Positions 1-64,000 of a stretch of DNA of 64,000 nucleotides are shown here, piece by piece. Source of the DNA: Taurinivorans muris (lineage in GTDB: Bacteria > Desulfobacterota > Desulfovibrionia > Desulfovibrionales > Desulfovibrionaceae); the NCBI RefSeq assembly GCF_025232395.1, contig NZ_CP065938.1, positions 1,612,001 to 1,676,000 of the forward strand, given 5' to 3'. The notes under the pieces were generated by a model. It had not been told where the DNA came from, made no database searches, and saw nothing but the letters and a program-made list of their open reading frames with translations. Within the stretch, counting starts at the first letter, position 1. Each line of letters begins with the position of its first letter. The translations under genes and the position numbers were made by a program.

Positions 1-230
1 AGGAATTATCGGAACGTGAAGCGGATAAAACCGGAAAAACAACGGCTCAAGAGCAATTCCTGCCGGAAAAATTACAGCATATCGACAATAAATTGAAAGA
101 TATTTTCCATAAGAAAGCCTCTATCAAGGGAACGGAAGACAAAGGCAGCATAAAAATACAATATAGGAACAAAGACGAACTGTTGTATATCCTGAGCGTA
201 TTTTCCATTGACAGCAAGGAAATAAAATAA
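1..230 (+). CDS. parB: ParB chromosome-partitioning protein, C-terminal end (partial)
   Basis: The reading frame is open from the window edge and stops at 228-230. About 75 residues are visible. The last 55 look like the ParB C-terminal dimerisation domain: a short helix (EKLQHIDNKLKDIF), then a strand pattern of the type KGSIKIQYRNKDELLYIL that the family shows as G-x-I-x-I-x-F/Y-x-s-x-D/E-E-L. The family binds parS sites near the origin and works with ParA in segregation. The N-terminal CTPase and HTH parts lie outside the window. The stop codon overlaps the next start by one base (TAATG), so the two genes are translationally linked. Position just upstream of dnaA supports the assignment. 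Confidence 0.75.
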   Translation, partial: ELSEREADKTGKTTAQEQFLPEKLQHIDNKLKDIFHKKASIKGTEDKGSIKIQYRNKDELLYILSVFSIDSKEIK

Positions 231-1225
231 TGCAAAACGATATTTTCAAGCTTGAACAAGCAAAAGTATTGGTTATCGGCGATATAATGCTTGACGCGTA
301 TTACGAGGGTGACGCAAACAGAATTTCACCCGAAGCCCCGGTCCCGGTTGTGAAAATTGAAAAAAAGCGCAATTTGCTCGGCGGTGCGGGAAACGTTGCC
401 AGAAACATAAGCTCGCTTGGAGCGGATTGCACGATTTTGTCTGTCGTGGGAAATGATTATCATGCGCAAACCATAAAAAATTTATTGAAAAACGAGCATG
501 TCAATTTTGAGCTCATTCAGGACAGCCAAAGACCGACAACCGTAAAATCCCGTATTTTCGCAAGAAACCAACAAATCATACGCTACGACGAGGAAATGAT
601 AAAACCGGTATCGAAAACCATTCGGGCTGCATTGAAACATAATCTTGAAAAATATTTGGAACAACATAATGCGGTTATTTTGTCCGATTACGGAAAAGGG
701 CTTTTATATCAAAATCTGATAGAAGATATTTACGAAACTGCGAAAAAAATGAAATGTGCGGCTCCGAAAATATTCATTGACCCGAAACCGCAAAACAAAA
801 GCTTTTATAAAAATGCTTTCTTATTGACTCCGAACGCCAAAGAAACGCAGGAACTCGCGGGCGTTTGCATGAAAACGAGCAAAGAAATCAAAAAAACAGC
901 CAAAATGCTGCTCAAAGAGCTGAAAGCCGAAAACCTGCTCATCACTTTGGGGGCGGAAGGCATGGTGTATTTTTCAAAAAAAGAAAAACAAGGATACCAT
1001 ATTAAAAGTTCCGCAAAACAAGTTTTTGACGTCACAGGAGCGGGCGATACGGTCATTGCCGCAATGGCGGTCTGCGAGGCTGTCGGTTTTGAAAAGGAAA
1101 AAGCCTGCAATATCGCAACATTGGCGGCGGGTCTTGTGGTTGAAAAGGTCGGTTCCGCAACAGTCACTCAGGAGGAACTCATTCAAAGAGCCTTGACCAC
1201 GAAAATCCAAACCGAAATTTGGTAA
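230..1225 (+). CDS. rfaE1: D-glycero-beta-D-manno-heptose-7-phosphate kinase, single-domain
   Basis: This PfkB/ribokinase-fold sugar kinase phosphorylates heptose 7-phosphate at C1, a step in making ADP-heptose for the LPS inner core; it acts in the cytoplasm. Visible motifs are the N-terminal GDIMLDAYYEG and RISPEAPVPVV segments with LGGAGNVARN typical of RfaE/HldE, and near the C-terminus the ATP/catalytic signature DVTGAGDTV, whose last Asp is the expected base. At 331 residues it holds only the kinase domain; the adenylyltransferase half found in enterobacterial HldE is absent and must be encoded elsewhere. The start overlaps the parB stop by one base. Confidence 0.88.
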   Translation: MQNDIFKLEQAKVLVIGDIMLDAYYEGDANRISPEAPVPVVKIEKKRNLLGGAGNVARNISSLGADCTILSVVGNDYHAQTIKNLLKNEHVNFELIQDSQRPTTVKSRIFARNQQIIRYDEEMIKPVSKTIRAALKHNLEKYLEQHNAVILSDYGKGLLYQNLIEDIYETAKKMKCAAPKIFIDPKPQNKSFYKNAFLLTPNAKETQELAGVCMKTSKEIKKTAKMLLKELKAENLLITLGAEGMVYFSKKEKQGYHIKSSAKQVFDVTGAGDTVIAAMAVCEAVGFEKEKACNIATLAAGLVVEKVGSATVTQEELIQRALTTKIQTEIW

Positions 1226-1267
1226 GAATGGTATTTATCCGACATATCGGCAATAAAAACATATGGC

Positions 1268-1640
1268 AAACAAAACGGATAAGACATTCAAAACAAGCGT
1301 TTTCAGGTTCTGCTTCGCATTTAAAAATATCGCGCACAATCATGCGGCACCATAAAAAAAACGGCAGGAAAAACGGCTTTTAAATATGATGATATTAAGA
1401 CCATAGGACAACTCATATTCCATTCTGGCAAGCTGCCAAATCCATAACTAACGCATGCGCAAAACAAAACGGATAAGACAAATAAGAATTTCAAAACAAT
1501 CGGTGCGCAAGCCGTTCTGCTTCCCATCCAAAAAAGACGGCGGATAATCAGAGACCCCCCTATAACGAAACCGTTTTTAAATGCGCCGATATTGAAGCTG
1601 GTATTGAAACGGCAGGACAATTCACATCATACGCATTGCA
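1268..1640. repeat. Diverged tandem repeat upstream of dnaA, two units of about 180-200 bp
   Basis: Two units run in the same direction. An identical 19-base block (AAACAAAACGGATAAGACA) lies at 1268-1286 and 1462-1480. It is followed in both units by TTCAAAACA (1287-1295, 1490-1498), GTTCTGCTTC (1307-1316, 1514-1523), TTTTAAAT plus GATATT (from 1378 and from 1575) and AGGACAA (from 1405 and from 1614). Order is kept, spacing varies by a few bases, and the sequence between blocks has drifted. No convincing gene covers it, although the minus strand is open over part of it. It sits between the heptose kinase gene and the dnaA promoter. Confidence 0.7.
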
Positions 1641-1779
1641 CCCGCCGAAAAATATCCGCCGCTGACATATTCAGTATCTTCCTTTCCCGTATCCTGCCGT
1701 ATTCTGCATAAGCATGGTTGACTTCCATACAAAATACGATTCAAAGACCAAATCAAACCCGAAACATTTCCGAAAAAAG

Positions 1780-1930
1780 CAAAAAAATACTTTTTTATTT
1801 TTTAATGTATAAACAAGTGGTTAATACATTATTTTTAAAAAAAGCAAATACACGCCAAAATATAAAGCCTCAAAACAGCCTATTTCAGCTTTTTAAAATT
1901 TTCATGTAGGGGGATAAAGCTTATAAAAAA
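1780..1930. other. AT-rich block before dnaA, candidate oriC unwinding region
   Basis: This stretch is much richer in A and T than its surroundings, with long A and T runs. It contains a 7-bp inverted repeat, AATGTAT at 1804-1810 and ATACATT at 1824-1830. No perfect DnaA box (TTATCCACA) was found; the arms of the repeat only partly resemble one. Its place directly upstream of dnaA and near parB is the usual one for a bacterial origin, so an origin role is inferred from position and composition rather than shown by boxes. Confidence 0.35.
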
Positions 1931-1933
1931 AAC

Positions 1934-1962
1934 TTGTCAATACGGCATATTTTTGCTATAAA
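1934..1962 (+). promoter_or_regulatory. Sigma-70-type promoter for dnaA
   Basis: A -35 box TTGTCA (1934-1939) is followed after 17 bases by a -10 box TATAAA (1957-1962). Both are one base from consensus and the spacing is optimal. The expected transcript starts near 1969, leaving a leader of about 80 bases before the dnaA start. Confidence 0.6.
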
Positions 1963-2050
1963 AGCTTTATACGGAAAAAAGGTGAAATTCGCAAAGCGGA
2001 TTTTCCGCAAAAACCTCAATCATGAAAATAAGTATGGCGGAGAAGAATAA

Positions 2051-3073
2051 TTGCAAAAAGAACAATTTTTTTCAGAAGTTCTTTTAAACCAAAAAAATTC
2101 TGAAATCATGCGATTATTGACCGATATTTGCGATTATCTGGAAAATAAGAAAAATTTTTCGTTCAATCCGCTTTTGATAAACGGAAAAACGGAAACAGGC
2201 AAAAGCCATATCATGACGGTTTTGCAAAAAACATATCCCCGCAATATCACTGCTATACAAAGCGGCGATTTGCTGTTCCAAACAAAAGAAGAACTGAAAA
2301 CACGGCTCAATCGGCTGATACGGCATGCGGAACAGGGCGGCATACCGCAGCAGCTGCTGATAATAGATGATATTCAACGGCTGCGGGAGGACGCTTTCGT
2401 TCAGGAACAGCTTTTGTACTGCATGGAAAAACTGCTTAAAAAACAGCTCATCCTTTTTTTGCGCAATACGGATACCGATTTGCCCATGCCCAAAATTTTT
2501 GAAACGGCGGTCAGCCAGGGTCTGACATTCACCCTGCAGGAACCGGATTTGGGCATCAAAGTACAGTATACGCAAAAACAGGCGGACGAACAGGAACTGG
2601 AACTCGGCAAAGAGCAATGTCTGTACATAGCGCGCAGAAGTTCCGGATTTCGCAATATCCAGAATATGTTAAACCATATCAGGCTTTATAAGGAACAAAT
2701 GGGCGCAATGCCCTCCCTGCAGGACATAAAACTTATCGTAAGCGAAAAAGGACGGGTGTTTACGCTAAATCCGGAGAGTATCATCGCAACGGTTGCGGAG
2801 CATTACGGTTTCAGCATAAAGGAAATCAAAGGCAGGAAACGCTATCCGAGAATAGCGGAAGCGAGGCATTTGTCCATATACCTGTGCCGCACCCTCTTAG
2901 GGGAAACATATATGGAAATCGGAAAAATTTTTGGAGGAAAAGACCACTCGACAATAGTGTATTCCATTAAAAAAATTGAAGAAATGAGAGTTACGAACAA
3001 AGTTATGAACAATTTGGTAACAGAAGTGACAATGAAGTGTCAAAAAAGCATAAAACATGCGAAACAAACATGA
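2051..3073 (+). CDS. dnaA: Short DnaA-type replication initiator (domains III and IV only)
   Basis: At 340 residues it is about 100 shorter than usual DnaA: the helicase-loading domain I and linker II are missing. The AAA+ part has a P-loop ending in TGKSH (about residue 54) and a Walker B LLIIDDIQRL. The C-terminal domain IV is well kept, with GRKRYPRIAEARHLSIYLCR and the DNA-binding signature GGKDHSTIV. The stretch that normally reads SRFxxGL, carrying the box VII arginine finger, reads ETAVSQGL, so that arginine is gone. The start is TTG with a GGAGAAG ribosome site just upstream. Locus and domain IV say dnaA; Desulfovibrio vulgaris is annotated with two dnaA genes, so a second copy may exist elsewhere. 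Confidence 0.85.
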   Translation: MQKEQFFSEVLLNQKNSEIMRLLTDICDYLENKKNFSFNPLLINGKTETGKSHIMTVLQKTYPRNITAIQSGDLLFQTKEELKTRLNRLIRHAEQGGIPQQLLIIDDIQRLREDAFVQEQLLYCMEKLLKKQLILFLRNTDTDLPMPKIFETAVSQGLTFTLQEPDLGIKVQYTQKQADEQELELGKEQCLYIARRSSGFRNIQNMLNHIRLYKEQMGAMPSLQDIKLIVSEKGRVFTLNPESIIATVAEHYGFSIKEIKGRKRYPRIAEARHLSIYLCRTLLGETYMEIGKIFGGKDHSTIVYSIKKIEEMRVTNKVMNNLVTEVTMKCQKSIKHAKQT

Positions 3074-3076
3074 AAT

Positions 3077-3113
3077 TGTTCCTTATGTTCCTGGCTGTTC
3101 CTTAAAATGTTCG
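3077..3113 (+). repeat. Cluster of TGTTCCT repeats between dnaA and dnaN
   Basis: TGTTCCT occurs at 3077-3083, 3086-3092 and 3096-3102, and TGTTCG at 3108-3113. Start-to-start distances are 9, 10 and 12 bases, close to one DNA helical turn. Just downstream, TTATAAACA at 3148-3156 is one mismatch from a DnaA box. The cluster begins right after the dnaA stop codon. It could be an iteron-like protein-binding site, or chance. Confidence 0.4.
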
Positions 3114-3212
3114 TAATTTATATAATGAAAACAAGAAGATAATCGAGTTATAAACAAAGTGACAAACACTTAATTAAAATTGTTAAAAAATATTATAAAG
3201 GATATATTGATT

Positions 3213-6796
<3,584 letters not shown>

Positions 6797-6820
6797 TATC
6801 CTTTTTTACAGGAAAAAATT

Positions 6821-9292
6821 ATGGAACATACAGAACATACGGAATTATTTCCGCAACTCGATATTGAAAAGGAATTGCGCCAATCGTATCTGGACTATTC
6901 CTTAAGCGTCATTGTGGGACGCGCCATTCCCGATGCGCGTGACGGCTTGAAACCCGTGCACAGGCGTATCCTGTTCGCCCAGTCCATTTTGAACAACACC
7001 TACCGCAACGCCCATAAGAAATGCGCGCGTATCGTCGGCGACGTCATCGGTAAATATCACCCTCACGGGGACAGTTCCGTGTACGACGCCCTTGTGCGTA
7101 TGGCGCAGGATTTCAATATGCGCGACCCGCTGGAAGACGGTCAGGGCAACTTCGGTTCCATTGACGGCGACAGCGCCGCTGCCATGCGTTACACCGAAGT
7201 GAGAATGAGCCGTTTGGCAGGGGAATTTTTGGCTGATATTGAAAAAGAAACGGTTGATTTCAGGGATAACTACGACGGCAGCGAGCAGGAACCGACTGTT
7301 TTGCCGACGAAAATCCCCAATCTTCTGGTCAACGGTTCTTCCGGTATCGCGGTCGGCATGGCGACGAATATTCCTCCCCATAATTTGGGGGAACTTTGCG
7401 ACGCGCTGCTGCTTTTGATCAATGACCCGGATACGGGCGTCGACGAACTCATGCAATTTGTCAAAGGCCCTGATTTTCCGACAGGCGGGCAGGTCTATGC
7501 GGGACAAGGACTTGTGGATGCCTACCGCACGGGACGGGGTATTGTTAAAATGCGCGGACGCATGGAAGTCAAGGAACGGGGAAAAAATACGCAGTCTATT
7601 GTCATTACTGAAATTCCTTATGCCGTGAACAAGTCCGGTTTGGTGGAAAAAATCGCCGCCCTTGTCAATGACAGACGCATTGAAGGCGTTTCCGATCTTA
7701 AGGACCTGTCCGACAGAAACGGCATACGCATCGAAGTGGAACTCAAACGGGGCACCATTCCCGATTTGGTCATCAATGCCTTGTATAAATATACGCCGAT
7801 GGAATCTTCTTTCGGTATCAACATGCTGGCTGTTTTGAACAACAGACCGGTGCTGTTCAATTTAAAATCGGCGCTGACCTGCTTTTTGGACCATAGGCGG
7901 GAAGTCATCATCCGCCGTTCCCGTTTTGATTTGAATAAGGCGGAAGCGCGGGCGCATATTGTTGAGGGCTTATTAAAAGCTCTTGACATTATTGATGAAA
8001 TTGTCGCTTTAATCAAAGCGAGCGAAACCCCGCAAATTGCGAAGCAGGGACTTGCGGACACGTTCGGATTTACGGAAATTCAGGCACAGAGCATTCTTGA
8101 CATGCGTTTGCAGCGTCTTACCGGTCTTGAACACGACAAACTGCAGGAAGAATTTGACGAGCTCATGAAACTTATCGCCTATCTCAAGTCCGTTTTGGAA
8201 GACAGCGAAGTTCTGCGCGGCGTCATGCGCGATGAAATGGTCATGGTGAAAGAAAACTACGCCACGGAACGCAAAACCGAAGTTGTGGGTGAAGCGCTTT
8301 CCGGCATTGACATCGAAGACTTGATTCCCGACGAGGAAGTCGTGATCACCCTTTCCCGCCGCGGTTATATCAAACGCACCACCCTGGGCAATTATCAGCA
8401 GCAGAAACGGGGCGGCAAAGGCATTGCGGGCTTGAACACCGGGGACGACGATTTCGTGCAGGATTTCATTACCACCACAAATCACCAATACTTATGCCTC
8501 TTCACCAATAAGGGCAGAATGTACCAACTGAAAGTCTATCAGGTTCCGGAAGGAAGCAGAACGGCGAAAGGCATGCATATAGCCAACCTCCTGCCTTTGG
8601 AGAAAGAGGAGTTTGTCGCGAATGTGCTTACGGTTCGCGAGTTTGCGGAAAATCAGCATTTCTTCTTCGCAACCCGTTCCGGCATGGTGAAAAAATCAAG
8701 CGCCGCCCTTTATGAAAAATGCCGTAAAAGCGGCTTGATAGCCTTGAGTATCAAGGATGATGACGAACTTATCGCCGTGCACCAGGTGGAAGAAAGCGAT
8801 ACCATTGTTCTTGCCACGAAAATGGGCATGGCGATACGTTTTTCCTGTCAGGACGTGCGCAGCATGGGACGCGGCGCGTCCGGCGTGAAAGGTATCAGCC
8901 TGCGTAAGAATGATGAAGTCGTCAGCTGCCTGCCCATAAAAGATGATGACAACACGACCGAAATCATGAGCATATCCGAACTGGGCTATGGAAAGCGGAC
9001 CTGCGTCGAGCTTTACCGCAGGCAAAACCGCGGCGGTATCGGCATTATCAATTTCAAGGTAAGCCCCAAAACCGGAAATGTGATCGGCTCCATTCCCGTA
9101 ACGGACGAAGACAGCCTTATCCTGCTCACTTCCACCAACAAGATTATCCGCTTGGGCGTAAAGGAAATCAGTTCCTACGGACGCGCAACCATGGGTATAC
9201 GCCTTGTGAGCCTTGACGATAATGCGACTGTTGTGGGTTACGATACGGTGCCGACGGGCAAAGGCGATGAAGACGGCGCGGATACCGAATAA
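6821..9292 (+). CDS. gyrA: DNA gyrase subunit A
   Basis: GyrA cuts and rejoins DNA during supercoiling. The 823-residue product has the winged-helix segment [20 protein letters not shown], the catalytic tyrosine in [11 protein letters not shown], and the GyrA box [11 protein letters not shown] in the C-terminal wrapping domain, which separates gyrase from topoisomerase IV. The C-terminus is acidic (GDEDGADTE). It is the last gene of the dnaA-dnaN-gyrB-gyrA cluster and is followed by a Rho-independent terminator. Confidence 0.97.
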
Positions 9293-9328
9293 TAAACTAT
9301 TTACGAAAAAAACATAGTTTGCTAAGAT

Positions 9329-9357
9329 AAAGGGGAACAAAACGCTCCCCTTTTTTT
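9329..9357 (+). terminator. Rho-independent terminator after gyrA
   Basis: AAAGGGGA (9329-9336) pairs with TCCCCTTT (9346-9353) around a 9-base loop, and the T run continues to 9357. It overlaps the ribosome site region of the next gene, so that gene is either read through or has its own start of transcription. Confidence 0.75.
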
Positions 9358-9370
9358 AGGATTGCATCAT

Positions 9371-10192
9371 ATGAAAAAATGTTTGATATTCTGCCTGATT
9401 TTTTTCGTTCTTACGCTTTTTAACATTCAAATCCATGACGTGCAGGCGAACGAATACGATTTTAAAGAAGAAATTCAAAGTGATATAAAAACACAGCTGC
9501 TGTTCGGAGATTTCAGAGAAGCTGTCATGGAGCTGAAACGGATTACGGTAAGCAACGCCTTTTCTCCCGAAGAAAAACTCGCGATTTTGGAAAAGAATTT
9601 TCTGATTTGCAAAAATGCCGCAAAATACCGTGAAGCGGGGGAAGTTCTGGAACTGGCATATTTGATCGCTCCCGCCAAGGAAGAAATTTTAGAGCAGGTG
9701 CATGATAAGCTGACAACGTTTTATGCCGGCATTAAGAATTGGGACAAATGCGTCAACAGCCATTTTTATTATCTGCAAAACGTGAAAGTGGACGAAGAAA
9801 AGAAAAAAGTCGTTTTTTTTGAAATAGTGCAGGCGTATCAGCAAATGCGCCAATATGAAAAAGCGAAGCTCGTGCTCGGGGAATTATTGCTTTTATGCAA
9901 AACCGATGCGGATTTCGCTTATGTTTATTTTTATCAGGCAAGGGGAAGTTTCAATAAAAACGAGTATGAAAAAGCCATAAAACTTTATGAAAAAGCATTG
10001 AGTTTTGAAGCCCTGCCCGATAAGGAAACAGGAACGGCGTTATATCAGACGGGTTTTTGCCATGAAATTTTGGGTGAAAAGAAAAACGCGCTGCAATATT
10101 ATGAAAAGGCGCTGCCCCTTTACGGCAACGGGCAGGTTGTGAAAAAACGCATGGAACGTTTGCAGGCTACCGGAAACAAGAGCGGAATATGA
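9371..10192 (+). CDS. Exported TPR-repeat protein
   Basis: The 273-residue product starts with a signal peptide (MKKCLIFCLIFFVLTLFNIQ, then a VQA-N type cleavage region). The rest is helical, with tetratricopeptide-like repeats most evident in the second half (for example NEYEKAIKLYEKALSFEA and GEKKNALQYYEKALPLYG). It is likely periplasmic and scaffolding; no enzyme motif is visible. ATG 9371 is preceded by AGGATT; an in-frame TTG at 9362 is less likely. Its stop overlaps the start of the histidine kinase (ATGA), and a response regulator follows, so it may supply the sensory or partner function for that two-component system. This last point is inference. Confidence 0.7.
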   Translation: MKKCLIFCLIFFVLTLFNIQIHDVQANEYDFKEEIQSDIKTQLLFGDFREAVMELKRITVSNAFSPEEKLAILEKNFLICKNAAKYREAGEVLELAYLIAPAKEEILEQVHDKLTTFYAGIKNWDKCVNSHFYYLQNVKVDEEKKKVVFFEIVQAYQQMRQYEKAKLVLGELLLLCKTDADFAYVYFYQARGSFNKNEYEKAIKLYEKALSFEALPDKETGTALYQTGFCHEILGEKKNALQYYEKALPLYGNGQVVKKRMERLQATGNKSGI

Positions 10193-11727
10193 AGTCTTCA
10201 CGCCTGCTTATCATCATAAAAAACAGTTTTAACAACAGCTGGCTGTTCAAAAGAAAAGTCAGTCAGCAAACCTTGGGGCTTGCGCAGCTTTTTTCCTGGA
10301 TTTCTTTTGTCGTCATCATTCTTTTCAGTATTTTCCTGTCCGTGTTCATCGCCTCGAACACAAGAAGCAGTCTGATCAACAGTCAGGAATCCTATGCGCT
10401 TCTTCTTGCGGAAAATATGAACAGGCAAATTTTCCGGCGTTTCACCCTGCCCGTCGCCTATGCCTCAGGGCGCGTGACCCTTTCCGAGCCTGATCAGTAC
10501 CGCCTTCTCGACGAAGTGGTCAATTCCCTCATGCACGGTCTGCGCATTGAATCCATACGCATTTTCGATATGAATGAAATGGTCGCGTATTCCACCGACA
10601 AGGAAGAACTGCAAAATACGGACCTTTCCACCCAAGGGGTGAAAAATGTCTTTGAACAAAAAGGGCACAGCTTTGAAGTCACGTCAAAAATGAGTTTCTT
10701 GCAGGCGCTGTTCACGCCTAATTTGCCCGATGAAACGTTCACGCTCCGCACCGTGTATCCTTTGACCATCGATTATGATCTGGCTCCGTTCAGAAATATC
10801 AGCGAAGAGGAAAAACCCGTGCTCGGAGCGCTCGAAATCATGCAGGACGTCACGGATCTTTATAAAATCGCCATCCGCTCGCAGTGGACCATATTATTCG
10901 GTTTCACGCTTTCCGTTTTGATTTTGTTCGTGCTTTTGCAAATCATCGCCAAGCTTGCGGAACGTATCATTTCCGAGCGTATCAAGCGCACGAAACAGCT
11001 TGAGGCGGAACTCAACCAAAGCGAAAAACTGGCGAGCATGGGACGCATGGTTTCGAGCATTGCCCATGAAATCCGCAATCCTTTGGGTATCATCAAATCA
11101 AGCTCCGAATATTTGATCGGCCGCGGAAATATGGATAAGACGGGCACCCAGCTGATCAAGGCGATTTATGACGAATCAAAACGTCTCAGCAATACGGTTT
11201 CGGACTTTTTGGACTATGCGAAACCGCGCAAGGCGGGCGAGGATGAAGTCAACCTTACGGAAATTGTGGAAAAGGTTCTGGCGTTTTTAAAACCTTCGTT
11301 TACGGAAAAAAATATCGCCGTTCATGTTTTGCTTCCCGAAAGGCTCTGTATCCGCGGGGACGCCGATTTGCTGTACAGAGCCGTATACAATGTTTTTGTG
11401 AATGCGGAGCAGGCTATGAAAAAAGACGGGAAGCTGACGGTACGGGGCGAACAGAAATACGATTTCGTTTATTTGAGTTTCACCGACAGCGGAACCGGGT
11501 TTAAAGGCGATGTTTCGCAATTCCTCGACCCTTTTTACACGACGAAAGATACGGGAACGGGACTCGGACTGCCTATCGTGCAAAGCATAATCAAAGCCCA
11601 CAACGGAAATCTGGCTTTGCGCAATGCGGAGGAAAACGGCGCTGTCCTTGGCGCCTGCGTCGAATTTGTCCTGCCGGTTTCCCATGAAAGCACGGAAGAA
11701 AAAAACGACGGAAAACTATATTTTTAG
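10189..11727 (+). CDS. Membrane-bound sensor histidine kinase
   Basis: The 512-residue product has a transmembrane segment at about 35-55, a periplasmic sensor region of about 175 residues, a second membrane segment at about 233-254, then a cytoplasmic kinase core. The H box is SSIAHEIRNPLG with the phosphorylated His near residue 293. The ATPase part shows the DSGTGF and GTGLGLPIVQS motifs. It would phosphorylate itself and pass the phosphate to the regulator encoded 13 bases downstream. Start and stop of the upstream TPR gene overlap (ATGA), so the three genes form an operon. The signal sensed cannot be read from the sequence. Confidence 0.88.
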   Translation: MKSSRLLIIIKNSFNNSWLFKRKVSQQTLGLAQLFSWISFVVIILFSIFLSVFIASNTRSSLINSQESYALLLAENMNRQIFRRFTLPVAYASGRVTLSEPDQYRLLDEVVNSLMHGLRIESIRIFDMNEMVAYSTDKEELQNTDLSTQGVKNVFEQKGHSFEVTSKMSFLQALFTPNLPDETFTLRTVYPLTIDYDLAPFRNISEEEKPVLGALEIMQDVTDLYKIAIRSQWTILFGFTLSVLILFVLLQIIAKLAERIISERIKRTKQLEAELNQSEKLASMGRMVSSIAHEIRNPLGIIKSSSEYLIGRGNMDKTGTQLIKAIYDESKRLSNTVSDFLDYAKPRKAGEDEVNLTEIVEKVLAFLKPSFTEKNIAVHVLLPERLCIRGDADLLYRAVYNVFVNAEQAMKKDGKLTVRGEQKYDFVYLSFTDSGTGFKGDVSQFLDPFYTTKDTGTGLGLPIVQSIIKAHNGNLALRNAEENGAVLGACVEFVLPVSHESTEEKNDGKLYF

Positions 11728-11740
11728 GTGAGGAAGGATT

Positions 11741-13117
11741 ATGGCGAACGGCCGCGTATTGATCATAGATGATGAAAAAAACTATTTGCTTATCTTGCAA
11801 GCTATTTTGGAAGATGAGGGATATGAAGTGACGACGATCAACGACCCTGAAATGGTCATGCCCTATTTGGAGGATTCCGAAGTCGACGTTGTGATTACCG
11901 ATATGAAGATGCCGAAAATCACGGGAAAGGAACTGCTCGAACACGTGAAGAAGAATTATCCGCGCCTGCCCGTGCTCATCATGACGGCTTTCGGCAGTAT
12001 CGAAAGCGCGGTCGAAGTCATGCGGCACGGCGCCTTCGATTACATAACAAAACCTTTCGCCAACGATGAACTTCTGCTTTCTTTGCACAATGCCATGGAA
12101 TTGTCCAAAACCCACAGGCAATACCAAATCTTGCGCGAAAGCTTGGAAGAACGCTTCAGCTCCCATCAGATCATCGGCAAATCCAAAGCCATATTGGAAA
12201 CCCTCGCCCTTGTGGACAGGGTTGCGCAGTCGAAATCTTCCGTTTTGATCTGCGGTGAAGCGGGAACCGGCAAATCTTCCATAGCGAGGGCTTTGCACTT
12301 CGCTTCCCCACGCAAGGACATGCCTTTCGTGGCTGTCAACTGCAAGGCGTTCACGATAGAAAGCCTCGATGTGGAGCTTTTCGGGCAGGAAAGTTCCGGG
12401 GTGAACGATACGGTCGCCATGAAGCGCGGACGTATCGAACTGGCGGACCAGGGAACCTTGTATTTGAGTGAAATCGGGGCTTTGTCCATGGAATTGCAAG
12501 TGAAACTTTTAAGGGTTTTGCAGGACAAGAATATCGAACGCGTGGGCGGAACGGAGCCCATTCCCGTTGATGTGCGCATTGTGGTGAGCACGGCGGAAGA
12601 TTTGAACCAGTTCGTTTTACAGGGAAAATTTCGGGAAGATTTGCTTTACCGGCTCAATGTGGTGAAAATCAACATGCCGCCTTTGCGGGAACGGCGTGAG
12701 GACATTCCGCTTTTGGTCGCCCATTTCATCAATAAGATTTGCGCGGAAAACAATATGCCGCAAAAATACGTGAGCAACGAGGCGCTTAACTATCTCAACG
12801 GGTACGAATGGCAGGGCAATATCCGCCAGCTGCAGAACGTGGTCGAGCGCTGCGTGATCATGGTCGCCCATAAGGAAATAGGCGTTGAAGATCTGCCGCC
12901 GGAAATCAAGGACGAAGACGCGCAGTTCAAAAGCGCGGTGGATTTGCTGCCGCCGACCATGGATTTGGCTGAAACTTTGGATAAAATCGAAGGAGCGGTT
13001 ATCCGCCGCGCCCTTGTGCGGGCTGATTTCGTGCAGTCACGCGCCGCCGAAATGCTCGGCATTTCCCGCAGCCTCATGCAGTACAAACTCAAAAAATACA
13101 ATATCACAGGACATTGA
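11741..13117 (+). CDS. NtrC-family response regulator lacking the GAFTGA loop
   Basis: The 458-residue product has a receiver domain (phospho-acceptor Asp54 in VITDMKMP), an AAA+ domain and a Fis-type HTH at the C-terminus (SRAAEMLGISRSLMQYKLKKY). The AAA+ part keeps the P-loop GEAGTGKSS, the ELFG motif and the RLNVV/PPLRER region. However, where family members read GAFTGA to touch sigma-54, this one reads SSGVNDT, and Walker B reads LYLSEIG instead of LFLDEIG, losing the Asp. It is therefore unlikely to open sigma-54 promoters in the standard way. It is paired with the histidine kinase upstream and followed by a terminator. Confidence 0.88.
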   Translation: MANGRVLIIDDEKNYLLILQAILEDEGYEVTTINDPEMVMPYLEDSEVDVVITDMKMPKITGKELLEHVKKNYPRLPVLIMTAFGSIESAVEVMRHGAFDYITKPFANDELLLSLHNAMELSKTHRQYQILRESLEERFSSHQIIGKSKAILETLALVDRVAQSKSSVLICGEAGTGKSSIARALHFASPRKDMPFVAVNCKAFTIESLDVELFGQESSGVNDTVAMKRGRIELADQGTLYLSEIGALSMELQVKLLRVLQDKNIERVGGTEPIPVDVRIVVSTAEDLNQFVLQGKFREDLLYRLNVVKINMPPLRERREDIPLLVAHFINKICAENNMPQKYVSNEALNYLNGYEWQGNIRQLQNVVERCVIMVAHKEIGVEDLPPEIKDEDAQFKSAVDLLPPTMDLAETLDKIEGAVIRRALVRADFVQSRAAEMLGISRSLMQYKLKKYNITGH

Positions 13118-13141
13118 TGTTTTCTTTCCGAAGAGGAAACT

Positions 13142-13174
13142 GACGGGGAATGCTCCTTTGCCCGTCCTTTTATT
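13142..13174 (+). terminator. Rho-independent terminator after the response regulator
   Basis: GACGGG (13142-13147) pairs with CCCGTC (13161-13166) around a 13-base loop, followed by CTTTTATT. It lies 25 bases after the stop codon. Confidence 0.6.
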
Positions 13175-13329
13175 GTATAGTTATCCGTAATTTTATTTGC
13201 TGTAACGGCTAGTTAACATAATTTTTATGCGGGGGAAGAAACGTTTTCAAAAATTTTTTTCCTGCACCCCTTTACAAAAATTTTTATACCAATTTTCTGC
13301 ATATTTTTAACATTACATACTATTATGAA

Positions 13330-13411
13330 TATCATGCGGAAATACTCTAAAGAATGAATACTTGCAAGGTCTTCCCCTCTTGGACCTAAATTAAAGAGGG
13401 AAATTTTTTTT
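13330..13411 (+). ncRNA. Candidate small RNA ending in a strong terminator
   Basis: CCCTCTT (13375-13381) pairs with AAGAGGG (13394-13400) and is followed by AAA and a run of eight T. No gene ends just upstream, because the response-regulator operon already has its own terminator at 13142-13174. A -10-like TACTAT at 13318-13323 (weak -35 TTCTGC 17 bases before) would start a transcript of about 80 bases. A second pairing, AGGTC (13367-13371) with GACCT (13383-13387), excludes the terminator stem. A promoter and product are inferred only. Confidence 0.3.
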
Positions 13412-13718
13412 AATTCATACTGTTACGGCAAAGAGCCGGTGTTCCCGCCTCCAAAGGGTGAAAACAGCCAAGCTCAAAAATCCTGCCTGCTTTTTGGCTG
13501 TACGCCGTCATTCATTCTTCATATGCCAAGCGGACAAATGGATTTTTCAAAGAAACGGAAAAAGAGGAATACCGCTTGACGGCGGATAAACGCCTGTGGT
13601 TTGGAATTGCTTTGCAGGATTTTGCCGGCAGGGCTTTCGTACTATCAGCAGCCGTGTATTAAAAATAAAAACTCTTATGACGGCAAGGGGTTTTGGAAAA
13701 AGAAGCCGGTTTTGAAAA
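13412..13718. other. Non-coding stretch with several RNA-like hairpins
   Basis: No gene is recognisable here. ACAGCC-AAGC (13464-13473) pairs with GCTT and GGCTGT (13489-13492, 13496-13501). CAAGCGG (13527-13533) pairs with CCGCTTG (13572-13578), enclosing a second stem TTTTTC with GAAAAA; GCCGT (13504-13508) can pair with ACGGC (13579-13583) outside it. The nested arms suggest a structured RNA or transcript end, of no family I recognise (it is not tmRNA, RNase P or SRP RNA). Confidence 0.3.
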
Positions 13719-14825
13719 CTAGCTGATTATCTCTTTGATTTTGTTTTTTATCTTTGTTGAAAGTTTTTGTTCTTTTTTTTCAAAAAGCGTATCAAGGGCT
13801 TTGAGCAGTTCGGTTTGGTCAGCGGACAGGTCTGTCGGGGTTTCGACAATCACTTCGATTAAAAGATCGCCGGTGCGTTTTTCCCCGGGGTACGGAAGCC
13901 CTTTGCCTTTGACTTGGTATATCGCGCCGCTTTGCGTTCCTTTCGGCACTTCAAATTCAATTTCTTCGTCAAGGGTGGGAACTTTTATTTTTGCGCCGAG
14001 AGCCGCTTTGGTGAAAGGAATTTTCGTGCTGTAAATAAGGTTTTGCCCTTCGCGGTCGAAAACTTTGTCCGCTTCGATATGAATGACGACATATAAATCG
14101 CCGTTCGGACCGCCGTTGGTGCCCGCTTCGCCCTCGCCGCGCAGGCGCAGTCTCGCCCCGTCGTAAACCCCGGCGGGAATATGTACGGTAAGTTCACGTT
14201 TTTCCTGAATATGTCCGTCACCTTTGCAGCGGGGGCAAGGCTTGGAAACAGTCGTGCCTTTACCGTGGCATTTTGGGCAGGTGCTTGCAAAACGGAACGG
14301 TCCCTGCTGTACGAAAACTTGTCCCATGCCTTTGCACTGCGTGCATTGTTCCTGTTTGCTGTCTTTGGCTGCGCCTGTGCCGCCGCAGTCGGGGCAGGAG
14401 GCCGTGCGCGGAATGGTCAGGCGCACGTCATCGCCTTTTGCCGCCTGGCGGAACGTTATTTTTAAATTGTAGCGCAGATCATCGCCGACCGTGGGGCGGT
14501 TTTGGGAACGGGAACCCCCTCCGCCGAAGCCGAAAAGATTTTCAAAAATATCCCCGAATTGCGAAAAGATATCTTCATTGGAGAATCCGCCGAAACCGGC
14601 GCCGAAATCGCTGTGTCCGAACCTGTCGTAATGCGCCCTTTTCTCATTGTCGCGTAAAACATCGTAGGCTTCAGCCGCTTCTTTAAAACGCGCTTCGGCT
14701 TCCTTGTTGCCCGGATTTCTGTCCGGATGGTTTTCAAAAGCAATTTTGCGGTAGGCTTTTTTGATTTCTTCGGCACCGGCGGAACGGTCCACCCCGAGAA
14801 CTTCGTAATAATCTCTTTTGCTCAT
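13719..14825 (-). CDS. dnaJ: Chaperone DnaJ (Hsp40)
   Basis: DnaJ delivers unfolded protein to DnaK and stimulates its ATPase. The 368-residue product starts with the J domain ([23 protein letters not shown] motif in [10 protein letters not shown]), then a Gly/Phe-rich linker ([14 protein letters not shown]) and the four zinc repeats [24 protein letters not shown] and CPRCKGDG. The frame is open 28 codons further upstream, but the J domain begins at ATG 14825. No good ribosome site precedes it. dnaK and grpE are not nearby. It lies downstream of rpoZ on the same strand, separated by inverted repeats. Confidence 0.95.
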
Positions 14826-14896
14826 AATAATGCTGGGTAAGGTTGAGGTCTGGACAAAACAATGCCGACTTTGTTTGCACGCAGTCGACATCATAT

Positions 14897-14935
14897 ATTG
14901 CAAAAGCAATTATGCATTGGACTATCCAATACATA
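14897..14935. promoter_or_regulatory. Two adjacent inverted repeats between rpoZ and dnaJ
   Basis: ATTGCAAAAGCAAT (14897-14910) is a palindrome with 5-base arms. Directly beside it, TATGCATTGGA (14911-14921) is mirrored by TCCAATACATA (14925-14935) across a 3-base centre, 10 of 11 positions pairing. There is no T run, so a terminator is unlikely. They could be operators controlling dnaJ. They do not match the CIRCE heat-shock element. Confidence 0.35.
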
Positions 14936-14948
14936 TAAGCATTGTTTT

Positions 14949-15194
14949 TTAATCGTCAATAAGATTTTTTTGCAAATCTTCGCCTTCGCGGACAGGGGTG
15001 AAGTAATCCATATTTTCAGGAAGTATCTTGCCTGCGGCGATTTCACGCAAAGCAGTCACGCATTCCTTATTTTTTGTCGATACAAGCGGTTCATAGCCTT
15101 GACGGAATTGATGCACACGTTTGATTGCCATTTGCACAAGCAAAAAACGGTTGTTGATACGTTCCTGACAGTCTTCGATGGTAATGCGAGCCAT
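14949..15194 (-). CDS. rpoZ: RNA polymerase omega subunit
   Basis: Omega helps fold and assemble the beta-prime subunit of RNA polymerase. The 81-residue product begins MARITIEDCQERINNRF and continues with LVQMAIKRVHQF, the family pattern ARiTvEDcl-x-NRFxLVxlAa-x-Ra. The C-terminal part is acidic. GTGAGG precedes the ATG by about 5 bases. A promoter is visible upstream at 15264-15292. dnaJ lies downstream on the same strand. Confidence 0.88.
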   Translation of the reverse strand: MARITIEDCQERINNRFLLVQMAIKRVHQFRQGYEPLVSTKNKECVTALREIAAGKILPENMDYFTPVREGEDLQKNLIDD

Positions 15195-15263
15195 GTTTTC
15201 CTCACTTTTTGCAAGAGGTTTATTTCCGCCCTTAAAAAGGGGTATTCTTCAATAAAGAAAAAA

Positions 15264-15292
15264 ATTATTATGCTTAATGGTTCTTTTGTCAA
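15264..15292 (-). promoter_or_regulatory. Sigma-70-type promoter for rpoZ
   Basis: On the minus strand a consensus -35 TTGACA (15292-15287) is followed after 17 bases by AATAAT (15269-15264). The predicted leader to the rpoZ start is about 65 bases. Confidence 0.5.
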
Positions 15293-15333
15293 GTTAAGTT
15301 TTTAAGGGCGTTCCCGATGTTTCAAGGGGCGTT

Positions 15334-17649
15334 TCAATGAATGACTTTACGGGGCTTGGAACCGGAACGGGCTTCGATATAGCCGTCCTGCTCCAATTTG
15401 TCGATAATGCGGCCGGCGCGGCTGAACCCGAGCCTGAATTTCCGCTGAAGCATGGAAATGGAAACAACGTCTTGGTCCGTGAGCCAGTCGAGAATGACAT
15501 CATACATTTCATCGTACCCGCCGTCGTCTTCGTCGAAGTTCGGTTCAAGGGCTGTATCGCCGTATTTGCTGAAATCGACCTTGTAATCGGGACTGCCTTG
15601 TTTTTTCCAGAAATCAACGACAGCGCGGACCTCTTCTTCCGTGACGAAAGCGCCGTGTATGCGCTGGAGTCCCCCGGAACGGGGTTTATAGAGCATGTCG
15701 CCTTTGCCGAGCAGCGCTTCCGCCCCCGCGCTGTCCAAAATGGTGCGGGAGTCTATGGAGCCGGAAACTTGGAACGCTATGCGGGCGGGGAAATTATTTT
15801 TGATAAGCCCTGTGATGACATCGACACTGGGGCGCTGTGTCGCAAGGATGATGTGCATGCCGGCGGCCCGCGCCAGCTGTCCGAGCCGCGCGATTTGCCC
15901 TTCAACTTCTTTGCCTTTTTGCATCATGAGGTCCGCCAATTCGTCAACAATGATCACGATGAAAGGCAATTCCTGCAAGGAGGCGTTTTCAACGGCTTTA
16001 AGGCGTTCCGCCAAGGTTCCGTCCGCTTCCTTATCCTTGTTTTTGCGGACAAAAGCGTTGTATTCCGTGATGTTGCGCATGCCGAACGTTTCAAAAAGCT
16101 TATAGCGCTGGTCCATTTCATCGACAGCCCAAAGCAGCGCGTTGCGCGCCAAATCCATATCCGTCACCACGGGGTGCACAAGGTGGGGCAAGCCGTTATA
16201 CATGGAAAGTTCCACCCGTTTCGGGTCGATCAGCAGCATTTGCACTTCATGGGGCTGCGCCTTGTAGAGTATGCTCAAAATAATGGAATTGAGGCACACG
16301 CTTTTTCCCGCGCCCGTCGCTCCCGCCACGAGCAAATGGGGCATATCGTCCATTTTTATGCTGACAGGCGTTCCGAAAATATCTTTGCCGAGCCCCAAGG
16401 TCAGCTTGGACTGCGATTCCGTGAACGCGGAATTTTGGATGATTTCTTTAAAACTGACAATCTGGCGTTTGTCGTTCGGCACTTCGACACCGACGGTATC
16501 CGTTCCCGGAATGGGGGCTTGTATGCGGACAGCCACGGCTTTGATAGCCATGGCTATATCTTTCGCCAGCGCCTCGAAGCGTTTGACTTTCACCCCGCGT
16601 TCCGGACGTATCTCATACATGGTGACCACAGGTCCGGGCAAAATTTCCGCAAGCTTGCCCATAACGCCGAAATCCGCAAGACATTCGATGAGTTTTTTGC
16701 CTTTTTCATCGAGGCTTTTTTGATTGGGAGCGTCTTTTTGTTCCGCAACAGGGGATAAAAGGTCCGCGGGAGGCAAATCCTTATTTTCAGGTTCTTCCTT
16801 ATCGTCGGAAAAAAACGACCAAAAGCTTTTTTTCTTCAATTTTTCTTCTTTCGCTTTTTCGCCGTTTTCCTTGTTTTCTTTTTTGTCCTCTTTCGTTTCT
16901 TCTTCGGTTTCGTCATTGTCCGCGAAAGAAAGGGGCGAGCTTTTCAGTCCCAAAGGATCGTCTTCGCTCAGCTCGTAATCCGTATCGTCCTCGTCTTCGT
17001 CATAAACGGAAAGAAGGGGCGGGGGGGCGCTATCGTCGGCTTTTTCTTTTTTGAAAGGGTTTTTAAAGGATATTTTAAAAAAGTTTCCCGATTTTTCTTC
17101 GGTTTTTTCTTCATAATTAAAAACCGTATCGCCGCTTTTGCTGTTGTTTTTCACGCGCAGGACGAATTGGATGATTTTGCCGAAAAGATTGACCCATGAA
17201 ATATGGAAGCATAATTCCATGCCCGCCATAAGGCAGAAAAGCCAGATGAAAGCGCTGCCGATAGGATTGAAATAAAGATGGAAGGTGGCATAAAGCCATG
17301 CGCCGCAAAATCCCCCTCCCTGCACGTCCCCGATGCCGATGCCGGTCGCTTCCGCAAAAGAAATGAAGCAAAGGGTTAAAATAAGGCAGCCGAGCATGCT
17401 GTACCATGGAATGATGACCCAGCGCACAATGAAGCCCAAACCCATTCCGAAAAAGAAAAGCACCCAGACATAGGAGGCTATTCCGAAAAAATCGTTGAGA
17501 AAACCGGATAAATACGCTCCGAACGTGCCGGCATAGTTTTTCACTTCATAGGACGAGCTGATAGACTGGTTCAGCGTGGGGTCGTTGATATTGTGGCTCC
17601 AGAGGCTGATCCCTATAAGCAGGCTTAAAAATAAAAAGAGCAAGCCCAA
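15334..17649 (-). CDS. ftsK: FtsK/SpoIIIE-type DNA translocase
   Basis: FtsK is a septum-bound motor that clears chromosome dimers and DNA from the division site. Four membrane segments occupy roughly residues 1-170, followed by an acidic/lysine-rich linker (about 190-300), the motor domain with Walker A GATGAGKSV and Walker B IVIIVDELADLMM, and a C-terminal gamma winged-helix (about 700-771: QDVVSISMLQRKFRLGFSRA). The start is uncertain. TTG at 17649 is the only standard start codon available in frame after the preceding stop, it has no ribosome site, and family-like residues (RELLG) are still encoded just upstream of it. A terminator separates it from efp. Confidence 0.93.
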   Translation of the reverse strand: MGLLFLFLSLLIGISLWSHNINDPTLNQSISSSYEVKNYAGTFGAYLSGFLNDFFGIASYVWVLFFFGMGLGFIVRWVIIPWYSMLGCLILTLCFISFAEATGIGIGDVQGGGFCGAWLYATFHLYFNPIGSAFIWLFCLMAGMELCFHISWVNLFGKIIQFVLRVKNNSKSGDTVFNYEEKTEEKSGNFFKISFKNPFKKEKADDSAPPPLLSVYDEDEDDTDYELSEDDPLGLKSSPLSFADNDETEEETKEDKKENKENGEKAKEEKLKKKSFWSFFSDDKEEPENKDLPPADLLSPVAEQKDAPNQKSLDEKGKKLIECLADFGVMGKLAEILPGPVVTMYEIRPERGVKVKRFEALAKDIAMAIKAVAVRIQAPIPGTDTVGVEVPNDKRQIVSFKEIIQNSAFTESQSKLTLGLGKDIFGTPVSIKMDDMPHLLVAGATGAGKSVCLNSIILSILYKAQPHEVQMLLIDPKRVELSMYNGLPHLVHPVVTDMDLARNALLWAVDEMDQRYKLFETFGMRNITEYNAFVRKNKDKEADGTLAERLKAVENASLQELPFIVIIVDELADLMMQKGKEVEGQIARLGQLARAAGMHIILATQRPSVDVITGLIKNNFPARIAFQVSGSIDSRTILDSAGAEALLGKGDMLYKPRSGGLQRIHGAFVTEEEVRAVVDFWKKQGSPDYKVDFSKYGDTALEPNFDEDDGGYDEMYDVILDWLTDQDVVSISMLQRKFRLGFSRAGRIIDKLEQDGYIEARSGSKPRKVIH

Positions 17650-17689
17650 AAGCTCGCGTACATGTCTTGTGTTACGCGTAAGAACTCCG

Positions 17690-17715
17690 AAAAAGGAAAG
17701 GGGGTATCCCTTTCC
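17690..17715 (-). terminator. Rho-independent terminator between efp and ftsK
   Basis: On the minus strand GGAAAGGG pairs perfectly with CCCTTTCC (17695-17702 with 17708-17715) across a 5-base loop, followed by five T (17694-17690). It lies only 15 bases after the efp stop and about 40 bases before the ftsK start. Confidence 0.75.
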
Positions 17716-17729
17716 TGAAACTGTATTTT

Positions 17730-18287
17730 TTATTCACGTCCGAGGTATTCGTCGTTTTCGGTATTGACTTTCACTTTGTCCCCGACTTTGACGAAAGCGG
17801 GAACCTGAATGACGATGCCGGTTTCAAGCTTTGCGGGTTTGGTGATGTTGTTGACGGTATCGCCTTTTGCGACTTCTTCCGTTTCGATGACGGCAAGAAT
17901 GAGGGAAAGGGGAATTTCAATATCGATAGGTTCGCCGTTGTAAAGAAGAACGGAAACCTGCTGCGCTTCTTTCAGATAGCGTTCTTTGCCGCCGCAGAAA
18001 TCCGCTTTCAGGTGGAGCTGTTCATAGGTGACCATATCCATAAAGACAAGATCGGTACCTTCTTGGTAAAGATATTGCATGTCACGCTGTTCAAGGTCGG
18101 GACGTCCGACTTTTTCGCCGGAACGGAACGTATTGTCTACAACGCGGCCGTTCAGGATATTGCGGAGTTTGGTACGCACCATCGCGCCGCCTTTTCCGGG
18201 TTTGAAATGCTGAAATTCAACAATTTCATAAGGTGTGCCGTCAAGTTCGATTTTTAAGCCGCGTTTGAAATCCGTAGTGGAATACAT
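17730..18287 (-). CDS. efp: Translation elongation factor P
   Basis: EF-P relieves ribosomes stalled on proline runs. The 185-residue product matches the family, with [20 protein letters not shown] at the N-terminus and the modified-lysine loop [16 protein letters not shown]. The Lys in PGKGG is present. ATG 18287 is preceded by AGGAG; six codons of open frame upstream are not needed. aroQ lies 21 bases upstream on the same strand, an arrangement often seen with EF-P. A terminator follows. Confidence 0.95.
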
Positions 18288-18308
18288 AATTGCTCCTTGA
18301 TTCAATGT

Positions 18309-18779
18309 TTAGTTTTTAGCGTTATAACGTATTAGGGCGTCAACTGCAAGCAAATATGAATCAAGCCCGAAACCGGCGATAAGCCCGATGGAGGAAGAGG
18401 CTATCAGACTTTTGCCGCGCAAGCCGTCCGCCTCTGATTTCGCATTGCCGGAACGGGTCAGAATATTGCTGATATGCACTTCGACATAAGGGACCTTTAT
18501 CCAGGAAAGACAATCGGCGAGCGCAAGGGAGGTATGGGTGAACGCTCCCGCGTTAAGCACGATGCCGGGAATTTCCCGGTTTAAAAATTCCGTGCGGGCT
18601 TCTTCCAGCCTGTCAATGAGCCGTCCCTCGTGATTGGATTGGAAATAAAGCGCTTCCAGCCCTTTTTTTCGCAGTTCCTCAAAAACGTATTCCATGCCCT
18701 GTCCGCCGTAAATGTGCGTTTCGCGTTTGCCGAGATGTCCGAGGTTCGGTCCGTTGATAATCAAAACTTTTTCAGGCAT
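18309..18779 (-). CDS. aroQ: 3-dehydroquinate dehydratase, type II
   Basis: It converts 3-dehydroquinate to 3-dehydroshikimate in the shikimate pathway. The 156-residue product has the type II start (VLIINGPNLGHLGKRE, with the Arg and the catalytic Tyr in HIYGG), FQSNHEGRLIDRL, and LNAGAFTHTSLALADCL with VEVHISN. The family usually reads GPNLNxLG; here the second Asn is Gly. ATG 18779 is chosen since AGGAAG precedes it; the frame is open 31 codons further up, with an unrelated sequence. A minus-strand TATAAT at 18825-18820 could be its -10 box. Confidence 0.92.
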   Translation of the reverse strand: MPEKVLIINGPNLGHLGKRETHIYGGQGMEYVFEELRKKGLEALYFQSNHEGRLIDRLEEARTEFLNREIPGIVLNAGAFTHTSLALADCLSWIKVPYVEVHISNILTRSGNAKSEADGLRGKSLIASSSIGLIAGFGLDSYLLAVDALIRYNAKN

Positions 18780-18913
18780 AAAATCTTCCTTGTGTTTTCT
18801 TTTGAAATGGTGTATAAAAATTATACAAATATGAACGGTTTTGTTTAAAATTACAAAGAGATAATCACACACATCTTTGCTGTTACCAGTATTTTATAAC
18901 AAATGGGAACAAT

Positions 18914-19852
18914 ATGGGCAATATTAATTTTGAAGACTTTAAATTCCCCCGCCTTGTGCTGGAAGAAACGCTTTATACGCTCGGTCAGCTGAAAAACGCC
19001 GCTCCCGATTTTCCGCATATAGCCCTTGCGGGGCGTTCCAATGTGGGAAAATCTTCACTTATCAATGCGCTGGGGCGCAGGAAACAGCTTGCGAAAGTAA
19101 GTTCCACTCCCGGAAAAACCCGTTCCGTCAATTTATACAAAGTCGAACCGCACGGTTTTTATCTGACGGATCTGCCGGGATACGGGTATGCGAAACGCTC
19201 CAAGTCCGAACGGGAATTGTGGGCGGATTTGATTGAGAAATATCTTGTGGAATGTGAGAATTTAGCCGCAATGGCTATTTTGCTCGACTGCCGTTTGGAG
19301 CCGCAGGAGGCGGACAAGATGATGGTGCGGTTCGCCTTGGCGCATGCCGTGCCTGTTATTCCGATTTTGACAAAAGCCGACAAATGCACGCAAAAAGAAC
19401 GCAGTGAGCGCATAAACCAATGGACGGTGCTTATTCCCAAAGGCGAGCCTGTCGCTGTTTCTTCGCAGACGGGTTTCGGTTTGGAAGCCGTATGGAAAAA
19501 ACTTATCGGTGCTGCCGGACAATCGCGCTTTGTCGGTTCTCATGCGGAAGAAAGCGCCGGGCAGGAAGAAAAGAGCGCGGGCGTATATGAAGTTGTCGGA
19601 GTATCGATAGAAATACTTTCCGAAGAACCAAAAGAACAAAACGGGCAGGCGGGACTTCGGGAAGAGCGGCAGGCGGAAACAGCCGGACCCTTTGCCCGAG
19701 ACCCTGAAAAACCCAAAAAAATCCGTACCAAGCGGGGGGCGGCGGCAAGGGAACGGGAAGCTTTGAAAAAAGCCCGGGCGGAAAAAGCGCGCATACGGGC
19801 GAAAGCGGAAAAATCAAGAGCGAAGCACAGGAAAAAAGAAAAGGAAAAATAA
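18914..19852 (+). CDS. engB: Ribosome-biogenesis GTPase EngB/YihA with a charged C-terminal tail
   Basis: EngB is a TRAFAC GTPase needed for 50S subunit assembly and division. G motifs are present: G1 [10 protein letters not shown], the SSTPGKTR switch I, G3 [13 protein letters not shown]4 LTKADK and G5 VSSQTG. The GTPase domain ends near residue 205. About 105 further residues form a tail rich in Glu, Lys, Arg and Ala (for example [20 protein letters not shown]), probably helical or disordered. The tail is absent from the usual protein of about 200 residues. The stop overlaps the next start (TAATG). Confidence 0.92.
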
Positions 19853-22068
19853 TGCCGGACTTATCTCTTTTAAATTCAGCGCAGTATCAGGCCGTGACGG
19901 CGGGGAACAATCCTTTGCTCGTCATTGCGGGGGCGGGCAGCGGAAAAACCCGCACCATAGTATACAGGCTCGCCTATTTGGCGGAACGGGGCGTTGACCC
20001 CTATTCCATTCTGCTTTTGACGTTTACCAAAAAAGCCGCCCAGGAAATGCTGCACAGGGCGGCTTCCCTGCTCGGCTCCGATTTAATGGGCGTGCAGGGC
20101 GGAACATTCCACGCTTTTTCCTATGCGCTTTTGCGGCAGTTTCCCCCTTCCTGGGCGAAATCGAATTTGAGTATTCTGGACGGCGCCGACTGCACGGCAA
20201 TTATCGGGCACTGCAAGGATGAAAAAAAGATAGGCAAGGGGGACAGGTCTTTTCCGAAAAATGCGACCGTTCACGGGCTTATCAGCAAGGCACGCAACAA
20301 AGAGCTGCCTCTTGAGGAAATTTTGCGCCGTGAAAGCCAGCACCTGCTCCCGCATGCGGAAGCCCTCTGCGAGCTTGAAACGCTGTATCACGCTTACAGG
20401 CGTGAGCATAACGTGCTTGATTATGATGATTTGCTTTTTGAACTGGAAGCAGGCTTAAAAGAGAACCCTGCGCTTTTGAAACGCATGCATGAACGCTTCC
20501 GCCATGTCATGGTGGATGAATATCAGGATACCAACATGGTGCAGGCTCGGCTCGTGCGTCTTTTGACCGGCGGGGATACGGCTGTCATGGCTGTCGGCGA
20601 CGACGCCCAGTCGATTTACGCGTTCCGCGGGGCGAACGTGCAAAATATTTTGGAATTTCCGAAGCTTTTCCCCTGCTGTGAAATTGTGCGTCTGGAAGAA
20701 AATTACCGCTCCGTTCAGCCTATTTTGGATATTGCCAACGCTGTTTTGGAAAACGCGCCCGTCGGGTATCAAAAGCATTTGTTTTCTAAGCGCGGCTGTG
20801 AGGAAAACACGGTAAGCGTGCAGGTTGTGCGTCCTTTCAGCGACATAACGCAGGCGCGTATTGCAGCCCGCATGATAGACGGGCTTCTGCATACGGAGCA
20901 GGGGGCGGATATCGCCGTGCTTTTTCGGGCGGGGTATCAGTCTTATCATTTGGAAATCGAGCTGAACAAGCTCGGCATCGGTTTTAAGAAATACGGCGGG
21001 GTGAAATATACGGAAGCTTCCCATATCAAAGACGTGCTCTCTTATCTGCGTTTGCTCCTGAACCCCATGGATTTGCCGGCTTTTGAACGTATGGCGGGCT
21101 TGTGTAAGGGAATAGGCGCCAAAACAGCCCGCAAGCTTTTTGGTCTCGCCATGCAGGAGGATAAGGAAGCTTTGCGGAAAGCCTGTAAGAAATATCCTGA
21201 TTTTTGGGCGGATTTGCAGCTTCTTATGGAAATGCGGAAAAACAGCGTTTCCCCCGAAAAGATGCTGCGTGCCGTGATCGATCAGTATCAGCCGCGTATG
21301 GAACTTCTTTATCCGGACGATTGGCCGCGCCGTCAGCAAGGTTTGGAAGAGCTTGCCGGCATTGCCTCAAGTTATGCGGACTTGGCGGTTTTCATGGCTG
21401 ACTTGTCTTTGGAAAATCCGGACGAGGCGGAAGACGGGGACGACAGCAGGCAAAAAGTGGTCTTATCGACAGTCCATTCCGCCAAGGGCTTGGAATGGAA
21501 GCATGTTTTCATTCTCGATTTGGTGGAAGACAGGTTTCCCTCCCGCCATGCGATGGTCAGTGCGGAAGATTATGAGGAAGAACGGCGGCTTTTGTATGTT
21601 GCCTGCACACGGGCGAAGGACAGTCTGCGTTTGTTTGTTCCGCAAAATATTTTGCAGCGCGGGCAGGGTTTTGAGGAAAGGGCGGTGCCGAGCCCCTTTA
21701 TTAAAGAAATCCCCCCCCGTTTATACGAAGAAGTGATTGAGCAATACGGCGGGGTGTTGGTTAAGCAGGGGCTGCAAAAAAGCCCTTTGCAAACCATGAA
21801 GCCTGACATCAATATTTTCGACAGTTTTAAAAACGCCATGGCTGAAAGCGGAGAGGAAACGGCGGGCGGACAGCGGGAAACGGATTCTGTTTTCTGCGCT
21901 GCGAAACCGAAAAGCGCAAACCCGGCGGTAAAACTCGGCTATTGCAGGCATAAGGTTTTTGGACGCGGCAAAATCATTGAAGAAGTCGATTCCGAAAAAG
22001 TGCGGGTGAATTTTACGGGTATCGGGCTGAAAGTGATTATGAAAGCCTATCTGACTTTTGAAGACTGA
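19852..22068 (+). CDS. UvrD/PcrA/Rep-family superfamily 1 DNA helicase
   Basis: This 3'-5' helicase acts in repair and removal of obstacles ahead of replication forks. At 738 residues it has the Q motif (NSAQYQAVTA), Walker A AGAGSGKTRT, motif Ia LTFTKKAAQEM, motif II DEYQDTN, motif III GDDAQSIYAFRGA, motif IV-VI elements including STVHSAKGLEW and VACTRAKDSLRLF. The end (CRHKVFGRGKIIEEVDSEKV) resembles the small tudor-like domain of PcrA that contacts RNA polymerase. Start and the engB stop overlap by one base. The family split between UvrD, PcrA and Rep cannot be settled by eye. Confidence 0.9.
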   Translation: MPDLSLLNSAQYQAVTAGNNPLLVIAGAGSGKTRTIVYRLAYLAERGVDPYSILLLTFTKKAAQEMLHRAASLLGSDLMGVQGGTFHAFSYALLRQFPPSWAKSNLSILDGADCTAIIGHCKDEKKIGKGDRSFPKNATVHGLISKARNKELPLEEILRRESQHLLPHAEALCELETLYHAYRREHNVLDYDDLLFELEAGLKENPALLKRMHERFRHVMVDEYQDTNMVQARLVRLLTGGDTAVMAVGDDAQSIYAFRGANVQNILEFPKLFPCCEIVRLEENYRSVQPILDIANAVLENAPVGYQKHLFSKRGCEENTVSVQVVRPFSDITQARIAARMIDGLLHTEQGADIAVLFRAGYQSYHLEIELNKLGIGFKKYGGVKYTEASHIKDVLSYLRLLLNPMDLPAFERMAGLCKGIGAKTARKLFGLAMQEDKEALRKACKKYPDFWADLQLLMEMRKNSVSPEKMLRAVIDQYQPRMELLYPDDWPRRQQGLEELAGIASSYADLAVFMADLSLENPDEAEDGDDSRQKVVLSTVHSAKGLEWKHVFILDLVEDRFPSRHAMVSAEDYEEERRLLYVACTRAKDSLRLFVPQNILQRGQGFEERAVPSPFIKEIPPRLYEEVIEQYGGVLVKQGLQKSPLQTMKPDINIFDSFKNAMAESGEETAGGQRETDSVFCAAKPKSANPAVKLGYCRHKVFGRGKIIEEVDSEKVRVNFTGIGLKVIMKAYLTFED

Positions 22069-22084
22069 AACCGAGGCGGGATGT

Positions 22085-23260
22085 ATGAGCGAAAAACGAA
22101 GCGGCGAAGACGGCATATTGGATTTAATTGCAAAATATTTTCCCAACCGGCACCCCCACATGCTCTTGGGGCGCGGCGACGACTGCGCCTTAATGACAGT
22201 GCCGCAGGCTGCCGCGCTCGGCAATTCGGCGCTTTTTGCCGTAACGTCCGATATTTTTGCGGAAAACGCCCATTTCCGCACATCGTATTTTACGGCTTCG
22301 GACATCGGGCATAAGGCGTTAGCCGTGAATATCAGCGATTTAGCCTCGAACGGTGCCAAGCCCTGCGCCTTTTCTTTCAATTTGACCCTCACCGAAAGGC
22401 AGGATCATGCGTGGCTTGAAGAATGCTTCCAAAGTATGGCGGACCTTGCAAATCGATACGATATGGTGCTGTGCGGAGGAGATTTGACCAAAGTTCCTCT
22501 GACCCGTACCAAGGAGAAAACGCAGGAAGGGCTCGACCCTCTGACGTTAGGCGGATTGAATATCGGCATTACCGCCTGGGGGACGTATGAACATGGTGGC
22601 GTTCCCCTCATGCGTCACCGTGCGTATGCAAAAAACCTTGCTGCGGAAAAAAATGCGGGGCGAAGCGTGCAGGCGGACCGTCCCGTGCAGGCAGGCGCAT
22701 GCATGCGGGAGGGGGATATTCTTTTTCGTATCGGAGAAATCGGGCTTGCGCGGCTCGGACTTTTTTTGCTTGAAGAAACGCAGGACAAAGCGAAATGCGC
22801 GGAGAAATATCCCCATGCCGTCAATGCTCATCTGCGTCCTTCGCCCCTTGTGCGGGAAGGGCTTTTGCTTTCGCGGTTCGCAAAGGAATTTCCTTTGTTC
22901 GTCATGGATATTTCAGACGGGCTCATGCGGGATATTCCGCGTCTGCTTGCGCGCCAGGGGCTTGTTTTCGCAGATGAAAAGGCGTTCGGAGCCGACATTG
23001 TCCTGACGGAAGACACGCTTTCTTCCGAAGTGAGGGAATATTGCGGAAAAAACGGGCTCGACCCTTGTCTTTTCGCCTATAAGGGCGGTGAGGATTACGG
23101 ACTGGCGGGCGTTTGCGCAAAAGAGGGATTTCCCGCTTTGCAGGCGTTTTGCAAAAAACACGCGGTGGAACATTTCCATGCGCTCGGTGCCGTCACAAAC
23201 GGTGCGGTAACGTTCAACCGGCAAATTGCGGAGGAAGCGGGTTTTGACCATTTCCAATGA
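22085..23260 (+). CDS. thiL: Thiamine-monophosphate kinase
   Basis: ThiL phosphorylates thiamine monophosphate to the active diphosphate cofactor. The AIR-synthase-like fold shows LGRGDDCALM, VTSDIFAENAHFR (family: TDxLvEgvHF), a ALAVNISDLASNGAKP motif with its Mg-binding Asp, CGGDLTK, and VMDISDGL plus YKGGEDYGLAGV near the end. At 391 residues it is longer than the common 320-330, mainly through extra segments around positions 150-215. ATG 22085 has GAGG 9 bases upstream. Its 3' end overlaps the start of the next gene. Confidence 0.9.
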   Translation: MSEKRSGEDGILDLIAKYFPNRHPHMLLGRGDDCALMTVPQAAALGNSALFAVTSDIFAENAHFRTSYFTASDIGHKALAVNISDLASNGAKPCAFSFNLTLTERQDHAWLEECFQSMADLANRYDMVLCGGDLTKVPLTRTKEKTQEGLDPLTLGGLNIGITAWGTYEHGGVPLMRHRAYAKNLAAEKNAGRSVQADRPVQAGACMREGDILFRIGEIGLARLGLFLLEETQDKAKCAEKYPHAVNAHLRPSPLVREGLLLSRFAKEFPLFVMDISDGLMRDIPRLLARQGLVFADEKAFGADIVLTEDTLSSEVREYCGKNGLDPCLFAYKGGEDYGLAGVCAKEGFPALQAFCKKHAVEHFHALGAVTNGAVTFNRQIAEEAGFDHFQ

Positions 23261-24734
23261 AAACAATGAAGCCCTTGCCGAAGTGATGAAAGATCTGCGC
23301 CCTTCTTTCTGGCGTCCTTTTTTGATCACTTCCTTACTGCTTTTGCTCGTGGTGGCGTTTATCACCGATTACAATATCCGCCAGTCCGAAGAAGTGCTCG
23401 GCGAACAAATGGCGGACAAGGGCATTCGCGCCATATGGCTTTTTGAAAATGTCCTTATGGATAAAATTCAGTTTAAAAGTACGGAAGTGCGCAATGAGTA
23501 TATCCGCCATCTGGGCACGCAGGACGATTTTTCTTTTCTTGCCGTGACCGATAGCGAGGGGCGCTTTTTGGCGCACAGCGACATGAAAAAAATCGGTTCG
23601 TATCTGACTGTTTTCGATGCCGGGGAAGAAAGCGGTTTTTGGGAACGGGTGGAACATATTTTGCCGAGAACCGATGCGCAGGGCACGGCTTGGGGTTTTG
23701 TGAGCATCGGCAATGAACGGCTTTTTTTGGTTCACAGGATTTACGGCGAAAACTTCCGTCAGGGGAATTTGCGGTATCTGCATCCTGAAATTACGGACTT
23801 TATCAATAAAGATGAAGTCAGGCATGTTTTCGCCGCAATAAATTCCAAAACCCTGCAAAAAGACATCGCCGTGTACAGACGCAAGGCGTTCACCGTCGCT
23901 CTTTGGATTTTGGGGCTTTCTTCCGTTTCCATGTGGATGGTTTCCCTTGTCAATAAATTGGTCAGCAACAGGAAAGCCATACGCATAGCGGAAAAAACCA
24001 TCGCTTCCATGCGGCGTGAAGTGCTTGAGCTTGAAGAAGAAGTCATTAAACGTGAAAAACTCGCCGCCATCGGGAATTTAGCCGCCGGCGTCGCCCATGA
24101 GATACGCAATCCCTTAAGTTCAATCAAGGGTTATGCCACGTATTTTTCAGGATATTTTCCGAAAGAAAGCAATGAATATAAGGCGGCGCAAATCATGGTG
24201 CAGGAAGCGGAACGCCTGAACCGTGTCGTGGGTGAACTGCTGGGAGTTTCCCGTCCTACCGATGTTAAAAAAGCGGAAATTCCCATTGACGGGGTATTGG
24301 ATACGTGTATCGCCATTTTGCAGGCGGACGCGAAACAGCTTGGCATTGAGTTTCGGGTTTTCGGCAGGGGCAAGGTGCTGAATATCGACCCTGACCGTAT
24401 CAAGCAGGCGGTTTTGAATATCTGTTTAAACGCCGTCGAGGCTATCCGCGATGAAAAGAAAACCCTGCGAAAGGAAAAGCGCTATCATATCGATATGACG
24501 GTAACGGAACAGGAAAAAAATTTTTGTCTGACCATAAAGGATAACGGTCCCGGAATTGACGCGGAACTTTTAAGCAGGATTTTCGACCCGTATTTCACGA
24601 CGAAGAATGAGGGGACAGGTCTCGGTTTGAGCAATGTGCGGAAAATTTTGGAGGCGCACGGCGGTTCCATAGAGGCGGAAAGCCAGAAGGGGTTCGGAAC
24701 CGTGTTCAATCTGTATTTGCCGAAGAGAGGATGA
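23244..24734 (+). CDS. Membrane-bound sensor histidine kinase (ZraS/NtrB-like)
   Basis: The product has a membrane segment at about residues 25-41, a periplasmic region of about 170 residues, a second membrane segment at about 215-237, a coiled-coil stretch (REVLELEEEVIKREKL) and the kinase core: AGVAHEIRNPLSSIKG with His near 285, then DNGPGI and GTGLGLSNVRK. The start is set at TTG 23244 because GGAGG lies 9 bases before it; it then overlaps thiL by 17 bases. An ATG at 23286 is an alternative. The partner regulator begins 4 bases after the stop, which makes a classic pair; the ligand is unknown. Confidence 0.88.
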   Translation: MTISNENNEALAEVMKDLRPSFWRPFLITSLLLLLVVAFITDYNIRQSEEVLGEQMADKGIRAIWLFENVLMDKIQFKSTEVRNEYIRHLGTQDDFSFLAVTDSEGRFLAHSDMKKIGSYLTVFDAGEESGFWERVEHILPRTDAQGTAWGFVSIGNERLFLVHRIYGENFRQGNLRYLHPEITDFINKDEVRHVFAAINSKTLQKDIAVYRRKAFTVALWILGLSSVSMWMVSLVNKLVSNRKAIRIAEKTIASMRREVLELEEEVIKREKLAAIGNLAAGVAHEIRNPLSSIKGYATYFSGYFPKESNEYKAAQIMVQEAERLNRVVGELLGVSRPTDVKKAEIPIDGVLDTCIAILQADAKQLGIEFRVFGRGKVLNIDPDRIKQAVLNICLNAVEAIRDEKKTLRKEKRYHIDMTVTEQEKNFCLTIKDNGPGIDAELLSRIFDPYFTTKNEGTGLGLSNVRKILEAHGGSIEAESQKGFGTVFNLYLPKRG

Positions 24735-24738
24735 AAAT

Positions 24739-26091
24739 ATGCAAAAATCAACGCTGCTTATTGTTGATGATGATTACGCGCATAGGAACATGCTGAAACT
24801 TATGCTTGAAAATTGGCATTACCGCACTTTTGAAGTGGAAACCGGGGAAGACGCCGTGGACTTCGTGAAAAAGCAGGCTGTCGATTTGGTGCTGTGCGAC
24901 GTGAGAATGACCAATATGGACGGGTTCGCCACGTTGCTCGCCATTCATGAGTGGAACCCCGCCATTCCGGTTGTTTTGATGACAGCATATTCTTCCGTGG
25001 AAAAAGCGGTCGAAGCAATGAAAATGGGGGCGTATTCCTATGTGACGAAGCCTTTGGATTTTGAAGTGCTTAAGGCCACGCTTTACAATGCGTTGGAACA
25101 TACCCGCCTGAAAGAGGAAAACACGCAGCTGAAGCAAGCCCTCGGCATTGCGCAGACCATGCCTTTGGGAAAAAGCGCGCTTATGCGTTCTTTGCAGGAA
25201 ATGATTGAAACCGTCGCTCCGAGTGAGGCGACGGTGCTTATCACCGGAGAATCCGGCACGGGAAAAGAGCTTGTCGCAAAAGCGATTCAAGCGAACAGTC
25301 TGAGAAAAAACCAAGCCTTTGTAACAATCAACTGCGCCGCCCTTGCGGAAAATTTGTTGGAATCGGAACTTTTCGGGCATGAGAAAGGCGCGTTCACCGG
25401 AGCGGACAAAATGCGCGAAGGGCGTTTTGTGCAGGCGGATAACGGCACGCTTTTTCTCGATGAAATCGGCGAAATGCCGCTCGCCCTGCAAGTCAAGCTT
25501 TTGCGGGTTTTGCAAAACGGCGAAATCCAGCGTGTGGGCAGCGATAAGGTGAAAATCGTCGATGTGCGGATTATTGCCGCCACCAACAGGAATTTGCAAA
25601 AAGAAGTGGAAGCCGGGCGTTTCAGGGAAGATCTGTACTACCGTTTGAATGTCATCGCTCTGGAAGTTCCGGCTTTGCGCGAGCGTAAGGATGATATTCC
25701 TTTACTTGCGCAGAAATTTGTGGAAAACTTTGCGCGTGCGAACAGGAAATCCATAAAAGGGTTCAGCCCTCAGGCCATGGACATGCTTATGCGGTATGAT
25801 TGGCCCGGCAATGTGCGGGAATTGGAAAACGCCATGGAACGGGCTGTCATTCTCACTGTGGGCGAATACGTCACGGAAAGGAGTTTGCCTCTCGCCATTC
25901 AGCAGATGACGGGAAACACGGCAGCCGTGCCAAGCGGCATTCTTGCCAACAAATCCTTGGATGATATCGAAAAAGAAGCCATTTCCGCAACATTGGCGGA
26001 AACGGCGGATAATAAGAGCGAGGCGGCAAGACGTTTGGGAATCACCCGTGCGACCTTGCACAGCAAATTGAAAAAATATAACTTAGAATAG
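24739..26091 (+). CDS. Sigma-54-dependent response regulator (NtrC family)
   Basis: The 450-residue product has a receiver domain (Asp54 in LVLCDVRM), a complete sigma-54 activation domain and a Fis-type HTH (SEAARRLGITRATLHSKL). The activation domain has Walker A GESGTGKEL, the sigma-contact loop GAFTGADKM, Walker B LFLDEIGEM, and WPGNVRELEN. It should activate sigma-54 promoters once phosphorylated by the kinase encoded 4 bases upstream. It contrasts with the regulator at 11741-13117, which lacks the contact loop. folD follows after 8 bases on the same transcript. Confidence 0.94.
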   Translation: MQKSTLLIVDDDYAHRNMLKLMLENWHYRTFEVETGEDAVDFVKKQAVDLVLCDVRMTNMDGFATLLAIHEWNPAIPVVLMTAYSSVEKAVEAMKMGAYSYVTKPLDFEVLKATLYNALEHTRLKEENTQLKQALGIAQTMPLGKSALMRSLQEMIETVAPSEATVLITGESGTGKELVAKAIQANSLRKNQAFVTINCAALAENLLESELFGHEKGAFTGADKMREGRFVQADNGTLFLDEIGEMPLALQVKLLRVLQNGEIQRVGSDKVKIVDVRIIAATNRNLQKEVEAGRFREDLYYRLNVIALEVPALRERKDDIPLLAQKFVENFARANRKSIKGFSPQAMDMLMRYDWPGNVRELENAMERAVILTVGEYVTERSLPLAIQQMTGNTAAVPSGILANKSLDDIEKEAISATLAETADNKSEAARRLGITRATLHSKLKKYNLE

Positions 26092-26099
26092 GGGTCCTT

Positions 26100-26975
26100 A
26101 TGCTTTTGTTGGAAGGAAAAAGTGTTTCAAAGGCGCTGCGCGCGAAAGTGAAGGAAGAAATAGCCGCGCTTAGTTCCGCAGTCAAACGTGTTCCGGGGCT
26201 TGCCGTGATTTTGGTGGGGGAGGACCCTGCGTCCCAAGTGTATGTCCGCAATAAGGAAAAAGCTTGCGAAGAAGTGGGGATCACGTCCTATTCCTACCGT
26301 TTGCCCCATGACATAGGGCAGGAAAACCTGATAAAACTGATCAGGGAACTGAACGCCGATGATAGGGTCGACGGCATTTTGCTGCAGCTTCCCTTGCCTG
26401 AGGGGCTGAATACGCAAGCCTGCCTGCAAGCCATCGATCCCCGCAAGGATGTCGACGGTCTGCACCCTGAAAACCAAGGCAGGCTCGCTTTGGGGCTCAA
26501 GGCTCTTCGTCCGTGCACACCGGCGGGAACGCTTTTTTTGCTTGATTATTATAAATACGATTTGGAGGGCAAGAACTGCGTCGTGCTTGGCAGAAGCCAT
26601 TTGGTGGGACGTCCCCTCGCCATGATGCTGAATGATAAGACCATGAATGCGACAGTGACCATGTGCCATTCAAAAACCAGAAATTTAAAAGAGATTTGCC
26701 GGCAAGCCGATTTTATTTTTTTGGCGATCGGCAGACCCCGTTTTCTCACTCCCGATATGGTCAAGGAAGACGCCGTGATTATCGACATAGGCATCAACCG
26801 CACGGAAGACGGGCTTTGCGGCGACGCGGACTTCAAAGCGTTGGAGGGAAAAGTCGCCGCCATGACGCCGGTTCCGGGAGGAATCGGGCTCATGACCATT
26901 TCCCAGCTTCTTGAGAACACCATGCAGGCATGGAAATACGCAATGGGTTTAATTCGGCTTGAAGATTTGGCATAA
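26100..26975 (+). CDS. folD: Bifunctional methylene-THF dehydrogenase/cyclohydrolase
   Basis: FolD interconverts 5,10-methylene-, methenyl- and 10-formyl-tetrahydrofolate in the cytoplasm. The 291-residue product is of normal length, with PGLAVILVGEDPASQVYVRN followed by the catalytic Lys in NKEKACEEVGI, the QLPLPEGL motif, PRKDVDGLHPENQG, the NADP site VLGRSHLVGRPLAMML and the C-terminal PVPGGIGLMTISQLLENT. It closes the operon that starts at engB. In sulfidogenic Desulfovibrionaceae it may also feed one-carbon units from formate, which is inference. Confidence 0.96.
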   Translation: MLLLEGKSVSKALRAKVKEEIAALSSAVKRVPGLAVILVGEDPASQVYVRNKEKACEEVGITSYSYRLPHDIGQENLIKLIRELNADDRVDGILLQLPLPEGLNTQACLQAIDPRKDVDGLHPENQGRLALGLKALRPCTPAGTLFLLDYYKYDLEGKNCVVLGRSHLVGRPLAMMLNDKTMNATVTMCHSKTRNLKEICRQADFIFLAIGRPRFLTPDMVKEDAVIIDIGINRTEDGLCGDADFKALEGKVAAMTPVPGGIGLMTISQLLENTMQAWKYAMGLIRLEDLA

Positions 26976-27022
26976 GGATATGTTGCCGTAAAAAAGACGG
27001 TATTTAAAAAAGGGCATTTGCT

Positions 27023-27688
27023 ATGGCACGGAAAAAATCTTTGGCGTTTCGCAGGGAACAGGCGCGAAAAATTCAGGAGGGGCTGCAAAAACGGTATCCT
27101 GAGCCGGAAACGCATTTGCACCATGAAAACGCATGGGAGCTTTTGATTGCGACCGTGCTTTCCGCCCAGTGCACGGACGCGCGGGTGAATATGGTGACGC
27201 CGAAACTTTTTGCAAAATGGAAAGACCCGTTCAGTCTTGCGCGGGCAAATATCGCCGATGTGGAAGAGATAATACGGTCTACCGGTTTTTATCACAACAA
27301 GGCGAAAAATATCGTGGCGGCGGCAAAGCTTCTTGCTGAAAAATATCAGGGTGAAGTGCCGCGGACCATGGAAGAGCTGGTCAGGGTTCCCGGCGTGGCG
27401 CGCAAGACCGCCAATGTTGTTTTATATACGGCTTTCGGAATCAATGAGGGGTTGGCTGTCGATACTCATGTGAAACGTATCAGTCACAGGCTCGGGCTTA
27501 CGGCTTCCCAAGACCCCGTGCAGGTGGAAAAAGATTTGATGGAAATTTTTCCGCGGGAGGAATGGGGCAATGTCAATCACCGTCTTGTGTGGTTTGGAAG
27601 GCAAGTTTGCGATGCAAGAAATCCGAAATGTGCGGAATGTGAATTTGATACGCTTTGCCCGAAATACGAACCGAAAAAAACAGGCTGA
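27023..27688 (+). CDS. nth: Endonuclease III
   Basis: This base-excision repair glycosylase/AP lyase removes oxidised pyrimidines. The 221-residue product has the helix-hairpin-helix VPGVARKTANVV including the catalytic Lys, the catalytic Asp in AVDTHVKRISHR, and the iron-sulfur cysteines at the C-terminus in the spacing C-x6-C-x2-C-x5-C (CDARNPKCAECEFDTLC). The N-terminal LSAQCTDARVN segment is typical. It lies 47 bases after folD and may be co-transcribed. Confidence 0.95.
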   Translation: MARKKSLAFRREQARKIQEGLQKRYPEPETHLHHENAWELLIATVLSAQCTDARVNMVTPKLFAKWKDPFSLARANIADVEEIIRSTGFYHNKAKNIVAAAKLLAEKYQGEVPRTMEELVRVPGVARKTANVVLYTAFGINEGLAVDTHVKRISHRLGLTASQDPVQVEKDLMEIFPREEWGNVNHRLVWFGRQVCDARNPKCAECEFDTLCPKYEPKKTG

Positions 27689-28188
27689 ACAGCTTGCTTT
27701 TTGTTTCATTGTCACCGTATGGGTTCTGCGGCTGTCTTCTGAATTTGCTGCCGTAAAAGGTGAAATTGCGTACAGAGAAAGCTGTCTTCAGTATCATAGT
27801 TAATGATATGGAGCGGTTCCGTTTAGCATGCACAAGGTTTTATACGACCTTGATTTAACCCGATTTGAAGATTTGTTTTTATTTTCGGAAAAAACAGTTT
27901 TTTTTATCTCAGGGAATAATTCCGAATGCCTGCAAATACACAGGTTGTTTTTTATCGGTATGCCCCGTCCTTTTCTAAGTATAATCACATAATGAGATAT
28001 GAAATATCTTTTTGACAAAAGCGGTTAGCCGTTCTACGTCAGCAGTACGGCAAAAATGCGTCTTGGAGAGAAAAAAGATACACTGTGCCGAAAATCGGCA
28101 ATATGCTCAATGCTGCGAACTCTCAAAAACAGACAGCGAAAGCTGTTTCGTTTTTTAAAAGAGAGCAAAAAATATGGGAGAGCGATAC
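27689..28188. other. Non-coding stretch of 500 bases, nothing recognised
   Basis: This lies between the convergent nth and leuB genes. No gene, tRNA, repeat array or clear promoter was seen. Small frames exist but lack ribosome sites and family-like sequence. It contains A/T runs and a few short inverted repeats that I could not interpret. Confidence 0.5.
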
Positions 28189-28214
28189 AAAGGGGGAACG
28201 TCCGTTCCCCCTTT
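28189..28214 (-). terminator. Rho-independent terminator after leuB
   Basis: AAAGGGGGAACG (28189-28200) pairs with CGTTCCCCCTTT (28203-28214), giving a very stable 10-12 bp stem 15 bases beyond the leuB stop. The T run is short (TTTG on the minus strand), so it may act in both directions or need the stem alone. Confidence 0.65.
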
Positions 28215-28228
28215 AATAGAGCGTATCT

Positions 28229-29302
28229 TTATAAGCGTTCAATGACTTTATCAGTTATTTCAATGGTATTGCACAGGGTTTTGCCCTCTTCCATGATATC
28301 GCCGGTCCTGAATCCGTCCTGCAATGTTTTGCGGACGGCATTTTCAATGCACAGGGCTTCTTTTTCGAGGTCGAATTCATGAAGAAGCATCATGGATACC
28401 GATAAAATCGTCGCAAGGGGATTGGCTTTGTTTTGTCCTGCGATATCGGGGGCGGAACCGTGGATTGGTTCGTAAAGCCCCGCATATTCGCTGCCGAGGC
28501 TGGCGGAGGCGAGCATGCCGATGGAGCCGGTGATGACGGCGGCTTCGTCGGAAAGGATGTCGCCGAAAAGATTGCTCGTGACAATGACGTCAAACTGGCT
28601 CGGGTCGCGCACAAGCTGCATGGCGGCATTGTCCACATACATGTGGCTGAGGCTGACTTCCGGGTATTCTTTGGAAACCTCGATGACCACTTCGCGCCAT
28701 AAGCGGCTCACGTCAAGCACATTCGCCTTATCGACGGAGCAAACTTTTTTCCTGCGTTTCATGGCTGCTTTGAATGCGATATGGGCTATGCGGCGTATTT
28801 CGTCTTCATCGTAAATCATGGTATTGAAGCCTGTGCGTTTGCCGCCGCGGACTTCAACGCCGGCAGGCTTGCCGAAATAAATGCCTCCGGTCAGCTCACG
28901 GACAACCATGACGTCCAGTCCCTTGTCCACAATGTCTTTGCGCAAAAGGCACGCGCCGGACAGTTCGGGGAAAAGGCGGGCGGGGCGGAGATTCGCAAAC
29001 AGTCCCAAAGCCTTGCGGATTCCGAGCAAGCCTTTTTCAGGACGGATTTCAGGGGCGATGGTGTCCCACTTGGGTCCTCCCACGGCTCCGAGCAAAACGG
29101 CGTCCGCTTTCCTGCACGCTTCAACGGTCGCTTCCGGAAGCGGAGAGCCCGTTTCATCTATGGCGATACCTCCGATAAGCACATGTTCCGTGCTGAATTC
29201 ATGGTTGAATTTCCGTGCCGCCGCGTCAAGGACCCGAAGCGCCTGTCCGACGATTTCAGGTCCGATTCCGTCACCTGCCATTACTGCGATGTGTTTTTTC
29301 AT
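28229..29302 (-). CDS. leuB: 3-isopropylmalate dehydrogenase
   Basis: LeuB oxidises and decarboxylates 3-isopropylmalate in leucine synthesis. The 357-residue product shows [25 protein letters not shown], the [10 protein letters not shown] substrate motif, the catalytic Lys in VDKANVL and the metal Asp in [17 protein letters not shown]. It ends with the expected nicotinamide-dinucleotide region ([15 protein letters not shown]). It follows argD by 8 bases; no other leu gene is in the window. Confidence 0.95.
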
Positions 29303-29310
29303 AAATGCCT

Positions 29311-30513
29311 CTATTTTTCAATTCGTTTTAGCAGTTTGTCAAGGATTTGTATGAAATGACCGAGTTCTTGCTCGCTGATGGTGAGGGCGGGAAGCAAACG
29401 CAAAACTGTTCCTTGGGTAAGATTTATGACAATGCCTTCTTCAATGAGGCTGTTCCAAAGGGTTTTGGCGCTTTCTTCGGAACAGGTGAGCTGAATGCCC
29501 CGCAGCAGTCCGAAGCCGCGCACCTCTTTTATCCACGGGCTTTTCAGCGCCATGATGTTTGTTTCAAGATAGTTGCCGAGGTGTTCGGCGCGTTCCGCCA
29601 ATTTGTCCCGTTCCATGATTTCAAGAACTTTTGCGCCGGCTTTCGTCACCAGCGCGCCGCCTCCGAAAGTTGTGGCATGGGAACCGGGAACGAAAGCTTT
29701 GGCTATTTCGTCCGTCGTCATCATGCAGCCGAGGGGAAGCCCGTTGGCAAGGGCTTTTGCATTGGTAATGACATCGGGCCTGACATCGTAGTGCTGGAAA
29801 GCCCACCATTTGCCGGAGCGGCAAAGCCCTGCCTGCACTTCGTCAACCATGAAGAGAATACCGTTTTTACGGCAAAGTTCCTGCACTTGTTCCACATATT
29901 CCGGGCTAAGACAGTTCACCCCGCCCTCGCCTTGGATGATTTCGATAAGCACCGCGGCTGTTTTATCGGTAACCGCCTTTTTGAGGGCTTCGATATCATG
30001 CCATGCGGCCTGCACGAAACCGTCGGTTCTGGGGCTGAAACCGTCCAGATATTTTTCCTGTCCCGTGGCGGCGAGGGTCGCAAGGGTGCGTCCGTGGAAA
30101 GCGTGGCTGAACGTGATGATTTCATAGCGTTCCGTGTTTTTTACCCGCTGCTGGTAACGCCGTGCGATTTTGATCGCCGCTTCATTGGCTTCCGCTCCGG
30201 AATTGCAGAAAAACACCTTGTCCATGTGGCACGTTTTCAAGAGGCGTTCCGCCAAGTCAAGCTGTTCTTCCTGATAAAACAGGTTGCTGACGTGGATAAG
30301 CTTTTTTGCCTGTTCGCCGATGACTTCCGCAAGTTCTTCGTTGCAATGCCCGAGGGCTGTCACGGCTATGCCTGATAAAAGGTCGAGATATTCCTTGCCG
30401 TCGACATCCCACATCTTGCTTCCTTTCGCACGGGAAACACTGACGGGGTAACGACCGTAGGTCCTGCACAAGAGTTTTTCCTCTCTTGCTTTCAACGCTT
30501 CAAAACGTGTCAT
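29311..30513 (-). CDS. argD: Acetylornithine aminotransferase
   Basis: This class III PLP aminotransferase makes N-acetylornithine in arginine synthesis and may also serve lysine synthesis. The 400-residue product begins with [25 protein letters not shown], contains [35 protein letters not shown], the PLP-Asp region [14 protein letters not shown] and the PLP-lysine in [12 protein letters not shown]. It lies between purL and leuB with gaps of 35 and 8 bases, so one transcript carries purine, arginine and leucine steps. Confidence 0.93.
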
Positions 30514-30548
30514 TTCACAGCTCCGTTTTTACAGTTCGATTTAGAAAT

Positions 30549-33536
30549 TCAAGCGTTCAATGTTTTTTTGAAAGCCTGAGCCATTGCGTCAATGGTTTGG
30601 GTGAAGACCAAACTTTCTCCGGTGTATACTGACAAATCCGCGTTCGCTTCGCCCACTTCGCCGATTTGGTAGCAGTGGTTTTCAAAAAGCTTTTCAAATT
30701 CAGCGCACTTGCCTGGCTCGACTTCCGCAAGGAAACGGCTTGCGCTTTCGCTGTATAGGATTTCCATTGTGGTCATATCTTCTTCCTTGCCCGCTTTTTC
30801 AAGGTCGACTTTTGCGCCGAAAAGACCGCCTATGCACATTTCCGCAAGGGCGACGGCAAGTCCGCCGTCCGAAAGGTCATGGCAGGCTTTGACGAGCTTC
30901 TGTTCCGCCGCTTTGTGGAAAGCGCGGTAACGGGCGAGGGCGGAACCGGAGTCGACTTGGGGGACGCGTCCGCCTTTAATGCCGAGTTCGTCGAACGCTT
31001 CGCTGCCCGCCATTTCGTTTTTCGTATAGCCGAGCAGATAGATTTTATTGCCTGCGGCTTTGAAATCACTGGTCACCGCATTGTTGACATTGCCGATTTT
31101 GGCAAGAACGCTGAATAAGACCGTGGGCGGAATGGAAATTTTCTTGCCGTCGCCGATATAGTCGTTTTTCATGGAATCCTTGCCGGAAATGCAGGGCACT
31201 CCGTAATCCAGGCAATATTTGCCAAGGGCTTCGCAGGCGCGCACAAGCTGGGCGAGTTTGTATTCGCCGTCCGGTGTTTTTTCCGATTGGATAGGGTCGC
31301 ACCAGCAGAAATTGTCACAGCCCGCCATATGGTCGGGGTCTGCGCCCGCGGCGACGGCGTTGCGGACGGCTTCGTCAAGGGCGTTCGCCATCATGTGGTA
31401 GGTATCGTAATCGCTGAATTTCGGACAAATACCGTTGGAAATGACAATGCCCGCCTCATCTTCGAGCACGGGGCGCAGGACAGCCGCGTCGGCGGGAGCG
31501 TCCTGCTTTTTGCCGACAAACGGTTTGACGACGCTTCCACCTTTCACTTCGTGGTCGTATTGTCGGACAATGTTTTCTTTGCTGCAAATATTGAGGCGTC
31601 CGAGCATTTTAAGTAAAAATTCCGCTTTGTCGTTGGTATCTGGCATTGCCACTTGGTTTTGCATTTGGGTTTGTTCCGCTTTCCAAACCGCTTTCAGCCG
31701 CATTTGAGGCAGACCGTTGTGCATGAAGTCCATAGGCAGGTTCGCAACGGGTTTTTTGCCGTAAAAGACTTGGAAATAGCCGGTATCGGTAAATTCGCCG
31801 AGGCATGTCGCTTCAACGTCCATATGTTCCGCCAAGGCTAAAAATTCCTGCAATTTATCCTGAGGAACCGCCAGGGTCATACGCTCCTGGGCTTCGGAAA
31901 GAAGAATTTCCCAAGGCTGAAGTCCGTCGTATTTCAACGGGGCTTTGGATAAATCCAAACGGCAGCCGCCTGTGGCTTCGCTCATTTCGCCGACGGAAGA
32001 AGAGAGCCCTCCGGCGCCGTTGTCGGTAATCGCGTGGTAAAGTCCCAAATCCCTTGCGCGGATAATGAAATCGTACATTTTTCTTTGGGTTATGGGGTCG
32101 CCTATTTGTACGGCGGTCGCCGGGCTTTCCTCATGCAGTTCTTCGGAAGAGAATGTCGCCCCGTGTATGCCGTCTTTGCCGATACGTCCGCCGGTCATCA
32201 CAATGGCGTCGCCGGCTGCCGGGATTTTTTCAAACCCGTTCATGCCGTGGAGCCTGCGGGGCATAAGTCCGACAGTGCCGCAATAGACAAGGGGTTTGCC
32301 AAGATAGCGTTCGTCAAAGACAATGGCTCCGTTCACAGTCGGTATGCCGGATTTGTTTCCTCCGTCTTCAACTCCTTTGCGCACCCCTTCCATGACGCGG
32401 CGGGGATGCAGGAGGCGGGAGGGCATTTTGTCCGCATGGAAAGGCGAAGCGAAACAAAAAACATCGGTATTGCAAATAAGTTCCGCTCCCATGCCTGTTC
32501 CCATAGGGTCGCGGTTCACGCCCACGATGCCGGTCAACGCTCCGCCGTACGGGTCGAGGGCGGAGGGGCTGTTGTGGGTTTCAACTTTGATGCAGACGTC
32601 GTAATCGTCATTGAAAGCCATGACTCCCGCGTTGTCACTGAAAACGGAACGGCAGAAATCATTGTCGCCAAGGCGTTTTCTGATAGTGGCTGTCGGGGTT
32701 TTGATATAGGTTTTGTAAAGGCTGTCGATATGTTGGGTCTTGCCGGTTTCCGTGTTCACATATTCTATTTTGGCGGCAAAAATCTTATGTTTGCAGTGTT
32801 CGGACCATGTTTGGGCGAGCACTTCCAGTTCCGCGTCCGTTGGATTTTCGGGCAAACCGAACTGCGCCCTGTCTTTTTTGGTTTCGTCTTTTGCGTAAAA
32901 ATTCTTGATGATAAGCATTTCTTCCAGCGTGAGCGCGAGGGTGTTTTTACGGCTGTAATCGATAAGTTCCGCGTCACTCATGCCGAGGAGCGGAATAATG
33001 CGGACCGTATCCGAAGCCTTTCCGGTGACTTTTGAAGCCTGCGCTTCAAAGCCCGCTTCTTTCGCCCATTCTTCCCTGCTTTTTATGCGCAGGCGTTCGA
33101 TAAGTTCGTTGGCAAGCAGATCCCTGCCGATTTTTTCCGCTTCGGCTCGGGTTATTTTGCCCCACAGATGGTATTGCTTGGCGGTGTAAACCTTGAGGGT
33201 GTCCCTTTCTTTTCCGAGCACGAGGGCGGCGGTGTTCCTTGCCGTGTTGCCTTCATTGTCCGTTACGCCGGGACGGAAGCTTACCTCAAGTATGAAATCG
33301 GCGTCGGACGGGCTCGGCTGAAGGCTTGCGCTTTGCAGAACCGGGTCGTGCATAACGGCTTTTTCAAGGAGCAAACCCGCTTCTTCTTCGCCGATACCGT
33401 CAAAAGTAAGAACTTTCACCATACGTACGGTATCGATATTGAAGCCGAGCGCTTCTTTTATTTCTTCCGCAACTCTGCGTCCTACCGGGTCCTGTTGATT
33501 TTCCTTGACACGAATTTCCAAACGTAAAAGACTCAT
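30549..33536 (-). CDS. purL: Phosphoribosylformylglycinamidine synthase, PurS-PurL fusion
   Basis: It catalyses the fourth step of purine synthesis, turning FGAR to FGAM with ammonia from a separate glutaminase (PurQ). The 995-residue product starts with about 170 residues holding two PurS-like units (RLEIRVKENQQDPVGRRVAE and LEVSFRPGVTDNEGNTARNT). The PurL catalytic part follows, with QTWSEHCKH, VETHNSPSALDPYGGALTG (catalytic His), GVEDGGNKSGIPTVNG and the C-terminal ACHDLSDGGLAVALAEM. The glutaminase domain of large enterobacterial PurL is absent, so it is a separate-subunit type with PurS built in. purQ was not seen. Confidence 0.92.
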   Translation of the reverse strand: MSLLRLEIRVKENQQDPVGRRVAEEIKEALGFNIDTVRMVKVLTFDGIGEEEAGLLLEKAVMHDPVLQSASLQPSPSDADFILEVSFRPGVTDNEGNTARNTAALVLGKERDTLKVYTAKQYHLWGKITRAEAEKIGRDLLANELIERLRIKSREEWAKEAGFEAQASKVTGKASDTVRIIPLLGMSDAELIDYSRKNTLALTLEEMLIIKNFYAKDETKKDRAQFGLPENPTDAELEVLAQTWSEHCKHKIFAAKIEYVNTETGKTQHIDSLYKTYIKTPTATIRKRLGDNDFCRSVFSDNAGVMAFNDDYDVCIKVETHNSPSALDPYGGALTGIVGVNRDPMGTGMGAELICNTDVFCFASPFHADKMPSRLLHPRRVMEGVRKGVEDGGNKSGIPTVNGAIVFDERYLGKPLVYCGTVGLMPRRLHGMNGFEKIPAAGDAIVMTGGRIGKDGIHGATFSSEELHEESPATAVQIGDPITQRKMYDFIIRARDLGLYHAITDNGAGGLSSSVGEMSEATGGCRLDLSKAPLKYDGLQPWEILLSEAQERMTLAVPQDKLQEFLALAEHMDVEATCLGEFTDTGYFQVFYGKKPVANLPMDFMHNGLPQMRLKAVWKAEQTQMQNQVAMPDTNDKAEFLLKMLGRLNICSKENIVRQYDHEVKGGSVVKPFVGKKQDAPADAAVLRPVLEDEAGIVISNGICPKFSDYDTYHMMANALDEAVRNAVAAGADPDHMAGCDNFCWCDPIQSEKTPDGEYKLAQLVRACEALGKYCLDYGVPCISGKDSMKNDYIGDGKKISIPPTVLFSVLAKIGNVNNAVTSDFKAAGNKIYLLGYTKNEMAGSEAFDELGIKGGRVPQVDSGSALARYRAFHKAAEQKLVKACHDLSDGGLAVALAEMCIGGLFGAKVDLEKAGKEEDMTTMEILYSESASRFLAEVEPGKCAEFEKLFENHCYQIGEVGEANADLSVYTGESLVFTQTIDAMAQAFKKTLNA

Positions 33537-33566
33537 AATCCACCTTTTTGGGTTTATGCCTTGCGG

Positions 33567-34595
33567 CTATTTCTTTCTTTCTTTTATATAGGTTATCGCT
33601 TCCGCTAACATGGTTTTGTATGTTCCCGAAAAGCCCTGCAAATGTTTTTCCGCTTCGTCCAAATAGGTTTGGGCGAGTTCGCGGGTTTTTTGCGGATAGC
33701 CCGCGTCAATGATTTTTTGCGCGATGGTTTGCAGTTCCTGCTCGCTGAATGTTTTTCCTTCGGTTTTCGGGATGTTTCGCCCTGCAAAAACGGGGTTGGA
33801 AATATTTTGAAATTTTTGGATGAAATCGGCTCGTTCGCTTTCAGTGAGGCTTTGCAGATACATATGGACAGGAGGCGTGCATTTTCTTTCCCTGAGGTCG
33901 CCGCCGGAAGGTTTGCCTATTATTTCTTCGGGAGAAAAATCAAGGGCGTCGTCCACAATCTGAAACGCCATGCCGAGATTTAAACCGAAATCACGGGCGG
34001 CGGCGACATCTTTCGGGGCGGCACCCGCCATAACGGCGCCCACTTCGCAGGCGGAGCGGATGATCCAAGCCGTTTTTCCTTCGATGACGGCAAGATATTC
34101 TTCGGCATTGTCCGGAATTTTTCCGGTAAGATTGATTTCTTCGATTTCGCCGTTTGCCGTTTTGAGCAATGCGTCGGAAATGATACTCATAAGCGCCGTG
34201 TTTTGAAATTCCGCCATTTGCTTGTTGCCCATGGCGAGCAAGGCGTCTCCCGCCAAAAGGCAGGGGCGGACGCCGAATTTCACGTGGCTTGCGGTTTTGC
34301 CGCGTCTCAGTTCCGCATTGTCAAGCACGTCGTCATGCAGAAGGCTTGCGACATGGAACATTTCCAGAACAACGGACGCATCGTATACGGAGAGCTCCGG
34401 ATGGGTTATTTTTTGTTCCGTTTCAAGAAGATTGTACCATAAGAGCGTCAAGACGGGGCGGAGTCTTTTTCCGCCGGATAAAAAAGCGTAGCTTGCGATC
34501 TCCCGCACGGAAGAGGGCAGTTTTTTCGTCACGTTTTCCAATGCGTTCGCAATGCCGTTTTGTTCCTGCGCGATAAACCGGGTAAATTCTTTCAT
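33567..34595 (-). CDS. Polyprenyl (trans-isoprenyl) diphosphate synthase
   Basis: It condenses isopentenyl diphosphate onto allylic diphosphates to make long prenyl chains, probably for the menaquinone side chain. The product has FLSGGKRLRPVL, the first aspartate-rich motif LLHDDVLDNAELRRG and the second FQIVDDALDF, with a GNKQMAEF helix between. ATG 34595 is preceded by AGGCGG; an upstream TTG (34634) has no ribosome site. Chain length cannot be judged by eye. The C-terminal half is somewhat diverged from octaprenyl synthases. Confidence 0.85.
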   Translation of the reverse strand: MKEFTRFIAQEQNGIANALENVTKKLPSSVREIASYAFLSGGKRLRPVLTLLWYNLLETEQKITHPELSVYDASVVLEMFHVASLLHDDVLDNAELRRGKTASHVKFGVRPCLLAGDALLAMGNKQMAEFQNTALMSIISDALLKTANGEIEEINLTGKIPDNAEEYLAVIEGKTAWIIRSACEVGAVMAGAAPKDVAAARDFGLNLGMAFQIVDDALDFSPEEIIGKPSGGDLRERKCTPPVHMYLQSLTESERADFIQKFQNISNPVFAGRNIPKTEGKTFSEQELQTIAQKIIDAGYPQKTRELAQTYLDEAEKHLQGFSGTYKTMLAEAITYIKERKK

Positions 34596-34652
34596 GTGCC
34601 GCCTGATCAAACCAAAGGTATTTTTTGTTTCCAAGGAGCGAGAATAGCATAA

Positions 34653-34684
34653 AGCCCTTTATTTCGCAAGCAAAACAAAGGGCT
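34653..34684 (-). terminator. Stem-loop between the Fur-family gene and the prenyl synthase
   Basis: AGCCCTTT (34653-34660 on the plus strand) pairs with AAAGGGCT (34677-34684), an 8-bp stem with a 16-base loop. It lies about 50 bases past the Fur-family stop. The T run after it is weak (TTTATG), so termination may be partial. Confidence 0.45.
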
Positions 34685-34734
34685 GTAATTAAAATATGTC
34701 AAAGGGGGTTCATTTAAAAAGCGTTGAGCAGATC

Positions 34735-35220
34735 TTATGTTTTTTCACGGTGTTTCGCGCGGCATTTTTCGCAGATACCGAGCAGGATATGCCGGTGGTC
34801 CAGGAGGGTGAAGCCGTTTTTTTCCGCAATTTCTTTTTGGTATTTTTCAATTTCCGGCAGGTGAAATTCTATTGTTTTTCCGCAGGCTGTGCAGACCAAA
34901 TGGTCGTGGTGCTGTTTTCCTATGCAAACTTCGTAGCGGGCGAAGTTTTCCCCCACATGCAGTTCTTCCGCAAGCCCCACTTCGCACATGAGCTTGATTG
35001 TGCGGTAAACGGTCGTCTGTCCTATGCCCGGATATGTTTTGCGCACTTCCTGGCAGATTTCTTCCAAAGAATGATGACCCTGCATGCAAAAAAATATTTT
35101 TGCGATATTGACACGCTGTTTCGTGGTGTTTAAGCCCCGCTGGCTCATAAGCGCAAGAAAATGATTCAAGTCATTTTCCATTACGGGATCATGGGTGTTT
35201 TTTCCGATATTTTTTTGCAT
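34735..35220 (-). CDS. Fur/PerR-family metalloregulator
   Basis: The 161-residue product is a ferric-uptake-type repressor. It has an N-terminal winged helix (RGLNTTKQRVNIAKIFF, with the recognition helix GIGQTTVYRTIKLMCEVG), a metal site around HHDHLVCTACGKTIEF, and a second CxxC (CEKC) near the end for structural zinc. Whether it senses iron (Fur), peroxide (PerR) or zinc cannot be decided. No classic Fur box was found nearby. It is divergent from a NifX-like gene with a metal-binding tail, which may be its target. Confidence 0.85.
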   Translation of the reverse strand: MQKNIGKNTHDPVMENDLNHFLALMSQRGLNTTKQRVNIAKIFFCMQGHHSLEEICQEVRKTYPGIGQTTVYRTIKLMCEVGLAEELHVGENFARYEVCIGKQHHDHLVCTACGKTIEFHLPEIEKYQKEIAEKNGFTLLDHRHILLGICEKCRAKHREKT

Positions 35221-35338
35221 GGCTTGTTTTAACCGGTCGTGCCTGATAAAATGTGTTTTTTTTGTTTATAAGATTTTTAAAATAGTGTCAAACCGAGGGG
35301 GAAGATTAAAAAATAACGGTTAATGGCTGCGCTGCCGC

Positions 35339-35366
35339 TTGCTTTTTGGGCGGGAGGCATTATAGT
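35339..35366 (+). promoter_or_regulatory. Candidate promoter for the NifX-like gene
   Basis: TTGCTT (35339-35344) and TATAGT (35361-35366) are 16 bases apart, pointing toward the gene at 35457 with a leader of about 85 bases. The -35 is two bases from consensus. Confidence 0.35.
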
Positions 35367-35456
35367 ATTATCAATGTTCGGCAAAATTGTTCTTTTTGCT
35401 GAAAAAAAACAGACGGTTTGCAATATATTTTAAAAACGAAAAAAGAGGATATGGAT

Positions 35457-35864
35457 ATGAAGATCGCAGCGACCTATCAAAACGGCATGATTTTCCAACA
35501 TTTCGGACATTCCGAGCAATTCAAGCTTTACGATGTTGAAAACGGAAAAATAACGGACAGCCGCGTTGTCGATACCAACGGGCAGGGACACGGGGCTTTG
35601 GCTGATTTTTTGGCAAAATCCGGCGTGAACGTGCTGATTTGCGGCGGTATCGGCGCAGGAGCCCAAAATGCTTTGGCAGAAGCCGGCATACAGCTTTTCG
35701 GAGGGGTTTCGGGCATGGCTGATGAAGCGGTTGACGCGTATCTTGCGGGCTCGCTGAAATTCAATGCCGCTGTTTGCTGTTCTCATCACGATCATGGGCA
35801 CGGGCATTCCTGCGGAACGCACCTGTGCGGGGCGGATAAGCACGGTTGCTCCGGAAACAGCTGA
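35457..35864 (+). CDS. NifX/NifB-type cofactor-binding domain protein with His/Cys-rich tail
   Basis: The first 105 residues are the dinitrogenase iron-molybdenum cofactor domain (RNase H-like fold), with KIAATYQNGMIFQHFGHSEQ, RVVDTNGQGHGALADFL and LICGGIGAGAQNALAEAG. Such proteins bind iron-sulfur or molybdenum-iron clusters. The last 27 residues form a tail rich in metal ligands (CCSHHDHGHGHSC and later Cys and His). No other nif genes are near, so nitrogen fixation should not be assumed. ATG 35457 has AGAGG 8 bases upstream; ATG 35451 is too close to it. The gene is divergent from a Fur-family regulator and ends with a terminator. Confidence 0.83.
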   Translation: MKIAATYQNGMIFQHFGHSEQFKLYDVENGKITDSRVVDTNGQGHGALADFLAKSGVNVLICGGIGAGAQNALAEAGIQLFGGVSGMADEAVDAYLAGSLKFNAAVCCSHHDHGHGHSCGTHLCGADKHGCSGNS

Positions 35865-35906
35865 TCCCGCATGATGCTTTTTTGACAGCTTTTCACCGTA
35901 TTCATG

Positions 35907-35946
35907 AAAGAGGATAAAAGCGTTTGTTTTTTATCCTCTTTTTCTT
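35907..35946 (+). terminator. Rho-independent terminator after the NifX-like gene
   Basis: AAAGAGGATAAAA (35907-35919) pairs perfectly with TTTTATCCTCTTT (35929-35941), followed by more T. The stem is 13 bp with a 9-base loop. Confidence 0.8.
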
Positions 35947-36042
35947 TTTTACGCTTTTTCTTTTGACAGAACGCGTTTTTAATTTTAGAAAATCCTCTTA
36001 ACTTTTGCATATTTTTTTATTTTAGGAACAGAAACGATACTT

Positions 36043-37410
36043 ATGATTTCTCAAAATACGTTTAAAGCCCATGCCAAAAGTCTGCTGCATTTGGGTATGC
36101 CCATTTTACTGGGGCAGCTCGCGCAAATGTCCATGAATTTCGTAGACACCGTCGTGGCGGGCATGGCGGGAACGGCGCACATGGCAGGCGTTTCCATCGG
36201 CGGGGCGATATGGACACCGCTTTTGCTTTTCGGGCAGGGAATCCTTATTCCTATCGGTCCGCTTGTGGCGCAAGGGCTTGGCGCGGGAAAAAAGGAAAGT
36301 TTGAACCGTTTTTGGCGGAACGGCATTTGGATAGCGTTTTTGCTTTCCGCCTTTTTGATTGCGCTTTTCACGCTCGCTTCTTATTTTTATGTGCGATCTG
36401 CGAAAATCGACAAGGAAATGGCGCAGATCGCTTCTGAATATTTATTTTACATAAAATGGGGCATGCCGGCTTTCCTGCTTTTTTTTGTGACCCGTTTTTT
36501 TATGGAAGCGAAGTCATATACGCGTCCCGCCATGATTGCGGGTTTTGCGGCTTTATTTTGCAATATTCCGCTGAATATGATTTTTGTGTTCGGATATTTC
36601 GGTTTTCCCGCCCTCGGCGGAGCCGGCTGCGGGCTTGCGACGGCGGTTGTTTGCTGGATAATGTTTTTCATCATGTTTTATTATTTGAAAAAATACAGTC
36701 CCGGCACGTTTAAAATCGTCAGGCCCAACATGGTCGTCATGAAACGGGTGGTGCGTCTGGGGCTTCCCATCGCGTTCGCCCTGCTTTTGGAGGTTTCGTC
36801 TTTCTCGCTCATTTCCTTATTGATTTCCCCCTTGGGCAAAGTTACGGTTTCAGGACATCAGGCAGCCATGACGACAAGCGGCTTGCTTTTCATGTTTCCC
36901 CTTTCCCTTGGCACCGCAACCAGTATTTTGATCGGCAGGCACGTGGGGGCGGGCGATTTGGTTAAAGCCAAAGAAACACGGCAGTCGAGCGTGCTTATCG
37001 GGGTTCTTATCGGTTTTGTCAGTTTATGCGGCATGGTTTTGTTCCGGGAAGAGATTGCGAAACTTTATTCCCAAGACCCTATGGTGATAGCGCTTGCAGG
37101 CAGCATTCTGATTTTTACGGCGATATACCAGATTCCGGACTGCGTGCAAATGGTTGTTTTGTCCGTTTTGCGCGGTTATAACGACACCAAGGCTATTTTT
37201 TACATTTGCTGTTTCTCGTACTGGGGCTTGTCCGTGCCGATCGGGTATGCGCTCTGCTACACTGATTTCATTGTCAAACCGTTGGGCGTGTATGGGTTTT
37301 GGATTGCCCTCATTTTAGGTTTGCTTTGTGTTTGCTTATTGGTGAATTTGCGGGTGCGCCATTTGGAAGGACTGACTTTGGAACAGGTGAAAGCGAAAAT
37401 CAGCAGATGA
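36043..37410 (+). CDS. MATE-family multidrug/cation exporter
   Basis: The 455-residue product has about twelve membrane helices in the two-bundle MATE layout. The start LLHLGMPILLGQLAQMSMNFVDTVVAG and the middle FPLSLGTATSILIGRHVGAGD are typical of NorM-like proteins, which export drugs or cationic compounds using a Na+ or H+ gradient. The substrate cannot be read from the sequence. It stands alone: a terminator precedes it and an opposite-strand gene follows. The ribosome site is weak (AGGAA about 14 bases upstream). Confidence 0.9.
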   Translation: MISQNTFKAHAKSLLHLGMPILLGQLAQMSMNFVDTVVAGMAGTAHMAGVSIGGAIWTPLLLFGQGILIPIGPLVAQGLGAGKKESLNRFWRNGIWIAFLLSAFLIALFTLASYFYVRSAKIDKEMAQIASEYLFYIKWGMPAFLLFFVTRFFMEAKSYTRPAMIAGFAALFCNIPLNMIFVFGYFGFPALGGAGCGLATAVVCWIMFFIMFYYLKKYSPGTFKIVRPNMVVMKRVVRLGLPIAFALLLEVSSFSLISLLISPLGKVTVSGHQAAMTTSGLLFMFPLSLGTATSILIGRHVGAGDLVKAKETRQSSVLIGVLIGFVSLCGMVLFREEIAKLYSQDPMVIALAGSILIFTAIYQIPDCVQMVVLSVLRGYNDTKAIFYICCFSYWGLSVPIGYALCYTDFIVKPLGVYGFWIALILGLLCVCLLVNLRVRHLEGLTLEQVKAKISR

Positions 37411-37465
37411 CGCATATGAGATGACGCGTTATGATTTGATAAGGGTATAAGGGAATTTTTGCGTT

Positions 37466-38341
37466 TTATTTTGCCCGCCAATATAAGATGTTGTCCAGGA
37501 TAACCGGTTCGAGAGCGTCTTCGTCATAAAGCCATGACAGATAGGAACGGAGCACGGAACCTGTGACCGTGTATTGGGCGAACGTCATATTCAGTCCGTA
37601 ATGGTTGAAAACGCCTTGCAAAAGCATGTCAAAATGTTGCGGCGTTTTGCAGAGCGTTATGATCAGCCTGCAAACGTCAAGCACGGATTTGCGGTTTATT
37701 GCGGCAAGCTCTCGTATATCGGCGAAAGGTTCGCCGTGGGCGGGCACAAAAAGTTTCGCTTCCAGCCGTTCCGCTGTTTCAAGGCTTTTGAAATAGCCTT
37801 CCAGACAGTAATTATAGCCGATGCCGTATTTTTCCAAAATATGCGGAGGACAAAGTTCGTCGGCGGTAAACACGATATTGTCGGGCGTGCGCAGTCCGAT
37901 CATGAAAAGGCTGTGCCCGGAAAAGGGGATGATTTCAAAATCCTGAGGCAGGGGAGCGTTTTGTATCGGGGTGACTTTGCTGTTTTCCGCCGTGAAAAAG
38001 ACGCCTTGCAAAGCCCTTGGCGGATACGCCCCCCAAAGCGCCATGCTTGAAAGCAGCGTGTTTTCAATGAACATGCAATCCATGCCGTTGGCATAAACAG
38101 GAATGTCGAATTGTTTTTGCAGCCACGCGTTGGCGCCGATATGGTCGGCATGGCAATGCGTGTTGATGACAGCTTTCGGCTTCCAATTGTTTTCTTCGAG
38201 GCGTTTCGCAATTTTTTTGCCTGCGCGGGTGTCGATTCCGGTATCGATGATCCATGCTTCGCCATTTTCAACATATAAGCCGGTATTGCTGGGGCTTGCG
38301 ATATAGTAGGTGTTTTCAGCCACTTGTATACATTCATACAT
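37466..38341 (-). CDS. Metallo-beta-lactamase-fold hydrolase
   Basis: The 291-residue product has the zinc motif THCHADHIG (HxHxDH) at about residue 69, an earlier Asp in IIDTGID, GHSLFMIGL and FTADELC as later ligand-like motifs, and PAHGEPF near the end. Family members include glyoxalase II, thioesterases and other hydrolases; substrate unknown. ATG 38341 has AAGGAT upstream, and the 22 open codons before it lack family-like sequence. A terminator from the flagellar operon lies just upstream. Confidence 0.85.
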   Translation of the reverse strand: MYECIQVAENTYYIASPSNTGLYVENGEAWIIDTGIDTRAGKKIAKRLEENNWKPKAVINTHCHADHIGANAWLQKQFDIPVYANGMDCMFIENTLLSSMALWGAYPPRALQGVFFTAENSKVTPIQNAPLPQDFEIIPFSGHSLFMIGLRTPDNIVFTADELCPPHILEKYGIGYNYCLEGYFKSLETAERLEAKLFVPAHGEPFADIRELAAINRKSVLDVCRLIITLCKTPQHFDMLLQGVFNHYGLNMTFAQYTVTGSVLRSYLSWLYDEDALEPVILDNILYWRAK

Positions 38342-38368
38342 AAGAAAATCCTTTTTCGGGAATATTAA

Positions 38369-38401
38369 CAAAAAATAAGCACTATGTAAAATAGTGCTTA
38401 T
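38369..38401 (-). terminator. Rho-independent terminator of the fliJ-motE operon
   Basis: ATAAGCACTAT (38375-38385) and ATAGTGCTTAT (38391-38401) form a perfect 11-bp stem with a 5-base loop. On the minus strand it is followed by six T. It is 50 bases beyond the motE-like stop. Confidence 0.85.
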
Positions 38402-38452
38402 CGGCAAAAGATGAAGAACAAAAGGATTAAGGATATGAAAGGAAAGGGAAAT

Positions 38453-39469
38453 TTAGTTTGTTTGCAGTTTTGTCATGGCTTTTGAAAGGCGTGCGGCTTG
38501 GAGAGGGTCCATGTATGAAAAGATTTCGCCGGACTGTTTGCTTTTCATGCCGTTCAGAATGCGTACGGCGATTTTTTCATCAAGAGTTGAAAGGGCTTCC
38601 GCCGCTTTTCTCGGTTTCATGGCCGCATAGGTTGCGATAAGGTGGGTGTATTTGGTATCTTCCACGCTGTTTGCTTCCTGCACCATGTTGCCCAGTTTGT
38701 TTTCCAGCTGGTTGAGTTCCTGCATGCGGGAATTCATTTGTTCCTGCAAGGAAAGGAGTTCTTCTTCCTTTTGGTTGAGCTCCGCTTCTTTGTAGCTCAA
38801 AACATCAGGGGAATCATAGGGCTTTTCCACTTTCGGGGTGGGAATCATCGTTGTTGTCTGGCGTTGGTCGGGACGCAGATACTCGCCCGCATTCGGTTCT
38901 TCGGCATGGGCTGTGCCTACCAAACTGAAAGAAAAGGTTTTTTCCTGCTTATAGTTCGGTTTTGCGCTTTCAAGGGATTCGTTCAGCTCTTTTTTCGCTT
39001 CTTCGCTTGGTTCCTGAATGGAGCTTTCAAGCAAAGCATGGCGGGTTTGGCTTTGTTTCGCTCCGATGGTCGCCATGGAAGCCTGCACAAGCATATCGGC
39101 TTTCACGCCGTCGGCGTTGTCGGCGAGATAACGGGCTTTTGCTTTGTTTTGATTGTTGATTGCGGCAATGGTTTTATTTTCTGATGACTGCGTCGCGCTG
39201 TCGGAAACCTGACTGTCTGCGGGCGTGTCAATTTTTTGAGAAACAATGATTTCCTGATTGGCTTTTTTTAGAGCGAGGCGCTGCTGTTCCCTTGCCTTTG
39301 CGAGGGCTTCCGCTTTCGGGTCGGCGGGGTGTTTTACGCTTTCAAAGCTGAAAAGGGTTCCGCCTGCAAGAATGTATGCGCCAAAAACTAATTTCACAAG
39401 ACCGAGACCTACGACAAAGCAACAAATATTAGTAAGTCTGCGTTTTGAATCGAATGCTTGCAATTTCAT
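38453..39469 (-). CDS. MotE-like flagellar chaperone (MgtE_N-like C-terminal domain)
   Basis: The 338-residue product has one N-terminal membrane helix (about 11-35), a long polar and partly disordered region, a coiled coil (EAELNQKEEELLSLQEQM), and a C-terminal helical domain with AAMKPRKAAEALSTLDEKIA and DPLQAARLSKAM, as in the MgtE N-terminal/FliG-like superfamily. MotE proteins in other bacteria help place the stator protein MotC. Its start lies inside the end of fliJ (41-base overlap), so it belongs to the flagellar operon. The low-complexity middle makes detailed homology uncertain. Confidence 0.7.
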   Translation of the reverse strand: MKLQAFDSKRRLTNICCFVVGLGLVKLVFGAYILAGGTLFSFESVKHPADPKAEALAKAREQQRLALKKANQEIIVSQKIDTPADSQVSDSATQSSENKTIAAINNQNKAKARYLADNADGVKADMLVQASMATIGAKQSQTRHALLESSIQEPSEEAKKELNESLESAKPNYKQEKTFSFSLVGTAHAEEPNAGEYLRPDQRQTTTMIPTPKVEKPYDSPDVLSYKEAELNQKEEELLSLQEQMNSRMQELNQLENKLGNMVQEANSVEDTKYTHLIATYAAMKPRKAAEALSTLDEKIAVRILNGMKSKQSGEIFSYMDPLQAARLSKAMTKLQTN

Positions 39470-39869
39470 CTAAGTTCCTCTGCTCTTTTAGTTGTTCTTC
39501 TTTTTTGTAAAGCTCAAAGTGTTTTTCTTTGAGTTTTTCCATAACTTTTCTGTCTTTTGCTTTTTCCGCCAGCTCGATACGGGTTTGTTCAATTCTGGTA
39601 TCAAGCAGGGCGATGTTTTTTTGCGTTTGCTGTATGTCTTGACGTATCGCCTTGATATAGTTGTCAATAAGCCAACGCTCACCCGTTTCATGAACCGGGG
39701 TTTTGCTGAGTTTTTGTTCTTGGAAAAGCTCATCTTGTTTCAAGCCTGCGAGGCGGTTTTCCGACATTTGCTTTTTTGCGCCAAGGTCGGCAAGTTTGGC
39801 TTTCACCTCGTTCTCAAGCTGTTCCTTGTATTGGAGAACTTTTTCCAATGCGAATTTGAACCCTGCCAT
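39429..39869 (-). CDS. fliJ: Flagellar export protein FliJ
   Basis: FliJ is a coiled-coil stalk of the flagellar type III export ATPase. The 146-residue product is almost entirely helical and charged, begins MAGFKFALEKVLQYKEQLEN, which is the family start pattern (F-x-LekVLxyr), and ends without a domain of another type. ATG 39869 is preceded by AAGGA. A sigma-54 promoter lies 30 bases upstream. It overlaps the motE-like gene. Confidence 0.85.
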   Translation of the reverse strand: MAGFKFALEKVLQYKEQLENEVKAKLADLGAKKQMSENRLAGLKQDELFQEQKLSKTPVHETGERWLIDNYIKAIRQDIQQTQKNIALLDTRIEQTRIELAEKAKDRKVMEKLKEKHFELYKKEEQLKEQRNLDEIASIRFKTQTY

Positions 39870-39898
39870 GTTTTTTCCTTTATCCTTGCCTTTGATAT

Positions 39899-39914
39899 AG
39901 CATATTGAGTGCCA
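39899..39914 (-). promoter_or_regulatory. Sigma-54 promoter for fliJ-motE
   Basis: On the minus strand TGGCAC-TCAAT-ATGCT matches the -24/-12 consensus TGGCACGnnnnTTGCW at most positions, with the invariant GG and GC exactly 12 bases apart (first base to first base). Transcription would begin near 39887, about 18 bases before the fliJ ATG. Sigma-54 control of mid-class flagellar genes is common. Confidence 0.6.
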
Positions 39915-39974
39915 AAAAATAAAAATCATTATATTTCAAATAGATAAATATAAAAAAATAAAAAGGAAAGGCAA

Positions 39975-40028
39975 ATGAAAAACAAATTCCGTCCAAAAAC
40001 TGACAGGAAACGGGGAAATGTTTTTTAA
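39975..40028 (+). CDS. Possible 17-residue basic peptide
   Basis: ATG 39975 is preceded by a strong AAGGAAAGG site. The frame codes for MKNKFRPKTDRKRGNVF and stops. It lies between the divergent flagellar promoter and the end of the restriction gene, and could be a real small ORF, the stump of a gene cut by insertion of the restriction cassette, or chance. There is no homology that I recognise. Confidence 0.15.
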   Translation: MKNKFRPKTDRKRGNVF

Positions 40029-40043
40029 GTTGACAGCGTATGC

Positions 40044-42011
40044 TTAGAATGCTTTTAGGTCTTCATACCAGCTTCTTGCTTCCATGTTTGAAGATTGATA
40101 GGATCTTTCAAAATGCGGGTACAATTCTTTATAGGTCAGCTCATTTTGGATAATTGTTTTTAAGTCGCTTGTTTCAAGTGGAATAATTTTTAGACCTTGA
40201 ACAAAATGACTATTATCTGAGTTATCATACCATGTATAAAATTTACGCAAACGAAAATCAGAAATAACATTAATATAAAGTTTATTGCTGACAAATACGG
40301 AATAAGATTTTAAGTTGTTATTTCTCAAAATGTGTTGTCCAAGATGTCTTGTAACGGGTTCAAGTTCCATTGCTCTTTGTGAATTAGCATTGGCAAGTGT
40401 GGCTTCCAACAGCAGACTATGGGAAGGATAATGGGGTGTTTCCTGATATTCATAGACAATATCAGCTTCACCGCCCCCTGCATGCGTTTTGGGCAATAAA
40501 TCTGCTTCCAATGACAATTTCATATAATCTAAAATCTTTCCTTGCCGTTCACATACTTTATACCATATTATACCAAGAATATATTCAAAAATTGTAGGAA
40601 TATCGGCGTTGTCTGTTACATATTCATTAATTTTTTCGTCTTCTCTGTTTTCAAAATATTCTAACAGCTGAATAAGATTTTCATTGCTGAATTTCTCATC
40701 AATCATTTTATTGAATTTTTTATATCTATATTGCTCTACTGCCGATTGGGCTTCACTTACTGTTTCCGCATCAATATGTAATTCTTCATTAACCGCTGAA
40801 ATAAAGTCTTGCTCATTAAAAGAAAGTTCCGGAAAAATATTGTTTAAAGGAATATTATCATGCAGCGTATTTGTTTTAGTAAAAGCATATCGCAATAAAT
40901 CAGATTCAAGATTTTTAAAAATATGTTTGGGAATAATATCCAGTTTAACCGTACTGTCTTCAAAAAGGACAATATCCGTATTTTTTATATAACGTCTATT
41001 TAAATCAAAATAGTCCGCAAGAGTTGCTTTTGCTTTAAATAAATGCATGAATCGGAAAAAGAGCTTTTTTAATTCTGTTTCATTTTGCACAGAAGTAAAA
41101 ACAGTATCATTCAAAAGTTCCCGTCCACTACTTTTTATTGCCCTTTCGCTTTGGCTTGAAAATAAAAAAGACCGCCAATATTTCCCTATTGTTATGTCTT
41201 TTGTAGCTTTATAAAGAGGAAAAATATCTTCCTTGCCCAAAAGAAAAACTTTTTTTAACTCCAAATAAAAAGGATAATATGCTTTGTCATAAGTTCTGCT
41301 TTTTCGGTTAATTCCAACAACACAAATAAGTTCTTTGTTTACAGGGGTATTTAAAAACAATGTTTGCGCTTCGAGATAGTTATCCATTGAAAACAGTATT
41401 TCAATAATAAGGTCGTCAATAGTTTTTTGATTATTTCTAATTTGTATAATACCTTCTGCTATTTTTTCTGTTGAAAATTGATTTATGCAAAGTGGAAGTA
41501 GGAATGTAAATTCTTCATAAGTCAAATATTCGAATTTTGACAATAAAAATAATAAAACAAAATAAGGACGAACATATTCCCCCTCAAATTCGTTGTATGT
41601 TTTTAGCATTTGCATAAAATAAATATAACTGTCTTGCGGAATACTTAAAATATTATCAGCCGTAAAGTCGTTATTTTTACTGATTTCAAGCAGTTTTTTG
41701 CCGACTTTGGACAGTTTTCGGTTTTGAGTAATTAATCCAATGTCTGCAAGTCCCGAAGTCTTTTCTCTGGCATCTTTAGCCTTGCGTTCTGCATCTCCTG
41801 TCAAAAATTTATGTTCTTTCATAAAATCATAAAATGAACTTTGCAAATGCTGATTGCCTTTCCAATCTTGATTTACATTTTCGGGATGTTTCCAAAAATC
41901 ATCAAGCAGCAGCAATAATGTTTCAATTTTTTGGCTGAAGTTTTTAGTTCTGAAGCTTGTTGTTCCAAAACTCCAACAATAACTTTTATATGCTATATTT
42001 GGATAAGGCAT
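40044..42011 (-). CDS. AlwI-like type II restriction endonuclease
   Basis: The 655-residue product starts with WSFGTTSFRTKNF, the pattern of the AlwI family, and has a C-terminal nuclease-like region with GGGEADIVYEY (Asp/Glu), then SLLLEATLANANSQR, and a segment around 598-640 that resembles the end of such enzymes. Spaced acidic residues D/E-x-E-A fit a PD-(D/E)XK-like site but I cannot assign the catalytic set with certainty. AlwI recognises the asymmetric site GGATC; the specificity here is inferred only. The gene is AT-rich against its neighbours, a sign of transfer. It lies 10 bases after the methylase gene. Confidence 0.65.
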   Translation of the reverse strand: MPYPNIAYKSYCWSFGTTSFRTKNFSQKIETLLLLLDDFWKHPENVNQDWKGNQHLQSSFYDFMKEHKFLTGDAERKAKDAREKTSGLADIGLITQNRKLSKVGKKLLEISKNNDFTADNILSIPQDSYIYFMQMLKTYNEFEGEYVRPYFVLLFLLSKFEYLTYEEFTFLLPLCINQFSTEKIAEGIIQIRNNQKTIDDLIIEILFSMDNYLEAQTLFLNTPVNKELICVVGINRKSRTYDKAYYPFYLELKKVFLLGKEDIFPLYKATKDITIGKYWRSFLFSSQSERAIKSSGRELLNDTVFTSVQNETELKKLFFRFMHLFKAKATLADYFDLNRRYIKNTDIVLFEDSTVKLDIIPKHIFKNLESDLLRYAFTKTNTLHDNIPLNNIFPELSFNEQDFISAVNEELHIDAETVSEAQSAVEQYRYKKFNKMIDEKFSNENLIQLLEYFENREDEKINEYVTDNADIPTIFEYILGIIWYKVCERQGKILDYMKLSLEADLLPKTHAGGGEADIVYEYQETPHYPSHSLLLEATLANANSQRAMELEPVTRHLGQHILRNNNLKSYSVFVSNKLYINVISDFRLRKFYTWYDNSDNSHFVQGLKIIPLETSDLKTIIQNELTYKELYPHFERSYQSSNMEARSWYEDLKAF

Positions 42012-42021
42012 AATTGCTCCC

Positions 42022-43977
42022 CTAATAATTGATAATCAAAACTTCTTCACAGTTGCCGCTTTTGTCCTTGGTATGATAATTTGAATTTGCGTAAGTATAC
42101 TGCAATGGAATTGTTTGGATATGTTTATGTTCTTTAAGCCAATCGCAAAGCAATGTATTTTCTTTTCCTTTATTTCTTAATACATTAGAAAGAGCGAAAC
42201 GAATACCTCGTGTATCAAGTTTTTCTAAAAATAAAAGAAGTTCTTTTTCATTTTGTTCTGTCCATCCGCCATTTTCGTTATAGCTTGCACAGGAGATAAG
42301 GTAGGGAGGGTCAACATAAACAAAATCATCTTTGGTCAGACATGAAATATCAAAGTCAAGAAAAGAGTATGTTGTAAAAGAACAGTCTTTTTTTTGAACT
42401 GCCTGCATAAAATCAACAAGTTTTTTCTGAATTTTTTTATTAAAATCACGCTTTCCGACAGGTAAATTAAATTGTCCTTTACTATTAAAACGTATCTGAT
42501 GATTAAATGAATAAACAATTAAAACAAAAAGCATTATATAATAGTGATAATCTTTTTGCTGTAACAAGTTAAAATCTGTTCTTAATCTATTGAATGCTTC
42601 TTTGTTATATTTTCCCAGACCTGAGCTGCTGTCACAACCATAATGAGCATATCCATATGAAGCGGAGCTTGAAAGTCCGTATTGATTGATAATATTAATA
42701 ACGGAAGTTAAAATTTGTTGTATTGGAGTTTTTTGAAGTATGGAATACAATCCCATAATTTCTTGATTGCTGTCATTAAAAATATATTGTTCGGCAGTTA
42801 CGTTTATGCCAACATTACAGCCGCCGCAGAACAAATCAACAAAAGTATGAATTTTTTTAGGAAATAACGGTAAAATTTGGGACAGCAGCTTAAATTTTCC
42901 GCCCGTATAATTCATGGGAGAAGCTATCTTTTTTTGCTCAAAACAGATACAAAGAAAAAGTCGTTCAGCATTTTCTTGAATGTTTGACTTTCCTGTTGTA
43001 AAAGCCCTATAATTTTCCGTAAAAACTTTTACTGTTCCCTTTTTTTGCAATATACGTAAAATATCTTCATCAGAAATTTTTGCATTAGAGCGGTCATTTC
43101 CTTTGCTTGCCATATTGTTATACGAAAACAAAATATATTTGGCATTAATGTTTTCTATAAGTTCTTCCAATATCTTTGCCGCATTTTGTGTGCAATACTC
43201 GCTTTTTAAATGGCTTCTATCCATTTTTTTCGCAACGCCAAAAACTTCAGGCTTTTCCCATTTGGCAACATTCTCCAATAAGTGGTAAGTATCACAATAT
43301 TGTCTTGAATTATAAGGCGGGTCGATATAAACAAGGTCAGCATATATTTCTTTTACAAGTAGATTGGCATCTTTATTATAGCATTGATTATTTTTATTAT
43401 TGCATGAAGAAACTTCAGGAACGGCAAGCTCCAACTCTTTAGAAAAATTACCATCTTTTATATATGCGTCATAATGCCCGCAGGTATTTGCTATTCTGTC
43501 CATAGCATAAAGTAATGAAGTGATAAGAATTGCACGTTCCCTTTCATTAATAATGCCAATATGATAATTTTTTTCAATATGTTCTCTAATATAACCAATT
43601 TTAGCACAAATTTCATGGCTAAAATAGGTATCAGAAAAATTTTGCGTCATATAATTTTCTTCTGTTGGCTGAATAGAATTATAATATTGTATAAATTCAA
43701 TAATTCTTTTTTTATTAAATTCTTGATTGCTAAACCATGCTATATTGCTAATATAATTACTATATAATAAATCATTAGTGATAATTTGTTTATCCATAAA
43801 TGCAGAGGCGACAACTCCGGTTCCTGTGAAAATATCTGCAACAGAGTTTATTGAAAAACATTCTTTTTTTACAATATGTTTAATGGTTGGTAACAGTTTG
43901 TATTTATTACCTAAATAGCGCCGATTATGAATTTGCGTTGTTTTATATATTTTTTGATTTTCTAATAAACTCAACAT
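42022..43977 (-). CDS. Two-domain DNA adenine N6-methyltransferase (fused D12 class)
   Basis: Two complete methylase units lie in one chain of 651 residues. The first has RRYLGNKYKLLP, FTGTGVVAS and YIDPPYNSRQY near residue 217; the second begins near 354 with MNYTGGKFKLLSQ, then VDLFCGGCNVGIN and FVYVDPPYL near 555. Double methylases such as M.FokI modify the two different strands of an asymmetric site, which fits a type IIS-like nuclease next door. Dam-type motif order is X-I-IV. The gene is AT-rich. It should protect host DNA from the downstream nuclease and is encoded before it. Confidence 0.85.
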   Translation of the reverse strand: MLSLLENQKIYKTTQIHNRRYLGNKYKLLPTIKHIVKKECFSINSVADIFTGTGVVASAFMDKQIITNDLLYSNYISNIAWFSNQEFNKKRIIEFIQYYNSIQPTEENYMTQNFSDTYFSHEICAKIGYIREHIEKNYHIGIINERERAILITSLLYAMDRIANTCGHYDAYIKDGNFSKELELAVPEVSSCNNKNNQCYNKDANLLVKEIYADLVYIDPPYNSRQYCDTYHLLENVAKWEKPEVFGVAKKMDRSHLKSEYCTQNAAKILEELIENINAKYILFSYNNMASKGNDRSNAKISDEDILRILQKKGTVKVFTENYRAFTTGKSNIQENAERLFLCICFEQKKIASPMNYTGGKFKLLSQILPLFPKKIHTFVDLFCGGCNVGINVTAEQYIFNDSNQEIMGLYSILQKTPIQQILTSVINIINQYGLSSSASYGYAHYGCDSSSGLGKYNKEAFNRLRTDFNLLQQKDYHYYIMLFVLIVYSFNHQIRFNSKGQFNLPVGKRDFNKKIQKKLVDFMQAVQKKDCSFTTYSFLDFDISCLTKDDFVYVDPPYLISCASYNENGGWTEQNEKELLLFLEKLDTRGIRFALSNVLRNKGKENTLLCDWLKEHKHIQTIPLQYTYANSNYHTKDKSGNCEEVLIINY

Positions 43978-44085
43978 ATATTATACGATAATTTTTCCTA
44001 GTTAACTTACTTTATAAAATAGATTTATAATAATATACTGCAAAAGACAAGTTTCATGTGCTGGCTTTTGGAGAATAATTTTTTC

Positions 44086-44114
44086 TTGACAATGATTAGA
44101 TGTCGAATTATTGT
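44086..44114 (+). promoter_or_regulatory. Promoter and likely operator for the MarR-family gene
   Basis: TTGACA (44086-44091) and TATTGT (44109-44114) are 17 bases apart. Between them lies TTAGATGTCGAA (44096-44107). A related TTAGATATCAAA sits before the next gene at 44605, so it is probably the MarR binding site, blocking its own promoter. The expected transcript start is at about 44121. Confidence 0.45.
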
Positions 44115-44120
44115 AGATGC

Positions 44121-44552
44121 ATGAGTACGGAAAACAGAAACAGTTTATCCACGATTTCAAGAATCAGGGAAAGCGCAAACCGTTTTATCATGGATCGGCT
44201 CGCCCGAAACGGCGCGGAGGGGCTCGCACCAAGCCACGGTGATGTTTTGGCTGTGCTGTACCGCTATGAAGATGTGACCATGAAAGATATTGCGGATACA
44301 ATCCGCCGCACCAAGCCGACGGTTACGGTTTTAACCGATAAGCTTGAAAGGCTCGGTTTCGTGTACCGGGAAAAGTCGCGGAACGACAGCAGGATTACTT
44401 ATATCCGGCTTACCGAACAAGGGAAACGGTTTGAACCGGTGTTTGAGAACATATCAAAAGAATTGAATGAACTTCTCTGCCAAGGTTTTACGGCGGAAGA
44501 AACGGGCATATTAGACGCGCTGCTGAAAAAAATGGAGAACAATCTCTCTTAG
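44121..44552 (+). CDS. MarR-family transcriptional regulator
   Basis: The product (143 residues from ATG 44121) has the winged helix-turn-helix layout: a first HTH (VTMKDIADTIRRTKPTVTVLTDKLERLGFV), wing residues (EKSRNDSRITYIRLTEQGK) and flanking dimer helices. The wing has the family pattern D-x-R-x-x-x-x-x-L-T-x-x-G. MarR proteins usually repress and are released by small molecules. ATG 44100 would start inside the promoter, so 44121 is preferred; it would be a near-leaderless transcript. A cupin gene lies downstream and may be its target. Confidence 0.85.
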   Translation: MSTENRNSLSTISRIRESANRFIMDRLARNGAEGLAPSHGDVLAVLYRYEDVTMKDIADTIRRTKPTVTVLTDKLERLGFVYREKSRNDSRITYIRLTEQGKRFEPVFENISKELNELLCQGFTAEETGILDALLKKMENNLS

Positions 44553-44571
44553 GAGCAAATTGTCGGTGAAA

Positions 44572-44620
44572 TGGCACGGGCTATGCCGTTTTCCATACAA
44601 ATAGTTAGATATCAAACTAA
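44572..44620 (+). promoter_or_regulatory. Sigma-54-like promoter and MarR-like operator before the cupin gene
   Basis: TGGCACGGGCTATGCC (44572-44587) fits the -24/-12 pattern with correct GG-GC spacing, although the -12 part is weak. TTAGATATCAAACTAA (44605-44620) is a palindrome-like element resembling the one in the marR promoter. The ribosome site AAAGGAG follows at once. Confidence 0.35.
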
Positions 44621-44635
44621 AAAGGAGTATATGGT

Positions 44636-45013
44636 ATGAAACAGTACGAAACAACGGAATTGGGAAAACTTGATGAACTCATCGGGCTTGAAAACGGAAA
44701 AGTGTTTTTGCATGATACACTTGCGCTGACAGGGTGTGAAATTTCCGTCAACAGTGTTCCGAAAGGTTTTAAAGTTCCTTTTAACCACAAGCACAAAGAA
44801 AACGAGGAAGTTTACATCGTTCTGAAAGGAAATGGCATATTGACGGTCGATAACGAAAAAATCCGCGTGAAAGAGGGCAGCGCGGTGAAAGTCATGCCGG
44901 AGGCTGTTCGGACGCTTGAAAATGCTTCCGAAGAGGATTTCCGGTTTATTTGTATCCAAACAAAAACAAATTCCCTCACGCAGTTTGGACTTGGCGACGC
45001 CGAGCTTTGCTGA
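44636..45013 (+). CDS. Cupin-domain protein
   Basis: The 125-residue product has a single cupin barrel with motif 1 FNHKHKENEEVYIVLKGNG (two His, Glu) and motif 2 region KEGSAVKVMPEAVRTLEN. The usual His in motif 2 is not obvious (MPEAVRTL where many read P-x-x-x-H). Function unknown; such proteins may bind metals or ligands. The ribosome site AAAGGAG is 9 bases from ATG 44636. It lies in the transcript of the MarR regulator. Confidence 0.75.
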   Translation: MKQYETTELGKLDELIGLENGKVFLHDTLALTGCEISVNSVPKGFKVPFNHKHKENEEVYIVLKGNGILTVDNEKIRVKEGSAVKVMPEAVRTLENASEEDFRFICIQTKTNSLTQFGLGDAELC

Positions 45014-45068
45014 AACCGCCATTGAAAGGAAAGCGGAAAACAGCGGAAAAACGAAGCGGTTTTTAACC

Positions 45069-45097
45069 TTTACAAGCGGAAAATTGTTTTATATATC
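45069..45097 (+). promoter_or_regulatory. Candidate promoter for the ABC transporter operon
   Basis: TTTACA (45069-45074) and TATATC (45092-45097) are 17 bases apart. A leader of about 100 bases precedes the first transporter gene; no riboswitch was recognised in it. Confidence 0.4.
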
Positions 45098-45205
45098 ATG
45101 CGGACTTGACATAATACGATTGCTTGCGCGCTGAAAATCCTTCAACGGTTTATCGACAGTCAGTATGCATAACGGACAAATTCATACGGTAAAATAAGGT
45201 AACAC

Positions 45206-46009
45206 ATGAAAAACAGAAAGCCTTTTTCTTCGCGGGAAAAGTTTGCAAACAGCATGAAAAACGCATTGCTTCCGCTTCTGCTTGTTGCGTGCATGGTTTC
45301 CTGCGCCGTGTGGGTTTACATTGAGGCAGGCGACGGTTACGCGTGGCAATGGGCAAGGAGCTGGCGTTATCTTGGCGTTTGGACTGCCGGGGGATTTAGG
45401 GCGGGTCCTCTTTTACAGGGACTGGGCATAACGGTTTTGCTTGCGTTTTGCAGCATGTTTCTTGCGTTATTTTTTGCCTTTTCGCTTGTGTTCATGTGTT
45501 TGGGGCAATCTCCCGTGCTTGCTTTCGCCGGGCGGGCTTTGATTTCATTGATCCGCAACACGCCTTTGCTGATTCAGCTTTTTTTGTTTTATTTTGTCAT
45601 TGCGGGCGTGCTTCGGCTCAATCCGTTCATGACGGCTGTTTTCTGTCTGGCTTTGTTCGAGGGCGTGTATTTGGCGGAAATACTGCGGGGCGGCATTCTC
45701 GCTCTTCCCCATGCCCAATGGGAAGCCGCTTTCAGCCTTGGCATGTCGCTTCCGAAAACGCTGCGGTATGTCATTTTGCCCCAAGTTTTCCGCAATGTTT
45801 TGCCAAGCCTCGCAGGACAGCTTATTTCCCTGATAAAGGATACGTCGCTTGTCAGTGCGATTGCTGCTGCGGATTTGACTTTGCAGGCGCGCAATGTTAT
45901 TTCCGAAACCTATTTATCCTTTGAAATATGGATAATTGTTGCAGTCTTATATTTTTTGCTGACGCTTTTCGTCAGTGTGCCGGCATTGATTTTTGCTCAA
46001 AAACGATGA
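45206..46009 (+). CDS. Amino-acid ABC transporter permease (HisM/GlnP family)
   Basis: The 267-residue product has an N-terminal anchor helix, about five further membrane helices, and the family contact loop for the ATPase: EAAFSLGMSLPKTLRYVILPQ (EAA motif). LISLIRNTPLLIQLFLFYF and GVYLAEILRGG are typical of polar amino-acid transporters. It is followed by a substrate-binding protein and a second permease, so the pair forms the membrane channel. No ATPase gene is present. Confidence 0.9.
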   Translation: MKNRKPFSSREKFANSMKNALLPLLLVACMVSCAVWVYIEAGDGYAWQWARSWRYLGVWTAGGFRAGPLLQGLGITVLLAFCSMFLALFFAFSLVFMCLGQSPVLAFAGRALISLIRNTPLLIQLFLFYFVIAGVLRLNPFMTAVFCLALFEGVYLAEILRGGILALPHAQWEAAFSLGMSLPKTLRYVILPQVFRNVLPSLAGQLISLIKDTSLVSAIAAADLTLQARNVISETYLSFEIWIIVAVLYFLLTLFVSVPALIFAQKR

Positions 46010-46022
46010 AAAAGGAGTTTTT

Positions 46023-46829
46023 ATGAAATATCTTGTAAAAATATTGGCTGTCATGCTTGTTCTGCCGTTTTTCTTGGCGAATGCGGCACGGGCGGAGTCA
46101 ACGATTGACGCCGTTATGGAAAGGGGGGTGCTGCGGGTCGGATTTTCAACGTTTGTGCCTTGGGCTATGCAGGATAAGAATGGGGAATACATCGGCTTTG
46201 AAATAGATGTCGCCAAAAAGCTTGCCGAAGATTTGGGCGTGGAACTGCAGCTTGTTCCTACCAGCTGGGACGGCATTATTCCCGCACTTTTGGCAAATAA
46301 GTTTGATGTGATCATCGGAGGCATGGGAGTGACCACAAAACGCAATTTAACCGTGAACTTCACCGTGCCGTATGATTACAACGCAATGGACATCACGGCG
46401 AATAAGGAAAAGGCGGGCGGACTTAAAAGCCTTGCGGATTTTAATAACAAAGCCGTGGTTGTCGCGGTGCGCAACGGTTCGGCAGGAGCGACATTCGCAA
46501 AGAAGTTTTTGCCGGAAGCGACAGTGCGTTTTTTCAATGAGGAAGCGCCCGCCATTCAGGAGGTTTTGTCAGGGCGCGCTTTTGCCTTTGTTTCTTCCCG
46601 TCCTTTGCCGACACTGGAAATCGCCAAAAATCCGGACAAGCTTTTCCGTCCCTTTGAAATTGCCGAATATAAGGAACCTATCGGCTTTGCCGTGCGCAAA
46701 GGAGATTTTGACACCCTCAATGTCTTTGACAATTGGATTTTGACTATGCACGGTTCGGGCTGGCTCAAAGAAAGGGCGGAATATTGGTTCATGGGAACCG
46801 AATGGCAGGAGCTGATCCCCGGCGATTAG
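46023..46829 (+). CDS. Amino-acid ABC transporter substrate-binding protein
   Basis: The 268-residue product has a signal peptide (MKYLVKILAVMLVLPFFLANAARA) and is likely periplasmic. The family 3 solute-binding signature is visible: GVLRVGFSTFVPWAMQDKNG, then GFEIDVAKKLAEDLG and NKFDVIIGGMGVTTKRN, with VRNGSAGATFAKK later. These bind polar or charged amino acids. ATG 46023 has AAGGAG upstream; the open frame 10 codons before it is not family-like. It is flanked by the two permease genes. Confidence 0.92.
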   Translation: MKYLVKILAVMLVLPFFLANAARAESTIDAVMERGVLRVGFSTFVPWAMQDKNGEYIGFEIDVAKKLAEDLGVELQLVPTSWDGIIPALLANKFDVIIGGMGVTTKRNLTVNFTVPYDYNAMDITANKEKAGGLKSLADFNNKAVVVAVRNGSAGATFAKKFLPEATVRFFNEEAPAIQEVLSGRAFAFVSSRPLPTLEIAKNPDKLFRPFEIAEYKEPIGFAVRKGDFDTLNVFDNWILTMHGSGWLKERAEYWFMGTEWQELIPGD

Positions 46830-46857
46830 CCGCCGGCATTGGAAACAGGGCGTAAAA

Positions 46858-47757
46858 ATGGCATATATTTTAGGTACGCAAAAACGAACGTTTGGCACCA
46901 TGAACAATGCGGATAAACTTTTCCTGCTTATTTTCGGGGTTTTGTTTTTGTTCGTACTGCATGCTGTTTTCGCCTCTGTGCAGGATTTCAGTTTTAAACG
47001 CCTTTTTTCGTATTTGATAAGAGCGGACGAAAACGGAAATTGGCATGCGGGCGTTTTGCTGCAAGGCGTGGGCATGACCCTGCGGTTAAGTTTGTGGTCC
47101 TTGGCGCTCGCTTTTTTGACAGGTTCGTTCGTGGGCATCGTTTCCGCCCATAAAAGCGGTGTTTCGGCTTTGCCGGGCAGGCTGTACGTGCTTGTTCTCC
47201 GCAATATGCCGCCGCTTGTTTTGCTTTTCCTGGTTTTTTTCTTCGCTTCTTCCGTGCTTACGGAATTTTGGGGCAATGCGGAAAACAGCCTTGCGAAATC
47301 GGAATATAAGGGCTTGTTCTATGTTTTGGCCGCTCCGGAGGGGCAGCTTGACAGAATGGCTGCCTGCGTGCTGACCCTCGGGCTTTATGAGGGGGCGTAC
47401 ATTGCGGAAATCGTGCGCGCCGGCATTGAAAGCGTACCCTGCGGGCAATGGGAAGCCGCTAGGGCGAGCGGACTTACGGCATGGCAAATCCGCCGCCATA
47501 TCATTATTCCGCAGGCTATGCGCCAAAGCCTCGCCCCCCTTGCGGGGCAAAGCATAAGCACCATGAAAGACAGCGCCATCGCCTCCATTATTTCGCTGCA
47601 GGAACTCACGTTCCAAAGCATGGAACTTATGAATGTGACGGGAAGGACCGTTGAAATTTGGATACTGACGGCTCTGCTCTATTATTGTTTGTGCGTTTTT
47701 TTGGAAAAACTGAGCAAAAAATGGGAATGTTCCATAAAATGGAAGCCGTTGCAGTAA
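46858..47757 (+). CDS. Amino-acid ABC transporter permease, second subunit
   Basis: The 299-residue product is longer at the N-terminus than the first permease. Its EAA motif is EAARASGLTAWQIRRHIIIPQ, followed by AMRQSLAPLAGQSISTMKDSAIASIISLQEL. The insertion around residues 130-165 (FWGNAENSLAKSEYKGLF) is not usual in short permeases but occurs in GltK/GltJ-like ones. It pairs with the permease at 45206. The missing ATPase must be supplied from elsewhere. Confidence 0.88.
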   Translation: MAYILGTQKRTFGTMNNADKLFLLIFGVLFLFVLHAVFASVQDFSFKRLFSYLIRADENGNWHAGVLLQGVGMTLRLSLWSLALAFLTGSFVGIVSAHKSGVSALPGRLYVLVLRNMPPLVLLFLVFFFASSVLTEFWGNAENSLAKSEYKGLFYVLAAPEGQLDRMAACVLTLGLYEGAYIAEIVRAGIESVPCGQWEAARASGLTAWQIRRHIIIPQAMRQSLAPLAGQSISTMKDSAIASIISLQELTFQSMELMNVTGRTVEIWILTALLYYCLCVFLEKLSKKWECSIKWKPLQ

Positions 47758-47800
47758 ATAACTATTGACATTAATAAAAGTTTATATATCCTGTGATTAG

Positions 47801-47820
47801 TTTTACATGTTAATGTAAAA
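47801..47820. promoter_or_regulatory. Palindrome before the ParA-like gene
   Basis: TTTTACAT and ATGTAAAA are perfect mirrors with a 4-base centre (GTTA). It lies about 30 bases before the ParA-like start, between it and the transporter operon, and could be an operator. The TTGACA at 47765-47770 could be a -35, but no good -10 follows at the right distance. Confidence 0.4.
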
Positions 47821-47849
47821 AAGGTAGAACTAATAAAAGGAGTATGCTT

Positions 47850-48887
47850 ATGTCATTGGAAACAATCATATACAGACAATTTGATATAGCAAACAATAAC
47901 GCAGTTGAAATAGAATTGCCTAAATACAAAATTTATGCGATGTGCAATCTTCGAGGAGGAATTGGCAAGACGACATTGTCATTTAATTTAAGCTACCTAG
48001 CTGATGACTTGTTAGCGGTGGACACCTGTCCGCAAGGAAACTTGTCTTATTTTTATGATAAGGATTATTATGCAGGCAATCAAACAAATGTAAAAGATAT
48101 GTTATTGCCTTATTTAGTTCCCGGTTTAGGAAAAGCAACAAGGGTAGCTTCATTTATCGGAGCTACGAATGAGTATTTTTCTGACAAAAACAATTTTTAT
48201 ATTCCTTCTTCAGAGGAATTGTATTTATTGCCGTCACAGTTGATTACCGCAATTAATCAAACTGCCGGATTACAACAATCACAAAAACAATTGGCATTAA
48301 AAAGTATTCTTTATTCCTTAGAAACTGAAATTAAGCGTGAACTTTCAGAAAATTCGTTAGATAAATGCATAATTGACACGTCCCCTTTTTTTGCGGGAGC
48401 AACACAACTTGCATGGTATGCTGCGGACGCTCTCGTAATACCTGTTCGTACGGATCAACAATCTATAAAATCGTTAGAATTATTGATTAATATTTTAACC
48501 AACCCGCAAAGTGAATTTAGAAAATATTTACCTGAAAATGATATGAATGTTCCAAAAATACAAATGGTAGTATTAACACATTGCGGTTGGTCGACAGTGG
48601 CAGGGGCAAGAAATGAACCAAACCAACAAACAAAACTTTATTTAAAAAAGGTATATGATATCTTATCAAAAAATAGAACTTTGCTTTCCACAAGAAATCC
48701 GGAAAATCATTTATTCATGCTTGATGATTTCTTAGGTTCAGGCCGTATTTCTTCTTTTGAATCTAAGCCTATGGAATTATTGAAAGAAGGGGAAACCAAG
48801 GTTATTGACAGATTAAGAGTAAGTGTCAACAAATCAGTAGATAAATGCAAAAATCAATTAAAATTTATTTCAAACCAATTATGGTAG
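47850..48887 (+). CDS. Solitary ParA/MinD-type ATPase
   Basis: The 345-residue product has a deviant Walker A MCNLRGGIGKTTLSFNLS at about residue 32, LLAVDTCPQGNLSYF as the A' motif, and a Walker B/switch region CIIDTSPFFAGATQLAWYAA. The signature lysine of ParA (KGGxGKT) is Arg here. C-terminal LLINILTN and THCGWSTVAGA segments are ParA-like. No parB or other partner gene lies beside it. It is AT-rich and stands between the transporter and a dus gene, so it is probably a transferred gene. Role in plasmid-like partition, positioning or defence cannot be decided. ATG 47850 has AAAGGAG 7 bases upstream. Confidence 0.7.
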   Translation: MSLETIIYRQFDIANNNAVEIELPKYKIYAMCNLRGGIGKTTLSFNLSYLADDLLAVDTCPQGNLSYFYDKDYYAGNQTNVKDMLLPYLVPGLGKATRVASFIGATNEYFSDKNNFYIPSSEELYLLPSQLITAINQTAGLQQSQKQLALKSILYSLETEIKRELSENSLDKCIIDTSPFFAGATQLAWYAADALVIPVRTDQQSIKSLELLINILTNPQSEFRKYLPENDMNVPKIQMVVLTHCGWSTVAGARNEPNQQTKLYLKKVYDILSKNRTLLSTRNPENHLFMLDDFLGSGRISSFESKPMELLKEGETKVIDRLRVSVNKSVDKCKNQLKFISNQLW

Positions 48888-49102
48888 TTTTTAATATCAT
48901 AATAGTTAACTAAGGTATCTTTCTGAATTGTTCGGAACCATATAATCAACGTATAGCATACCCTTGGTTGGGTTCAACAGGTGAAAATTTTTGTAAGTAT
49001 TTATTGTATCCTATGAAAAATAAAAAATTTTCAAACAAAAAGTATTAAATTGAATTAATTTGGAAGATATCCGAGTGATCGTAATATCTTAATATAAGAA
49101 TT

Positions 49103-50122
49103 ATGAAACTAAGTTCCTTACCGATAACACAAAATATGCCGTGGCTCGCTCCTCTTGCCGGCTGGTCCGATTTGCCTTTCCGCCTGCTTTGCCGTGAACA
49201 CGGGGCTGATGTCGCCTGTACGGAAATGGTCAGTGCGAAGGGGTTGGTTTATAACGGGAAAAATACCTGTGATTTATTGCGGACGCAGGCGAAAGACAGT
49301 CCTTTGATTGTGCAGGTTTTCGGTGCGGAGCATGATTTCATGCGAAAAGCCGTACAAATTTTAAAAGAGGACGGTTTTTGTTTTTTTGATGTGAATGTCG
49401 GCTGTTCCGTTCCGAAGGTGGCGAAAACCGGAGCGGGGGCGGCAATGCTCAAAGATTTGCCAAACCTATACAAGGTTGCGGAAAGCGTTATTTCCGAAGT
49501 GCATAAGGATAAGGGGCGTAAAATCGGCTTTAAAATCCGTTTGGGTTATTATTTTGACGAAAATGTTTATGAAGAGGCGGCTCTGCGTTTACAGGATTTG
49601 GGGGCGGACTGGATAACCCTGCACCCCCGTTATGCGCGGCAGGGCTTCAGCGGCACGCCTTGCTACGAAGCCCTTGCGCGGCTTAAGGAACTTCTTGAAA
49701 TTCCGGTTGTCGCAAGCGGGGATTTGTTTACGGCGCGCGACGGCGTGCGGGTTTTGCTTGAAACGGGAGCCGATGCCGTCATGTATGCCAGAGGGGCGAT
49801 GAGCAATCCCCGTATTTTTGCCGAGCATAAAATTCTGTGGCGTCATGTGCGGGAAAACGGTCTTGTTTCTTCGCAAATTCCGGAATATGAGGAATTGTTT
49901 CCCAAAAGCCCCGAACAGATAAAAACGGATTTGCACGCGCTTATCATGAAGCATTTGGCGTATGCGAAAGAATATTGTCCCGAGCGGGCGGTCTTGCAAA
50001 TGCGGACCATTGTTCCGCGTTATGTCCGGCATTTGGAAAATGCGAAGCTCCTGCGCCAAGCCCTGATACAGTGCAGGAGCTTTGAGGATTTGGACAGTGT
50101 TATTCAGGAATATTTCGCATAA
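49103..50122 (+). CDS. tRNA-dihydrouridine synthase (Dus family)
   Basis: Dus enzymes reduce uridines in tRNA D-loops using FMN. The 339-residue product has APLAGWSDLPFRLLCREHGA, then EMVSAKGL, the catalytic Cys in FDVNVGCSVPKV, KIRLGYYFDEN, LHPRYARQGFSG and GADAVMYARGAMSNP for FMN binding. DusB-like is the best guess; the subclass cannot be fixed by eye. The 3' end overlaps the end of an opposite gene by 23 bases. A 215-base AT-rich gap with nothing recognised separates it from the ParA-like gene. Confidence 0.9.
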   Translation: MKLSSLPITQNMPWLAPLAGWSDLPFRLLCREHGADVACTEMVSAKGLVYNGKNTCDLLRTQAKDSPLIVQVFGAEHDFMRKAVQILKEDGFCFFDVNVGCSVPKVAKTGAGAAMLKDLPNLYKVAESVISEVHKDKGRKIGFKIRLGYYFDENVYEEAALRLQDLGADWITLHPRYARQGFSGTPCYEALARLKELLEIPVVASGDLFTARDGVRVLLETGADAVMYARGAMSNPRIFAEHKILWRHVRENGLVSSQIPEYEELFPKSPEQIKTDLHALIMKHLAYAKEYCPERAVLQMRTIVPRYVRHLENAKLLRQALIQCRSFEDLDSVIQEYFA

Positions 50123-50657
50123 GTTTCGGCTTTTGATTGTTCTCATGGTTTCCGATTATTTTCTCCATCCAAATCATACTGTACCAGCGGTTGAATTTAT
50201 ACCCGCAGTTCCGGAATATTCCGACTCTTTCAAAGCCTAGGCGGGCATGAGAATCAGCACTGCCGGTGCTTAGAAATTCATCGTTCCGTTCAGGGTACGC
50301 AATGCAGGCATATACATTCAATATGCCCGTTTCCTGCAATTTTTTTTTCAAGCGCTTCATAGCGTTTTCGCCCATACCCTTGTCTTTGCACGGTACGGTC
50401 AAGATAAATGCTTGTTTCGCAAGACCACGCGTAGGCTGCCCGTCCGACAAAAACGCCCGCATAGGCATATCCGTAAACCGCATTTTCGCTTTCCAAAACA
50501 AGATAGGGATATTGTTCAACGTTGTTCGGATACGGTTTTGAAACGCTTCAAGACTCGGAACGGCATATTCAAAGGAAATCGCCGTATTTTTCACATAATA
50601 GGCGTAAATCGCCAATAATTGTTCGGCATCGGCGGTTTGAGCGGGGCGGATATGCAT
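50100..50657 (-). pseudogene. GNAT acetyltransferase (phosphinothricin acetyltransferase-like) with two compensating frameshifts
   Basis: The first 55 residues (HIRPAQTADAEQLLAIYAYY, TAISFEYAVPSLEAF) and the last 70 (ILNVYACIAYPERNDE, HARLGFERVGIFRNCGYKF) match this acetyltransferase family in one frame. The middle does not, while the neighbouring frame encodes the expected middle (SENAVYGYAYAGVFVGRAAY, ETSIYLDRTVQRQGYG), including the acetyl-CoA loop. The shift in occurs near 50505 (one base missing, expected P-Y-L-V-L-E) and the shift back at a run of nine A on the minus strand (50340-50348). It is either a broken gene or two sequence errors; if read in one frame the enzyme would be inactive. 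Confidence 0.75.
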
Positions 50658-50684
50658 GGAATTTCCCCGTATTTCTTAATATGC

Positions 50685-52883
50685 TTAGAGGGTATTGAGA
50701 AAATCGGCTTGTTTGGAAAGAGTTTCCGGAATATGTTTTTGCCAGAAATTCCAGTTATGTATGCCGTCCGCTTCAATGTATTCCATGCTGAAGCCCCGTT
50801 TTTGAAATGATTTTTGGGCGCTGCGGTTTTCTTCCAGCACAAGTTTGTCCTTGTTTCCCGTAACGACGATGATTTGCCGTGGCGAGGTGGCGGGCCATTT
50901 TTTATTGATAAGCTCCAGTACAGAATTGTCGTCCCAAATTTTTTGGTTCTCCGGTGTGAGTTCGCCCAAGAGGTTTTTTATTTTCCAATTGTTTTTATGC
51001 ATGCGGATATCAAGCACGCCGCTTATGCTTGCCATGGACTGGAAAAGGTTTTTGTTGCGGAAACCGAGGAGCAGTGCGCCGTGCCCTCCCATACTCAATC
51101 CTGTGATCGCCCGTTTTTTTGTTGTGGGATAAAGACTGTCGATATGGGGAACAAGTTCTTTCGTGATAAAGCCCGCAATCTGATTTTCGGAAACTATCGG
51201 GCTGTCCACATACCAGCCGTAAGGCTCGCAGCTGGGGGCGACGATAATCGTTTGTTTGCTGTTTGCAAGCTCCTGCAATTCTTTTCCCAGCATTTCGACA
51301 TATTCTTTTCCGGAATTGGTTGCGCCGTGCAAAAGATAAAGCACGGGATAACGCTTGCCGCCCTGCTGTTCCGCAATGAGTTTCGGAACATCGGGATATT
51401 TGTTCCGCCCCTTTTTCTTTTCGTTATCGGCGGTCTGATTGTTCGGAGGTTCCGGAAGCATTGTCTGGGTTTCCGGCAGCCATATGTAATATTCCGCTTG
51501 TTTTTGGCGCAAGCCGGATGTGAATGTCACGCGGTTCGCCATGCCTGCTACGGGCGGATAGCAGAAAGGCGTTTCTTCCGCGTAAAGTTCCGCAAGTTCG
51601 GCATCCACATAGGGCAAAACGTAATCGGTCAGAATTTCTCCGCCCTCTGTGCTGACATGGATTAAATCCTGTGAGCGCAACCGTATGCTTTGATTGTTTT
51701 TTCCCTTGTAAAAGGTCGTATATTTTCCGTTTTCCGTGAGCAAGTGCTCAATATTGACAAATTGCGCGAGGGGAACGTCTTTGCTCGCTTCTTCCTGCAA
51801 TTTGGAAATACGTTTTGTGCGCGTGAAATACGGTTCTTTGCCCATGACAGGCAGACTGACCCAAAGAATGCGCCTTTTGCCGTTATCCGCCAAGGCGATG
51901 AAATCTTTGGAGCGCTGTAAATAAATTTCCTCCCATGGTTTTGTGTCGATAAAATATCGTTTCCTGTCGATGACAATATCCTGCGTATCGTTTGCGCCAA
52001 GGCTTATGACGAGCAAATCGGGCTGATAGGCTTCAAGCATGGGGGGGAGGCTGTCAAACCAGTTGAAAAAGTCCGGACGGCTCAGCCCGGAAGAATATTT
52101 TCCTTCGCGGTGCACGGTTAAATTATCCCGCTTGCGCAGGCGGGCGTGCAGGGTTGGTCCCAAGCCTTCCATCATCATGGAATCGCCGACCAAAAGCACA
52201 TTCTTTTTTTTGCCGTAATCGGGGATATGCGCGGCATAGCCTGCGATACCGCTTTTTGTTTCGGGGATTCGCACCAGTTCGGCATTGAAAGGATAATTAT
52301 AAATATTGTACCGGTATTTTTCCTGGTCCGTATTTTGGATAGTTTCTTTTTGGGGGACCGGGCTTATCGGTTCTTGGAATGAGGCGCTGTTTTGCGTATC
52401 GGCTTGCTGATCTATTGGCAAATCGGCTGTCAGATCGGATTGCGTATCTTCGCTTGTTCGCATAACGGATTGTGCGGGATTTTCCGCATTGGCGGTACTG
52501 TCAGTAAGCGGGGGTTCGCTGTCCGTATTTTTGGCGGGCAGTTTTTCCGTTTGTTTTGCGGAGGGAGCTGGAGCCGGCAAGGTTTGGCTTGAAAGCATGG
52601 TTTGCCACCGGGCTTTTAGTGTCGGAGTGACATTCTGCATGTCACGGAAAAGGCTGTGCTTGGCTATATAATCAAATTCGTCATGCAGTCTTGCGCTTAA
52701 ATCATAAATTTTTGTTTTTATGCCGATTTCATGCAGGCAGCGGTTGACGGTCAGCAAAACAGGATACTCGGCTCCCGTTCTTTCAAGCACGGGGCTGAGT
52801 CTTTGCCCCTCGAACAGAAGCATGAGGAAGAATATAATCATGTATGACAAAAGGCTTTTTCTTGCTATCTTAGAAAATTTCAT
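50685..52883 (-). CDS. Fused SGNH (DUF459-type) hydrolase and esterase D-like alpha/beta hydrolase
   Basis: The 732-residue product has an N-terminal membrane anchor (about 11-25), a Ser/Thr/Pro/Gln-rich linker (about 95-185), an SGNH domain with VGDSMMMEG (Ser235), LGANDTQ (about 296) and DLIHVS (Asp406, His409), then an alpha/beta hydrolase from about 500 with VLYLLHGATNSGKEY, the nucleophile elbow GLSMGGHG (Ser597) and a late His in GIHNWNFW. Both catalytic sets look intact. It is probably periplasmic. The MBOAT acyltransferase gene lies 8 bases upstream, so it likely moves or removes acyl groups on an envelope polymer. Substrate unknown. Confidence 0.82.
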   Translation of the reverse strand: MKFSKIARKSLLSYMIIFFLMLLFEGQRLSPVLERTGAEYPVLLTVNRCLHEIGIKTKIYDLSARLHDEFDYIAKHSLFRDMQNVTPTLKARWQTMLSSQTLPAPAPSAKQTEKLPAKNTDSEPPLTDSTANAENPAQSVMRTSEDTQSDLTADLPIDQQADTQNSASFQEPISPVPQKETIQNTDQEKYRYNIYNYPFNAELVRIPETKSGIAGYAAHIPDYGKKKNVLLVGDSMMMEGLGPTLHARLRKRDNLTVHREGKYSSGLSRPDFFNWFDSLPPMLEAYQPDLLVISLGANDTQDIVIDRKRYFIDTKPWEEIYLQRSKDFIALADNGKRRILWVSLPVMGKEPYFTRTKRISKLQEEASKDVPLAQFVNIEHLLTENGKYTTFYKGKNNQSIRLRSQDLIHVSTEGGEILTDYVLPYVDAELAELYAEETPFCYPPVAGMANRVTFTSGLRQKQAEYYIWLPETQTMLPEPPNNQTADNEKKKGRNKYPDVPKLIAEQQGGKRYPVLYLLHGATNSGKEYVEMLGKELQELANSKQTIIVAPSCEPYGWYVDSPIVSENQIAGFITKELVPHIDSLYPTTKKRAITGLSMGGHGALLLGFRNKNLFQSMASISGVLDIRMHKNNWKIKNLLGELTPENQKIWDDNSVLELINKKWPATSPRQIIVVTGNKDKLVLEENRSAQKSFQKRGFSMEYIEADGIHNWNFWQKHIPETLSKQADFLNTL

Positions 52884-52891
52884 ATTCCGCT

Positions 52892-54373
52892 CTAAAATTG
52901 AAAATAAATAAAGGGTAAAACGCCGTCAGGACCTAATTTTAAAATGATCGCGCAAATCAAGGCGATAAGCGCTGCCTTGAAAGGAAAGCACAGCTTTTCA
53001 AGTATAAAGGCGAAGCCGCTGAAACAATGTTTGCCGATGACCTGCATAAGCATTGTCAATAAAACCGCTATGGGAACAAGCAGAGGGTAGCCGTCGCCCT
53101 CTTCGGTGAAAGCGAGGATTTTCGTTATCATGGCAAACGCCGTCTGCGTATTGCCGGCACGGAAAAAAAGCCATAAAACGCAAACGGCGTGAAAAGTGAG
53201 AAACCATGAGAAAAAGGCATATGTTTTTGCAAAAAAGCCATTTTTAAGCATTGCCTTGCAAGGATTGTACCTTGTCCATGCATGATTGAAAACAAGTCCC
53301 AATCCATGCGCCATTCCCCAGATGAGGAAGCGCAGATGCGAACCGTGCCAAAGCCCCCCAAGAGTCATGGTAATAAACAGGTTTATGTATTTATTGCCTT
53401 TTCTGTTTCCTCCGAGGCTGAAATACACATAATCGCGCAGCCATGCTGAAAGACTGATATGCCACCGGTGCCAAAATTCTTTAAGGCTTGTGGCAAGATA
53501 GGGAGCATTGAAGTTTTGCGGAATTTTAAAGCCGATGAGCCGTCCGATACCGATGGCTATATCCGTATAGCCCGAAAAATCGCAGAAAATCTGCATCGCA
53601 TAGGCATACATGGCGACAAGCACGGTTTCGGAGCTGTAAAATTCCGGGCTTTGAAAAACATCGCGCACGATGTGTTCGGACAAATAGCTCGCCAGCACAA
53701 CTTTTTTGAACAGACCGCTTAAAATGTAACTGAATCCCTCGGCAATATCCCGATTGATAAGTTTTTTTTCGAGTTGTTCGTATTCCTCGTCACTCCCTGC
53801 CGGACTGTCTTCCATAAGCTGCGGAAAAAACTGGCTGCTCCGCATAATGGGACCTGAAAGGACAACGGGAAAAAAGGAAACAAAAAGAAGCACATCAAGA
53901 AAAGTCATGGGTTTCAGGGCGGTATCCCTGTATCTGTCAATGGCATAGGACATGCCCTGGAAAATATAAAAGCTCAGCCCCACGGGCAGCAATATGTCCA
54001 TGTCGGGCAAAAGAAAAATCAGGCTTATCTGCAATCCCGCGGAATTGATCAGCTGTTCCGCGCTTAAAATTAAAAATTCATAATATTTGAAAAAGCCTAA
54101 AATCAGTATTTGCAGAAGAACGGCAATACCGATGACGCCGCGGCGGAAGGCGTGTTTTTTGAGAGGGTGGGAATTGGTCAGGACAGCGGAATAATAATTG
54201 ATGAACGCGACAATGAGGAGCAAGGGCAGAAATTGCACGCCGGCAAAAGAATAAAAAGCGATATTGATACCCAACAGAAGCGTTTTATGGGTTTTGAGGG
54301 TATTGATACGCAAACTGAGCAGTATCAGTACGAATAAGAAGAAAATCGCAAATTGGAACGTTACAAAATTCAT
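52892..54373 (-). CDS. MBOAT-family O-acyltransferase (AlgI/DltB-like)
   Basis: The 493-residue product has many membrane helices and the MBOAT core: TSLKEFWHRWHISLSAWLRDY, YVYFSLGGNRKG and GGLWHGSHLRFLIWGMAHG with the conserved His. Such proteins take an acyl group, usually acetyl, from the cytoplasm and pass it across the membrane to a periplasmic partner. The partner is likely the double hydrolase encoded 8 bases downstream, as in AlgI with AlgX/AlgJ or DltB with DltD. ATG 54373 has AAGGCAG upstream; the 18 open codons before are not family-like. The polymer acylated is unknown. Confidence 0.9.
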   Translation of the reverse strand: MNFVTFQFAIFFLFVLILLSLRINTLKTHKTLLLGINIAFYSFAGVQFLPLLLIVAFINYYSAVLTNSHPLKKHAFRRGVIGIAVLLQILILGFFKYYEFLILSAEQLINSAGLQISLIFLLPDMDILLPVGLSFYIFQGMSYAIDRYRDTALKPMTFLDVLLFVSFFPVVLSGPIMRSSQFFPQLMEDSPAGSDEEYEQLEKKLINRDIAEGFSYILSGLFKKVVLASYLSEHIVRDVFQSPEFYSSETVLVAMYAYAMQIFCDFSGYTDIAIGIGRLIGFKIPQNFNAPYLATSLKEFWHRWHISLSAWLRDYVYFSLGGNRKGNKYINLFITMTLGGLWHGSHLRFLIWGMAHGLGLVFNHAWTRYNPCKAMLKNGFFAKTYAFFSWFLTFHAVCVLWLFFRAGNTQTAFAMITKILAFTEEGDGYPLLVPIAVLLTMLMQVIGKHCFSGFAFILEKLCFPFKAALIALICAIILKLGPDGVLPFIYFQF

Positions 54374-54440
54374 GGTCTGCCTTGTTAAATTTTTTTCTTT
54401 TGTAGGGTACTTTGCATGGAAAGGCAAGCAAAATGAGGCG

Positions 54441-54876
54441 TTATTCCCTTATGGGCAAACAGCGCAAAATAACCGCCACGAAACAAAGAAAAATGCTCAT
54501 GGCGATAAAAACGAACGGTAAGCCGAGAGTATGGGCGATAAAACCCATAATGGCGAGACCTGCCAGCAAAGAAAAAGCAAGCGATATAATAGGTGCGGCA
54601 GCCGAATTTATTTGTGAGCGCACCGGCGACGGGCATGGAAACCGTTGCCCCGAAGCCGAGGCAAAGGAGCAGGAGTCCGAGCTCCGCTTCGTTGACTTGC
54701 AGGCGTTCCATGGCGAAAGGAATAAGACTTGCCCGCACCGCCATCGCAACTCCGAGGCTGAGATAGGCGAAACGCCCCGCCATAATGCTTTTCGGCACGG
54801 ATTTTAATGCGAAACATTCCGCGTTGTCTTGCGGTTCAGCATGATTTTCCGCGGAAGTTTCCTTATCGGTATCCAT
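54441..54876 (-). pseudogene. Truncated and frameshifted MFS transporter
   Basis: From ATG 54876 the frame encodes the first helices of an MFS transporter (SIMAGRFAYLSLGVAMAVRA, LGLLLLCLGFGATVSMPVAG, TNKFGCRT). At about 54589-54592 one extra base shifts the frame; the next expected helices (IISLAFSLLAGLAIMGFIAH, FVFIAMSIFLCFVAVIL) continue in the neighbouring frame and stop at 54441. Only about 145 of about 400 residues remain, so the rest has been lost. The start overlaps the 3' end of ddl. The MBOAT gene follows after 67 bases, which suggests a deletion joined them. Confidence 0.75.
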
Positions 54877-55783
54877 TTTTCTTCTTTTTGGCAAGTTTGA
54901 GCAGTTTTTCAATAAGTTCGCCGAAGCTGAGCCCGATTTCTTTCGCTTCTTTCGGAACAAGGCTGGCGGAAGTCATTCCGGGAAGCGTGTTCACTTCCAA
55001 AATGTAAGGAATACCTTCTTTTGTCAGAATGAAATCGGAACGGCTGTAATCGGAAAGCCCCAATGCGTTATGGGCTTTGAGCGCCATTTCCTGTATCTTC
55101 CGGGTCGCTTCCGCTCCGATGGGAGCCGGGCAGATTTCCGCCGCGCCGTCTGCGGAATACTTATTGGTGTAGTCGAAAAATTCCGCTTTTGATTCAATCA
55201 GAACGGGAGGCAGCGCTTTGCCGTCAAGCACGCCGCAGGTCACTTCCTTTCCTTCGGCAAGTTCTTCGATTAAAATTTCCAAACCGATGCCGAACATGGT
55301 TTCAAGGGCGTTTTTCAGCTCCTGCCTGTCGGTGACGCGGTATAAATGTATGCTTGAACCGCCGTTGTTGGATTTTACGAACATGGGATAGGAGAGTTTC
55401 GCTTCGATTTCTTCCAAATTTTCAGGCATGGCAGGTAAAAACATGCCTTTTACCGTGTTCAGCCCGTGGGCTTGGAATAAACTTTTGGCGGCGTATTTGT
55501 GCAAAGCCAGAAAAGAGCCTTCGGCATTTGAACCTTGATACGGGCAATTCAGGCGGGATAGAAGCGCTTGCACGAGTCCGTCTTCTCCGGGAGAACCGTG
55601 TAGATTGATAAAGGCGACTTCCGCTTTTTCCGCAAGGGGGATAAGGGCTTCAAATCCGTCTGAAAGGTTGAAAAACGTTACGGTGTGCCCGCGTTCCGAT
55701 AAGACTTTTTCAATGCCTTTCGCCCCGAGCAGGGAAATTTCACGTTCCGGTGACCAACCGCCTGCGATAAGCAATACATCCAT
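54863..55783 (-). CDS. ddl: D-alanine--D-alanine ligase
   Basis: Ddl makes the D-Ala-D-Ala dipeptide of peptidoglycan in the cytoplasm. The 306-residue product has AGGWSPEREISL, INLHGSPGEDGLVQALL, the ATP-grasp KSNNGGSSIHLYRV, the C-terminal YSRSDFILTKEGIPYILEVNTLPGMT with metal ligands. ATG 55783 has AAGGAG 7 bases upstream; the frame is open to 55834 but has no ribosome site there. An HD-domain gene lies upstream, and a broken MFS gene overlaps the 3' end by 14 bases. Confidence 0.95.
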   Translation of the reverse strand: MDVLLIAGGWSPEREISLLGAKGIEKVLSERGHTVTFFNLSDGFEALIPLAEKAEVAFINLHGSPGEDGLVQALLSRLNCPYQGSNAEGSFLALHKYAAKSLFQAHGLNTVKGMFLPAMPENLEEIEAKLSYPMFVKSNNGGSSIHLYRVTDRQELKNALETMFGIGLEILIEELAEGKEVTCGVLDGKALPPVLIESKAEFFDYTNKYSADGAAEICPAPIGAEATRKIQEMALKAHNALGLSDYSRSDFILTKEGIPYILEVNTLPGMTSASLVPKEAKEIGLSFGELIEKLLKLAKKKKNGYR

Positions 55784-55834
55784 TTTCTTCTCCTTATGTT
55801 CAGCGTTCCGTGCCGCCGTATTGTCCTGTTTCAT

Positions 55835-56470
55835 TTATTTTTTGCGTTTCGTATTTTGTACCCGCACCAAGCGGCTTTGTTCCAATTCTATATCCACTCC
55901 GGAGCGGATCAGCGCGTCTTCGATTTTTTGGCTTTGCGCATAATTCATGTTGATCAGGCGAATTTTTTCCTCACTTGTGCCGTAGCGTTTTAAAAGGTCC
56001 TGAAAGCGGTCGGAAAGGCTGACGACCTTATCATGCCGGACCCGTTTGTCCGCATAGGAAATCAAATTCGGAAGCGTGCAGGGATTGTTTTCAATGGCTT
56101 GTCCGCCTTCGTCGAAAAACCAGATGACATGGGCGAGGACAGCTTGGGCGATGGCGGGGTTCTGCGTTTCCTGCATAACCCACGCGGCTCCCAAAAGGGC
56201 ATGGTCGCCGCCGAAATAAATGGTGTAACTTTTGGCTATGTCGTGAAGAAGCGCGGAGGCGAGCACCATATCCTCGCGCAAAGGGTATCCCGCAGTGCCG
56301 AAACGTTTCGCAAGCGTCAAAGCGACTTGCGCAACGGTAAGGCAATGTTCCCTGATGTGGTGCATCATTTGGTATTTTTCCCAAATACGGTAACATTCCC
56401 TTATGGTCGGCACGTTCCATTCTTCTTTGTAAGGAAATGCAATATTCGGTTTCAATTGCATGGGCAGCAT
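55835..56470 (-). CDS. HD-domain phosphohydrolase-like protein
   Basis: The 211-residue product has HHIREHCLTVAQVALTLAKRF and the HD pair in ASALLHDIAKS, with a following FGGDHALLGAAWVM His and a LPNLISYADKRVRHDKVVS segment that completes the metal site. It resembles small HD hydrolases acting on nucleotides. The substrate is unknown. ATG 56470 has AAGGAG upstream. It lies between dut and ddl on one strand. Confidence 0.82.
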   Translation of the reverse strand: MLPMQLKPNIAFPYKEEWNVPTIRECYRIWEKYQMMHHIREHCLTVAQVALTLAKRFGTAGYPLREDMVLASALLHDIAKSYTIYFGGDHALLGAAWVMQETQNPAIAQAVLAHVIWFFDEGGQAIENNPCTLPNLISYADKRVRHDKVVSLSDRFQDLLKRYGTSEEKIRLINMNYAQSQKIEDALIRSGVDIELEQSRLVRVQNTKRKK

Positions 56471-56509
56471 TATTCCGCTCCTTATCGTGTTTGTCCGTAT
56501 CCTGAAAAT

Positions 56510-56971
56510 TTATTTTTTTCCCGTATGTCCGTAGCCCCCGCAGCCCCGTTCCGTGGGAGAAAGCTCCTCCGCCTCTTCAAGGCTTATGGGAAAATAGGGC
56601 TGGAAGACAAGCTGGGCTATCCTGTCCCCTTGCTCGACGGTTACGGAATTTTGGGAAGTATTCAGCATGTAAGCGATTATTTCTCCGCGGTAATCAGGGT
56701 CGATAACGCCGACGCCCTGAGCGACGGCAAGTCCTGTTTTCGCCCCCAATCCGCTGCGGGAATAAAGAAAAGCGGCGGTATTTTCCTGACAAATCTCAAG
56801 GGCTATGCCCGTGGGAACAGGATGACGTCCGCCTGCCGGAATTTCTATGCTTTTTTCCGGGAAAGCCGCCCGCAGGTCCATGCCGCAGGACCGGCTTGTT
56901 GCGGGGCAAGCGCCTTTTTCACCGTATACTGTTTTGCTGTCGCGCAAATATTGGATTTTTGCAAGCGCCAT
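56510..56971 (-). CDS. dut: Deoxyuridine 5'-triphosphate nucleotidohydrolase
   Basis: dUTPase splits dUTP to dUMP, keeping uracil out of DNA and feeding dTMP synthesis. The 153-residue trimeric-type protein has all five motifs: SCGMDLRAA, YSRSGLGAKTG, GVGVIDPDYRGEI, GDRIAQLVF and ERGCGGYGHTGKK. A good ribosome site (GGAG) precedes ATG 56971. It is 20 bases after the TtcA-like gene. ThyX is encoded elsewhere in this window, so both halves of dTMP supply are visible. Confidence 0.95.
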   Translation of the reverse strand: MALAKIQYLRDSKTVYGEKGACPATSRSCGMDLRAAFPEKSIEIPAGGRHPVPTGIALEICQENTAAFLYSRSGLGAKTGLAVAQGVGVIDPDYRGEIIAYMLNTSQNSVTVEQGDRIAQLVFQPYFPISLEEAEELSPTERGCGGYGHTGKK

Positions 56972-56991
56972 TTGTTTTCTCCGTTTGCTTC

Positions 56992-57834
56992 TTATTCGTT
57001 TTCCTCTGTTTCCCGCAAAGCCCGCTCTTCTTTTTGGCGTTTGCTTTTTGCTTGGCGTTCCGCGATAAAGGAGCTCAAATCAAGCTGTTCTTCCGGTTTT
57101 AAAAGATGTTTTTGCAGCTGCCAGCGGATTATGCCTTGGTAAACATTGCGTCTGCCGTTTTGGCTTTCTTTGCAGAATTCGTCAAGCTTAACCAATAGGT
57201 CCGTGCGTTTTGTCGTGTTGGCGGAGGGGCAGGGATTGGAAAAAATCGGCAGTTCCCAAAGCTTGGCGGCTTTTATGATATGCTGTTTCTCCACCATGGC
57301 GAGAGGGCGGATCACTGTGAGCAAGCCCCCGAAAAACGGTTCGCACATGCTCATTCCGTCAATGCGTCCCGTCTGCACGAGATTAAGCAAAAACGTGGAC
57401 ACAAGGTCGTCGGCATTATGTCCGAAAGCCAAATGGCTCAGATTGTGTTCCCTGCAAAGTTCAAACAAACGTTTCCGCCGTAAAAAAGCGCAGTAGTAGC
57501 AGGGCGATTTCGTGCGGTTTTCTTCGGAATGGGCAAGGAGCCCATGCTCTGTGACTTCCGCATGGTAAGGAATGTTTTCCTTTTCAAGCCATGCGGCGAG
57601 CGGGGCATGGCAAAGGGGATCGAAGCCCGCATTGATGTGTATCGCCATGATTTCAAAGGGAAAAGGGGTGATTTGCCTGCGCAGCTGCATGACTTTGAGC
57701 AGAACAAAGGAATCCACTCCTCCGGAAACGGCAATTCCCACGCGGGCGTAGGGTTTGAGCATGCCCGTGTTCTGCATGAGCTTGCCGGCGGAGCGTACGC
57801 ACTGCTCTTGCGAATAATGAAGCTTTTTTCCCAT
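56992..57834 (-). CDS. TtcA-like ATP pyrophosphatase (tRNA thiolation family)
   Basis: The 280-residue product has the PP-loop SGGVDSFVLL, a CxxC (PCYYCAFLRRK), a LAFGHNADDLVSTFLLNL segment and a third Cys in FSNPCPSANTT, the set found in TtcA-type enzymes with an iron-sulfur cluster. Members put sulfur on cytidine 32 of tRNA. The C-terminus is long and charged (ERQAKSKRQKEERALRETEE). The start is 2 bases after the pepA stop. Other members of this family have other tRNA targets, so the substrate is not certain. Confidence 0.85.
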   Translation of the reverse strand: MGKKLHYSQEQCVRSAGKLMQNTGMLKPYARVGIAVSGGVDSFVLLKVMQLRRQITPFPFEIMAIHINAGFDPLCHAPLAAWLEKENIPYHAEVTEHGLLAHSEENRTKSPCYYCAFLRRKRLFELCREHNLSHLAFGHNADDLVSTFLLNLVQTGRIDGMSMCEPFFGGLLTVIRPLAMVEKQHIIKAAKLWELPIFSNPCPSANTTKRTDLLVKLDEFCKESQNGRRNVYQGIIRWQLQKHLLKPEEQLDLSSFIAERQAKSKRQKEERALRETEENE

Positions 57835-57836
57835 GC

Positions 57837-59372
57837 CTATTCCATGAAACTCAAATCAACAAGGGTGCGGACGCCAAAACCGGTTGCGCCTTTCGGATTG
57901 AGGGTGTTGTCGGCATTGTCTGCGGCTGCCATGTCGATATGCACCCAAGCCTGCTCTTCCCCTACGAATTCTTTGAGGAAAAGGGCTGCCGTCAAAGAGC
58001 CGCCGTAACGGGAACCGGCATTTTTTATATCGGCAACATTGCTTTTCAGCTCTTTCATCAAATGCTTCCAAACGGGGAGCTGCCAAGAGCGTTCAAAAAG
58101 AGCGCTGCCGCGCTCCGCAACGTTTCGGGCAAGGTTGTCGTCAGGGCTGAAAACGCCTGCGGCACCCTCGCCGAGAGCAACGGCGCAGGCACCTGTAAGG
58201 GTTGCGATGTCAACAATCATGTGAGGTTGGTATTTTTCTTCCGCATACGCAAGGGCGTCTGCCAAAATCAGTCTGCCCTCGGCATCGGTATTGATAATTT
58301 CAATGCTTTTTCCTGTTTTGGCAAAAACGATGTCACCGGGTTTTACGGCGGTTCCGCTTGGCATATTCTCGCACAAAGGCATGACGCCGATAACGGGACG
58401 TTTCGGGAAAATTCCGCTCATGCCGAGCCTGCCGAGGGTTTCAAAGGCTCCGAGCACGGCGGCGGCTCCGCTCATGTCCCCTTTCATCTCTTCCATGCCG
58501 GCGCTCGGTTTCAGGCAAATGCCTCCGGAGTCAAAGGTTATGCCCTTGCCCACAAGGACAAGGGGGTTCATTTCCTTATCCGCGGTATGGGGGCGGTATT
58601 CCAAAATCACGAAACGCGGTTCCTGGGCGGAGCCTTTCGCCACAGCCAAGAATGCGCGCATGTTTTCGTTTTCTATTTCTTCTTTTTTGAGCACGGTGCA
58701 TTGAAAATTATGATAAAGGGCGGTTTCTTCCGCTTTTTGGGCGAAATAATCCGGTGTTGCGGCATTGGCGGGAGCGTTGGCAAGGTCGCGGGCGAGGTAA
58801 ATGCCAAGGGCTTCGGCTTCCGCATAGCGTACCGCCTTTTTCAGGCTGTCGTCACAAAAATCGTCGTCCAGCAGGAAGAAAAGCTTGCGGAGCGTCGGCT
58901 TTTCCGTTTTTTTCTTGAAAGCGGTGTAGGAATACAAGGCGAGCTTGGCTGCAAGGGCGAGTTCTTTTGCCATATCGTCACGGGTTACGCCAAGTTTCGC
59001 TCCGATCCGCGCCATGGAAACAATATCGATGCCGATGTGTTCCAAGCCTAAATCCTGACAGGCGGTTACGGCTTTTGCAAAGGAAAAGCGCATGTCTTCC
59101 AAGGTTAAATCCTTTGTTTCCCCAAGTCCGAGCACCATACAGCGGGAAATTTCCATGGCGGGAGGACCGTACAAAACAATGCGTTCGTCTTTTTTTCCTT
59201 TAAAATCACGCCACTGGGGGGCTATGCTCAGCCATGGGGCGGCATTTTGGGTAAAATGGCAGGCATCGTCGACACCCTCGCCTTCAAAGGCGAACGCAAG
59301 AGCCAAATCTGTTTTCCATTGACCTTGGATTTGAAATTCTATATCGAGGTTTGCGTCATCTGTTTTCTGCAT
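57837..59372 (-). CDS. pepA: Leucyl aminopeptidase (M17 family)
   Basis: This cytosolic hexamer with two metal ions removes N-terminal residues from peptides. The 511-residue product has the catalytic VGKGITFDSGGICLKPSAGM, DMSGAAAV, and NTDAEGRLILADALAYAEE with metal-binding Asp and Glu. The N-terminal domain is divergent as usual. A GGAG site precedes ATG 59372. The upstream pseudouridine synthase gene is 43 bases away and the TtcA-like gene follows. Confidence 0.94.
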   Translation of the reverse strand: MQKTDDANLDIEFQIQGQWKTDLALAFAFEGEGVDDACHFTQNAAPWLSIAPQWRDFKGKKDERIVLYGPPAMEISRCMVLGLGETKDLTLEDMRFSFAKAVTACQDLGLEHIGIDIVSMARIGAKLGVTRDDMAKELALAAKLALYSYTAFKKKTEKPTLRKLFFLLDDDFCDDSLKKAVRYAEAEALGIYLARDLANAPANAATPDYFAQKAEETALYHNFQCTVLKKEEIENENMRAFLAVAKGSAQEPRFVILEYRPHTADKEMNPLVLVGKGITFDSGGICLKPSAGMEEMKGDMSGAAAVLGAFETLGRLGMSGIFPKRPVIGVMPLCENMPSGTAVKPGDIVFAKTGKSIEIINTDAEGRLILADALAYAEEKYQPHMIVDIATLTGACAVALGEGAAGVFSPDDNLARNVAERGSALFERSWQLPVWKHLMKELKSNVADIKNAGSRYGGSLTAALFLKEFVGEEQAWVHIDMAAADNADNTLNPKGATGFGVRTLVDLSFME

Positions 59373-59415
59373 ATGGGTATTCTCCTTATTTTTTCATATG
59401 TTCCGATATGTTTTT

Positions 59416-60195
59416 TTATTCTGTTAAACCGACAAGCCGCCGTAAATCCCGCAGTTCCCCGGCTGTCAGTCCGCGGACTTCGCCTTTTGGCAAATCTCCC
59501 AAAAGGAGCGGACCTTGCTGCACGCGTTTCAGGGTCAGTATCGTTAAATCCGTATCGCGGCACATGCGCCGGATTTGTCTGTTTATACCTTGGGACAAAG
59601 TAAATTCAAGCCAGAGTTCACGTTTTTCCTGTTCGCTTTTCGGCGTTTTGAGAAGACGGACCCGCACAGGGGCGAGCTCTTCCCCCTCTGCCAGTTTCAT
59701 GCCTTTTTCCATAAGGTTCACGGTTTTTTGCAAATCATATCCTTTATCGGGAAGTCTCACCTTCACGTGATAAACGCGGGGCATGTGCCAGCGCGGGTGC
59801 ATAAGCCTGTTGGCAAGTTCTCCGTCGTCGGTCAAAAGCAAGAGCCCTTCGGAAAAAAAGTCCAGCCGTCCCACGGGGTATATGCGTCTTGTCTTATAGG
59901 CGGGAGGAAGAAAATCGAGTACGGTTTTGCGTCCTTCCGGGTCTTTGACCGTGCTGACGACGCTCACGGGCTTATGCAGCATAAGGACGCACGTTTTTTT
60001 CCGTGCTGAGAAAAAAACTTTTCTCCCTTGGCAAAGGACAATATCGTTTTTCGTGTCGATACGCAAAGCCGGCGTGTCCGCTTTTTGCCCGTTCACGGTG
60101 ACAAGACCTGCGAAAATAAGCTCATCGGCTTTTCTGCGCGAACAAATTCCGGCATCGGCAAGGGCTTTGTTGAGGCGTACTTTTTTATCTTCCAT
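59416..60195 (-). CDS. RluB/RsuA-type ribosomal RNA pseudouridine synthase
   Basis: The 259-residue product has an S4 RNA-binding domain (VRLNKALADAGICSRRKADE), then the catalytic Asp in YPVGRLDFFSEGLLLLTDDGEL and the C-terminal QGINRQIRRMC motif of the RsuA/RluB/E/F group. Closest in layout to RluB, which modifies 23S rRNA, but RsuA cannot be ruled out. ATG 60195 is chosen because the S4 domain starts there; no strong ribosome site is visible. It is divergent from the LPLAT gene at 60305. Confidence 0.9.
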   Translation of the reverse strand: MEDKKVRLNKALADAGICSRRKADELIFAGLVTVNGQKADTPALRIDTKNDIVLCQGRKVFFSARKKTCVLMLHKPVSVVSTVKDPEGRKTVLDFLPPAYKTRRIYPVGRLDFFSEGLLLLTDDGELANRLMHPRWHMPRVYHVKVRLPDKGYDLQKTVNLMEKGMKLAEGEELAPVRVRLLKTPKSEQEKRELWLEFTLSQGINRQIRRMCRDTDLTILTLKRVQQGPLLLGDLPKGEVRGLTAGELRDLRRLVGLTE

Positions 60196-60304
60196 TTTTC
60201 CATTCTTTTTTGTTGCGTTTTGCGTAGGGGCATAATATACTTTATACATTCAATCGTCTAGCTTTTTTGCAGTTGAAAAATCCGTATTCCGACAAATTGG
60301 GACC

Positions 60305-61036
60305 ATGATAGAAAAATCAAAACAAATCATTAAAAATAAAGCGGGAAATTTGCGCCGGAAAATCCGCGACTTGTTCAGAACTTCTGATTTTTGCGTTGAT
60401 TTGCTCGTGCGTTTTTACAAGGTGTTTTGCAAGTCTTTGCGGTATGACGAAAAAACACGCGTAAAAATCGCCGAGCAGGACGATGTGGCGGCAAGACGGA
60501 AACAAGGCGAAGATGTCAAGGGGACGCCGGTCGTTCTTTGTCTTTGGCATGACGAACTGTTTCCGCTTATCTATTTGCGGAAGGATTTGGATATCGTCTG
60601 CATTGTGAGCAGCAGCAAAGACGGTGCGATTTTAGAAAAATTCATGCGGAAACTGGGTTTGCGCACGGCGGCGGGTTCCAGCAGACGCGGAGGGCTGAAA
60701 GCTCTTTTGCATGCCGCAAAACTTATGAAAGACGGCACTGTTCATGCCTGTATCACTGTTGACGGTCCGATGGGTCCGCGCCACAAGGCGAAAGACGGCG
60801 CTTTTTTGCTCGCCCAAAAAGCGAGCGCGAAAATAATGCCCGTGCGTCTTAATATGGAAAATTCCTATGCGTTCCCCAGTTGGGATAAGTTTCAAATTCC
60901 TTTGCCTTTCAGCAAAGTGGAGGTTTTTTTCGGGGAAGGTTTTTTTGTGACGGAAGAATTGACGGAAGAATATTTGGCTGTATGCCGGAAACGTCTTGAA
61001 GAAGAGCTGACGGGACTTTTGCCGCAAAAACCGTGA
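60305..61036 (+). CDS. Lysophospholipid acyltransferase-like protein (DUF374 type)
   Basis: The 243-residue product has the LPLAT-type blocks LCLWHDELFPLIYL, GSSRRGGLKALLHAAKLMKDG and ACITVDGPMGPRHKAKDGA. In this group WHxxxF replaces the NHxxxxD of ordinary acyltransferases. It is likely membrane-associated and acts on a lipid or lipid A-like acceptor, which is inferred. The start is TTGGGACCATG. It ends 44 bases before ruvA. Confidence 0.8.
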   Translation: MIEKSKQIIKNKAGNLRRKIRDLFRTSDFCVDLLVRFYKVFCKSLRYDEKTRVKIAEQDDVAARRKQGEDVKGTPVVLCLWHDELFPLIYLRKDLDIVCIVSSSKDGAILEKFMRKLGLRTAAGSSRRGGLKALLHAAKLMKDGTVHACITVDGPMGPRHKAKDGAFLLAQKASAKIMPVRLNMENSYAFPSWDKFQIPLPFSKVEVFFGEGFFVTEELTEEYLAVCRKRLEEELTGLLPQKP

Positions 61037-61080
61037 GACGGAACGGTAATCATAAACAAATACAAAACAATGAGGATATG

Positions 61081-61677
61081 ATGATAGCCTATCTTGAGGG
61101 GAAATTTTTACAAAAGACAGCGCAAAGCATAATTATCGCAACCCGTTACGGCATAGGCTATGAAGTTTTCATTCCGCAGGGCATGGCGCTGCCCGCCGCG
61201 GGCGAAGAGCTCGCCCTGTATACGGCTTTCGTGGTGCGTGAGGACGCCCAGGAGCTTTTTGGCTTCGCCACCTTTGAAGAGCGCGAAACCTTTAAAATGC
61301 TTACGACCATAAACAGGGTCGGCGCGAGAACGGCTCTTGCGATTTTATCCGTGTACAGACCTGACGATTTGCGGCGGATCGTGGCGCAGGACGATGTCAA
61401 CGCCCTTACCAGGGTTTCAGGTATCGGCAAGCAGACAGGACAGAAGATTTTTCTGGAATTGAAATATAAATTCAAAGCCGATACCCAATTAAGCGCCGTA
61501 ATGCGTCCTGCCGCAAACTCCGGTGTTTACAGCGACGCTTTGACAGGGCTTCTCAATCTTGGTTATGATGCGCAAAGTGCCGGCGAAGTGCTGGCGGAAG
61601 TTTTGCAGAAAGAACCCGACCTTGCCGTGGGCGAAGCTTTGAGGGCGGCTCTCAAAACCATGGCTAAAAAGAAATGA
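61081..61677 (+). CDS. ruvA: Holliday junction DNA helicase subunit RuvA
   Basis: RuvA binds Holliday junctions and positions RuvB for branch migration. The 198-residue product has an N-terminal OB fold (MIAYLEGKFLQKTAQSIIIA), a helix-hairpin-helix stretch (LLTTINRVGARTALAIL-like and RVSGIGKQTGQKIFLELK) and a C-terminal three-helix domain that binds RuvB (SDALTGLLNLGYDAQSAGEV). ATG 61081 has GAGG 5 bases before it, and 61078 is too near. ruvB begins 30 bases later. Confidence 0.95.
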   Translation: MIAYLEGKFLQKTAQSIIIATRYGIGYEVFIPQGMALPAAGEELALYTAFVVREDAQELFGFATFEERETFKMLTTINRVGARTALAILSVYRPDDLRRIVAQDDVNALTRVSGIGKQTGQKIFLELKYKFKADTQLSAVMRPAANSGVYSDALTGLLNLGYDAQSAGEVLAEVLQKEPDLAVGEALRAALKTMAKKK

Positions 61678-61707
61678 TGTGTTTAAACAAATGGATATGA
61701 TTGAAAT

Positions 61708-62826
61708 ATGAACGGAAAGTTTGGAAAACAAAAATCTTTTTCTTCCGCGTTCGGGCATTTTGACGAAGAGCGGGACGAAGATTTTTACGATGACGGCGGT
61801 TTTGAAGAAGAAACCGGATATGCCGGAAAAACGGACGGGGAAAACAACGGATTTTTTTCTTTGCAGGAAAGTCTTGAAAAAATGGACGAATCCGTGCGCC
61901 CCAGACGCTTGGCTGAATTTGTCGGACAAAGCGAATTGCGGAAAAATCTGCAGGTTTATTTGGACGCCGCCAAAAAACGCGGACGGGCTATGGACCACTT
62001 GCTTTTTTATGGCAATCCCGGACTCGGAAAAACCACGCTCGCCCATATCATCGCTTCGGAACTCGGTGTCAACATTGTTTCCACTTCCGGTCCCGCTCTT
62101 ATGCGCGGAGGGGATTTAGCCTCCATTTTGTCCAATTTGCAAGCCAATGATGTTTTTTTTATCGATGAAATACACCGTATGCCCATGCAGGTTGAAGAAG
62201 TGCTTTATCCCGCCATGGAGGATTTCAAGCTCGATCTTGTGATAGGGCAGGGACCCGCCGCCAAAACCATTAAGATTGATGTCGAGCCTTTTACTCTGGT
62301 GGGGGCGACCACGCGGCTCGGACTTCTGTCCGCACCGCTTCGTGACCGTTTCGGCATTATCAGCCGTTTGGAGTTTTACACGCCTCAGGAGTTGTCGGAA
62401 GTCGTTCTGCGTGCGGGAAAAATTCTAGGGGTGAAAATCAATGGGGACGCCGCCATGGAAATCGGCAAACGTTCGCGGGGCACTCCGCGTATCGCCAACA
62501 GACTGCTTCGGCGCGTGCGTGATTTCGCCAGCGTTTTCGGAGAGGGCTCCATTGACGAAGAGCAGACCAGACACGCCCTTTCCCGTCTTGATGTGGATGA
62601 AATGGGGCTTGATGAAATGGACAGAAAAATTTTGTCCATTCTTATCGAACATTATGACGGCGGACCCGTTGGTCTGAAAACCCTTGCCGTCGCCTGTTCC
62701 GAAGAAATGCGGACCATTGAGGAAATTTACGAGCCTTATCTCATCCAATGCGGGCTGATCAAACGAACCCCCCAAGGCAGGGTGGTGACGGCGCGTGCTT
62801 ACAAGCATATGGGACATTTGGGATAA
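61708..62826 (+). CDS. ruvB: Holliday junction branch-migration helicase RuvB
   Basis: RuvB is the hexameric AAA+ motor of branch migration. The 372-residue product has [19 protein letters not shown], Walker [13 protein letters not shown], Walker [28 protein letters not shown] with sensor I and Arg finger, and the C-terminal winged helix. About 45 extra residues at the N-terminus are acidic and low-complexity ([17 protein letters not shown]), compared with E. coli RuvB. No good ribosome site is visible upstream of ATG 61708. Confidence 0.95.
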
Positions 62827-62867
62827 TTTTTTTAATACATCATGTACATACGATAAAAGGAACCATT

Positions 62868-63605
62868 ATGCCGCAAGCTCATTTACAAGTGAAAATACTC
62901 GCCCATACTCCCGACCCCCTTTCCGTCATTTATGCCTCTTTTCGGCAATGTTATCATCAAGGCTATGTGGGCGATATGTGGGAACGCCTGCAAAACGGGG
63001 AAATCAGCACGGAAAAGCAAGCGGAATTCGTGCGCAATATCATTACGTCCGGGCACGAAAGCCCCATTGAGCATGTGACGTTCACGTTCGCCCTTTCAGG
63101 GGTTTCGCGCGCTTTGACGCACCAGCTCGTGCGTCACCGCATAGCTTCGTATTCACAGCAAAGCCAGCGTTATGTGGACGCCGGCGGCATGGAGTACATT
63201 TTGCCTCCGAGCATAAAAAGAAACCCTGAAATATTAGCCCGTTACGAGGATTTTATGGAGGAAGTCGGCAAGGCGTACCATGACATAAAAACCATGCTTG
63301 AAGAGGACGGCAGGGGAAGCTTGGCAAAGGAAGACGCCCGCATGGTTTTGCCGCAGGCCGCCGCAAGCAATATCGTCGTGACAATGAACTGCCGTTCCCT
63401 GCTCAATTTTTTCGAACACCGCTGCTGCACGAGGGCGCAATGGGAAATCAGGGATTGCGCCAATAAAATGCTTTTGGAGTGCCGCAAGGTTTTGCCGGAA
63501 ATTTTCAAGAGCGCGGGGGCGAAATGCGAACGGCTCGGCTATTGCCCGGAAGGCGAGAAATTTTGCTGCGGGCGTTATCCCGTCCGGCATTCGGACAAAG
63601 CATGA
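62868..63605 (+). CDS. thyX: Flavin-dependent thymidylate synthase
   Basis: ThyX makes dTMP from dUMP using FAD and methylene-tetrahydrofolate. The 245-residue product has the ThyX signature RHRIASYSQQSQRY, HESPIEHVTFTF and NCRSLLNFFEHRCCTRAQWEIR, the family's conserved elements. ATG 62868 has AAAGG upstream; the long open frame before it lies in the ruvB end. It is followed by a stem-loop. No ThyA was seen. Confidence 0.94.
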   Translation: MPQAHLQVKILAHTPDPLSVIYASFRQCYHQGYVGDMWERLQNGEISTEKQAEFVRNIITSGHESPIEHVTFTFALSGVSRALTHQLVRHRIASYSQQSQRYVDAGGMEYILPPSIKRNPEILARYEDFMEEVGKAYHDIKTMLEEDGRGSLAKEDARMVLPQAAASNIVVTMNCRSLLNFFEHRCCTRAQWEIRDCANKMLLECRKVLPEIFKSAGAKCERLGYCPEGEKFCCGRYPVRHSDKA

Positions 63606-63606
63606 C

Positions 63607-63626
63607 AAAAGGACGAAAGTCCTTTT
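63607..63626 (+). terminator. Stem-loop after thyX
   Basis: AAAAGGAC (63607-63614) and GTCCTTTT (63619-63626) pair across GAAA, just after the thyX stop at 63605. The stem is strong and there is no T run beyond the four in the stem, so it may be a weak terminator or only an RNA-stabilising hairpin. Confidence 0.4.
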
Positions 63627-63652
63627 CGTATCATAATTCATAGAGGAAAACA

Positions 63653-64000
63653 ATGTCATTAACATTCAGGCGCGCACAGCCCGAAGATATGGGCTTGCTT
63701 CTTTCGCTCATCAAAGAACTTGCCAGGTATGAACACCTTGAGCGTGAAGTGACGGCGACGGAAGAAATTTTATCCGAATGGCTTTTTGCCAAAAAGAAAG
63801 CGGAAGTGATTTTTCCCATGCTTGAAAATGAAGCAATCGGGTATGTTTTGTATTTTTATAATTTTTCCACGTTCTTAGGCAAAGCGGGCATCTATGTTGA
63901 AGATTTGTTCATCAGACCGGAATTCCGGCATAAGGGCCACGGCAAAGCGCTTTTGCGGCATATCGCCCGAAAAGCCGAAGCCGAGGGGCTGGGCAGGGTG
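63653..64000 (+). CDS. GNAT-family N-acetyltransferase (partial, cut by the window edge)
   Basis: ATG 63653 has AGAGG upstream. The visible 116 residues start MSLTFRRAQPEDMGLLLSL and include YNFSTFLGKAGIYVEDLFI followed by RPEFRHKGHGKALLRHIAR, the acetyl-CoA-binding motif A. The pattern with FSTFxGKxGIYxEDLF is close to diamine (spermidine/spermine-type) acetyltransferases, but without the end the acceptor cannot be named. Confidence 0.82.
   Translation, partial: MSLTFRRAQPEDMGLLLSLIKELARYEHLEREVTATEEILSEWLFAKKKAEVIFPMLENEAIGYVLYFYNFSTFLGKAGIYVEDLFIRPEFRHKGHGKALLRHIARKAEAEGLGRV

Follow-up and report, generated by a model that had tools for sequence, protein, structure and literature searches.

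A PatA-like MBOAT gene and a PatB-type SGNH-alpha/beta-hydrolase fusion in Taurinivorans muris: a possible envelope O-acetyl writer-eraser

The gene pair and its products

An MBOAT acyltransferase gene and a gene encoding a two-domain fusion protein lie next to each other within the window, the stretch of 64,000 nucleotides of T. muris contig NZ_CP065938.1 that was analysed (Table 1). The first-pass annotation had placed the MBOAT 8 bases before a membrane-anchored protein fusing an SGNH domain to an esterase D-like hydrolase, and this layout was borne out by the gene coordinates, the Pfam matches, the membrane helix and a superposition on esterase D. The corresponding gap in relatives is 8-18 bases. 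The order of D-Ala-D-Ala ligase (ddl), MFS, MBOAT and fusion genes is common to two further species of the genus (L021, L022), three species in total, while no ddl match was found within the flanking stretches examined at the Bilophila/Lawsonia-type fusion loci. The part of the neighbourhood that was identified comprises ddl, MFS, GNAT, a ParA-like ATPase, an M17 peptidase and a pseudouridine synthase. Two more MBOATs are encoded in the T. muris genome, each with other partners.

Table 1. Features of the T. muris locus, in positions of the window
Feature	Position	Strand	Details
D-Ala-D-Ala ligase gene (ddl)	54863..55834	(-)	upstream, strand common with the pair
MBOAT acyltransferase (PatA/AlgI/DltB-like)	52892..54373	(-)	493 aa; ATG 54373, stop codon 52892-52894; PF03062
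Putative MBOAT catalytic His, GLWHG	53345..53347	(-)	residue 343; role from PMC12148441
C-terminal acyl-shuttle hexapeptide FIYFQF (FXYXXF)	52895..52912	(-)	motif Tyr function in PatA from PMC12148441
Intergenic gap	52884..52891	(-)	8 bases, MBOAT stop to fusion start
Fusion protein: anchor, linker, DUF459 SGNH domain, PF00756 esterase domain	50685..52883	(-)	732 aa; single open frame, ATG at 52883, stop at 50685
N-terminal membrane helix	52812..52868	(-)	residues 6-24 (hydropathy); 8-37 helical in model
Disordered polar linker	52212..52589	(-)	residues ~99-224 (~125 residues); pLDDT mostly <50
DUF459/PatB-type SGNH domain	51612..52202	(-)	Pfam residues 228-424; PF04311
Alpha/beta-hydrolase (PF00756) domain	50718..51365	(-)	Pfam residues 507-722; model domain ~448-732

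The MBOAT matched PF03062 in a profile search (98.7 bits, cut-off 27), and the DltB chains 8jem/6bug were the sole solved sequences matched, with the DltB equivalog TIGR04091 scoring 194.4 bits, below its 375-bit cut-off. Together with the PF03062 match, the WHG histidine and the C-terminal FXYXXF complete the features of a PatA-like MBOAT. The WHG motif was present in all 35 MBOATs listed (positions unaligned), and four Adiutricaceae-type MBOATs carry a C-terminal FIYFQY in place of FXYXXF. In PatA the tyrosine of this motif is described as being acetylated and PatB as using the acetylated motif, giving a route from PatA-Tyr to PatB-Ser to peptidoglycan (PMC12148441).

The long polar linker noted earlier in the fusion was confirmed as a low-confidence stretch that is poorly conserved in the genus, and further helices are modelled between the membrane helix and the linker. 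The SGNH domain matched DUF459/PF04311 (180.8 bits, cut-off 27.2, E 2.6e-53), characterised members of which are peptidoglycan O-acetyltransferases (PMC9487903), and its model superposed on PatB 8tlb with Z 25.3 and rmsd 2.0 over 201 residues. Against the PatB equivalog NF045704 (NCBIfam) the fusion scored 83.1 bits, far under the cut-off of 580, and it is therefore not classed as PatB itself. The catalytic residues are S235, D406 and H409, with N298 in the oxyanion hole and S264 in block II. By hand mapping onto PatB numbers from PMC12148441, S264 aligns at the position of CjPatB Asn165 and NgPatB Ser161, and Y352 and I408 align at the wall residues Leu254 and Val309; a non-glycine block II residue and a hydrophobic wall, as in PatB structures, are thus both found. 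The block II serine is not general, position 264 being alanine in 15, serine in 11 and glycine in 5 of 31 fusions. Modelled strands 303-305/308-310 and 391-393/399-401, ungapped relative to CjPatB, occupy the positions of the two wing-like beta-hairpins of PatB.

The second domain matched PF00756 (90.2 bits, cut-off 22, E 2.4e-25) and carries the triad S597, D679 and H709, so the two complete catalytic triads described earlier are present in one polypeptide. Its top superposition, with other esterases tying within Z 1, was on 4b6g, an esterase D (Z 31.9, rmsd 2.2 over 247 residues), and the domain scored 54.8 bits against the S-formylglutathione hydrolase/esterase D equivalog TIGR02821, under the cut-off of 281.7. 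Antigen 85 and the corynebacterial mycoloyltransferases were also among the structural matches at Z 26-28; since PF00756 includes such acyltransferases, the second domain need not hydrolyse. Both domains could in that case be transferases, the SGNH domain acetylating one acceptor and the PF00756 domain acylating a second acceptor or trading groups, as the shared tether would allow. The fold match fits a hydrolase or a transferase, but the best matches by Z were hydrolases (esterase D and S-formylglutathione hydrolase, with feruloyl esterases lower) and the closest solved sequence relatives were EstA esterases, which makes a pair of transferases quite unlikely.

The good match to the gut feruloyl esterase BT_4077 (Z 29.4) would suit a passenger esterase, carried on a PatB-type tether and acting on imported or dietary esters rather than on an acetylated polymer. 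This is scarcely probable, as 8 genomes searched each had the fused domain as their sole PF00756 match, and Candidatus Adiutrix intracellularis (L123, 2.1-Mb genome) has the fusion too. A search of the T. muris genome with PF13472 (GDSL_2) found no separate Ape1-like SGNH esterase beside the pair, and the sole match besides the fusion (C1:1883539-1884060, ~220 kb off) is a protein of 192 aa in which no signal peptide is apparent. The fused esterase is consequently the sole candidate for a periplasmic eraser within these two families.

Distribution and neighbourhoods of the fusion

The fusion was present in 6/6 genomes of the genus, with 56-62% identity to four other species (56% for one that is partial and split over two contigs) and 99% identity to the copy in a conspecific MAG. 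An assembly or frame artefact was ruled out by single-frame fusions in other species and in the same-species MAG, and chance was excluded because orthologues exist in the genus. The fusion was also found in two Bilophila/Lawsonia-type genomes, one of which (G068) is probably Lawsonia, and in many termite-gut Adiutricaceae-type genomes. The DUF459 and PF00756 domain pair, which might have been limited to a single assembly, occurred at 34/42 loci in a pattern scan of public genomes that is biased to the SGNH subtype of the T. muris fusion and that alone sampled other phyla, Verrucomicrobiota and plasmids apart. The sole locus of another phylum in that scan, from Akkermansia (L150), carries a pair of DUF459 genes but lacks an esterase. 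No fusion outside the phylum was among the matches listed for 288 Verrucomicrobiota genomes, with no more than three candidates scored in each genome, and the best listed places in 72,556 plasmid records covered at most one third of the query.

Whether an MBOAT always neighbours this domain pair had been raised as a check, and the answer differed between groups. Among Desulfovibrionaceae fusion loci that have the two genes on a single contig, the MBOAT adjoins the fusion at 7/7; among Adiutricaceae-type fusion loci it does so at 0/28, within flanks that extend no more than 6 kb to each side and are often shorter. Adjacency as a rule was therefore rejected for the Adiutricaceae-type loci. An MBOAT is encoded elsewhere in 13/15 Adiutricaceae-type genomes checked; a single contig of Smac51 (G690) carries the fusion DUF459 at C1:2693350-2693949 and, ~0.66 Mb away, the MBOAT at C1:2029652-2031103.

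The earlier statement that known MBOAT partners have a single SGNH-type domain proved incomplete. Two or three DUF459 genes occur in relatives, as do single chains with two or three DUF459 domains, DUF459 with LysM, and DUF459 with a separate GDSL gene. In genus g20 the GDSL gene lies between DUF459 and MBOAT at 4/4 examined loci having both (L056, L057, L059, L100), Lipase_GDSL_2 being confirmed for two of them, and in another genus (L026) a DUF459 protein with six LysM repeats is encoded beside the MBOAT.

Conservation and history of the fused domains

Catalytic residues, which might have been missing in an alignment, were nearly always intact across 31 aligned fusions including that of T. 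muris. The SGNH Ser, Asp and His were conserved in 31/31 and N298 in 30/31, while the esterase Ser was conserved in 30/31 and the Asp and His in 31/31 each. The esterase Ser is replaced by Gly in L094/L128, and the His by Gln in L054, a fusion outside the 31 aligned and probably that of Lawsonia. Fusions that have lost the esterase Ser or His still keep the SGNH triad.

Six pairs were compared for dN, and in all five between-species pairs it rose from the SGNH domain through the esterase to the N-terminus plus linker; in the same-species pair the two domains were about equal, with few changes. For G002/G001, besides which synonymous sites are saturated in most pairs, dN/dS was ~0.07 for the SGNH domain, ~0.20 for the esterase and ~0.46 for the N-terminus plus linker.

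All 34 fused esterases fell on one side of a branch from 23 stand-alone ones (support 97/95), and the split held against 31 once the set was enlarged by 8 Verrucomicrobiota relatives (98/94). Independent fusion in each lineage is thus not favoured for the esterase half. In the SGNH tree the Desulfovibrionaceae fusion domains grouped with stand-alone domains from the same family (100/98) and were separated from every Adiutricaceae-type domain. From these sequence trees, the history may have been an ancestral fusion followed by losses, or a transfer of the esterase domain. A single clade of fused esterases, one chain for both activities and low-confidence linkers that in the model could let both domains reach one site would also fit a proofreading or discharge role, in which the esterase clears the MBOAT Tyr or the SGNH Ser of acyl groups that are wrong or idle and leaves the polymer alone. 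We consider this very unlikely, no precedent having been met in the parts of the literature surveyed.

A possible writer-eraser and its known counterparts

Peptidoglycan O-acetylation governs lysozyme resistance and autolysis, and in Gram-negative bacteria the writer and the eraser are described as separate enzymes (PMC12148441, PMC5077204). The published eraser Ape1 of Neisseria and Campylobacter, a separate SGNH enzyme, removes O-acetyl groups and lets lytic transglycosylases act. It is about an even call that the T. muris pair forms a PatA/PatB-type envelope O-acetylation machine with a second hydrolase built into the PatB-like protein. The transferase half of this reading is well supported, and we infer that the target is peptidoglycan, that the group is acetyl and that the second domain erases. 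The fused esterase being the sole periplasmic eraser candidate within its two families, and the separate GDSL gene found in g20, also speak for the reading. The MBOAT would pass acetyl from cytosolic acetyl-CoA to the Tyr of FIYFQF, and the DUF459 domain would take it onto S235 and transfer it to a glycan of the wall, the likeliest acceptor being the C6 hydroxyl of MurNAc in peptidoglycan. Sharing the tether, the alpha/beta-hydrolase domain would then remove O-acetyl groups again, which is the job of Ape1, and lytic transglycosylases could act.

The link to peptidoglycan is drawn from the LysM repeats of the L026 protein and from ddl upstream of the pair in three species. Another envelope polymer, LPS or an exopolysaccharide trimmed by the esterase, is an unlikely target, even though MBOAT-SGNH pairs are described as acetylating alginate, cellulose and secondary wall polysaccharides (PMC12148441) and T. 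muris holds the two further MBOATs; the characterised activity of DUF459 members and the LysM relative speak against it, and the close neighbours so far identified, a part of the total, include no polysaccharide genes.

A more specific reading, to which we give somewhat less than an even chance, is a single-chain writer-eraser of peptidoglycan O-acetyl groups, in which a PatB-type transferase and a non-homologous alpha/beta-hydrolase de-O-acetylase on one tether jointly set local acetylation. Its esterase half would have arisen once and been retained by gut bacteria and termite symbionts, while in a relative that is probably obligately intracellular the eraser would be in decay. With the transferase-type and esterase domains joined in one anchored protein, and the fusion recurring in bacteria of termite guts, a single chain could do both the tagging and its reversal. 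Points counted against the O-acetylation machine with a built-in hydrolase are the FIYFQY ending of four Adiutricaceae-type MBOATs, the unlinked MBOAT in genomes of that type, the NF045704 miss, the variable block II, the acyltransferases within PF00756, the esterase Ser/His losses, the occurrence of the LysM protein in another genus and the stretches around the Bilophila/Lawsonia-type loci, in which no ddl match was found.

If the writer-eraser reading is true, both activities would be exerted near the membrane on the same strands, S235 and S597 would be single-residue handles to switch writing and erasing independently, and the second domain would be a candidate de-O-acetylase from a superfamily other than that of Ape1. 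It would also matter for how gut sulfonate respirers, Lawsonia-type bacteria and termite symbionts maintain their walls; no O-acetylation work on these groups was found in the parts of the open-access literature searched. Titles and the first parts of abstracts in that search held no description of a DUF459-PF00756 fusion.

The closest counterpart is the PatA/PatB/Ape1 system of Neisseria and Campylobacter, which shares the MBOAT with a C-terminal FXYXXF, the anchored DUF459 protein with a disordered linker and the adjoining genes. The T. muris pair differs in that no Ape1-like gene lies beside it and that the DUF459 protein continues at its C-terminus into an alpha/beta hydrolase from a different superfamily, and in Adiutricaceae-type genomes the MBOAT is not beside the fusion. 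DltB/DltD of teichoic acid D-alanylation likewise combine an MBOAT, an SGNH partner and a Tyr shuttle motif, but in T. muris the motif sits on the MBOAT itself and the DltB equivalog cut-off was missed. OatA, an AT3-SGNH fusion, offers a fused architecture for wall O-acetylation; it joins exporter and transferase (PMC12148441), whereas T. muris joins a transferase-type domain and an esterase and keeps the exporter separate. The PF00756 esterases (esterase D/S-formylglutathione hydrolase, EstA and feruloyl esterases) share the fold, the Ser-Asp-His triad and the GLSMGG motif with the second domain, which unlike them is anchored in the membrane by way of a PatB-type protein.

The MBOAT gene and its fusion partner

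The adjoining MBOAT acyltransferase gene and the gene for a membrane-anchored fusion of DUF459 SGNH and esterase domains form a genuine, recurrent architecture and a new variation of the MBOAT-SGNH O-acylation machine. The window spans positions 1612001-1676000 of a single 2,172,708-base contig, and its features and those of related loci are listed in the table.

Coordinates of the gene pair, its neighbours and related loci
Feature	Location	Strand	Remarks
MBOAT gene, 493 aa	window 54373-52892	minus	PF03062 (Pfam)
Fusion, 732 residues	window 52883-50685	minus	starts 8 bases after the MBOAT gene
DUF459 (PF04311) domain of the fusion	residues 228-424		E 2.6e-53 (Pfam)
Esterase (PF00756) domain of the fusion	residues 507-722		E 2.4e-25 (Pfam)
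MFS gene between ddl and MBOAT	window 54385-54960	minus	short remnant, 191 aa; PF07690 matched only in part
MFS protein of a congeneric species, 421 aa	L022:4544-5806		same place as the window remnant
Second MBOAT of this genome, with the next gene	L101:6045-8770; G000:C1 about 1051044-1053769		MBOAT ends FIYFQF
Third MBOAT of this genome, with the next gene	L102:6333-8831		followed by an AlgX-family protein (PF16822)
Open frame 3' of the fusion in G004, 850 aa	L023:1489-4041		starts MQTKN
Open frame 3' of the fusion in G004, 973 aa	L023:8658-11579		starts MQTKN
Probable Lawsonia orthologue of the fusion (G068)	L054:6668-8638		esterase catalytic His to Gln; SGNH triad intact
DUF459 protein with six LysM repeats (G029)	L026:8866-11319		adjoining MBOAT
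Multi-DUF459 chains of termite-gut-type relatives	L137:5389-8457; L139:2-2674; L151:3-3578; L152:6250-8702		two DUF459 and esterase, or two to three DUF459 without detected esterase

The window MBOAT terminates in FIYFQF. The final motif begins FIYF in 33 of 35 MBOAT rows, several of which are two copies of one locus, the others being FIYATF and LMYGNF (L110), and four Adiutricaceae-type rows end FIYFQY. PMC12148441 shows that PatA acetylates the tyrosine of this C-terminal motif and that PatB acetylates a glycan from the acetylated motif peptide. The fusion model (mean pLDDT 77.2, pTM 0.50) was confident for the N-terminal helices (about 11-70), the SGNH domain and the esterase domain, with a disordered linker. 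The SGNH part matched PatB (8tlb) with Z 25.3 and rmsd 2.0 over 201 residues, while esterase D and S-formylglutathione hydrolases tied at Z about 31-32 for the hydrolase part, whose matches also included feruloyl esterases and antigen 85. The first-pass annotation had proposed that the fusion could add and remove acyl groups or trade them between acceptors, and the transferase half of this reading very probably holds.

The protein encoded after the second MBOAT of this genome is 370 aa long, matched nothing in Pfam at E 0.01 and is possibly an undescribed MBOAT partner.

Distribution and origin

The same fusion protein, at 99% identity, was found in the MAG UBA8003, which a passage in PMC10507020 identifies as T. 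muris with a 2.2-Mbp genome. Fusion matches were present in all six genomes of the genus, on one contig in five and split over two contigs in G003, where the fusion starts 9 bases after the MBOAT at a contig end. Outside the genus, among 288 genomes of the family, the fusion occurred in two genomes of g7, a Bilophila/Lawsonia-type genus, namely Candidatus Bilophila faecipullorum (G067, locus L117) and G068, which we take to be probably Lawsonia intracellularis; the g7 genomes G010 and G069 gave no DUF459 match. At least six further fusions, all in the distant family f87, were identified in 395 genomes drawn from the phylum, scoring being limited to two candidates for each genome. Scanning a named genome collection yielded 42 loci, 34 with both domains in one frame, including L146, which is cut at a contig end; the remaining eight include L144 and L153, whose sequence ends inside the SGNH domain. 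The records of the distant loci bear the names Candidatus Adiutrix, Smac51 or unnamed Deltaproteobacteria. The Adiutrix loci are members of Adiutricaceae, and the remainder are called Adiutricaceae-type because their esterases share a clade (100/99).

In all seven Desulfovibrionaceae fusions for which a single contig carries both genes, an MBOAT was directly upstream, separated by 8, 8, 8, 8, 12, 18 and 8 bases. None was detected near the fusion at 28 Adiutricaceae-type loci, in flanks of up to 6 kb a side and often less. A match somewhere in the genome was found in 13 of 15 distinct Adiutricaceae-type genomes checked (5/6 in one set and 10/11 in another, one match of the latter being partial at a contig end; two genomes, recognised by identical match positions, are common to both sets). 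Judged by eye, the fusion neighbours were presumably ribosome-recycling-factor-type or ABC-exporter genes at four of six such loci (L093-L095 and L097) and polyketide-synthase-like genes at the other two (L096 and L098).

The 34 fused esterases formed one clade in two trees (support 97/95 and 98/94); in the second tree the nearest group, joined weakly (74/47), comprises esterases from Bacteroidota, from Verrucomicrobiota and from a Burkholderia plasmid. The SGNH-domain tree tracks host families, unlike the esterase tree, and the anchors of the fusions and several stand-alone proteins align, loosely for some. Together these sequence comparisons point to a probable single gain of the esterase by a PatB-type protein, followed by losses or a transfer.

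Catalytic residues and constraint

Thirty-one fusions were aligned, the window protein and 30 loci of the named-collection scan; outside this set were L112, which is from the same species, L137 and L139, which have two DUF459 domains, the cut L146, and L054, which came from a separate search. The SGNH serine, aspartate and histidine were each present in 31/31 and the block III asparagine in 30/31, while the esterase triad was retained at 30/31 for serine and 31/31 for both aspartate and histidine. In L094, the same locus as L128, glycine replaces the esterase serine. In all five between-species pairs dN was lowest in the SGNH domain, higher in the esterase and highest in the N-terminus and linker; in the same-species pair, with few changes, the two domains were about equal.

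Polymer and candidate eraser

The third component at related loci varies and in the window is the fused PF00756 domain. A second or third DUF459 gene takes this place at L027, L028, L062 and Akkermansia L150, the DUF459 protein with six LysM repeats does so at L026, and a separate GDSL gene sits between DUF459 and MBOAT at L056, L057, L059 and L100. LysM binds peptidoglycan-type glycans, and the LysM-bearing relative, though from another genus, therefore supports peptidoglycan as the polymer of the family. Peptidoglycan is a fairly likely target here.

The only PF00756 match in this genome is the fused domain, and GDSL_2 gave one other match, a protein of 192 aa in which no signal peptide was seen by eye. 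Within these two families the fused hydrolase is therefore the best candidate for the role played by Ape1, the separate SGNH de-O-acetylase of the PatA/PatB systems of Neisseria and Campylobacter, with an even chance that the second domain performs such erasure.
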